A stretch of 38,660 nucleotides of DNA, taken from contig JASKKH010000016.1 of the NCBI GenBank assembly GCA_030154265.1, forward strand, positions 1-38,660. The letters are read 5' to 3'. The notes beneath the pieces were generated by a model. It was given only the letters and a program-made list of their open reading frames with translations, was not told where the DNA came from and did no database searches. Origin of the DNA: Clostridia bacterium (GTDB taxonomy: Bacteria; Bacillota; DSM-521; Neomoorellales; Neomoorellaceae). The translations under genes and the position numbers were made by a program. Positions 1-38,660 of the stretch are shown one piece after another; position 1 is the stretch's first letter; every line of letters starts with the position of its first letter.

Positions 1-13
1 GAGGTGTTTAATA

Positions 14-136
14 GTGAAACGTATCATTGTTTCATTAGCAGTTGGATTATTAACTTTAATTGCTTTTGCTAATGTTGCTGCTGCGAGTGGTTCCTGGGGC
101 TATCAGCCAGGAGTTCCAGAGAAGCTATTGAAGTAA
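14..136 (+). CDS. AgrD-like cyclic (thio)lactone autoinducer pro-peptide, serine variant
   Basis: A 40-residue peptide starting at GTG, with GAGGTG eight bases upstream at the very edge of the window. It has a basic start (VKR), a hydrophobic amphipathic segment at residues 4-24, a short polar core (residues 25-31, SGSWGYQ) and the tail PGVPEKLLK. The tail matches the proline/glutamate-rich C-terminal recognition region of clostridial AgrD precursors, which AgrB cleaves before ring closure. No cysteine is present, so any ring would have to be a lactone through Ser25 or Ser27 rather than a thiolactone; serine lactones are known in some staphylococci. AgrB would lie upstream, outside the window. 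The two membrane proteins that follow look like sensor membrane domains. It could instead be an inactive relic. The family call is fairly secure; activity is not. Confidence 0.72.
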   Translation: MKRIIVSLAVGLLTLIAFANVAAASGSWGYQPGVPEKLLK

Positions 137-154
137 TAAGAAAGGTTTACCAAA

Positions 155-403
155 ATGCAACAGAGGGAGAAAAAGAATTTTGTTAATCAAATTTTTAAGG
201 ACTTTTTAGTCCTAATTTTTTTGTATAGTATCCAAGGTATTTTAATTGTATTAATAATTTTTAATTCTTTTTCTTGTTGTCAAATGAACTCCAATATTAT
301 AGTTTTTGGACTAATTTTTGCAATTATAATATGGTTAGTAAGAAACATATGTAACTATCGTAATTATAGTTATGGGGTTCATAGTGTTATTCTAATATTT
401 TAA
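155..403 (+). CDS. truncated membrane protein, paralogue of the next gene
   Basis: An 82-residue hydrophobic protein with two predicted membrane segments (about residues 15-37 and 48-63). The start is ATG with AAAGG upstream. Its body aligns by eye with the first half of the protein at 475-966: LYSIQGILIVL against LYFVQGFLMVV, and IIIWLVRNICNY against IAIWIVRGIWNY, followed by a shared HS/HT-V-L pattern. It stops at VILIF, where the paralogue continues for about 80 more residues. It is therefore either a short partner protein or, more likely, a truncated duplicate. It follows the AgrD-like gene by 18 bases, so the two are probably co-transcribed. Function is unknown. Confidence 0.5.
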   Translation: MQQREKKNFVNQIFKDFLVLIFLYSIQGILIVLIIFNSFSCCQMNSNIIVFGLIFAIIIWLVRNICNYRNYSYGVHSVILIF

Positions 404-474
404 TAGGTCACATTGAGAACACCGTTTTGTGTTTGTTTTTAACCTTTATAAAGTAAATAGAAGGGTAGTTTATT

Positions 475-966
475 TTGGAAGACTTACGGGTTTTATTTTT
501 TTTATATTTTGTACAGGGATTTCTAATGGTAGTAACTGCTTTAAGGTTATTCGGTTATAGAAGTGATTTTAAGATTGTTATAAAAATCGGAGTAATTTAT
601 GGAATTGCTATATGGATAGTCAGAGGGATATGGAATTACTACCAGATACCGATATCTTTATTAACTCACACTCTTGTTTTAATGGTCATTTTTTCGTTTT
701 TGCTAAAAACAATAGGCAAAATAACTTGGAACAACGCAATAAGAGCCACATTGATAAATATTAGCTTACTTTTGTTAAGTGATTTTATAATTCTTCCTCC
801 ATTATTAAATTTTATTGAATTAGATATGACCAATGTTTTTAATAATCCTTGGATGCATATATTAATAGGTTATATAGAAAACATATTTTTGCTGCTTTTA
901 TTATTTTTAAATGTTGTTTTTGGCTTTAAATTTTCATTTAACATAGAGAAAGAATATAAACGTTAG
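475..966 (+). CDS. multi-pass membrane protein, sensor-domain-like, next to AgrD-like peptide
   Basis: A 163-residue protein made almost entirely of membrane segments (about residues 7-24, 32-48, 62-80, 92-112 and 128-150), ending in a short basic tail (EKEYKR). The start is TTG, chosen because AAGGG lies nine bases upstream. It has no histidine-kinase or DNA-binding domain. The arrangement recalls the membrane half of AgrC-type receptors, and stand-alone versions of such domains are plausible next to agr peptides in clostridia. That link is inference from position, not a recognised motif. The conserved-looking cores are YFVQGFLMV, IWIVRGIWNY, LTHTLVLMV and the acidic/aromatic YIEN. A receptor, immunity or export role would all fit. 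Confidence 0.55.
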   Translation: MEDLRVLFFLYFVQGFLMVVTALRLFGYRSDFKIVIKIGVIYGIAIWIVRGIWNYYQIPISLLTHTLVLMVIFSFLLKTIGKITWNNAIRATLINISLLLLSDFIILPPLLNFIELDMTNVFNNPWMHILIGYIENIFLLLLLFLNVVFGFKFSFNIEKEYKR

Positions 967-1028
967 CTCTAACTATATAATCTTAATTAAGACAACTTCA
1001 CATATTATAAATATCCTTTTGCTTAATT

Positions 1029-1052
1029 TATTTTCTAACAAGAAAATATTTC
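1029..1052 (+). terminator. possible weak terminator after the agr-like genes
   Basis: TATTTTCT pairs with AGAAAATA around a four-base loop (AACA), followed by TTTCT. The stem is A/T-only apart from one G-C pair, so its strength is doubtful. The rest of 967-1244 is AT-rich non-coding DNA ending in the speD promoter. Confidence 0.3.
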
Positions 1053-1167
1053 TACTATAAATTAAGGTATACTTTACATAAGTGTACTAAGTTATTTTTA
1101 TAAAAATTAAGTGAAAACAAGTGAAAAACGGTGATAATAATCCCTAAACCTTATAAGATATTTTTTG

Positions 1168-1197
1168 TTGACATTAAGGGGGTAGTACGGTTACAAT
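1168..1197 (+). promoter_or_regulatory. sigma-A-type promoter for speD
   Basis: A perfect -35 TTGACA (1168-1173) and a near-consensus -10 TACAAT (1192-1197) are separated by 18 bases. A start near 1204 would give a short leader of about 40 bases before the speD start codon, carrying AGGAGG at 1231-1236. Confidence 0.7.
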
Positions 1198-1244
1198 TGG
1201 ATTTGTTGAATTCATGTAAAATTTTATATTAGGAGGAATGATAA

Positions 1245-1622
1245 TTGCGCGCATTGGGCCGTCATGTGTTAGCAGAAATTTATGGATGCAAGTTCGAATA
1301 TTTAAACGACATAAAAAAAGTCGAAGAGATTATGGTAAACGCAGCTTTAGAAGCAGGTGCCGAAATTCGCGAGGTTTGCTTTCATAAATTTAGCCCTCAG
1401 GGTGTAAGTGGCGTGGTGGTTATATCTGAATCTCATTTGGCAATTCATACTTGGCCAGAATTAGGCTATGCAGCTGTTGATGTGTTCACATGTGGTGAGA
1501 AAGTAAACCCCTGGGATGCATGTAGATATCTAACTGAAAGGTTCCAAGCTAAAGAAGTTAGAGCTAATGAAATTGAACGAGGCGTTTTGGAACCCTCCCA
1601 GGCAACAGCGGTAAATATGTAG
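1245..1622 (+). CDS. speD: S-adenosylmethionine decarboxylase proenzyme
   Basis: This 125-residue protein is the short bacterial type of AdoMet decarboxylase, which supplies aminopropyl groups for spermidine synthesis. The self-processing site is clear: Glu62-Ser63 in SESHLAIHTWPE. Cleavage makes Ser63 the pyruvoyl group of the alpha chain. His68 and Cys83 (FTCG) sit at the positions expected for processing and catalysis in this family. Length is typical. The TTG start is favoured by AGGAGG eight bases upstream and by the family N-terminus (RALGRHVLAE). The gene is a single unit between a strong promoter and a hairpin terminator. No spermidine synthase lies in the window. Confidence 0.97.
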   Translation: MRALGRHVLAEIYGCKFEYLNDIKKVEEIMVNAALEAGAEIREVCFHKFSPQGVSGVVVISESHLAIHTWPELGYAAVDVFTCGEKVNPWDACRYLTERFQAKEVRANEIERGVLEPSQATAVNM

Positions 1623-1665
1623 GAGGGATATTTATTTTATTACCTACAACTAAAGGTAGTAGTTA

Positions 1666-1714
1666 ACAGGCCGTGTAGATCTTAAGGGGATACACGGCCT
1701 GTAGTATTTTTATT
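1666..1714 (+). terminator. terminator of speD
   Basis: A 12-bp perfect stem (ACAGGCCGTGTA with TACACGGCCTGT) encloses a 13-base loop and is followed by AGTATTTTTATT. Confidence 0.85.
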
Positions 1715-1817
1715 AGACAAACGTTGACAAGTACCAGCAGGAATAAATCATTTTAAATAGAATAAAAAATTGATATATATATTTTTATTTTATATTAATA
1801 ATAGGAGGGCTTTAATT

Positions 1818-2507
1818 TTGACTGCCCTATTTAAATTATTACAACCTGAGTTAGAGGAAGTCCGCCAACGTTTACACAAAGAAATAACCTTTCGCAAACG
1901 CTTTACTCCTGATTTTAATTGGCCTGCTTTAAGTGAACTTGATCAAAAATTTTTACCTACGTTAGTTTTAATTAGCGCAAATGCTAAAGTTTTTTTAAGT
2001 AAAAAAGCTCTTTCTCTGGCTACAATCTTTCAATTTATATTTTTAGCATCTTTTATTCATTGTAAGGCAGAGAAAAATATAGCTTTAGAGACACTTATGG
2101 GAGATTATTTTTATACACGCTTTTTTGATCTTCTATGTCGTGATGATAATATCGAATTTTTGGAGCCTCTCTCTAAAATGATTTGCCAAATTCATCTTCA
2201 AGCTAATAAACAAAATTGTGAGTTAGATATTAAAAAAACAGGTTCTGATAATAGTTTTAGTAAGGTATTCTTGGCTAAAGAGGCAGCATATTTAGGGAGT
2301 AAGCTAGGGCATGTCAGCTTAAAAGAAAGTAAGGTTTGGCAGGAAGTAGGCATATTATTAGGCAAGTTATGGGACAAACAACCTGTTACAACTCAAGCTA
2401 TGCATGCTATAGAGAAACTTACTTCCGGACAAGCTAAAAAGGTTTTAGGTGAATTTGTTTTATATTTAAGCAGCCAAATATCTGATAAAAAGGTTATTGC
2501 TTTATGA
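1818..2507 (+). CDS. degenerate polyprenyl-synthase-like protein lacking catalytic aspartates
   Basis: A 229-residue protein using TTG at 1818; the open frame reaches further up, but AGGAGG at 1803-1808 fixes this start. It resembles trans-prenyl diphosphate synthases in outline: the start LFKLLQPELEEVRQRL, then LATIFQFIFLASFIHC, then GDYFYTRFFDLL, which matches GDYLFARSLVLV of the intact synthase at 16556. Where active enzymes have HDDxxD, this protein has HCKAEKN (residues 79-85), and no second DDxxD motif is visible, so it should not condense isoprenyl units by itself. It may be the small regulatory subunit of a two-component heptaprenyl or hexaprenyl synthase, as known in Bacillus-type systems, or a repurposed all-helical protein. 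Its stop overlaps the next start (ATGA). Confidence 0.6.
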   Translation: MTALFKLLQPELEEVRQRLHKEITFRKRFTPDFNWPALSELDQKFLPTLVLISANAKVFLSKKALSLATIFQFIFLASFIHCKAEKNIALETLMGDYFYTRFFDLLCRDDNIEFLEPLSKMICQIHLQANKQNCELDIKKTGSDNSFSKVFLAKEAAYLGSKLGHVSLKESKVWQEVGILLGKLWDKQPVTTQAMHAIEKLTSGQAKKVLGEFVLYLSSQISDKKVIAL

Positions 2508-3151
2508 TAAATAATATTGAGGTTCGTTATTGGCGGGTCAATTCAAAAAATGGTTATGATTTAAAAATATTATCACCTAATGCAACCTTGGCTGATTATA
2601 TTAAAGCACTTGAGGATGTAGATATTAATCGGCTTTGTGGCTCGTATAATCAAACTGGCCAATGTAAGGGTTGTGGAGATTGTTGCAAGGGGCGTTTACC
2701 CCTAACAAATATTGATACCTACCTTATAAGAATAGGATTAAAAGAACTTATTAACCGTGAATTATCAATTGATGAAGTTCTTAAGAAATATTGCCAAGTT
2801 AAGATTGAAGGTCAGTCAGTAGACATCACTTTAAAAACAGATGTGGAAGGATATTGTATTTTTTTAGATCCGAACTCGAATTCCTGTCGACTTTATAAAT
2901 ATAGGCCTTTAATTTGCCGCACTTATTATTGTTGCATATTAACTCAAAAAGCAAAGCTTTTACGTGAACTACTGGTCAATAAGGGTGAAGATGAATTAGT
3001 ACGTATGTGGCTGTCATTACAAAAGAGTGTCCCGTTAGGGGTAAACAAGGATGATTGGGAACCTACTCCCTTTGCCAATTGCCATAAATACTCCGAAGTA
3101 TTTTTAAAGGATATTTGCCCTTCTAAATTATGGCGGCAGTTAATAAAATAA
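2504..3151 (+). CDS. YkgJ-family cysteine cluster protein
   Basis: A 215-residue soluble protein with the metal-binding signature of the YkgJ/UPF0153 group: CKGCGDCC at about residues 54-61, then CIFLDPNSNSCRLYKYRPLICR (about 113-134, written here as spaced cysteines C113, C123, C133) and a CC pair shortly after. Members are proposed to bind zinc or an iron-sulfur centre; the reaction is not known. It overlaps the prenyl-synthase-like gene by four bases, so translation is coupled. Thirty bases separate it from mgsA. The first 50 residues carry no recognisable domain. The family call is secure; the function is not. Confidence 0.8.
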   Translation: MINNIEVRYWRVNSKNGYDLKILSPNATLADYIKALEDVDINRLCGSYNQTGQCKGCGDCCKGRLPLTNIDTYLIRIGLKELINRELSIDEVLKKYCQVKIEGQSVDITLKTDVEGYCIFLDPNSNSCRLYKYRPLICRTYYCCILTQKAKLLRELLVNKGEDELVRMWLSLQKSVPLGVNKDDWEPTPFANCHKYSEVFLKDICPSKLWRQLIK

Positions 3152-3181
3152 GAATTAAAATAATAATTTGGAGGCAAATTA

Positions 3182-3553
3182 ATGCTCATTGCTCTAATAG
3201 CCCACGATCGACAAAAAGATGAAATGGTTAAGTTTGTCGATAAGTATAAACATGTATTTGCCAAACATCGTCTAATTGCTACAGGTAATACAGGCGCCAG
3301 AATAAAAGAATATACAGGACTTAAGGTACATTGTTTAATGTCTGGGCCTTTAGGTGGTGACCAGCAAATAGGGTCTCTAGTAGCCCGAGGTCGAATTGGC
3401 TTAGTAATTTTTTTACGTGATCCCCTTACAGCCCAACCTCATGAACCAGATATAAATGCTCTTTTGCGGATCTGCGATGTCCATAATGTACCAGCAGCGA
3501 CTAATACAGCTACTGCCTCTATTTTTATTAAATACTTAAAAGACAAGGAATAA
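3182..3553 (+). CDS. mgsA: methylglyoxal synthase
   Basis: This 123-residue enzyme converts dihydroxyacetone phosphate to methylglyoxal and phosphate, bypassing lower glycolysis when phosphate is limiting. The signatures are GNTGARI (phosphate binding), [11 protein letters not shown] with catalytic Asp60 (equivalent to Asp71 in E. coli), and [12 protein letters not shown]. Length is slightly below the E. coli enzyme but usual for Firmicutes. ATG is preceded by GGAGG at a good distance. In Bacillus-like genomes mgsA often sits in unrelated operons; here it follows a YkgJ-type gene. Confidence 0.97.
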
Positions 3554-3714
3554 CGTAATTATAATTTTCTACTTTCCTCTAGTTGGTTTAAAACAAGTTC
3601 GTAATTAAATCTAATTGAATTATTTAGAAACAAGTAAATAAATTGCTATCGGTGGTAGATAATACCATCCCTATTGAATATGATAATTATAAAAATTTAA
3701 ATGGGGTGTTTTTT

Positions 3715-3768
3715 TTGCTTAAGATTGGCATAGATCCTGGTCATGGTGGTAGTGATCCTGATAATTAG
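3715..3768 (+). pseudogene. relic of an N-acetylmuramoyl-L-alanine amidase start
   Basis: After a Shine-Dalgarno-like GGGGTG, a TTG start opens 17 codons that read LKIGIDPGHGGSDPDN and then stop. IGIDPGHGGSDP is the N-terminal zinc-binding signature (first His) of the Amidase_3 family. Nothing else of the enzyme follows: a terminator-like hairpin begins two bases after the stop. This is best seen as the 5' end of a lost gene. The rest of 3554-3800 shows no other coding signal. Confidence 0.55.
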
Positions 3769-3769
3769 G

Positions 3770-3794
3770 CACCCCATAGGGGGTGTTTGATTTT
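3770..3794 (+). terminator. terminator-like hairpin after amidase relic
   Basis: CACCCC pairs with GGGGTG around ATAG, followed by TTTGATTTT on the plus strand. It also lies just past the end of the minus-strand gene at 3801, but that side lacks a T-run. Confidence 0.5.
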
Positions 3795-3800
3795 AGTTTG

Positions 3801-4754
3801 TTACTCTGACAATGTAGCCTTACATAAAGCAAGTATGGGTTTTAAGTCTACTATGAGGGGCCAAGTTAATTCAAGACCACTTACTTTAGTAAAAGCAACT
3901 TGTGTAGTTGAGGGACCTAAGGGGGCCTTTATTGTTTTTATTTGGGCTGGATAAAACATATAGGTATTTTGCTTAGTTAACCATGTTTTATTGTTGTCTT
4001 GGGATAAACAAAAAGACAAGTTATTACTGTTTGTCCAGATGAATAAGCAATTTTCTTTTTCTCCAAGCAGTACCGGTTTTGTATCAGGAAGTTCATTGGT
4101 TTCTCCGAGGTAAAAGCTGTTTTGGCTCATTTTTTCATAATCAACTATAATTAATTGAATTCTTTTAGTATTACCAACGTTGGTCCATAATAGGAAGTAG
4201 ATATAGTTAAGATACCAATATGCGAATATTTTTAACACTGAATATTCTATAGGAATCTTTACAGGGTTCATCCATCCTTCTGTAGAACTGTATATTGTTA
4301 TTAAAACGTCGGGGCTTTCAGTATCTGAGTAACTGATAATTAATAACTTACCTTGGGGAAGGGGTTTAAACAGTATTGGTGATTGGGAAGGGTTTAACGG
4401 TAAATTTTGTTTTTGCCAATCCGAGTTAATTAAGAAAATATGCTGTATTTCTAATTTATTTTCTTGCTTTATTAAAATATGCGGTTGTTCTTGGGAATCA
4501 AGGGAAAAGCCTAGAATATGGCCTTTTAATGGTAATTTCTGACTTTTCCATTGGTTATCATTCCAATATGTATAGATTGGATATTCTTCTTGCATGGTTA
4601 ATAAAAGATGAAGGTTACCGGATTTTCCTATAGCTGCAACATGATTTTCTATACCTGAAATAGGTTCACTACTAGCAATGTATCTATAATATAAAATGCC
4701 TTGGTGATTAAATAGTTGCCAACTATCACTGGCATTAACTAGAGAGGTATACAT
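3801..4754 (-). CDS. hypothetical protein, predicted beta-propeller
   Basis: A 317-residue protein with no signal peptide and no membrane segments. It is rich in aromatic residues and short alternating hydrophobic strands, with loosely repeated blocks of about 45-55 residues. These include YTYWNDNQWKSQKLPL, LINSDWQKQNLPL and IYSSTEGWMNPVKIPI, each W-containing turn followed by a strand. Such spacing fits a beta-propeller, and a spaced 'LSFCLSQDNNKTW' recalls an Asp-box (S-x-D-x-G-x-T-W type) turn. No catalytic motif is visible. The start is ATG with GGTGAGGTG upstream. It stands alone between the CoA-transferase terminator and the amidase relic. Not recognised as a named family. Confidence 0.6.
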   Translation of the reverse strand: MYTSLVNASDSWQLFNHQGILYYRYIASSEPISGIENHVAAIGKSGNLHLLLTMQEEYPIYTYWNDNQWKSQKLPLKGHILGFSLDSQEQPHILIKQENKLEIQHIFLINSDWQKQNLPLNPSQSPILFKPLPQGKLLIISYSDTESPDVLITIYSSTEGWMNPVKIPIEYSVLKIFAYWYLNYIYFLLWTNVGNTKRIQLIIVDYEKMSQNSFYLGETNELPDTKPVLLGEKENCLFIWTNSNNLSFCLSQDNNKTWLTKQNTYMFYPAQIKTIKAPLGPSTTQVAFTKVSGLELTWPLIVDLKPILALCKATLSE

Positions 4755-4832
4755 TAGCTAACACCTCACCTATGTAAATACTAGGTTATTAATGCATATG
4801 CGAGATATAAATCCATGAGAATTAAGTTTTGA

Positions 4833-4868
4833 ATAAAATAAGAACCCTGCAGTAACCCAACTGCAAGG
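4833..4868 (-). terminator. terminator of the CoA-transferase gene
   Basis: On the minus strand CCTTGCAGT pairs with ACTGCAGGG (one G-U) around a six-base loop, followed by TTCTTATTTTATT. Confidence 0.75.
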
Positions 4869-4915
4869 TCATTCAATAAAAACATAAAATCTTTACTTTC
4901 ATGTTAAATCCTTTA

Positions 4916-6445
4916 TTATTTTGCGGCAATTCTTTTTTTACCAGCTTTAGTCACAGGTAGCATACTATTGGTTTCTTGGAACCGAAGATACCAAGAGAAA
5001 GCTTCTGGTAAATAGAGAGGAGTATGCCCTTTACTAAGTAAACCTTTATTTAGGTATTCATTTAGAAGAGGCCGGTAATCAGGATGAGCACAATTTTCTA
5101 TAATTGTTTTTGCTCTTTCCAAGGGGTTTTTATTTCTTAGGTCAGCTACACCTTGCTCTGTAACAATTATATTTACTTCATGCTCTGTATGGTCAACATG
5201 GGAGACCATGGGGACTATACAAGAAATTGTACCATTTTTAATTGTTGAAGCTGTACAGAATATAGACAAGTAAGCTGAACGAGAAAAATCACCAGCTCCA
5301 CCGATACCATTCATCATCCTTTTTCCCATAATATGAGTTGAGTTGACATTACCAAAAATATCAGCTTCGATAGCAGTATTAATAGCAATAAGGCCAAGAC
5401 GTTTAGCAATTTCTAGACTATTACTAATCTCTTGAGGTCGAATGACAATTTTATCATGATATTGATTTATATTACTGAAAAAATGGTCAAACCCTTCAGG
5501 AGATAAAGTTAAGGCAGTACAAGAGACCATATCTACTTTTCTCTTATCAATAAGATCTAAAACAGAATCTTGAAGTACCTCAGAATATAATCTTAAACCA
5601 CTAAAATCTGAATTAATTAAACCAGCTAAAACAGCATTTGCTACACTACCTACACCTGACTGAATTGGTAATAAGTTATCTGGTAAGAAACCTTTTTTAA
5701 CTTCGTCTTTTAAAAAATTAATTAAATTATTTGCCATCAACATGCTAGTATTATCAATTTCTCCTGACACAAAAGTAGCACCTTCATCACGTTCATCAGT
5801 TATAACAATAGCTACAATTTTTTTAGGATCGCAAGGTATATATGGAGTACCAATTCGGTCATTTACATTGCATAACGGAATAGGTTCACAATTTGGAGGA
5901 TCTTTAGGAGTATAAATATCATGCATACCTTCTAAAGACAAAGGTTGATTAATATTAAGTTCAACTATGACTTTTTCAGCCTCTTGGACATAAGTCGAAG
6001 AATTACCCAAAGATGTACTTGGGATAATGTTCCCCTCAGGTGTAATGGCAACAGCTTCTACGATTGCTATATGGAGAGGTCCTAAAAAACCACAACGAAC
6101 ATATTGAGCTACTTTACTTAAATGAATATCAGTATATATAATTTCTCTATCATTAATACCTTTTTTAACAGACTTATTATTTTGATATGGTAATCTTCTA
6201 TTTATCACCCCAGCACGAGCTAAAACCCCATCTAATTTATCCCCTGTTGAAGCTCCTGACCATAGATTAATTTTAAATTTTTCCTTTTTTGCCCTTTCAG
6301 CAAGTGCCCTAGGTATCACTTTTGGATAACCCGAAGGGGTAAAACCACTAATTCCAACATTCATTCCATCTTTAATAAACATAGCAGCTTTTTCAGCCGA
6401 CATTACTTTCTTTAAGAGTTCTTTCCGGCGAATACGATTTTCCAC
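4916..6445 (-). CDS. succinate/acetyl-CoA CoA-transferase (acetyl-CoA hydrolase family)
   Basis: A 509-residue cytosolic enzyme of the Cat1/AarC group that moves CoA between acetate, succinate or related acids. Visible features are GISGFTPSGYPK near the N-terminus, GPLHIAIVEAVAITPEG, GVGSVANAVLAGL, and YSEVLQDS with Glu289 as the probable active-site glutamate that forms the glutamyl-CoA intermediate. GIGGAGDFSRSAYLSIF and the C-terminal HVDHTEHEVNIIVTEQGVADLR complete the family pattern. Length is normal. The true acyl specificity cannot be read from the sequence. It is monocistronic, with its own terminator and a structured leader just upstream, which suggests separate regulation. Confidence 0.93.
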   Translation of the reverse strand: MENRIRRKELLKKVMSAEKAAMFIKDGMNVGISGFTPSGYPKVIPRALAERAKKEKFKINLWSGASTGDKLDGVLARAGVINRRLPYQNNKSVKKGINDREIIYTDIHLSKVAQYVRCGFLGPLHIAIVEAVAITPEGNIIPSTSLGNSSTYVQEAEKVIVELNINQPLSLEGMHDIYTPKDPPNCEPIPLCNVNDRIGTPYIPCDPKKIVAIVITDERDEGATFVSGEIDNTSMLMANNLINFLKDEVKKGFLPDNLLPIQSGVGSVANAVLAGLINSDFSGLRLYSEVLQDSVLDLIDKRKVDMVSCTALTLSPEGFDHFFSNINQYHDKIVIRPQEISNSLEIAKRLGLIAINTAIEADIFGNVNSTHIMGKRMMNGIGGAGDFSRSAYLSIFCTASTIKNGTISCIVPMVSHVDHTEHEVNIIVTEQGVADLRNKNPLERAKTIIENCAHPDYRPLLNEYLNKGLLSKGHTPLYLPEAFSWYLRFQETNSMLPVTKAGKKRIAAK

Positions 6446-6477
6446 TTTGAGACCTCCCTATATAAATATTTATAAAT

Positions 6478-6527
6478 AAACCTGCCGTATCCCAAGCAAA
6501 AATAGAGTGCCCGGAAGCGACAGGTTT
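6478..6527 (-). promoter_or_regulatory. structured leader element before the CoA-transferase gene
   Basis: On the minus strand AAACCTGTCG pairs with CGGCAGGTTT (ten pairs, one G-U). Inside, an asymmetric internal loop (CTT opposite GATA) leads to a second stem, CCGGGCA with TGCTTGG (seven pairs, two G-U), and a nine-base loop. It lies 33 bases upstream of the start codon, within the presumed leader. No known riboswitch class was recognised. It is followed by TTTATTTAT rather than a clean U-run, so a simple terminator is less likely. It could be an RNA regulator or a protein-binding site. Confidence 0.4.
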
Positions 6528-6678
6528 TATATTACCTAAAGATAAATTTTTAACCTGTTGAAGAGTAAAAATATCAAAAAATAATCAATTTTACTGAAAT
6601 AATACCGAGGAATTTTATAGGACAGTTTCATAACTATCCTTCCCATTTTAGTACAAGTTAATAACTTTCTTTAATACT

Positions 6679-6707
6679 ACAATATCACTTTAAAAATTAG
6701 AAATCAA
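6679..6707 (-). promoter_or_regulatory. possible promoter of the CoA-transferase gene
   Basis: On the minus strand TTGATT (plus-strand 6702-6707) and TATTGT (6679-6684) are separated by 17 bases. Both hexamers are imperfect. The rest of 6528-6834 is AT-rich with no coding signal. Confidence 0.3.
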
Positions 6708-6834
6708 GTGAAAATTTATATTATATTAAAAAAATGATGTTAAGTTTTAGTACTATAAACAATGCTATAATTTTAAATATTAGGAAAAGTATTTGTCTTT
6801 TTTGTAAATAATTAGTTTTTTGATTTGTTTTTAG

Positions 6835-8832
6835 TTATTTGTTGGGTAATAAATTTGTCAGTGCTTTGTTTAAATTTTTTAACCTTTTAAAAGTTGTATC
6901 AATTTGATTATTAGAAGTCGTAAAGTTCGATATTGAGGTTTGTTGCCTAAAAGAATAAGGCTTATTATTTGTGTTATTCGGGAAACTGCTTGATGTTAAT
7001 TGATTATTCAGTGTAAAGGTACTTTGGAACCTGTATACTACTTTTTGTTTAATTAAATTAGAGGGGTTTATGGAAGGTCTAGAAGCTGCATTATTATTCC
7101 TAAATACATAAACCGGTTCTCCTCCTGGAGGATTAAAGGGGTTACTTCTACGGTAACGACGTTTTGATAATTTAGTACTTTGATTTGCCTTGTTCTCTTT
7201 CTTAACTCTATTACTAAAAGTTTTATTTTCTTTTATCTTTTTTTTGTTAGAAGACTCTTGTTGTTTTATTTCATCAATTGATTTGGATTCTGGATTATTT
7301 ACATTTTGATTTAAGCTTGCATCTTCAGAGTTTTTATTTTCAGGATCTAAAATAATTTCCTCAGTTTTTGTATCTTGGTGTTCCTCTAGATTTTCCTTTA
7401 TGATAGGTTCTTCTTCATGTTCATGTTGTATTAAATTGCCTGTTGATTTTTCTTGCACCTCGTTTTCATTTAATTTCTGTTTTTCTTCATCTCTGTTTTC
7501 TGATTGTTCAGGTAAAGAAAGATGTGGGCTAATTTCATCTTTTAATGGATTTTTCTCAGATAAGTTATCGCTTTCAGTTGGTGTCTTTTCGGATGAAAAG
7601 GGTAAAGGAATTGATAATTCATGTAATAGTTCTACCGAAGAAGCCTTTAAAATAATATCATTTTCTTCATTGTTTATTTCATTAATGAGTTTATCATTTT
7701 CACAAGTAACCTCTACAGAAGTTTCTTTTTCAGTATTAACTTCTATAGTAATATCTTCTGATGGATTTTCTTTAACGATGTCGCTTTTTGAATTAATATT
7801 TTGAGAAGTAAGTTTTTCTGCTGTATCATCTTCTGAAGTATTTCCAGAAGAATTATCTTCTACGATACTTTCTTCCAAAGCAATTTCTTTTAAAGTATCA
7901 TTCTCTAAAATGCTATCTTCGGAATTGGTATCTTCAGAAGAACTTTTTTCTTCGGTGGTATCATCCGAAGCAATATCTTCAAAAAGTTCTTTTTCTAAGC
8001 TGATATCTTCTAAAGTATTATTTCCTGAAGAATTTTCTTCTAACATAACGTCTTTTGAATAATTGCTATCTAATAAATTATTATTTGATATATTATTCTC
8101 TTGTTTGTTTTCTTGGGTTACATCCTCGGTTATTTGGGATATAGTGTAGACCTCTTTTAATTGTTTAAACAGTGAGATTAGTTTATAAATAGCATCCTCG
8201 GATAGAGGGTTTTCAAAGTACTGAATCAAACCTTCGACTATCCATTTTGTTGTATTTTGGATTACGGTGGATTCTAAATTTATTCTACTAAATTCAATTA
8301 AAACAGAAGGAACTTCAGAACGATTTAAAAGACGGTAGTAATGGAAGTTTTTTAAATGCTCGAAATAACCTGGAATAGAATAGTTTATATTACTTTCAAC
8401 TTGTAGCATTTTCTTTACTAAAGTTGCTATTAGACTTAAACTTTCTTCACGTTTTTTAAGAGAATGGAAGAAACGTATATGTGATTTGGAACCAAAGTTC
8501 CCTTTGTTCGTAAAAGCAAAAAAAACCTGAGTTTGCCAAAATCGCAACAATTGATTATTTGTTTCAGGTGGGACTATAAGAACATTACTTCCTTTGGATT
8601 TAAGTTCTTTACTTAATGAATTTAATAAATTTTCCAAGCCTTCATTTTGGTTGTTAAGAGGTTGTAATACTATTGTAGTATTACCTAATGATGGTTCCAG
8701 AATTAAGTTTCCTTCATCATCTTCCATATAAGTGATTTCTATACTTTTACATAAGGTTGGCAATAAATCTTTACTAGAAGTGTTAATTTCTAATGAGGAT
8801 AAAACGTTATCCTTTAGATAGATTTTTCCCAT
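6835..8832 (-). CDS. pseudo-amidase domain protein with long acidic tail
   Basis: A 665-residue protein. Residues 50-207 follow the order of an Amidase_3 (cell-wall amidase) domain: TTIVLQPLNN where enzymes have IVLDPGHGG, a middle FFHS where they have SIHAN, and YYRLLNRSEVPSVLIEF where they have LxVLRxxxxPAVLVEx. The GHGG zinc ligand is gone; His123 and Glu180 may remain, so hydrolysis is unlikely. Residues 240-540 are a low-complexity acidic region with degenerate blocks of Glu/Asp/Ser/Asn about ten residues long. Residues 545-590 are strongly basic (for example KLSKRRYRR), and the end is Asn/Ser/Thr-rich. There is no signal peptide. GAGGGGTG precedes the ATG. A structural or spore-coat-like role is conceivable but unproven. 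Confidence 0.6.
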   Translation of the reverse strand: MGKIYLKDNVLSSLEINTSSKDLLPTLCKSIEITYMEDDEGNLILEPSLGNTTIVLQPLNNQNEGLENLLNSLSKELKSKGSNVLIVPPETNNQLLRFWQTQVFFAFTNKGNFGSKSHIRFFHSLKKREESLSLIATLVKKMLQVESNINYSIPGYFEHLKNFHYYRLLNRSEVPSVLIEFSRINLESTVIQNTTKWIVEGLIQYFENPLSEDAIYKLISLFKQLKEVYTISQITEDVTQENKQENNISNNNLLDSNYSKDVMLEENSSGNNTLEDISLEKELFEDIASDDTTEEKSSSEDTNSEDSILENDTLKEIALEESIVEDNSSGNTSEDDTAEKLTSQNINSKSDIVKENPSEDITIEVNTEKETSVEVTCENDKLINEINNEENDIILKASSVELLHELSIPLPFSSEKTPTESDNLSEKNPLKDEISPHLSLPEQSENRDEEKQKLNENEVQEKSTGNLIQHEHEEEPIIKENLEEHQDTKTEEIILDPENKNSEDASLNQNVNNPESKSIDEIKQQESSNKKKIKENKTFSNRVKKENKANQSTKLSKRRYRRSNPFNPPGGEPVYVFRNNNAASRPSINPSNLIKQKVVYRFQSTFTLNNQLTSSSFPNNTNNKPYSFRQQTSISNFTTSNNQIDTTFKRLKNLNKALTNLLPNK

Positions 8833-8983
8833 TTTTCACCCCTCGTTTCATATTTAAATGTTATTACAGCATATGTTAGTTTAAACAGAGATGAACCTAA
8901 TGGATTATATTACTACAAGTAACAACTGACAAAGTAATAACTTTCATGCATAGAATATAAAGCAAGGTTTAGGGGGGCTGCTT

Positions 8984-9259
8984 ATGGAACCTCGGATAAA
9001 GATACAGATAGATGCTCGCCACGAAAAAGTTAATTTTGGTAAGCGCAAGGAGGTTACCTATGTAGTACCACAAATTAGTAATTCAAATATTCGAGAAAGA
9101 TTTTATTATGCTATAGCTCATTTGGTATGGGAAGTACAGTTGCCTCAACATTCAACAAATTTAGTTAAAGTAATATATGATTCAGAACGGGTTTCAGTTT
9201 CTTTTTTAGACTACTTGTTACTACAAAAGGGTGTTGAGTTTAAGCGTCTTAAATCTTGA
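8984..9259 (+). CDS. small hypothetical protein, possible HMA-like fold
   Basis: A 91-residue soluble protein, ATG after AGGGGGG. The second half (LVKVIYDSERVSVSFLDYLL, then GVEFKRL) reads like the beta-alpha-beta end of a heavy-metal-associated (ferredoxin-like) domain, but the metal-binding CxxC is absent. The first half is charged (KIQIDARHEKVNFGKRKE). It sits 58 bases before a second small protein of similar predicted fold and diverges from the pseudo-amidase gene. Function unknown. Confidence 0.55.
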   Translation: MEPRIKIQIDARHEKVNFGKRKEVTYVVPQISNSNIRERFYYAIAHLVWEVQLPQHSTNLVKVIYDSERVSVSFLDYLLLQKGVEFKRLKS

Positions 9260-9317
9260 AAGGAATAATGGTAAGCAGTTTGCTTATCTTATTTAACCTA
9301 AAGGAAGGAAGATAAAA

Positions 9318-9590
9318 ATGAGTTGGTATGGTCAGGATATCAATAATTTATTTACTTCTAATCGTGAGGTAAGACAGGTAACGATAAACCTAATTGTTAC
9401 AAATATGAAAACAGAAGAAGATCGACAAAAAGTAGGTAATGCCCTGCAGAATTTAAACGGAATTATCAACCTGACAATTTTACCTAGAAATCGAAGGTTA
9501 GTTATAACTTATAATCTAGACCAAATTAATTTGGAGAATATATGTCATCATATTTCACAACTTGGATACAATTATGTAAAAAAGGCTTGA
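9318..9590 (+). CDS. HMA-like small protein without CxxC
   Basis: A 90-residue protein with a beta-alpha-beta-beta-alpha-beta pattern from residue 19 on: VTINLIVTNM, a helix (EDRQKVGNALQNL), INLTILPRNRRLVITYNLD, a helix (LENICHHISQL) and GYNYVKK. This is the layout of heavy-metal-associated and copper-chaperone domains, but the usual N-terminal CxxC is replaced by TNMK, so copper binding in the usual way is not expected. The start is ATG after AAGGAAGGA. It is probably co-transcribed with the gene before it. Role unknown. Confidence 0.6.
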   Translation: MSWYGQDINNLFTSNREVRQVTINLIVTNMKTEEDRQKVGNALQNLNGIINLTILPRNRRLVITYNLDQINLENICHHISQLGYNYVKKA

Positions 9591-9646
9591 AGAAGTTGTG
9601 ATTAAGGCCTGTAAGGTCTTATTTAACTATGTCATATAGGGCTGTC

Positions 9647-9700
9647 CCAAAAGTTTTTTTCCAAAAGTTTTTTTCCAAAAGTTTTTTTCCAAAAATTTTT
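9647..9700 (+). repeat. 14-bp tandem repeat, three full copies plus a partial
   Basis: The unit CCAAAAGTTTTTTT is repeated exactly at 9647-9660, 9661-9674 and 9675-9688, then a decayed copy CCAAAAATTTTT. It is preceded by GGGCTGT (9639-9645), a sequence typical of insertion-sequence ends and also found, inverted, at the right edge of the window. It is intergenic. Confidence 0.9.
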
Positions 9701-9741
9701 GCCCCACTTTTGTATTTAAATCACGTCATAAACAGTTAATT

Positions 9742-9777
9742 CCGTACCACTTTTATAGTGACTACGGGATATTTTTT
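9742..9777 (+). terminator. terminator after the HMA-like pair
   Basis: CCGTA/TACGG and CACT/AGTG stack with a small asymmetric bulge around a five-base loop, followed by GATATTTTTT. Confidence 0.6.
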
Positions 9778-9928
9778 GGGATTAAATCATCTATTTATCC
9801 CCTTTTGGGATAGCTCCTTTTTACTGTTTGTTGACTTCTTACAAAAAGTTCTTGAGGAAAACATAAGGAATATCTTTTTAAAGAGAGGTGTTTTGGTTTA
9901 TTACACAAAAAGTAAGGGGGTATACGGA

Positions 9929-10744
9929 ATGCGGGTTTACATATCAGCGGATATGGAAGGTATTGCCGGAGTTATAACATGGGAACAGGTGGAAGAAACT
10001 GGTGGAGAGGAATATAACCGCTTCCGTAGATTAATGACTGATGAAGTTAATGCTGCTGTTAAGGGTGCATTAGATGCAGGAGCTGAAACTATAGTTGTCA
10101 ATGATGGTCATGGTAAAATGAAAAATATTTTAATTGAGAGTCTTAATCCCAAAGCACAGCTTATAAATGGTGCTCCTAAAAAATTAGGAATGCTTGAAGG
10201 TATCAATAGAGGATTTAATGCAGCTTGCTTTATAGGATATCATGCACGTGCTGGTAGTTCGGGTGTATTAGCTCACACTATAAATGATATTGTTCGCAGG
10301 CTCCAAGTTAACGGGAAAGATATGGGCGAACTTGGATTAAATGCTTTACTGGCAGGTTATTTTGGGGTTCCTGTGGTTTTTGTAAGTGGTGATCAAGTTT
10401 TAGGTAATGAAGCTAAAAAGTTATTAGGAGATGTAGAGATAGTTATTGCCAAGGAAGCCTTAGGATATCATATGGCTCGATCCCTATCTCCTAAACAAGT
10501 TAGAAAAAAGATTATGCAAGGGTTTACAAGGTCTCTAAGAAGAAAGAATTTGAAGCCACTAGTACCACCAACTAAGACAACGATAACTATAGAGTTTAAT
10601 AGTCCAATACAAGCGGCAGCGGCAAATATTTTCCCTGGAAGTCAAAGGATAGACGCTTTTACAGTAACCTTTACTTGTAATGATTATTTAAAAGCTTATC
10701 AAGGAGTTAGAAGTATGATTTATATAGCTGATAATTGGAGATAA
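9929..10744 (+). CDS. dppA: D-aminopeptidase, M55 (DppA) family
   Basis: This 271-residue metallopeptidase is of the B. subtilis DppA type, a decameric zinc enzyme that releases D-amino acids such as D-Ala from peptides, probably scavenged cell-wall peptides. The ATG at 9929 is chosen over upstream in-frame codons because AAGGGGG lies eight bases before it and because the protein then begins with the family signature RVYISADMEGIAGV, including zinc ligands Asp8 and Glu10. NDGHGKM, GYHARAGSSGVLAHT and GELGLNALLAGYFGVPVVFVSGD are the other conserved blocks. No peptide transporter genes adjoin it, unlike the dpp operon of Bacillus. Confidence 0.93.
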   Translation: MRVYISADMEGIAGVITWEQVEETGGEEYNRFRRLMTDEVNAAVKGALDAGAETIVVNDGHGKMKNILIESLNPKAQLINGAPKKLGMLEGINRGFNAACFIGYHARAGSSGVLAHTINDIVRRLQVNGKDMGELGLNALLAGYFGVPVVFVSGDQVLGNEAKKLLGDVEIVIAKEALGYHMARSLSPKQVRKKIMQGFTRSLRRKNLKPLVPPTKTTITIEFNSPIQAAAANIFPGSQRIDAFTVTFTCNDYLKAYQGVRSMIYIADNWR

Positions 10745-10811
10745 GTTTTACCCCCAAAATATAGGGAAGTCAAGTAATATGTTGTTAAAAAATATTTTAC
10801 TGTCTATCTAG

Positions 10812-11003
10812 GTTATATGTGCAATGGTAATGAAGGCCCTAAAAGAGGCCAATATGGATGAAAAAATGATTACAATGAAATCTATTGAAGCCCTCATGAA
10901 ATTAGCCGAAAGTAATAATAAAGTATTTATTCCTTATGAAACAAAAAATCTTTTAGGCTCTTTAGGAGCTATTAAAGAACTTTTTACAGAGGGACAAAAG
11001 TAA
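10812..11003 (+). pseudogene. C-terminal relic of a stomatin/slipin (SPFH) protein
   Basis: After an in-frame TAG at 10809, about 63 codons are open to TAA at 11001-11003. The product ends with IEALMKLAESNNKVFIPYE and then NLLGSLGAIKELF, the typical C-terminus of bacterial slipins, whose SPFH domain and coiled coil precede this region. Those parts are missing. A start at ATG 10824 could in principle give a 59-residue peptide, but no convincing ribosome site is present. Interpreted as a deletion remnant. Confidence 0.65.
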
Positions 11004-11008
11004 ATAAT

Positions 11009-11224
11009 CTAATCCTCAAATACTTCATTTGCTATAGACTTAGCTTCCTTTTTTCGTTGGGCTGTAGCCTGAGGGTCTAACACCACAGCTAACTTAATAA
11101 CATCTCCCTCTTTTGCTGCCTTAGGTAGTAAGGAACGGGGGAGGGTAAAAGTTTGGCGGCCATATTCAATTATGGCCATTTTTTCTTCAAAACGATCAAT
11201 AACTAATAGTTTTGGGCGTGGCAT
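11009..11224 (-). CDS. DUF3006 family protein
   Basis: A 71-residue protein: LLVIDRFEEKMAIIEYG (the conserved DRFE start), then FTLPRSLLPKAAKEGDVIKL and a lysine/glutamine-rich helical tail. DUF3006 proteins are commonly encoded right after ComEC-like metallo-beta-lactamase proteins, exactly as here (24-base gap). The exact role is unknown; a small accessory or nucleic-acid-handling role has been guessed from this neighbourhood. Confidence 0.85.
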   Translation of the reverse strand: MPRPKLLVIDRFEEKMAIIEYGRQTFTLPRSLLPKAAKEGDVIKLAVVLDPQATAQRKKEAKSIANEVFED

Positions 11225-11248
11225 GATTTTACTCCTTTTCTATACAAG

Positions 11249-12271
11249 CTATAATTTCTTATTCATAGTAATTTTGTCGCCATCGGAAATAGCTGTAATG
11301 GTACCATGTAAATCTGTACGATATATCTTTATTTTTGCTTGTTGTAATCGTTCAATAATGCTAGGGTGAGGGTGCCCGTAATCGTTATCTTTGCCCACGG
11401 ATATAACAGCATAGGTAGGATCTACTTTCCTTAAAAAGGCTTTACTTGTTGAACTAATAGAACCATGGTGGCCAACTTTAAGTATATCGGCTTTCAGGGG
11501 TAGATTACTAACCACCATTTCTTTTTCAGCAGTAGTTTCTGCATCACCTGTAAACAAGAAAGAAGTTTTACCATAAGTAAGGTGTAATACGGCACTATAA
11601 TCATTTAATTCTTCGTAAGTACTTTTATTAGGGCTTATAAAAATAGCTTTTACTTCATTATTAAGGGGAAGAGTTACACCTGCTTTGGCATTTGTAACTT
11701 TTAGTCCCTTATTTTTTATAGCTAAGAGAAGGTCACGGTATGTATCTGTATTTGTTGTAACTTTAGGCATATAAACTTTTCCTATCTCAAATGCCTTTAT
11801 AACTAAATCAAGACCACCAATGTGATCTTCATGTGGATGGGTACCAATAACATAATCAAGTTTTCTTACTCCATATTGTTTTAAATAATTAACTAATTTT
11901 GGGCCAACTTTATTTGACCCACCATCTATTAAGATATTTTGGTTATTTGGCAGCCTTATAAGGATTGCGTCTCCTTGATTTACATCAAGGTAGTGGACAT
12001 ATAAAAAACCTTCAGAATTATCACCTAAAGTTCTAGTTTTAAGTATTGTGGAAGTTTGTATGTTTTTAAACGAAGGAGTATTATCCGAGGATAAGAATGA
12101 TTCCCCCAGGGTATTAAAAAAAGGAACAATTATGGAGAGGAAAAAAGCCAAAAAAGCGTTATAAAACAGACGTTTAGCTTTTTTCTTTGACTTATGGCTA
12201 AAAAGCCATCCAGCTTTAGCTCCTAACAGGACAGCAATAATAAAGGCCAGGGTGCTTATAGCTGATGCCAA
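11249..12271 (-). CDS. ComEC-like metallo-beta-lactamase-fold hydrolase
   Basis: A 340-residue protein with two N-terminal hydrophobic segments (about residues 4-21 and 38-52) and then a metallo-beta-lactamase domain: LDVNQGDAILIRLP, LIDGG, THPHEDHIGG (His145, His147, Asp149, His150), LFTGDAE, KVGHHGSISSTS and a terminal HPHPS block. This matches the C-terminal nuclease-like domain of ComEC/Rec2, which is thought to degrade one DNA strand during uptake, without the ComEC channel. It could be membrane-anchored with the domain outside. The start is TTG, supported by GGGGGAGG just upstream. It forms a unit with DUF3006. Confidence 0.9.
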   Translation of the reverse strand: MASAISTLAFIIAVLLGAKAGWLFSHKSKKKAKRLFYNAFLAFFLSIIVPFFNTLGESFLSSDNTPSFKNIQTSTILKTRTLGDNSEGFLYVHYLDVNQGDAILIRLPNNQNILIDGGSNKVGPKLVNYLKQYGVRKLDYVIGTHPHEDHIGGLDLVIKAFEIGKVYMPKVTTNTDTYRDLLLAIKNKGLKVTNAKAGVTLPLNNEVKAIFISPNKSTYEELNDYSAVLHLTYGKTSFLFTGDAETTAEKEMVVSNLPLKADILKVGHHGSISSTSKAFLRKVDPTYAVISVGKDNDYGHPHPSIIERLQQAKIKIYRTDLHGTITAISDGDKITMNKKL

Positions 12272-12444
12272 GTTTCCTCCCCCTCAAGAACAAATATATC
12301 TGTTTAATACAGATATAAGATATCACCTTCGTGTTTAATCGTCAAAAATTTTTGTTAAACCCCCTCGTAAAATTTTCCTATTACAGTTACAATAAGGATT
12401 AGCATATCTATGGTAAGTAATATCTATATTGGAGTGAATTTTAA

Positions 12445-14034
12445 ATGCATCGTCCTGTGGTTATGGGTACTAAAGGCATGGTGGCAACAGCTCATCCTTT
12501 AGCTTCTTTAACAGGTGTTAATATACTTAAAAGAGGCGGTAATGCAATTGATGCAGCGATAGCAACTAATGCTGTCTTAAATGTTACCCAACCTCATATG
12601 TGTGGTATTGGTGGTGACCTTTTTTACCTAATCTTTAATGCTAAGACTGGACAAGTTTCATTTTTAAATGGTTCTGGGAGAGCACCGTTGGCTGCTAATT
12701 TAGAGTATTTCCAGGAAAAAGGAATAACTCAAATCCCGGTTGATAGTGCTTATGCTGTTACTGTTCCGGGTTGTGTTGCTGCTTGGCAAGATGCTTGGGA
12801 ACGTTATGGCACATTACCATTCGAAGAACTTTTTGAAGACGCAATTACTTATGCGGAGGGGCATCCCATTAGTCACAAACTGGCTTGGTACATATCTGAA
12901 TTCAAAGAGCTTTTAGGGAGTTATCCCGAAACGAAAGCTATTTTTATGCCTGAAGGCCATTTACCACAACCAGGTGAAATTTTACATCAACATGATTTAG
13001 CTAATACCTTTCGTATTTTGGCCAAAGAAGGTAAGAAGGCTTTTTATAATGGTTCTATAGCGGAAGCTATTACAAGTACAGTTCAGGAGGAAGGAGGCCT
13101 CTTAACTAATGAAGATATGGCCAGCCATACTTCAACATGGGGAGACCCTCTTGCCACTACTTACCATGGTTATACCATTTACCAAACAGCTCCAAATACA
13201 CAGGGGTTAGCAGCCCTATTGGCATTTAATTTGTTGGAAGGATTTAACCTAAAAGAAATGGGAGTAGATAAAGCGAAATATATTCACCATATGGTTGAGG
13301 CTAAAAAGCTAGCTTTTATTGATCGAGATAGATACATAAGTGATCCGGAGTTTGTTGACATTCCTGTAGACTATTTATTATCAAAGGAGTATGCAGTAAG
13401 ACGCCGCCAATTAATTGATCCTGAGCATGCAGCGAAAATAAATGCTGGCAATCAAGTTAAGGGGGATACAACATACTTTTCAATTGTGGATAGGGAAGGT
13501 AATATTGTTTCATGTATTCAAAGTATTTATTTACCCTTTGGCTGTGGGATAGTTCCAAAAGGTACTGGTATTTTACTTCAAAGCCGAGGAGCCTATTTTT
13601 CCCTTGACCCGAATCATCCTAATTGTATAGCCCCAGGCAAACGAACTCTTCATACGCTGACAGCTTCTATTGTTACTAAAGATGAAAAACCCTGTTTGGT
13701 TTTTGGTACTATGGGAGCTGATGGTCAGCCACAAACTCACCTTCAGGTTATTAGCCGCATATTAGATTTTGGTTGGAATATCCAAGAAGCCATAGAAGCG
13801 CCACGTTGGGTTCATGGTAGAAGTATGGCCGATGAAACTTCTTCTTTAAAAATGGAAAATCGTTTCGACCCTTCAGTTATTAAGGAATTAGTTCAGCGAG
13901 GACATGATGTAAGTATTTTGCCCGCATGGTCCTCAGATGTCGGACATGCTCAAGGAATTGCTATCGATTATAAGAATGGTGTATTAATGGGTGGAGCAGA
14001 TCCTCGTGGTGATGGTTACGCCATAGGATGGTAA
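12445..14034 (+). CDS. gamma-glutamyltransferase / gamma-glutamyl hydrolase, YwrD-like
   Basis: A 529-residue Ntn-hydrolase that cleaves gamma-glutamyl bonds (glutathione, poly- or small gamma-glutamyl peptides). The N-terminal half carries GGNAIDAAIATNAVLNVTQPHMCGIGGD. The self-cleavage site is at DTTYFSIVD, with Thr342 the likely new N-terminus and nucleophile. TMGADGQPQTHLQV near the C-terminus is also typical. There is no signal peptide, unlike secreted Ggt, so it is probably cytoplasmic, as for B. subtilis YwrD-type proteins. Spacing to neighbours suggests a single gene. The ATG lies after TTGGAGTGAA. Confidence 0.93.
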   Translation: MHRPVVMGTKGMVATAHPLASLTGVNILKRGGNAIDAAIATNAVLNVTQPHMCGIGGDLFYLIFNAKTGQVSFLNGSGRAPLAANLEYFQEKGITQIPVDSAYAVTVPGCVAAWQDAWERYGTLPFEELFEDAITYAEGHPISHKLAWYISEFKELLGSYPETKAIFMPEGHLPQPGEILHQHDLANTFRILAKEGKKAFYNGSIAEAITSTVQEEGGLLTNEDMASHTSTWGDPLATTYHGYTIYQTAPNTQGLAALLAFNLLEGFNLKEMGVDKAKYIHHMVEAKKLAFIDRDRYISDPEFVDIPVDYLLSKEYAVRRRQLIDPEHAAKINAGNQVKGDTTYFSIVDREGNIVSCIQSIYLPFGCGIVPKGTGILLQSRGAYFSLDPNHPNCIAPGKRTLHTLTASIVTKDEKPCLVFGTMGADGQPQTHLQVISRILDFGWNIQEAIEAPRWVHGRSMADETSSLKMENRFDPSVIKELVQRGHDVSILPAWSSDVGHAQGIAIDYKNGVLMGGADPRGDGYAIGW

Positions 14035-14134
14035 CTTAATAAGGTTTGTTTTAATTATTGGCAGGAAAAGGTCTAATTAATAACGAATAAATTTATTTGT
14101 TACGAAATAAGTAGAAAAGTGTTGAGGTGAAGAA

Positions 14135-16516
14135 ATGGCGGCTAAAAAAAAGGTTAATGATAATGAATTCAATAACAAAAATAGTACTTTAGCTGCTTTC
14201 TGGCCAGATAAAGGCAATAATATATTATTTATGGTAGCTTTTTTAGGCCTAATGATACTTCTTTTTTATCCTCCTTTTTTCCGTGGTCTTTTTTTCCCGG
14301 TCGAACAGCGATGGACGCTGATTTTAGCTGTTATACTTTTTTGGGTTACATATATGTGGAAATTTTCTTGCCAGGAAATTAGTTTTTTACACCGACCTTT
14401 GGACTATGCAGCATTAGTTTTTGTTTCATTGTATATTTTGGCTGCAATTAGTCCAGCGAGTAGGAGTTTGGCTGTTGAAGAAGTAGCCAAAGTGCTTTTG
14501 TATTTTTTAACATATTGGTTGGTTTCCCGATTAGGAGAAGAAAAGCGTGCTAATTTTCTGCTTCATTCTCTTTATTTAGCTGCTATAGGGGTTTCTATTG
14601 CGGCTTTATGTACAGCTACAGAAATTATCTATATAAAAGATGGTTTTTTAGGTGGGGGACGTTTTTCTTCAACTTTACAATATCCAAATGCTTTGGCTAG
14701 TTATGTTGCAGCTGGTAGTATTATTGGTTTTTATCTTTGGGCTCATGTTAAAAAGCAGTACAAATTTTTATATGGTATAGCTAATTTCTTATTGTTAATG
14801 GTGTTTTTAGGGACAGGTTCAAGAGGAGCTTATCTGGTTTACCCGGTTGCATTATTAGGATATTTATTTTTCTTACCTAAAGGATACCGTTTTAATACTG
14901 TTTCTCATTTAATAGTCACTGCTATATCAGCCATGGTGGTTAATGCTCATTTTATACCCATGGCTTTAGAAAAAAATTATGCTACGGCTTGGAGTTGGTT
15001 TGGGTTAGGTTGTTTAGTGGCGATTATCGGGCAGTTAATTATTCAGGTTGCTGGTCAAACTTTGGGCTCTCCTAAGGTAAGGTGGATAACAGCCATAGCA
15101 GTTTTGGTTGTTCTAGTAAGTGGAGGAGTTTTATTCACTCAAGTAAGCAATGTACCAGCTACAAATAGTGGCGAAACACCTGGAATCCTAAATAAGCTTG
15201 TTTCACCACAGACTATGGCCCGTATTCAGGATATAAATCTTGAGACCCATAGTAGCTTTGAACGAATAGTTATGACCAAAGATGCTATAGAGATGATAGG
15301 TGATCGTCCACTCCTTGGGTTTGGCGGTGGTGGATGGGAAACTGCTTACCGTCAATATCAGGATTATTTTTATAACTCAACTGAAGTCCATAATGCTTAT
15401 GCTCAAATTGCGGTAGAAACAGGTATTCTAGGTTTTGCTACTATAATTATTATCTGGTTATTATTTTTAGCAACTGTAGTTAAGTTGTACTTCAAAGGCA
15501 ATAGTGAGGAACGGCTTAAAATAGCAGCCATAGCTTTTGCGGCTTTATCTTTGGGTTTACATGCTGCTATCGATTTTGATTTATCTCTTGGGGCTGTCTC
15601 TATAATGTTGTGGGCCTTGTTTGGTCTTGCCTGTGGTATCGAAAGACAATACCAGGTAGAACCAAGTCTTCCTGCAACAACGTTTAAGAATAAGCAGTTA
15701 CCATATGGTATAGTTGTATTTCTAACAACTTTCATTATAATTATCTTTTGTGGTTCTTTTTTAGCTGGGGTAGCCAATGCTAAAAAGGCTAATTTAGCTT
15801 TACAAAACAGAAACTATAAGGCTGCTGTTTCTTATCTTGAAAAAGCTAGTAGTTATGACCCTTTTAATGCTTCATATTCCAGCGACCTCGGTCAAATTTA
15901 CTTTTTATTAGGTATGACTGACAAGGCTCTAGATTTAGTTTCAACTGCCAGTAACAAAGAACCCTATAATCTTAAAATAAAAAAACAATTAGCGACTATT
16001 TATTGGCATAAAGGAAATATTGGTAAAGCTGTTGAAATAATGGAAGAATCTTTACAGCTGGGTCCATGGGCAGGTATTAACTGGGAGAACCTTGCAAACG
16101 TATATGCTTCTGCTGGTATCAGTTATATGCAAAAAGGTCAGCAGGACAAGGCAAGTGAGCTATTTAATAAGGTAGCAGCTTTACCGGATACTATAACCAA
16201 GAAGTTAGAAGCTCTGGGGGATCTCAAAAAACATCAAGACGCTGGTAAACTTAGATTAACGTCAAAAATTTGGTTAAGAGCCGGTATTGGTGAATATTTT
16301 CTAGGAGAATTAGAAAAAGCTGAAAATAATTTTAACAAAGCTGCTAAGGATAAAAATTTAGAATTAGAGGCTAAGATGTGGAAAGCTATTTTAGCTTTTC
16401 ATCGGGGTGATATAGTTAAAGCAAATGAAATAATGACCTTGGTTAAAAATAAAAATGCTAATTTAGCAAAGGAGTATGAACAAATTAAGGCCTTGCCGAT
16501 TATCACTAAACGGTAA
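14135..16516 (+). CDS. O-antigen-ligase-like membrane protein with TPR tail
   Basis: A 793-residue protein. Residues about 25-540 contain roughly twelve membrane segments and the Wzy_C/O-antigen-ligase signature: DRPLLGFGGGGWETAYRQY, then EVHNAYAQIAVETGILGF. Such enzymes join or polymerise lipid-linked glycans outside the membrane. The last 250 residues, after a final membrane segment, are tetratricopeptide repeats (for example NYKAAVSYLEKASSYDP, then DKALDLVSTASNKEPYN, then GKAVEIMEESLQLGP), likely a partner-binding scaffold. The start is ATG after TGAGGTGAAG. No other glycan genes adjoin it; it sits 39 bases before the prenyl synthase gene. Its substrate may be a surface polysaccharide or a protein glycan. 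Confidence 0.85.
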   Translation: MAAKKKVNDNEFNNKNSTLAAFWPDKGNNILFMVAFLGLMILLFYPPFFRGLFFPVEQRWTLILAVILFWVTYMWKFSCQEISFLHRPLDYAALVFVSLYILAAISPASRSLAVEEVAKVLLYFLTYWLVSRLGEEKRANFLLHSLYLAAIGVSIAALCTATEIIYIKDGFLGGGRFSSTLQYPNALASYVAAGSIIGFYLWAHVKKQYKFLYGIANFLLLMVFLGTGSRGAYLVYPVALLGYLFFLPKGYRFNTVSHLIVTAISAMVVNAHFIPMALEKNYATAWSWFGLGCLVAIIGQLIIQVAGQTLGSPKVRWITAIAVLVVLVSGGVLFTQVSNVPATNSGETPGILNKLVSPQTMARIQDINLETHSSFERIVMTKDAIEMIGDRPLLGFGGGGWETAYRQYQDYFYNSTEVHNAYAQIAVETGILGFATIIIIWLLFLATVVKLYFKGNSEERLKIAAIAFAALSLGLHAAIDFDLSLGAVSIMLWALFGLACGIERQYQVEPSLPATTFKNKQLPYGIVVFLTTFIIIIFCGSFLAGVANAKKANLALQNRNYKAAVSYLEKASSYDPFNASYSSDLGQIYFLLGMTDKALDLVSTASNKEPYNLKIKKQLATIYWHKGNIGKAVEIMEESLQLGPWAGINWENLANVYASAGISYMQKGQQDKASELFNKVAALPDTITKKLEALGDLKKHQDAGKLRLTSKIWLRAGIGEYFLGELEKAENNFNKAAKDKNLELEAKMWKAILAFHRGDIVKANEIMTLVKNKNANLAKEYEQIKALPIITKR

Positions 16517-16537
16517 TATATACAGTAAAAATTGCAC

Positions 16538-16558
16538 AGGTGGTATAATGTATACATG
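16538..16558 (+). promoter_or_regulatory. overlapping extended -10 and ribosome site at the heme operon head
   Basis: TGGTATAAT (16541-16549) is an extended -10 element; a start six or seven bases on would fall at the ATG of 16556. AGGTGG (16538-16543) could instead serve as a distant ribosome site, 12 bases before the ATG. No good -35 is seen. Confidence 0.4.
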
Positions 16559-17524
16559 AAAACATTAGCCCTTTGGCAGGAAGTTCAAGCAGATTTAAAA
16601 AAAGTAGAAGATGAGTTGCTAAAACAAGTAAATGCACCAGATTTAACTTTTAGTGAGGCAGCTCAACATTTAGTTAAAGCTGGAGGAAAGAGGTTACGTC
16701 CTGCCTTTGCTATATTAGCAGCTAAATGTTGTGGTGCCACTTTAGAAAAAATCTTACCCTTGGCCGTTGCTTTAGAGATGATTCACATGGCTACTTTGGT
16801 TCATGATGATGTAATAGATGCTTCCCCATTAAGACGTGGGAAGCCAACGGTATGGGCCAAATGGGGCCAACAAGTATCATTGCACTTAGGGGATTATCTT
16901 TTTGCGCGTTCACTTGTTTTGGTATCTACTTATGATGACCCACGTATTCCCTCTATTTTAGCTAGAGTTAGTGTAAAAATGGTACAAGGGGAAGTACAAC
17001 AATTAGAAGCTGCTTTTGATTTTGAAGCTACCCTGAGAGATTATCTGGATAGAATATATCGAAAAACAGCTTTATTAATTTCTGCAAGTTGTGAATTAGG
17101 AGCTATAGCAGCAGGAGCAGATAAGGAAACAGTCAGGCATTTTCGTAATTATGGTCTTAATTTAGGTATAGCCTTTCAAATAACTGATGACGTCCTAGAC
17201 ATGACAGCTGACCCAGAACAGCTTGGGAAACCCATAGGAGGTGATCTCCGTCAAGGGGTTATTACTTTACCTGCTATTTATGCCTTGCGGGAATCATCTG
17301 AAAAACAAAAACTTGCTAAGTTAATTGCCAAGAGGAATAAGTCAACTTTTGAAATTGAAGAAATAATTAAGCTAATTAAGGAATGTAATGGGATAGATTA
17401 TGCTTTAAAATTAGCAGAACGTTATTTAGAACGGGCAAGGCGTGAGGCTTTCTATTTACCTCAGGGACAAGCCCAGGATACTTTGATTGGACTAACCTAT
17501 TTTGTAAAGAAGCGTGGGTTTTAA
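16556..17524 (+). CDS. hepT: trans-polyprenyl (heptaprenyl-type) diphosphate synthase
   Basis: This 322-residue enzyme adds isopentenyl units to an allylic diphosphate to make the side chain of menaquinone. GGKRLRPAF, the first aspartate motif HDDVIDASPLRRGKPT (Asp84, Asp85, Asp88), GDYLFARSLVLV, and the second aspartate motif FQITDDVLDM followed by GKPIGGDLRQGVITLP are all intact. The chain length cannot be read with confidence; hepta- or octaprenyl is usual in this group. The start is set at ATG 16556, which gives the family N-terminus; a TTG at 16532 would add eight residues. It leads the heme operon and overlaps the next gene by one base (TAATG). A catalytically dead homologue lies at 1818. 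Confidence 0.92.
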   Translation: MKTLALWQEVQADLKKVEDELLKQVNAPDLTFSEAAQHLVKAGGKRLRPAFAILAAKCCGATLEKILPLAVALEMIHMATLVHDDVIDASPLRRGKPTVWAKWGQQVSLHLGDYLFARSLVLVSTYDDPRIPSILARVSVKMVQGEVQQLEAAFDFEATLRDYLDRIYRKTALLISASCELGAIAAGADKETVRHFRNYGLNLGIAFQITDDVLDMTADPEQLGKPIGGDLRQGVITLPAIYALRESSEKQKLAKLIAKRNKSTFEIEEIIKLIKECNGIDYALKLAERYLERARREAFYLPQGQAQDTLIGLTYFVKKRGF

Positions 17525-18168
17525 TGGGTTTTTATCATCTTTCAATAGATTTAACCGATTGTATGTGTTTAGTAGTTGGCGGTGGAAGTGTAGGCGAGAG
17601 GAAAATAATGAGTTTACTAGATGCAAATGCCAGGGTTACTCTAGTTAGCCCCGTAGCCACACGTGTGCTTTCGGATTTGGCTTTAGCACGAAAGATAGTA
17701 TGGCTGCGTAGGGAATATAAAAATAGCGATATAGAGGGGAAGACCCTGGTTTTTGCTGCGACTGGCAATTCTAATCTTAATGTTAGAATTGCCGAGGCCT
17801 GTAAAAAGAAAGGAATTTGGGTTAATGTGGCTGATGACCCGGAAAAATGTACCTTTATGGTGCCAAGTGTTGTAAAACGGGGAGATTTACAGATCGCTAT
17901 TTCTACAGGGGGAAAAAGCCCAGCTTTAGCCCGATATTTACGTGAGCAGATAGAGGCTGAACTTGGGCCAGACTACAGTTTATGGGTTGAATTCTTAGGA
18001 AATATACGTTCTTTTATAAAAAGTGCTTGTCCATATGATCAAAAACGGAGAGAAGAGGTATTACGCCGACTAGTGGGTGATGAAATACTATTTCGTCTAG
18101 TCGTTAGAGGAAAAGAAGATTTAGCAAAGGAGCGGGTTAAGCAGTGTTTATCATTGCCGTCGGTTTAA
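17524..18168 (+). CDS. precorrin-2 dehydrogenase / sirohydrochlorin ferrochelatase (Met8-type)
   Basis: This 214-residue protein corresponds to the N-terminal half of CysG. It oxidises precorrin-2 to sirohydrochlorin with NAD and may insert iron to give siroheme. The NAD-binding loop VVGGGSVGERK lies at residues 17-27, and NVADDPEKCTFMVPSVVKRGDLQIAISTGGKSPALA carries the conserved Asp/Cys/Ser block (split here: NVADDPEKC, then FMVPSV, then STGGKSPALAR). The C-terminal helical dimerisation part is short. Position between the prenyl synthase and hemA places it in the siroheme route. Its 3' end overlaps hemA by 25 bases. No separate iron chelatase is in the operon, so bifunctionality is likely. 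Confidence 0.92.
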   Translation: MGFYHLSIDLTDCMCLVVGGGSVGERKIMSLLDANARVTLVSPVATRVLSDLALARKIVWLRREYKNSDIEGKTLVFAATGNSNLNVRIAEACKKKGIWVNVADDPEKCTFMVPSVVKRGDLQIAISTGGKSPALARYLREQIEAELGPDYSLWVEFLGNIRSFIKSACPYDQKRREEVLRRLVGDEILFRLVVRGKEDLAKERVKQCLSLPSV

Positions 18169-19472
18169 ACCATCGAACGGCCCCAGTAGAAATCAGGGAA
18201 CAACTGGCCTATACCCGCCATGACCTACCAGTTGTAATGAAAGAACTCAGAAATTACTCTAGTGTTAACGGCTGTGTGATTTTAAGTACCTGTAATCGTA
18301 CAGAGTTATATATAACTTGTAATACAGAGGCTGACGGTATTGCAGCGGGTAAAACTTTCTTAAGTAATTCATGTCGGCTGAATTTAGAAGAACTAGAGAA
18401 ATTTCTTTATACTTTTAATACTCCCCATACTGTTTGCCACTTATTCCGAGTATCAGCAGGCTTAGATTCTATGATTTTAGGTGAAGACCAAATACTAGCT
18501 CAGGTCGCTGAAGCTTATGAGATAGCTCGAGAATCAGGAACAACAAATAATGTTCTTAATACTTTGTGGCAACAAGCTATTTCAGTTGGGAAAAGAGTTA
18601 GGACAGAAACACGCATTGATTCAAATGCAGTATCCATCAGCTATGCAGCTGTTGAATTGGCTAGGCAGGTTTTTGATAGGAAACTTGAAGGTAAGACTAT
18701 CTTAGTTATTGGTGCCGGTAAAATGAGTACTTTAGCTGCCCGTTACCTAAAGGATAATGGGGTAACTTCCGTACTTGTTTCCAATCGTTCCTATGATCGG
18801 GCTGTTGCTTTAGCAAATAGTATTGGTGGCCGGGCCATTAGATTTGACCTATTAGAAGAATATTTAAAACGGGCAGATATAGTTATCAGTTGTACAGCAG
18901 CTAGTCATTATATTTTGCGCCGTGAACAAATAGCTAAAATATGCTCTGAGCGTGACGGTCGTCCACTAATGCTTGTAGATATTGCTGTACCTCGAGATAT
19001 TGAACCTGAGGTCAGAAGTTTACCGGGAATAAAGCTTTACGATATTGATGATTTACAAAAGGTTGTTCTCGATAATTTAGAGGAACGGAAAGTAGCTGCA
19101 CGACAGGCAGAAGGTATTATATCAGTTGAAATAGATGAGTTTTTCCAATGGTTTGGCTCTTTATATGCTGTACCAACAATAGTAGCATTAAAGAAAAAGG
19201 CAGAGAGCATTAAAAAATCTGAGTTAACTAAGGCTTTTAATCGCTTAGGTGACTTAACTTCCAGAGAGCAAAAAATTATTAGCTCTCTGGCTAATACTAT
19301 TTTAAATAAATTTGTGCATGATGCTGTAATCAATTTAAAGGAAGCTGCCCTTACCCCTGAAGGGCATGTATATACAAAGGCACTGCAGAAGCTTTTTAAT
19401 TTGTCAGTTGAAGAGGATTTGTCCCGGCAAGAGAAAGCAGCAAAAGAGAGGGAGGAGACCGATAATGTTTGA
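18144..19472 (+). CDS. hemA: glutamyl-tRNA reductase
   Basis: This 442-residue enzyme reduces glutamyl-tRNA(Glu) to glutamate-1-semialdehyde, the first step of the C5 tetrapyrrole pathway. The start FIIAVGLNHRTAPVEIRE is typical, and the active-site cysteine is Cys50 in LSTCNRTELY. GLDSMILGEDQILAQV and the NADPH-binding VIGAGKMSTLAARYL follow, and the C-terminal helical dimerisation domain is complete. The GTG start is preceded by AAGGAG at 12 bases and overlaps the Met8-type gene. The 3' end overlaps hemC by eight bases. Full length; no sign of damage. Confidence 0.97.
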   Translation: MFIIAVGLNHRTAPVEIREQLAYTRHDLPVVMKELRNYSSVNGCVILSTCNRTELYITCNTEADGIAAGKTFLSNSCRLNLEELEKFLYTFNTPHTVCHLFRVSAGLDSMILGEDQILAQVAEAYEIARESGTTNNVLNTLWQQAISVGKRVRTETRIDSNAVSISYAAVELARQVFDRKLEGKTILVIGAGKMSTLAARYLKDNGVTSVLVSNRSYDRAVALANSIGGRAIRFDLLEEYLKRADIVISCTAASHYILRREQIAKICSERDGRPLMLVDIAVPRDIEPEVRSLPGIKLYDIDDLQKVVLDNLEERKVAARQAEGIISVEIDEFFQWFGSLYAVPTIVALKKKAESIKKSELTKAFNRLGDLTSREQKIISSLANTILNKFVHDAVINLKEAALTPEGHVYTKALQKLFNLSVEEDLSRQEKAAKEREETDNV

Positions 19473-20394
19473 AATCAAGGTAGGATCTCGAGAAAGCAAA
19501 CTTGCCTGTTGGCAGGCCCTCTGGGTTATGAAAAAGTTAGAAGAAGCCTGGCCGGGATTAAAATGTCGTTTAGTTACCTTTAAAACAAAAGGTGATAAGA
19601 TACTTGACGTGCCCTTGGCCAAAATCGGGGACAAGGGCCTTTTTACTAAAGAAATAGAATTTGCTTTAAAAGATGGGACTATTGACTTAGCAGTTCACAG
19701 TATGAAAGATATGCCTACTAAGTTACCAGAAGGTTTAACTATTGGGGCTATGGGTATACGTGAAGAACCTGGGGACGTTTTAATCTCTAAGAAAGGATAC
19801 ACAGTTCATAACTTGCCTTTAAATAGTAAAGTTGGGACTAGCAGTTTGCGTCGCAAAGCCCAACTTAAAGGGGCTCGACCCGATCTTGAAATAGTTGACC
19901 TAAGAGGTAATGTTCCAACTCGTTTAGCTAAGATGGAAAGAGAAAAGATGGCAGCCATTGTCTTAGCGGCTGCTGGTGTTAAAAGATTATATAACAGTGA
20001 CATTTTAGGAAAACTGATACCTTATGATGTTTGTTTGCCAGCTGTGGGACAAGGTGTAATCGGTGTTGAGATTAGAGAGAATGACCCTAAAATAGCAGAA
20101 ATAGTAGCTGCTATTAACCACCCAACCACAGAAATTGCTGTTCGGGCAGAAAGAGCCTTTTTAAAGGCATTGGAAGGCGGATGCCAAATTCCTATTGGAG
20201 CTTTGGGAACGGTTGAAGGTAATAGTCTGGTTCTAAAAGGTATGGTCGGCAGTTTAGACGGCAAACAAATTTTAAGGGATGCTATATCTGGAAATAGTGA
20301 AAACCCTGAAGAAATTGGTGAGAAACTAGCCCAGAAATTACTGGCCCAAGGTGCCGGAACCATTTTGCAGGAGGTACGGTCTAAGAATGACTGA
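19465..20394 (+). CDS. hemC: porphobilinogen deaminase (hydroxymethylbilane synthase)
   Basis: This 309-residue enzyme joins four porphobilinogens into hydroxymethylbilane. It begins FEIKVGSRESKLACWQA, has GDKGLFTKEIEFAL, the catalytic Asp region DLAVHSMKDMPT, GTSSLRRKAQL and RGNVPTRLAKM. Cys240 in EGGCQIPIGA carries the dipyrromethane cofactor. The ATG at 19465, after GGGAGGAGA, is chosen; longer upstream frames run through the hemA end and lack homology. It overlaps hemA by eight bases and the next gene by eight bases, consistent with coupled translation. Confidence 0.97.
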   Translation: MFEIKVGSRESKLACWQALWVMKKLEEAWPGLKCRLVTFKTKGDKILDVPLAKIGDKGLFTKEIEFALKDGTIDLAVHSMKDMPTKLPEGLTIGAMGIREEPGDVLISKKGYTVHNLPLNSKVGTSSLRRKAQLKGARPDLEIVDLRGNVPTRLAKMEREKMAAIVLAAAGVKRLYNSDILGKLIPYDVCLPAVGQGVIGVEIRENDPKIAEIVAAINHPTTEIAVRAERAFLKALEGGCQIPIGALGTVEGNSLVLKGMVGSLDGKQILRDAISGNSENPEEIGEKLAQKLLAQGAGTILQEVRSKND

Positions 20395-21931
20395 ACAAAG
20401 GGGTAAAGTATATTTAATAGGTGCTGGTCCTGGAGATGTAGGCTTACTAACAATAAAAGGACAGAAGTGCCTATCTCAAGCTGAAGTGGTTGTTTATGAC
20501 CGCTTATTAAATCCCAGTTTATTAAACCATGCTCCTTCTGATGCTGAAAAAATTTACGTCGGCAAAGCTCCAAACCGTCACGCTCTAACCCAGGATGAAA
20601 TTAATGAACTTCTTGTTACTTTAGGACGGCAGGGTAAAAAGGTGGTACGGTTGAAGGGGGGAGATCCCTTTGTTTTTGGGCGCGGTGGTGAAGAAGTCTT
20701 AGCTTTAAAGGATGCAGGAATACCCTTTGAAATTGTTCCTGGGATTACGTCAGCAATATCTGTACCGGCCTACGCTGGTATTCCGGTCACTCACCGGGGA
20801 ATAGCTTCCACAGTTGCTTTTATCACTGGTAACGAGGATCCCAGGAAAGAGTCTACTGCTATTAATTGGGAAGGGTTAGCTAAGGCTGTTGACACTTTAG
20901 TCTTTTTAATGGGAATGGCTAATTTACCCCATATTGTTAGTCGACTACTGGCTTATGGCCGTTCACCAGATACACCTGTTGCCCTTGTTCGTTGGGGAAC
21001 AAGGGCTGAGCAACAAACTTTAGTAGGTACTTTGGCTGATATTAATGGAAAAGCTCAAGCAGCGGTTTTTTCTAATCCGGCTATTATAGTTGTAGGTGAA
21101 GTGGTGTTATTACGTTCTTTAATGGCTTGGGTAGAGAAAAAACCTCTTTTTGGTCGACGGATAGTAATTACACGGCCTAAAGGACAAGCCCAATCAATGG
21201 CTGAGAAACTCACTGATTTGGGGGCTGAAGTTATAACTTTCCCAACAATTGAAATTGTGCCTCCAGATGATTGGAGACCTTTAGATAAAGCCTTAGACAG
21301 TCTCACTGATTTTGATTGGGTAATTTTCACAAGTGTCAATGGAGTCAATTATTTCTGGCAACGTCTGTTGGAACGTGAATATGATGCCAGGTCTTTGGCT
21401 GGATTAAAAATTGCTGCAATAGGCCCTGCAACAGCACGTGCTTTAGAGAAAAAAGGCATAAAGGCTGATTGGCAGCCTCAAGAGTATGTAGCAGAAGCTA
21501 TTGCGGCTGGCTTAGGACCTTTACTAGAGGATAAACAAGTTCTTTTACCACGGGCTGATATTGCCCGACGTTTTTTGAAGGAAGAGTTAAGGAAACAGGG
21601 AGCTAAAGTAACAGAGGTGGCTGCTTACCGAACGGTTAAAAATGAAGCAGATGTTATTGCTATAAGGGAATTATTTAATAATCGTAAGGTTTCAGCTATT
21701 ACTTTTACTAGTTCCTCAACAGTCAGGTCTTTTGTTGACCTTATGGGAAAAGATGATGCTTTAACTTTAATGCAAGGAATAGATGTTTTCTGTATCGGTC
21801 CTGTTACGGCAGCCACGGCCCGAGAAGCTGGTTTGTCGGTAACTGCAACGGCTCGTGATTATACAGAAACAGGTCTAATTCAGGCTTTGCTGGACTGCTA
21901 CACTCAACAGGAGGCAGGTGAAAATAATTGA
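20387..21931 (+). CDS. cobA-hemD: uroporphyrinogen-III C-methyltransferase / uroporphyrinogen-III synthase fusion
   Basis: A 514-residue two-domain enzyme. Residues 1-245 are the SAM-dependent methyltransferase (SUMT) that makes precorrin-2: LIGAGPGDVGLLT, YDRLLN, VVRLKGGDPFVFGRGGEE, VPGITSAISVPAYAGIPVTHR. Residues about 250-510 are uroporphyrinogen-III synthase, which closes the ring: GRRIVITRPKGQAQSM, IFTSVNGVNYF, AIGPATARAL, FTSSSTVRSFV. This fusion is common in Clostridia. One protein thus makes and immediately methylates uroporphyrinogen III, committing flux to siroheme. ATG 20387 follows GCAGGAGGT and overlaps hemC by eight bases. Confidence 0.96.
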   Translation: MTEQRGKVYLIGAGPGDVGLLTIKGQKCLSQAEVVVYDRLLNPSLLNHAPSDAEKIYVGKAPNRHALTQDEINELLVTLGRQGKKVVRLKGGDPFVFGRGGEEVLALKDAGIPFEIVPGITSAISVPAYAGIPVTHRGIASTVAFITGNEDPRKESTAINWEGLAKAVDTLVFLMGMANLPHIVSRLLAYGRSPDTPVALVRWGTRAEQQTLVGTLADINGKAQAAVFSNPAIIVVGEVVLLRSLMAWVEKKPLFGRRIVITRPKGQAQSMAEKLTDLGAEVITFPTIEIVPPDDWRPLDKALDSLTDFDWVIFTSVNGVNYFWQRLLEREYDARSLAGLKIAAIGPATARALEKKGIKADWQPQEYVAEAIAAGLGPLLEDKQVLLPRADIARRFLKEELRKQGAKVTEVAAYRTVKNEADVIAIRELFNNRKVSAITFTSSSTVRSFVDLMGKDDALTLMQGIDVFCIGPVTAATAREAGLSVTATARDYTETGLIQALLDCYTQQEAGENN

Positions 21932-23106
21932 TTAGCTTAACAAAACTCTTTTTTAATGATGAATATTTTGGAGACAGTTTGCGATACAACCAGGCTGCTC
22001 ATGGAGCGGCTTCAGGTGCTCGCCGAGATAGCGGACCAGTAGTTGCCTGGAATTGTACGCGAGCTTGTAATTTAAACTGTCGACATTGTTATGCAGGGGC
22101 TATACCCAAAGCTGACAGTAATGAATTAAATACTAGAGAGGCAAAGAAGTTTCTCGATCAACTAGTTGATTTTCGTGTTCCCGTCTTACTGCTATCTGGT
22201 GGTGAACCTTTAGTTAGACCGGATATATTTGATCTTGCAACTTATGCTGTTGATCGTGGTTTACGACTTACTTTATCAACCAATGGTACTCTAATTGATC
22301 GTGATACCGCCAAGAAACTCAAAAAAATTGGCATTAGCTATGTTGGCATTAGTTTGGATGGTGTTGAAGAAAAACATGATGCTTTTCGAGGCCGCAAGGG
22401 ATCATTTAATGCAGCCTTAGAAGGCATACGTAACTGTCTAGCTATTGACCAACGAGTCGGTTTACGATTTACTATAAGTAAGGCCAATGTTGATCAATTA
22501 AAAGAAATTTTCTATTTAATTAAAGAAGAAAAAATTCCTCGAGTTTGTTTCTATCATCTGGTGTATAGTGGCAGAGGCAGTGAAATAGCCCAGGAGGACT
22601 TAAATGCAGAAGAAACAAGGGCTGCCTTAGACCTAATAATTGAGGAATCAAAGCATTTAAAGAAGAAGGGGCAAGAAGTTGAAATTTTAACAGTTGATAA
22701 CCATGCTGACGGTATTTATATGTATCTGAAATTACTAAAGGAAAATCCGGAAAGGGCAGAAGCTGTTAAAGAACTGCTTAAAATGAATGGTGGCAATCGT
22801 AGCGGTATAGCTATCGGTTCTGTTGATTGGAATGGTAACGTCCATCCAGACCAATTTACAATGCACCATACTTTAGGAAATGTTCGGGAACGTTCTTTTG
22901 ATGAGATATGGACAGATTTAAGTAATCCTCTATTAAAAGGTTTACGTAACCGTAAGTCATTACTGAAAGGCCGTTGTCGGAATTGTAATTGGCTGGATTT
23001 ATGTAACGGTAACTGTCGTGTTAGAGCTGAAAGCTTAACTGGCGACTTCTGGGAATCTGACCCGGCATGTTATTTGACTGACGCAGAAATAAGAGGTGTG
23101 GTTTAG
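21928..23106 (+). CDS. ahbC: AhbC/NirJ1-type radical SAM protein (12,18-didecarboxysiroheme deacetylase)
   Basis: A 392-residue radical SAM/SPASM-type enzyme. CNLNCRHC (Cys47, Cys51, Cys54) binds the SAM cluster, [12 protein letters not shown] is the glycine-rich SAM site, and C-terminal cysteines ([14 protein letters not shown] and a final PAC) bind a second cluster. In the siroheme route AhbC removes the acetate side chains of 12,18-didecarboxysiroheme to give Fe-coproporphyrin III. The order ahbC-hemB-ahbD matches the Desulfovibrio ahb locus as remembered, which supports assigning this copy as AhbC rather than AhbD. The start is TTG, overlapping the previous stop by four bases, with AGGAGG nearby. 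Confidence 0.88.
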
Positions 23107-23131
23107 TAGGAATTTAGAAGAGGTGAGTTGT

Positions 23132-24109
23132 ATGTCAGGTTTTCCCATTTACCGCCCCCGGCGCTTACGGCAAAATGAAGTTATTCGTTCAATGGTAAGA
23201 GAAACTGAACTAAATTTTAAGGATTTAATTTATCCCCTTTTTGTAATTCACGGTAAAGATGTAAAAACTCCAGTACCTTCTTTACCGGGAGTTTTTCAGC
23301 TTTCCATTGATAAATTGGAAAAAGAAGTTGGTGAAGTTGTTGCAGCCGGTATTCCAGCTGTGATACTCTTTGGTATTCCGGCTGAAAAAGACGAAGTAGC
23401 TTCAGGAGCATATGATCCAAATGGGATTGTTCAGGAAGCTGTTCGAACCCTAAAACGTGCTTATCCTGAATTGTTAGTAATTACGGATGTTTGTTTATGT
23501 GAATACACTAGCCACGGTCATTGCGGGGTAATTGATAACGGTCAGGTTTTAAATGACCCGACTTTAGAACTTCTTGCTAAAACAGCACTTTCCCATGTTG
23601 AGGCCGGAGCTGATATTGTTGCACCTTCAGATATGATGGATGGCCGTGTCGCTGCCATTCGCAAGGTATTAGACGATAATGGCTTTAGTCACACGCCTAT
23701 AATGTCTTATTCAGCTAAGTATGCCTCTGCTTTTTATGGGCCGTTTCGTGACGCTGCAGGTTCAGCACCTCAATTTGGGGACCGTAAGAGCTATCAGATG
23801 GATCCTGCTAACACTGATGAGGCTTTACGTGAAGTTGAATTGGACCTTCAAGAAGGGGCAGATATGATTATGGTTAAGCCTGCAATGCCCTATTTAGATA
23901 TTGTACGTCGTGTTAAAGATAACTTTAATGCCCCTCTGGTAGCCTATCAAGTAAGTGGCGAGTATGCCATGTTAAAGGCTGCTGCAGCTAATGGCTGGCT
24001 AGATGAAGAAAAGGTTGTTTTAGAAGCTTTAACCTCGATAAAACGAGCTGGAGCCGATCTCATTATCACCTATTATGCTAAAGAATTAGTGAGGTGGCTT
24101 ATAAAATGA
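23132..24109 (+). CDS. hemB: delta-aminolevulinic acid dehydratase (porphobilinogen synthase)
   Basis: This 325-residue enzyme condenses two 5-aminolevulinates to porphobilinogen. The cysteines Cys121, Cys123 and Cys131 in [14 protein letters not shown] make it the zinc-dependent type. Schiff-base lysines are Lys196 ([15 protein letters not shown]) and Lys249 ([11 protein letters not shown]). The ATG at 23132 after AGAAGAGGTGAG is the family start; the longer frame upstream reads through the end of ahbC. It lies between the two radical SAM genes rather than next to hemC. It shares four bases with ahbD (ATGA). Confidence 0.97.
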
Positions 24110-25107
24110 TATTATCATGGAATACTACTAATCAATGTAATCTTTATTGTGATCATTGTTATAGGGATGCGGGTGTTAAAGCTGATGAAGAGTTAGATAC
24201 TAAAGAAGGTAAATCTTTAATAGATGAAATTGCAAAAGCTGGCTTTAAAATTATGGTTTTTAGCGGTGGCGAACCGTTAATGAGACCCGATATTTTGGAA
24301 TTGATATCTTATGCTAAAAAAAATGGGTTAAGACCGGTTTTGGGTAGTAATGGTACTTTAATTGATCTGTCCTTAGCTAAAGAATTAAAGAAAGCTGGGG
24401 CCATGGCTATAGGGATTTCTTTAGATAGTCGAAATCCCAAAAGACATGATCAATTACGTCGTAAAGAGGGATCCTGGGAAGAAGCTGTTGCTGGTATGAA
24501 GGCCTGTCGTGAAGCAGGCTTGCCATTTCAGATTCATACTACAGTCTTTGATTGGAACCAACACGAATTAGAAGAAATAACTGATTTGGCTGTAGAACTG
24601 GGAGCAGTTGGGCATCACTTCTTTTTTTTAGTACCAACTGGCCGTGCAGCTACAATTGAAGCTGAAAGTTTAAGAGCTAAGGAGTACGAAGCAACCTTAA
24701 GACGTATCTTAGAAAAACAACAAAAAGTAGATATCGAGTTAAAACCTACCTGTGCTCCGCAATTTATGCGTATTGCGCGCCAGATGGGATTAAAATTAAG
24801 GTATAGCCGTGGTTGTCTTGCTGGTATATCCTATTGTATTATCAGTCCTACTGGAAATGTACAGCCTTGTGCTTATTTAAACATGCCGGTAGGTAATGTA
24901 CGGGAAATACCTTTTAGCCGTCTATGGCAAGAAAGCCCTGTTTTCAAAGAATTGCGTACAGAAGCCTACAGCGGCGGATGTGGTAAATGCGGCTTTAAAA
25001 AAGTTTGTGGTGGTTGCCGTGCCCGCGCTTGGTATTATAATAATGATTATATGGCTGAAGAGCCTTGGTGCCTATACCATGGCCGAAAGGGGATATCTGT
25101 TGGATAA
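24106..25107 (+). CDS. ahbD: AhbD/NirJ2-type radical SAM protein (heme b synthase)
   Basis: A 333-residue radical SAM protein. CNLYCDHC (Cys11, Cys15, Cys18) lies almost at the N-terminus, [12 protein letters not shown] follows, and the C-terminal [13 protein letters not shown] plus PWC bind an auxiliary cluster. AhbD converts the two propionates of Fe-coproporphyrin III to vinyls, giving heme b without oxygen. ATG 24106 is preferred over GTG 24094: GTGAGGTGG sits nine bases before it and it gives the classic ATGA overlap. It is related to the upstream AhbC; assignment of which is C and which is D rests on order, length and C-terminal cysteine pattern, so some doubt remains. Confidence 0.85.
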
Positions 25108-25549
25108 GGTTGACTTAAGTTTATTAAATATAATTCAGGAAGACTTTCCTCTTACTAAAGAGCCTTATGCTGAACTAGGGCAGCGCTTAGAATTAACTGA
25201 AAATGAAGTTATGGAAAGGATTGCTAAACTAAAGAAAGATGGTATTATACGTCGCATAGGTGCTTTCTTTAACTCTAGGAAAATAGGATATGTAAGTACC
25301 TTATGTGCAATAAAAGTACCAGAAGAATCTTTAGAAAAGGTTACCAATATAGTTAATTCTTTTTCAGGTGTTACTCATAATTATTTACGTGAAGACGAGT
25401 ATAATATGTGGTTTACCTTAATTGGACCTTGCCGAGAAAACTTAGAAAAAATCTTAGCAGAAATTGAAGCTAAAACAAATTTAAAGATAATGGAACTACC
25501 AGCTGAACAAACATTTAAAATTAGAGTCAATTTTAATTTTACTGAGTAA
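25100..25549 (+). CDS. ahbA: siroheme decarboxylase subunit, AhbA-like (Lrp/AsnC type)
   Basis: A 149-residue protein with an Lrp/AsnC-like layout: an N-terminal winged-helix part (LLNIIQEDFPLTKEPYAELG, then IIRRIGAFFNSRKIGY) and a ferredoxin-like half with GVTHNYLREDEYNMWFTLIG. AhbA and AhbB together remove two carboxyls from siroheme to make 12,18-didecarboxysiroheme. The start is TTG with AAAGGGGA at a good distance; an ATG at 25079 is a weaker alternative. It overlaps ahbD by eight bases and precedes ahbB by 14. In other species such pairs were first named NirD/L/G/H. Confidence 0.87.
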   Translation: MDKVDLSLLNIIQEDFPLTKEPYAELGQRLELTENEVMERIAKLKKDGIIRRIGAFFNSRKIGYVSTLCAIKVPEESLEKVTNIVNSFSGVTHNYLREDEYNMWFTLIGPCRENLEKILAEIEAKTNLKIMELPAEQTFKIRVNFNFTE

Positions 25550-25563
25550 TGGAGGAGTAACAT

Positions 25564-26064
25564 TTGTCACGTTCCTTAACAAACCTGGAAAAAGAATTGG
25601 TCCGTATATTTCAGGAGGACTTACCTCTTGTCCCTCGTCCTTTTTTACAAATTGCAGAAAAGCTAAATCTTACAGAAGATGAAGTTATAGATTATATTCG
25701 CCGTTTTAAAGAAGAAGGTATTATTCGTCGCTTTGGTGTTGCTTTAAGACACTGGGAAGCTGGGATAACTGCTAACGCTATGATAGTTTGGCAAATACCA
25801 ATAGATAAAGTAAAAGAAGTAGGGAAAAAGTTAGCGTCCTTTCCTGAAGTAACTCATTGTTACCAGAGGCCACAACAACCTGACTGGCCATATAATTTAT
25901 ATACCATGATACACCGTTCTAATAGGGAAGATTGTGAAAAACTAGCTGCCAAGTTAGCTTCAGCTGTTGATCAACATAATTATCGATTAATTTTTAGTAC
26001 AAAAGAGTTAAAAAAGGAAAGTATGAAATATTTCGTTGAAGGTGCTCCAGAGTGTAGGAAATGA
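25564..26064 (+). CDS. ahbB: siroheme decarboxylase subunit, AhbB-like
   Basis: A 166-residue relative of the preceding gene: LEKELVRIFQEDLPLVPRPF, IIRRFGVALRHWEAGI, then VTHCYQRPQQPDWPYNLYTM with the histidine and arginine typical of the active subunit in this family. It pairs with AhbA to decarboxylate siroheme. The start is TTG with GGAGGAG just upstream. Two paralogues in a row with the same fold are the hallmark of an Ahb or Nir heme route; no nitrite reductase genes adjoin, which favours heme b over heme d1. Confidence 0.87.
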   Translation: MSRSLTNLEKELVRIFQEDLPLVPRPFLQIAEKLNLTEDEVIDYIRRFKEEGIIRRFGVALRHWEAGITANAMIVWQIPIDKVKEVGKKLASFPEVTHCYQRPQQPDWPYNLYTMIHRSNREDCEKLAAKLASAVDQHNYRLIFSTKELKKESMKYFVEGAPECRK

Positions 26065-26097
26065 TAATATATTTAGTTAAATGGGGAGGACTTATCT

Positions 26098-27396
26098 GTG
26101 ACAGAAGGCTTACCTAAATCTACTGCTGCATTTGAAGAAGCCGTTAATCTAATGCCCGGTGGTGTCAATAGTCCTGTAAGAGCCTTTAAATCAGTGGGTC
26201 TTAATCCACCGTTTATTAAACGGGGCGAGGGACCTTATCTATATGATATAGATGGTAATAAATATATTGATTATGTTGCTTCCTGGGGTCCTCTGATTTT
26301 AGGGCACCGTCATCCTGAAGTTATTAATGCTCTAGAAGAAGTACTTAATAATATGGGGACTAGTTTTGGGGCACCCACAGAATTAGAAAATGAGTTGGCA
26401 CGAGAAATTATTAATGCCGTTCCGTCGATAGAAATGGTTCGGTTGGTAAACTCGGGGACAGAGGCTACAATGAGTGCCTTACGTTTAGCCCGAGGTTTCA
26501 CCGGCCGGGATAAAATAGTTAAATTTGCAGGTTGTTATCATGGACATGCTGATTATTTTCTAATTGAAGCTGGATCAGGGGCACTTACTTTTGGAGTACC
26601 TAACAGTCCTGGTGTTCCCGAAAGTTCAGTTTCTAATACTATTATTGCTCCTTACAATGATTTGAATGCAGTTCAAAATATTTTCCAGCAGTTAGGTGAA
26701 GATATTGCTGCAGTAATCGTCGAACCGGTAGCTGGTAATATGGGTTGTGTACCTCCTAAAGAAGGATTTTTAGAAGGTTTAAGAAGCTTAACTGAAAAAT
26801 ATGGGGCCTTATTGATTTTTGATGAAGTCATGACCGGTTTTAGAGTAGCATATGGCGGTGCTCAGTCTCGTTTTAATATTAAACCTGACTTAACCTGCCT
26901 TGGGAAGGTTATAGGCGGCGGTCTACCAGTAGGAGCATATGGTGGGCAGCGAGAAATTATGGAAAAAGTTGCTCCAGTAGGTCCTGTCTATCAAGCAGGT
27001 ACTTTATCTGGTAATCCTCTGGCAGTTAGTGCCGGTTTAGCAACTTTAAAGGTACTGAAACAAGAAGGTGTTTATGAACGGTTAGAAGAACTTTCAAGTA
27101 GATTGGAAGAGGGAATTAAAGAGGCTGCTAACAGTACTGGTGTAGAAGTAACATCCAACCGTGTAGGAGCTATGTTTACAATTTTTTTTAATACAGAGCC
27201 TATTGCTGATTATGTTACTGCTACTAAAAGTGATACAGAAAAGTATGCAGCTTATTTTAGGTCAATGTTACGCCAAGGAATTTATTTAGCACCTTCTCAG
27301 TTTGAAGCTGGCTTCATGTCATTGGTTCATAGTGAAGAGGATATTGACAAGACCATAGAAGCTAGTAAAAAAGCTTTTGAAGAATTAAATTCGTAA
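26098..27396 (+). CDS. hemL: glutamate-1-semialdehyde 2,1-aminomutase
   Basis: This 432-residue PLP enzyme converts glutamate-1-semialdehyde to 5-aminolevulinate. Signatures are [55 protein letters not shown], and the PLP lysine Lys270 in [16 protein letters not shown]. The GTG start follows GGGGAGGA. It is the last gene of the operon and is directly followed by a strong terminator. With hemA at the front it closes the C5 route to aminolevulinate. Confidence 0.97.
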
Positions 27397-27491
27397 ATCA
27401 TATAAAATAAATTGGCAATCATGTATAAGATTAGGCAAGGAGGTTATAATAGGAATACACAACTCACTTCTTCAAAAGACCTCCTTGAGCT

Positions 27492-27538
27492 GACAGGGCC
27501 TTGAACAATTATTGTTCAAGGCCCTGTCGGTCTTTTAA
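27492..27538 (+). terminator. strong terminator of the heme operon
   Basis: A 17-bp perfect stem (GACAGGGCCTTGAACAA and its complement, loop TTA) is followed by GGTCTTTT. It lies between convergent genes. Just upstream, CAAGGAGGT (27436-27444) and ACCTCCTTG (27479-27487) form another inverted repeat. Confidence 0.9.
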
Positions 27539-27545
27539 AGACATT

Positions 27546-29546
27546 TTATATCTTACGAATGTTAACGTTGTAATTATAGAATGTACTGCCTTCACCAAGG
27601 TCTGTTACTTTATCACCAATTACAGCGTTAATATTACGCTTACCCGGTAAATCTTGACACCACCAAGCATCAAGAGCTATCACTACCCCTGAAGGGACAT
27701 ATTCACTAGCTTTTACTTTAAGTAAACATGAACCATATTGATTATATACTTCTGCCCAAGAACCGTTAACCAATTCTTTCTGTTTCAAATCATCTGGATC
27801 TACAAGAATATATGGGCCATTTGCTTTTTCACGATGGGCATCTAATTGTGCAAAATTTGAATTTAAAATAAATCTGGCTGGTGCTGTTATAAGTCTAAAT
27901 GGATAAGTTTCAGTCAATTTTTGATTATTTGGAGGTTCATAACCAGGAAGTTTTTTACCACTTTTGATTAACTCAATTTTTCCCGTCATGGTGGCAAACC
28001 TGGTAGAAGATGGAGATGGTTTTAGTTTTACGCACTACCTCTATCCTAAAGCTTCACGATCACTCTCGCTTAAAGAAATTTCTTTTATCACAAGTTCAAC
28101 CATTTCCTTTTCAGAACGTTTAAATATCTTTTCTTTAAATCCCAAGGTTTTAGCTAATAGACAAAAAGTCTCCCAATTACTTTTGGCCTGTCCGGGTGCT
28201 TCTAAAATAGCTGGACTTCGTTGTAAATAATAATGATCAAAGCTGCGGTAAATGTCTTCTTGTTCTACACTAAACATCGCCGGTAAAACAATATCAGCAT
28301 AGAGGGCTGTAGCTGTATCCGTAAGGAAACGATCATGGACAACTGTAAAGAGATCTTCCCTACGTAACCCGGCGATAACGCGGTTTTGGTCAGGTGTTAT
28401 AGTAGCTGGATTACTATGATACACATAAAGGCTCATAATGGAATCTGTATTGCTAGTTAAAACACGGCCTAACTGGACCATGTTTATAGATTTATTAATT
28501 AGCCTTTTTTCTAAATCTGGTCGAGTTATTACATTAAGGTTAATAGCATTTTCAGTTCCGGAACTCTGAAGGGCGCTACCACCAGGCTTATTATAGGCTC
28601 CAATAAGAGCAGGTAACATAGTAATCGTTCGGACAGCCATAGCTCCTTGACGGTGGCGAGAGAATCCATGGCCAATCCTTATAAATGGTGATTTTGCTTG
28701 GCTATAAGTTCGATCCAATCTTATTAATTTTTCGGTTGATACACCAGTAAGACTGGTAACGTTACTAGGAGTATAAGTAGGAAGTATTTTAGAACAGAGT
28801 TCTTCATAGCCTGATACATATTTATCGATAAAACTTTGGTCTACTGTTTTTTCTTGAATTAATATTTGCATAATTCCCAAAGCTAAAGCAACATCACTAC
28901 CTGGCTTTACTAATATATAATCATCAGCCAAGGCGGCAGTTCGGCGGTGATAGGCATCAATAACTATCACTTTGGCGCCATTTTTCTGGCTTGTTCTACA
29001 AGAGCCGTAAAATGAATACTGGTAGTTGCCGGGTCTGAGCCCCAGATAATTATTAAATCTGAATCTATTACAGTCTCAGGGTCAGTTCCCCAGGTTTTCC
29101 CCATTACCATTTCCCAGCCAGCCTGTGCTGCCGGTGCACAGATGGTTCGTTTAAGTTTTACAGCTCCCAGCCTGTTGAAAAAGCATCACCAGCATTTCGT
29201 TGGAGAAGCCCCATAATACCAGCATAAGAGTAGGAGAGAATAGCATCGCACAATATGAGTCAATTATTTTTTGCTATTTACTAGCGATTGTTGCTAATGC
29301 CTCTTCCCATGAAATAGGCGTAAAAATTCCACTACCTTTAAGTCCATTTCGTTTTAAAGGTTCCAGGATGCGTTTTGGTGAGTGAATTAAATCAGGGTAG
29401 CTACGCATCTTGGCACAAATAAATCCTTTGGTATAAGGATGTTGCGGATCGCCATTAACTTTTGTTACTTTACTATTCTTAACTTCGACTAACAGACCAC
29501 AAGCATCAGGATAATCAGGAGGACAAACCGAACGATAGAAGGTCAT
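27546..29546 (-). pseudogene. molybdopterin oxidoreductase (Fe-S/Mo-bisMGD), decayed
   Basis: Read on the minus strand this is a full-length (about 667-codon) member of the DMSO-reductase superfamily: an N-terminal cluster region (CPPDYPDACG ... GFICAK), a middle with IIIWGSDPATTSIHF, and a C-terminal dinucleotide-binding domain. It is broken by an in-frame TAG at 29274-29276, by one-base losses near 29246, 29177-29182 and 28981-28985, and by TAGs at 28041-28043 and 28035-28037. The three losses together restore the frame. One cluster cysteine is also replaced (CPPDY where CPxDC is usual). The original substrate is unknown; it is closest in feel to the assimilatory/BisC-like group. No electron-transfer partner adjoins. 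Confidence 0.88.
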
Positions 29547-29625
29547 AAATAAACCCTTCCGTTTACAAAATTTTCATAATATTTATTTGATTGTATGGAG
29601 GGGTACGTCTTTATATCCAGAAATA

Positions 29626-29943
29626 TTACATTAATCTTTGGACTAACACCATAGTTACCATCCCAATTAAGATTGTTAACCCCATACTTCTTGTTATTAA
29701 AGCAATTATGACTGAAGGTATGGCTGCAATTAAGTAAGGATTGCCAGTAAAAACTAGCTTATCGTTTGGCATTAGGATTTCTGGAGCCAATAAAGCCGCT
29801 AGAACAGCTGCAGGTATATAGCTAAGCCAGCGTAAAAAAGGTTTTGGGAGCTCAGTACGGCTCAACGCTACTAACGGAAGCATACGTGGTAAGTAAGTAA
29901 CTATGGCTGAACCCAATATAATAATTAAAATTTGCTTGTCCAT
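29626..29943 (-). CDS. azlD: branched-chain amino acid export protein, AzlD family
   Basis: A 105-residue membrane protein with about four hydrophobic segments. It begins with the conserved ILGSAIVTYLPRMLPLVAL and has LRWLSYIPAAVLAALLAPEI, the core AzlD signature. AzlD is the small subunit that works with AzlC in exporting branched-chain amino acids or analogues. It overlaps azlC by 19 bases. The unit is intact even though the adjoining oxidoreductase is decayed. Confidence 0.93.
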   Translation of the reverse strand: MDKQILIIILGSAIVTYLPRMLPLVALSRTELPKPFLRWLSYIPAAVLAALLAPEILMPNDKLVFTGNPYLIAAIPSVIIALITRSMGLTILIGMVTMVLVQRLM

Positions 29944-30653
29944 GGTTCTAATAACACTCCTAAAGTAGCTGCAATAACAGTTGCCAAAATGACGTTCCAG
30001 TTACCAGGCCAGAGAATAGCTATAGAAACCGAAAGCAAGGCTGCAAGTCCTGCTACCAGAACAGTTTTTTTACTATTTAATTGTAAAACCAGTAAAGTAA
30101 TGAACATTGCTGGTAAAGCAAAATTAAAACCTAAATCTTCGGGGTTTCCGATTAAATTTCCGGCTAAACCACCTAACAATGAAGCTAAAATCCATGATAG
30201 GTGAGCAGTTATGTTAAGACCAAAATGGTAATAAAGATTAGCTTCGTGATTATTATAATGATTGATTGCAACAGCAAATGTCTCATCTGTCATTTCGGCT
30301 GTAATAAGAGCTAAAATACCAGGCTTAAAACAACGTAAGTGGGGAACAAAAGAAGCACTAAAGAGTAGATGGCGCAAATTTACCAGAAAGACAGTCGAAA
30401 TAATAGCTCCCGCTGCTACATTGTTACTAAATAGGCTAATGGCAATAAACTGACCAGAACCTGCAAAACAAAGAATTGACATCATAACTGTTTCTAGTAG
30501 ATTTAACCCTGCATTTCTAGCTAAGACCCCATATGCAAAACCTAGGGGTAGGTAACCGAGTGTAATAGGTAGTGCCGACTTTACTCCATAAAAAAATTGT
30601 GACATGTTCGATATAGGTTTGTTTTTAGTTAATTGTTGATCTAGATTAATCAT
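29925..30653 (-). CDS. azlC: branched-chain amino acid exporter, AzlC family
   Basis: A 242-residue membrane protein with about six to eight segments: LPITLGYLPLGFAYGVLARNAGL, FAGSGQFIAISL, LVNLRHLLFSASFVP, and FAVAINHY are the family blocks (all cut here below twenty-residue runs: LPITLGYLPLGFAYGV and following). It forms the large subunit of the AzlCD exporter. The start is ATG after GGGAGATAG. No adjacent Lrp-type regulator gene is seen. The 128-base region up to the next gene must hold divergent promoters, none of them clear. Confidence 0.93.
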   Translation of the reverse strand: MINLDQQLTKNKPISNMSQFFYGVKSALPITLGYLPLGFAYGVLARNAGLNLLETVMMSILCFAGSGQFIAISLFSNNVAAGAIISTVFLVNLRHLLFSASFVPHLRCFKPGILALITAEMTDETFAVAINHYNNHEANLYYHFGLNITAHLSWILASLLGGLAGNLIGNPEDLGFNFALPAMFITLLVLQLNSKKTVLVAGLAALLSVSIAILWPGNWNVILATVIAATLGVLLEPWTSKF

Positions 30654-30799
30654 AATATCTATCTCCCTTAAATGATTTTATACCAGTTATATTTAGGGTG
30701 CAACAAATAAGTATAAGTTAAGTTTAAAAAAAGAACCAATTAGCAACTATTACCATAGAATATTAGCGAAAATACATTTTATTGCAAAGAAGTATTAAT

Positions 30800-31084
30800 A
30801 TGGATAGACATAGTAAGATTAGAAAAATCCTTGAAATCGAGCTAGAACAGATTAAACTTCTTGCAGATGCAGTTGCTATGGCATCAAATTTTTGCCTCAG
30901 GGATAAACTCCTAAAAATTATGAATGAAGAGTTGGGAGAAGCCATGTTTTGGAACTTTTTCTTAAGTTATCATGAAGCAATGCAACCTTCTCCACCATTT
31001 CAACCCCCATACGAACAACCTTATTCTCTACCATATACCCCGTGCTACAACTATAGTGAAAAAAAAAAGAGGATAAAAAAATAG
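30800..31084 (+). CDS. small helical protein with proline-rich tail
   Basis: A 94-residue protein counting from ATG 30800 (AAAGAAG eight bases before); a TTG at 30782 would add six. Residues 1-60 are two charged amphipathic helices (for example KIRKILEIELEQIKLLADAV). The tail is Pro/Tyr/Gln-rich (PPFQPPYEQPYSLPYTP) and ends KKKRIKK. It pairs with the next gene, 15 bases on, of similar build. Such short helix plus Pro/Tyr proteins occur among spore-coat proteins, but no family is recognised. Confidence 0.5.
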   Translation: MDRHSKIRKILEIELEQIKLLADAVAMASNFCLRDKLLKIMNEELGEAMFWNFFLSYHEAMQPSPPFQPPYEQPYSLPYTPCYNYSEKKKRIKK

Positions 31085-31099
31085 AAAGGGGAAATAATT

Positions 31100-31339
31100 G
31101 TGCATTGGCAAGATAAAGTAAAACAGGTTATTTGTCTTGAAGAGAAAGAGATACCACTTTATCAAGAAATTGCTTCTATAGTACCTTCAGGGGTTAAAAG
31201 GATGATTAACTGTCGAATTGAGCAAGAAAAAAAGGGGTTAGAGGAATTAAGACAACTTCTTTATATGTATGGTAAAGACTCCTATTATGATGAACCCTAT
31301 GGGGGTTATGCAACAAAAGAGGAAGAAAAGAAAAAATAA
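31100..31339 (+). CDS. small helical protein, companion of the previous gene
   Basis: A 79-residue protein, GTG start after AAGGGG. It has two charged helices (KVKQVICLEEKEIPLYQEIA and INCRIEQEKKGLEELRQLL) with the E-x-x-x-Y and E-x-x-x-E spacing seen in ferritin-like or coat-like proteins, then a Tyr/Gly-rich tail (DSYYDEPYGGY) and a lysine end. It looks like a diverged partner of the preceding gene. A spore or metal-related role is possible but not shown. Confidence 0.5.
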   Translation: MHWQDKVKQVICLEEKEIPLYQEIASIVPSGVKRMINCRIEQEKKGLEELRQLLYMYGKDSYYDEPYGGYATKEEEKKK

Positions 31340-31351
31340 ATAAAATCTATG

Positions 31352-31387
31352 AACTCGATTCAAAGTTACTCGGGTTTTGTTGTTTTT
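31352..31387 (+). terminator. terminator after the small helical pair
   Basis: AACTCGA pairs with TCGGGTT (one G-U) around an 11-base loop, followed by TTTTGTTGTTTTT. Confidence 0.6.
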
Positions 31388-31441
31388 AGAAGGATATTGT
31401 AAGACAAAGGCGAAAGTTTTTAATAGGGAAGGTGGATAATT

Positions 31442-33371
31442 ATGGAGAAAGAAGGCCCGCTTTTTGCTCTGGATGTTGGTACCCGTAAAATTGCTGGCCT
31501 TGTGTTATCACCCCGAGATAAAGGTTATTACATACAAGCAGCAGAAGTGGTTGAACATGAACAGCGTACCATGCTGGATGGTCAAATTCATGATATTCCT
31601 CAAGTAGCAGAGGCAATTATTGAAGTAAAGGAAAAACTAGAAAAAAATAAAAAAACCTTTAAAAGAGGTTGCAGTAGCTGCTGCTGGTCGGGCTCTAAAA
31701 ACCAAACGGGCTATTGCTGAAGAATTAGTTTCACCAGCTAAAGAAATAAATAATCAAGTCATTTTAGCTATAGAAGCAGCGGCTATTCAAAAAGCAGAAA
31801 AGATTCTTTTAGATGAAGATAAATCTAAGCAGAATTATCATTGTGTAGGCTATAGTGTAGTTAACTATACTCTTGATGGTCAAACCATTGTTAACCTAAT
31901 TGGGCAGAGGGGTAGCCGGGTGACTACTGAAGTTATTGCTACTTTTCTACCTCAGGTTGTTGTGGATTCTTTAGTAGCCGCTTTGGATCGAGCTGGACTT
32001 ATGATAGGTTCTTTGACTTTAGAACCGATCGCTGCTAGTACAGTTGCTGTACCAGAAGCCATGCGTGGGTTAAATTTAGCTATGGTGGATATAGGTGCAG
32101 GGACTTCCGATATAGCTATTACCGCTAAAGGTACTATTACGGGGTATGCCATGGTTCCCTCAGCCGGAGATGAAATTACTGAAGCTTTGGCAAACGAGTT
32201 ACTTTTAGATTTTAATACATCAGAAAAAGTTAAGAGGCAATTACTAACTAAAAAAGAAATAAAATTCACTGATATCGTTGGACAGAAAAGAACTATTTCG
32301 GCAAATGAGGTAAAAGAAATAATAAAACCTGCAGTAACTGAGTTGGCTAAACAGATTGCTACTACTTTAAATAATAAGGCTCCTCAAGCTGTTTTAGCAG
32401 TTGGGGGAGGAAGTTTAACTCCGGGTTTATCTGAAGAACTGGCAAATCATTTGGAAATATCACCAGAAAGGGTGGCAGTAAGGGGCCGAGAAGTTTTAAC
32501 TGATATAAGTGGTGCTAGAAGTTTAAAAGGTCCCCAAGCTATAACACCTATAGGGATAGCTGTTACTGCTTTACGTAAAGAAGGGTTGGGAATTGCTTGG
32601 GTAAGAGTTAATGGTCGCCCAATTCACTTTTTAACTGGCCAAGAAATGACAGTTACTGAAGCTCTGTTGGCAGCCAGAATACTGGCACGTCAGTTATATG
32701 GACAACCTGGTAAAGGTTTAGGAGTAGAGATAAATGGAAAGCTTCATTTTTTACGTGGTCAACCAGGTAAGTTAGGAACAGTTTTGGTTAATGGTTCTAA
32801 GGCCGATCTTGATACAGTTATTCAAAACGGTGATAAAATAGAAGTTATTCCAGGGAAGAATGGCACTGATGCAAAAGGAACTATAGGTGATATACTACCC
32901 AAAATAGAACCTTTATCCTTTACTTTTAATGGACGTCAATTTAGTTTGGAACCGGTAATTTATATGAATGGAAAGCAGGTTGTTCTTAATACTCCTTTAG
33001 AAGACCAAGCTTGTATAACTGTTGAAAAATTTGATACAGTTGCTAAAGTTTTAGTTAAAATAGGTGAGAGCACAGATAAGCCTGTTTTTTTAAATGGTAA
33101 AAAGGTTCGTAAAGATACTGTTATAAAAAATGGAGATAATCTTTCAACAGAGATTGAAGAGAGAGTAACAATTACAATAAATGGTGAAAAGACAAACCTT
33201 AACGTAAAAGGTTCAAATATAGTATTTGCTGATTTATTTAATTATTTAGATTTCCCTAAAATCCCACCAACAGGATGTAAGAAGTTAGTTATGGAAGTGA
33301 ACGGCCAGCCTGCACAATTTATTACTCCTTTAAAAAATAATGATGATATAACTTTGAGATGGGATCCTTGA
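31442..33371 (+). pseudogene. FtsA-like actin-fold ATPase with beta-grasp repeats, frameshifted
   Basis: One extra A in the run at 31649-31655 breaks a 642-codon frame into an N-terminal part (stop at 31718) and a long remainder open to 33371. Removing it gives EKNKKPLKEVAVAAAGRAL, a good continuation. The protein has FALDVGTRKIAGLVL (phosphate-1), MVDIGAGTSDIAI and YAMVPSAGDEITEAL (phosphate-2), and AVGGGSLTPGLSEELA (adenosine site): the FtsA/PilM-like actin fold. From about residue 385 on come repeats with NG ... GDxI patterns (VLVNGSKADLDTVIQNGDKI; VFLNGKKVRKDTVIKNGDN), like ThiS-type beta-grasp units. It may be a recent pseudogene, a sequencing error, or a slippage-dependent gene. The RBS is GGAAGGTGG before ATG. 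Confidence 0.8.
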
Positions 33372-33420
33372 CAGTATTATAGTGGGTTGTTATAATAAAT
33401 ATTACGTCATGCGTCAATGT

Positions 33421-33508
33421 GCGGCAGTGGCGGAATCGGCAGACGCGCTAGATTCAGGTTCTAGTGGTCATTGCGACCGTGGGGGTTCAAGTCCCTTCTG
33501 CCGCACCA
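33421..33508 (+). tRNA. tRNA-Leu (anticodon CAG)
   Basis: The acceptor stem GCGGCAG (33421-33427) pairs with CTGCCGC (33498-33504), followed by A and an encoded CCA. The anticodon stem CTAGA/TCTAG encloses TTCAGGT, giving anticodon CAG (33455-33457). A long variable arm, GGTCATTGCGACC, is typical of leucine tRNAs, and the T-arm GGGGGTTCAAGTCCC is intact. It stands alone between the FtsA-like gene and a terminator. Confidence 0.97.
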
Positions 33509-33523
33509 AACAAGGAATACCAA

Positions 33524-33557
33524 GGGTTTCAGGAGATATTGCCTGAAACCCTTTTTT
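33524..33557 (+). terminator. terminator after tRNA-Leu
   Basis: GGGTTTCAGG pairs perfectly with CCTGAAACCC around an eight-base loop, followed by TTTTTT. Confidence 0.92.
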
Positions 33558-33801
33558 AATGATACTGCATTTTTTTATTTTGTTTATTCCAAAAATATTT
33601 ATAATATAAATTACTTCTAATAAAAGAAGGATTGTTTACATTGTTATTTATAGCATTTTCAATTAGCTTTAATTCTTTGTCAAAAAAATTGTCCATTATA
33701 ATTTCCAAATCATGCTCATTAATATTATCTAATTCAGCAATCGTGTTGTCTATTTCATCTTCTAAAGCATTTCTTAATTTTAAATATTTATCTAAATCTA
33801 T
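33556..33801 (-). pseudogene. C-terminal fragment of an unidentified helical protein
   Basis: On the minus strand about 81 codons are open between two stops without a start codon. They read as a charged helical protein (for example ALEDEIDNTIAELDNINEHD, then KLIENAINNNVNNPSF) ending KQNKKMQYH. The composition is normal for this genome, whereas the plus-strand reading of the same bases is Ser/Ile-rich and looks like its shadow. The stop lies in the T-run of the tRNA terminator. It ends where the CrtC-like gene begins, which marks a deletion or rearrangement joint. Confidence 0.45.
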
Positions 33802-34819
33802 TTATTTTTTGGGGTTTTTAAATGGAGATAAGGGTAACAGGTATGTCACTATGGCTTCATTTTTTCATGTCGGAGATGTTGCATTTTTTAAGAGACATTA
33901 TTTAATTTTTTCACTTATTGACCTTGAAAGAAATATCCACCACTTATTTTCTTTTATTGACGGGAAAGCAATTATTTACATGCTTTTTTACCTTCCATTT
34001 GATTTCCTTATAGATCCTTCCGATAAAAGAATATGGAAACTGTATTTTGATCTCCTTAGATGCAAACTACATTATCCACATTAACATATGGGGCCTGTAC
34101 ATGTAAAAAGAAGTCCCGTCCAACTTATTTATGGCGATAGTTTTTTGTTCTTTAACAACCAGTCAGGTCATGAATTTATTGTTCACTTAGTTGGAGACGA
34201 CATTATAATTGATTTTCTTCAATTCTGCCCTCAGAAGCCTATTGCATTAATTGGAAACAGTTGCAAACCCAACAAACTATACTACTATTCTTTTACCCGT
34301 AATCATATAGAAGGGCGCATAAAAAAGGGAAATATTATTGAAAATGTTACTGGGGAAGGTTGGTTTGACCACCAATGGGGAAGAGATTATAACATAACTT
34401 TCAAAAAAGACTGGGACTGGTTTGGAATTCAATTAGACGACGGCCGTGAACTATTATTAAACCAGTTCAACTCCATAAAAAGAAAACAAACATTTAATCC
34501 TATGGCTAATCTAATAGAGCCAAATGGTAAAGTAAAATTTACCAGAAACGTTCAATATTATCCTCTTAAATACTGGAAAAGCCCCTTTTCTAAGGCTGTT
34601 TACCCTTTAGAGTGGAAAATTGTGATCCCTGCCTTTGGAATGCAAATGAATGTAAGCCCTAATTTTTACATGCAAGAGATGCCTATAATAGGTCCTTTGC
34701 AAGCTATTTGGGAAGGTGCATGTTTAATATTAGGGATAGAGAAGACACTAGATGGTCAGAAGAAACTAATATCGGGAAAAGAATTTATGGAGTTGGTAGG
34801 ATATGCTAATGACATCTGA
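33800..34819 (+). pseudogene. CrtC/lipocalin-like (hydroxyneurosporene synthase-type) gene, truncated and interrupted
   Basis: The frame runs from about 33800 to 34819 with a single in-frame TAA at 34082-34084 (YPH-stop-HMGPVHV). Upstream the product has GNRYVTMASFF and HYLIFSLIDLERNIHHLFS; downstream it has GEGWFDHQWG, WDWFGIQLDDGRELLLNQF, YPLEWKIVIP and IWEGAC. This order matches the CrtC-type double lipocalin family (carotenoid hydratase relatives, many of unknown substrate). The N-terminal part, expected to include an EWWY-type start, is missing. ATG 34088 could start a 243-residue protein but would hold only part of the fold. No carotenoid genes are near. Confidence 0.75.
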
Positions 34820-34942
34820 TTTTATTTAGTTCTTTTCAATATGTTAACTTTTAGACATTTTGTGTTATTAAAACAGGAGGATATAAATTTTTTATCCCTA
34901 TTCCTTTATTCTTGTAAATAAGAATAGGAAGGGTGAGATTTT

Positions 34943-35020
34943 ATGATAACGAATGGTAGAGCCGCCGGAAAGGCGGCTTTTTTAATAACAGAATGGGGAT
35001 TTCTCCCCCCTTCAATTTAA
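34943..35020 (+). other. possible 25-codon ORF spanning a terminator
   Basis: ATG preceded by AGGAAGGGTGAG opens MITNGRAAGKAAFLITEWGF and five more codons to TAA. Its middle codons are the terminator hairpin itself. Another good ribosome site (AGGAGG, 34876-34881) lies upstream with no ORF, so this region may be a remnant. A hairpin, CCTATTC with GAATAGG, lies at 34897-34928. Low confidence as a gene. Confidence 0.25.
34961..34983 (+). terminator. strong GC-rich terminator
   Basis: GCCGCC pairs with GGCGGC (GGAAA loop) followed by TTTTTT. It would end transcripts from the CrtC-like pseudogene or the small ORF, and it faces the end of the convergent thioesterase gene. Confidence 0.85.
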
Positions 35021-35439
35021 AAGTTTTTGTTTACAAGAGGTTCTCTTCTTTTTTCTGCACTTTGGATAATTTTTTTATGGTCTACAATATAGCGTTCATG
35101 ATATCCCTTGCTAATTTGCCCAACTTCATCATATGCAGTAATTTCGAAAACCAAACGATTTTTGTCCACTTCTACTAAATCGGCTTTAACTGTAACTCTC
35201 ATTCCCTGACAAGTAGGTTCTTGGTGGGTTACTTTTAATGTCTTACCAATAGTTATAATACCTTCAGGTAAGGTCGGGTCAACTGCCTTAACAGCAGCTT
35301 CAATCATCAAAGCCACCAAAGTAGGAGTGGCGAGAAGGTTTTTTAAAGCACTACTACCATAATGCAAAGCAGTATCCTTATTCGTTATTGTTTTCTGAAC
35401 AGTTCCCGACATACCTGGCATTAATTTTGGTATAGCCAA
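35017..35439 (-). CDS. FlK-like hotdog-fold thioesterase
   Basis: A 140-residue hotdog-fold protein resembling fluoroacetyl-CoA thioesterase FlK. It has HYGSSALKNLLATPTLVALMIEAA (active-site helix region, written here as LATPTLVALMIEAA), TIGKTLKVTHQEPT with the conserved histidine, VTVKADLVEVDKNRLVFEI, and GYHERYIVD. The FlK Thr/Glu/His triad appears as Thr(ATPT), Glu(IEAA) and His(VTHQ). Such proteins are widespread and usually act on small acyl-CoAs, so fluoroacetate should not be assumed. The start is TTG after GGAGGGAAG. Confidence 0.85.
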   Translation of the reverse strand: MAIPKLMPGMSGTVQKTITNKDTALHYGSSALKNLLATPTLVALMIEAAVKAVDPTLPEGIITIGKTLKVTHQEPTCQGMRVTVKADLVEVDKNRLVFEITAYDEVGQISKGYHERYIVDHKKIIQSAEKRREPLVNKNF

Positions 35440-35659
35440 ATCAACTTCCCTCCTTGTAATATATATATGAAATGTCGTGAGAAGATGATAGGATGGGTTG
35501 CAATAGCTTGTGTCATTCTAAGAACGCAAAATAAGCTAAAGCTATCCATACTAAAGTTAAAAAGTTTATGATTTTTCCAATATGAATTGAAATAGGGAAG
35601 AAGATAGATAATAAGGTTACAATATACTATCTCTAAGTAATAAGGTTAGGGAGGGCTTT

Positions 35660-35890
35660 ATGGCTAAAAGAATAGTAGCTGTAAGAAAAAATGAAGATGG
35701 AGATTTAACTGCATTTAAACTTGAAGATGGAACTATACTTGATTATGACCAAGCATTAAATATGGCTAAAAATGGTGAATTAGAGCATGTTGATGTGTTT
35801 CATAAATACGGTCGGGATATTTTAAGAAGCGAACCAGACGGAACTGAGGAAAATAATTTAGACAATCTCCCGAAATTTCGAGAAACTTGA
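35660..35890 (+). CDS. DUF3892-like small protein
   Basis: A 76-residue acidic protein: RIVAVRKNEDGDLTAFKLED, then LDYDQALNMAKNGELEHVDVF, then YGRDILRSEPDG. This is the usual DUF3892 pattern (IxxVRKxxxGDITxxKLxxG ... DG). Role unknown. ATG follows AGGGAGGG. It is a single gene with its own terminator. Confidence 0.8.
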   Translation: MAKRIVAVRKNEDGDLTAFKLEDGTILDYDQALNMAKNGELEHVDVFHKYGRDILRSEPDGTEENNLDNLPKFRET

Positions 35891-36007
35891 AATGAAGTTT
35901 CTCTTATCATTAAACTTAAACTATTAGATAAGATAAAAATGTAAAAGAGCTTTTAAGGTTATCACCTAATAAAAAACACTTAAGCAATAGAGACAAAACA
36001 TTTTAAG

Positions 36008-36043
36008 TTGTTGGGAATAGTAATTATCCTTCCAACAATTTTC
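36008..36043 (+). terminator. terminator after the DUF3892-like gene
   Basis: TTGTTGGGA pairs with TTCCAACAA (one G-U), loop 13 bases, followed by TTTTC. It is 118 bases past the stop; the DNA between holds no coding signal. Confidence 0.5.
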
Positions 36044-36090
36044 GGATAGTGAAAGATTCAAAAGTACTTATACAACATTAGTAACCTTAA

Positions 36091-36126
36091 CAAGAAAAGT
36101 CTCAGGAAGGAACTTAACCTGAGACC
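36091..36126 (-). terminator. terminator of the PflX-like gene
   Basis: On the minus strand GTCTCAGG pairs with CCTGAGAC around an 11-base loop and is followed by TTTTCTTGT. Confidence 0.75.
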
Positions 36127-36138
36127 TTTCTATTAAAT

Positions 36139-37044
36139 TTAACTTATTATCCTATATAATCCTGCTTCTTTTGCTTTTTGAATTGCCCACCTGTATTCAC
36201 GGGGATATATCGACCGGTTTAATTCAGGGTATTTATGAGCTTTATGGGCAGGATAGTATTGAGCCATGATATTTATACATGTTGCAGGTGAAATCTCGTT
36301 GGCTAAAAATTGTACTACCTTATCAGTGCCGGCCAAATCATTTGGCATTACTAGGTGACGTACTAATAAACCTCTTGTAGCTATATTTAATTTGTTTGTC
36401 TTTAAATCTCCCACTTGGCGGTGCATTTCTTTAATAACTTCCTGCACCACGGTGAAATATCTAGGTGCAGCAGCGTACTTCTTCCCATTCTTATCATCAG
36501 AAAACTTGATGTCAGGCATGTATATATCAATTATACCATCAAGAAGTTTTATAGTTTCTAAGTCATCGTATCCGCCAGTATTATAAACCAAAGGTATATT
36601 TAAACCCTTATCAACAGCCAACACTAGTCCCTCTAATATTTGTGGTACAAAATGACTGGGTGACACAAAATTAATGTTATGGCACCCTATATCTTGTAAA
36701 TCCAGCATGATGTCACTTAATTCATTGGCACTTACTTCCCGCCCTTCACCATCATGGCTGATATCACAATTCTGGCAAAACTGGCATGATAGGTTACAAT
36801 AAGAAAAGAATATCGTACCTGAGCCGTTCTGACCTACTAGAACATCTTCTTCTCCTATATGTCTGTTGTAACTGGCTACTACCGAGTAACGCCCAGCTCG
36901 GCAAAAACCCAATTCACCTTCTAACCTGTTAACATGACAGTACTGGGCACAAACAGTACAGTCTTCTAATTTTTTGAGTGCTAGGTTGGTACGTTGCTTT
37001 AGTTTAGATAGAGGCATTTTTCTATAAGCAGGTTGAAATTCCAT
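36139..37044 (-). CDS. PflX-like radical SAM protein (pyruvate formate-lyase activase homologue)
   Basis: A 301-residue radical SAM protein. CNLSCQFC gives the SAM-cluster cysteines, preceded by a cysteine-rich N-terminus (CTVCAQYCHVNR ... GFCRAG) that may hold another metal centre. FVSPSHFVPQ, YNTGGYDDLE and DIYMPDIKFS are shared with the PflX/YfmO-like group, whose substrates are unknown. No glycyl-radical enzyme lies in the window, so activation of pyruvate formate-lyase cannot be assumed. ATG is preceded by a weak site (GTTAG). It stands alone with its own terminator. Confidence 0.88.
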   Translation of the reverse strand: MEFQPAYRKMPLSKLKQRTNLALKKLEDCTVCAQYCHVNRLEGELGFCRAGRYSVVASYNRHIGEEDVLVGQNGSGTIFFSYCNLSCQFCQNCDISHDGEGREVSANELSDIMLDLQDIGCHNINFVSPSHFVPQILEGLVLAVDKGLNIPLVYNTGGYDDLETIKLLDGIIDIYMPDIKFSDDKNGKKYAAAPRYFTVVQEVIKEMHRQVGDLKTNKLNIATRGLLVRHLVMPNDLAGTDKVVQFLANEISPATCINIMAQYYPAHKAHKYPELNRSIYPREYRWAIQKAKEAGLYRIIS

Positions 37045-37241
37045 CTAACCGTTTCACCACGCAAAATTTTCATAAATATATTAACCTTAGTTTAACCTTA
37101 TAATTGCGATCTATTCTGATAAACATATATATCAAAACTGAAACTCCTATTTCTAAAAACGTAATTTAAAAGTTCTTGTCCTTCGGGGTCTAGGTTTATG
37201 AAGAAATTGCCTAAAAACAGATTATAAAGGGGGGAGAAAAT

Positions 37242-37367
37242 ATGTTACAATTACATCTCGCAAAAGTATTTATTGGATTAGTTCATGCAGGGTATTTAGC
37301 TAGTTCAGGTATTGTTTATAATTTTAACTTTTATGAGGCTTTTGCAAAATTAAAAGCCCTTGTATGA
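37242..37367 (+). CDS. 41-residue ORF ahead of the insertion sequence
   Basis: ATG after AAAGGGGGGAG, an excellent ribosome site. The product is hydrophobic in the middle (LAKVFIGLVHAGYLASSG) and ends KLKALV at a TGA inside a 9-bp inverted repeat (AAAAGCCCT/AGGGCTTTT). It may be a small peptide gene or the 5' end of a gene cut by the insertion sequence. Not recognised. Confidence 0.4.
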   Translation: MLQLHLAKVFIGLVHAGYLASSGIVYNFNFYEAFAKLKALV

Positions 37368-37377
37368 CAGGGCTTTT
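37352..37377 (+). repeat. inverted repeat at the left side of the insertion sequence
   Basis: AAAAGCCCT and AGGGCTTTT around an eight-base loop. It could be a terminator or part of the left end of the element; GGGCTTTTGAGTGC weakly resembles the reversed right edge of the window, GGGCTGTACTAGTAAC. Confidence 0.35.
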
Positions 37378-37406
37378 GAGTGCAAAAGAAAGGACTTCAC
37401 CCCAAA

Positions 37407-37474
37407 TTGGAGAATCTTTCAAGTGATCAAACCCAAAAATCCCCAAGGAGTGAAGTCACTTGTATATTCTCCAA
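37407..37474. repeat. subterminal inverted repeat before the transposase
   Basis: TTGGAGAATCTTTCAAGTGA (37407-37426) faces TCACTTGTATATTCTCCAA (37456-37474) with a few mismatches. The shorter GACTTCAC/GTGAAGTC pair (about 37393-37400 and 37450-37457) overlaps the same region. The second arm covers the transposase start codon, so an mRNA hairpin here could limit translation. Confidence 0.6.
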
Positions 37475-38660
37475 GAAACCCTATTTTCCCTTGAAGAAAT
37501 ACAAAAAATTGAGTACAAAAATCGATTACCTATATTTTTTAGTGTTTTAGATTTAAGACCGTATACCAAAAAACTAAGTTCTTCAACACCCCGGGGTGCC
37601 AAAGGTTATAGCAAAGAAACTATTTTAAGAGCGCTTTTAGTAGCCCACTTGTAGGTATTAGAACATTTACAGCTCTTTACGAAAGATTAAAAACAGATTT
37701 AAGATTTCGTTGGCAATGCGGTTTTGATATAAGTCGAAGCGGTGTTCCTTCTTTTTCTACTTTAAGTCGTGTGTTCAATTTAATCACCCGGAAAAGACTT
37801 GCACAACAACTTTTTATGACTTGGTTAAGCAATGCTACGATGAAGGAATTGTTGTCGGAGAAATAGTAGCAATTGATAGCACAGCCATTGATGCCTACGA
37901 AAGAAAGAAGCCTAAGTCCCGGCAAAATAATGAAAACGCCACCTGGGGAGCTAAATTTGATAGTTTCGGCAATAAACTAACCTGGTTTGGCTACAAAATT
38001 CATTTAGCAGTTGATGCTTATAGCGAACTACCTGTTGCTTTAGAAGTAATACTAGCCCATGTTAATGACGGGGATATGGGTCCGTCTTTGGTTGAAAATA
38101 TTGCTTTTCAAGGATTTATGGATAAAGTAAATTTTATCGTTGAAGTTGGGGTTATGACCAATTAAAAAACTATGAAATAGCCCAAAACCACGGTGCTCAA
38201 GCAATTATTCCCCTTAACTTACGCAATGAAAAAGAACCTCCAGCAGGTTTTTCTTCTAAGGGAACACCTCGCTGTTCCATGAGTTATGACATGGTTTACT
38301 GGGGAACTGATAGAAACTACTTAAAATTCCGTTGTCCCCATGCTGTGGGGAAAGTAAATTGCCCTTATGGTACAGCATGGTGTTCTTCTTCTAATTACGG
38401 AATGGTAGTAAAAATTAATACTAAAGATAATTTGCGTCGTTTCTCTATTCCTCACCAAGGATCAAAGAAATGGGAGGAACTTTACAAAAAGCGATCTGGT
38501 GTCGAACGATGCAACTCTCGCTTAAAAGAGCATCTAACTGCTAATGACCTTCATGTTAGAGGCATTGAAAAGGTTACAACTCATATATATCTCAATGCTA
38601 TAGTCTTACTTGCTTCAGCTTTAGCTTTTAAGAGAGTCAAAAAAGTTACTAGTACAGCCC
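37460..38660 (+). pseudogene. transposase (IS1182/IS4-IS5 clan), three frameshifts
   Basis: About 400 codons can be followed: LDLRPYTKKLSSSTPRGAKG and YSKETILRALLVAHL, then VGIRTFTALYERLK, then IVAIDSTAIDAYE (first catalytic Asp), GYKIHLAVDAYSELPVALEV, NFIVE- with a lost base before GYDQLKNYEIAQ (second Asp region), and SGVERCNSRLKEHL (catalytic Glu). Frame losses lie near 37652, in the T-run at 37811-37815, and near 38146. It starts at TTG 37460 and is still open at the window end. No full-length transposase can be made as written. The family is judged from motif order only. Confidence 0.8.

Follow-up and report, generated by a model that had tools for sequence, protein, structure and literature searches.

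A serine-type agrD gene beside remnants of an agr locus in a Clostridia bacterium

The agrD gene and its predicted ring

As the window (the whole stretch of 38,660 nucleotides analysed here) begins with a gene for a short peptide that resembles an AgrD precursor and is cysteine-free over its full length, we were interested whether this is a genuine agrD, which residue would close the ring of its product, and whether the product is still matured. The following features were assigned to the gene:

1 to 6, + strand: ribosome-binding site of agrD, GAGGTG, from the sequence (GGAGGTG counting the preceding base on contig C49)
14 to 136, + strand: agrD, Ser-type, an intact ORF of 40 aa with a TIGR04223 match
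86 to 100, + strand: predicted ring Ser25-Gly-Ser-Trp-Gly29, from the alignment with 138 other AgrDs and the S25-X29/Y30 geometry of the C. thermocellum peptide
101 to 133, + strand: C-terminal recognition tail YQPGVPEKLLK, from the AgrD alignment

The gene starts with GTG, and its product, MKRIIVSLAVGLLTLIAFANVAAASGSWGYQPGVPEKLLK, matched the NCBIfam model TIGR04223 (quorum_AgrD) with 32.2 bits (E 8.6e-8; curated cut-off 19 bits); a Pfam search of the product gave no match. With a profile made from 49 relatives, the window copy being excluded, the peptide scored 49.8 bits (E 8.5e-15), and the best of 44,127 ORFs in 50 shuffled windows reached 10.7 bits. Identity to the AgrDs of six related genomes (G006, G016, G007, G023, G058 and G054) was 55-68%, and to members of the Ser/Thr subfamily about 62-69%. 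Judged by its sequence, 14-136 is a genuine AgrD-family propeptide gene, as a previous sequence-only reading had proposed. The product is short and hydrophobic, as would also be expected of a chance ORF or an unrelated signal-peptide-like protein, but the passed cut-off, the identity of up to 68% to homologues from conserved operons and a score far above anything in shuffled sequence make such an origin extremely improbable.

To locate the ring position, AgrDs were anchored on the tail motif [YH][QE]P, with the nucleophile five residues before the tail. Ser25, not Ser27, was aligned to the ring-closing Cys of relatives, which agrees with the earlier proposal of a serine, and no cysteine, in this place. 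The predicted ring is thus SGSWG. Tyr30 would be the first residue of the removed tail, and a product containing SWGY, as had been suggested for detection by mass spectrometry, is therefore not expected. Among 50 distinct AgrDs, the majority of them from the bacterium's own class, the ring position was occupied by Cys (22), Ser (25) or Thr (3); this count admitted only C, S or T, and an unrestricted version added one sequence, an unrelated false hit. An AgrB was encoded upstream in 47 of the 50 (in one, G007, 1.9 kb off), and wherever an AgrB was found for a Ser- or Thr-type AgrD of this set, it had the His...Cys pair. Another 88 AgrDs, almost all of them from genomes in other parts of the phylum and placed by profile alignment with any residue allowed, had Cys (64) or Ser (24). 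Pooled, 139 AgrDs gave 85 Cys, 51 Ser and 3 Thr and no other residue, fractions that are only rough because both samples lean towards high-scoring matches. In this collection, most of the Ser and Thr types are encoded behind an AgrB with the His/Cys pair.

The assumption that serine is rare outside a few staphylococci thus has to be abandoned: 51 of 139 AgrDs carry it, and Ser lactones are proven in Clostridium thermocellum and for the Enterococcus faecalis peptide GBAP. Ser-type AgrD peptides are common across the phylum and no staphylococcal oddity. Close homologues with Cys in this place, named in the sequence-only reading as a refuting finding, are the exception: five of the six closest carry Ser or Thr with agrB in the locus; the sixth, from G054, has Cys. 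By alignment, a ring-position serine is nothing unusual in the branch of the window AgrD, which comprises Ser/Thr-type AgrDs of Moorellaceae and neighbours.

The surroundings of agrD

In the six related genomes the gene order is agrB, agrD, a membrane protein of ~160 aa and a SPOB_a/HATPase kinase. The closest homologues are the Ser/Thr-type operons of five of them (G006, G007, G016, which is Moorella stamsii, G023 and G058), whose AgrDs are 62-68% identical to that of the window and which share an AAA[S/T]G core and the downstream membrane protein with it. These five relatives have kept the upstream agrB and the downstream AgrC-like kinase, whereas the window is without both; they have Glu at the position of the window's Gly33, and in three of them Thr takes the ring position. 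Around the window agrD the following was found:

1 to 93, + strand: stretch identical over its 93 bases to the end of contig C49, joining the window to upstream DNA with an agrB stump
155 to 441, + strand: membrane protein, first copy, a pseudogene (tblastn, alignment)
475 to 966, + strand: membrane protein, second copy, an open reading frame of 163 aa with five predicted helices of membrane-spanning length

Position 1 of the window is the first base of contig C4, and its upstream neighbourhood was read from C49 through the shared bases. There, C49:18653-18745 holds 31 codons of agrB, reading VFSSLLGMI*QLLTITPLGFKFVDSFNTTLK with an internal in-frame stop. The stretch resembles the C-terminal part of AgrB in the subfamily (45-48% identity, E 7e-6 to 3e-5) and ends 26 bases before the start of agrD. 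As the stump sits where relatives have agrB, the join of both contigs is supported. An agrB immediately upstream, which the sequence-only reading had asked for, is therefore present as this stump, but not as an intact gene. The sole intact AgrB of the genome, encoded on contig C13, has the His/Cys pair and its own Cys-type AgrD and shares about 32% identity with AgrB of the subfamily; a second agrB of the subfamily type was absent from the genome's contigs. Further upstream on C49 lies an HD-domain (HD-GYP-like) gene (L043:5499-6253) with a c-di-GMP-I riboswitch (RF01051, 72.5 bits) immediately 5' of it. An IS-element remnant between this gene and the stump was considered and rejected, the 82-aa ORF found there (L043:6381-6629) having no Pfam, NCBIfam or plasmid-DNA match.

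Downstream, the first membrane-protein copy consists of an N-terminal part (ORF 155-403) and residues 126-143 in another frame (388-441), with the middle deleted. The second copy has no Pfam family, and no solved structure related to its model (mean pLDDT 86) came up in a fold search. This copy is followed by an S-adenosylmethionine decarboxylase gene and not by a kinase; neither a kinase nor a kinase remnant was found in window positions 1-2000, and the relatives' kinase type gave only partial matches, or matches to general or different kinases, elsewhere in the genome. With the AgrC kinase and a functional AgrB of its own both absent, the locus does not hold a complete agr system (agrBDCA-like). 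A scan of genome contigs for relatives of the membrane protein detected two loci only. The open copy shares 46-48% identity with its counterparts in genomes of the same family, which is below the 61% between the proteins of G007 and G023, G023 being outside the class. HemL of the window genome reaches 72-79% identity to the same genomes, and the agr locus has therefore evolved fast. This suggests, on the level of sequence comparison, relaxed constraint on the open copy, although transfer between lineages could distort the comparison too.

The recognition tail has retained the pattern YQPxVPxKLxK. Directly behind its first Pro, 133 of 139 AgrDs carry a charged residue (Glu, Lys, Asp or Arg), and only the window AgrD has Gly here (Gly33, codon 110-112); the position is not strictly invariant, with A, N or T in single homologues. 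Gly33 aligns with what we take to be position 36 of Staphylococcus aureus AgrD, and not with D33 or E34, so that its effect is uncertain. Cleavage of the S. aureus tail by AgrB reportedly requires D33 and E34 (PMC10196373), and E34 and L41 are described as essential to its recognition and processing (PMC10482373).

Known signals and the fate of the peptide

The nearest precedent is the C. thermocellum AgrD Clo1313_2818. Its leader is predicted to be cut between A24 and S25, giving a lactone S25-F29 followed by Y30 and P35, and LC-MS/MS of culture fluid confirmed the cyclic peptide; the gene is described as not being in an apparent agr operon (PMC5322536). The window AgrD is similar in Ser25, the five-residue ring to position 29 (predicted for the window), the tail start at Tyr30, Pro35 and the lack of residues outside the ring. 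It differs at the ring end, with Gly29 instead of Phe29, and no agrB stump is described for C. thermocellum in the sections considered (PMC5322536). Two further Ser lactones, the AIP of Staphylococcus pseudintermedius and GBAP of E. faecalis, are listed in reviews (PMC3673130, PMC12312760). In S. pseudintermedius Ser also replaces Cys in AgrD and the ring is a lactone, but the AIP is a nonamer with residues outside the ring and comes from a complete agr operon. GBAP likewise is a Ser lactone, derived from the AgrD-like propeptide FsrD via an AgrB-like enzyme; unlike the window peptide it has 11 residues with a nine-residue ring, and fsrD lies within fsrB. The agrBD on C13 belongs to the same genome and encodes a member of the same AgrD family (37 bits), but has Cys at the ring position, an intact agrB and a related membrane protein 5' of agrB, and is followed by a diguanylate cyclase(-like) gene. 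Pentapeptide thiolactones that lack an exotail undergo rearrangement to plain cyclic peptides, and an O-to-N shift was measured on a related compound (PMC11297923); a product of the window gene, in which Ser25 would have a free N-terminus and such a shift would be expected, might therefore occur as a plain cyclic peptide.

From homology, the catalytic pair of AgrB and the C. thermocellum precedent, AgrB of the relatives would cleave ahead of Tyr30 to release the tail, and a five-residue lactone would be formed through the hydroxyl of Ser or Thr. In the window genome, with the agrB stump interrupted by a stop, one membrane-protein copy broken, the kinase gone and the conserved charge of the tail lost, the peptide would no longer be matured, or only inefficiently by the AgrB from C13. 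We therefore consider it likely that the window agrD is a Ser/Thr-type gene left over in a largely decayed agr locus, its peptide being unmatured or inefficiently matured. Of the two outcomes named in the sequence-only reading, a relic is thus favoured for the window copy, and the Ser lactone for its relatives, but not for this copy.

Against a relic, the frame, the start and the ribosome-binding site of agrD are all intact, and the peptide has kept its 62-69% identity to the Ser/Thr subfamily. Orphan status is also no proof of death, because the ring of Clo1313_2818 is made outside an apparent agr operon (PMC5322536), and residual function in trans is possible. The peptide could then be processed by the AgrB from C13, which is intact with its His/Cys pair, to a Ser-closed SGSWG lactone that serves as a second signal or acts on other receptors. 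We regard this as rather unlikely, as that AgrB is distant from those of the subfamily (about 32% identity, see above), AgrB proteins are partly specific for their AgrD (PMC12312760), Gly33 lies in the recognition tail, and the neighbouring genes are decaying with no adjoining kinase. As the assembly breaks at agrD, a strain variant with intact upstream DNA is possible too: both contigs stop right at agrD and share an overlap of 93 bases, as at a branch of the assembly graph, and no such overlap was seen at the other end of the window. The decay upstream would then be confined to one strain, and part of the population would have a complete agrB-agrD. The chances of this are slim, since an agrB of the subfamily is found on no other contig of the assembly, and the kinase is missing downstream, on the window side and outside the break. 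The decayed locus with an orphan agrD therefore is the preferred explanation, and the window copy itself is of little import other than as a pointer to its Ser/Thr-type relatives, among which the Thr-type is the better lead.

The loci of relatives

Thr-type AgrDs were found in Moorella stamsii (L015/L045), G007 (L017/L047) and G023 (L014/L044), with the predicted rings TGPWS (M. stamsii among them) and TGFWS. Each of these three loci has an AgrB with the His/Cys pair; Thr-closed lactones are possible. A literature search for Thr closure in AgrD-type signals, judged by titles, revealed no apparent case, and a search for Moorella with AgrD no paper. If Thr closure were confirmed, AgrB would tolerate nucleophiles of three kinds, and Ser/Thr-closed signals would escape any method that relies on thiolactone trapping. 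In G007, an IS110-type-transposase-like gene (L047:2523-3800) lies between agrB and agrD, which are ~1.9 kb apart. A sporulation sigma-K-like gene is located just 5' of agrB in M. stamsii (L045:849-1526) and, with one gene between, 5' of agrB in G006 (L046:3692-4369), and a link of agr to sporulation is possible. G006 also has three AgrD matches within ~9 kb (C1:1543700-1552425), with the Ser-type subfamily copy ~34 kb before them.

Against the staphylococcal AgrC model, the G054 kinase aligns from position 139 onward only, and the length of the membrane protein is about that of the missing part, which would be consistent with an AgrC split into a sensor (the membrane protein) and a short kinase; neither a sequence nor a fold match of the membrane protein to AgrC was found. 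A tentative picture for the whole subfamily, which we hold with some doubt, is that it makes exotail-free five-residue lactones closed by Ser or Thr and may sense them by a split AgrC, with the window copy as a decaying offshoot. The ~160-aa membrane protein, which has no Pfam family, occurs at dozens of agr loci (e.g. L061, L023, L125 and L102), 5' of agrB in many Cys-type loci and 3' of agrD in the window's subfamily. It was present at 33 of 85 Cys-type and 4 of 51 Ser-type loci. A SPOB-type kinase was encoded upstream in 28 of 51 Ser-type and 5 of 85 Cys-type loci (Fisher p 2e-10, with kinship and unequal flanks uncontrolled).

Elsewhere in the window, a very short ORF at 3716-3768, which ends in LKIGIDPGHGGSDPDN and a stop, resembles the extreme N-terminus of an N-acetylmuramoyl-L-alanine amidase and is probably a gene fragment.
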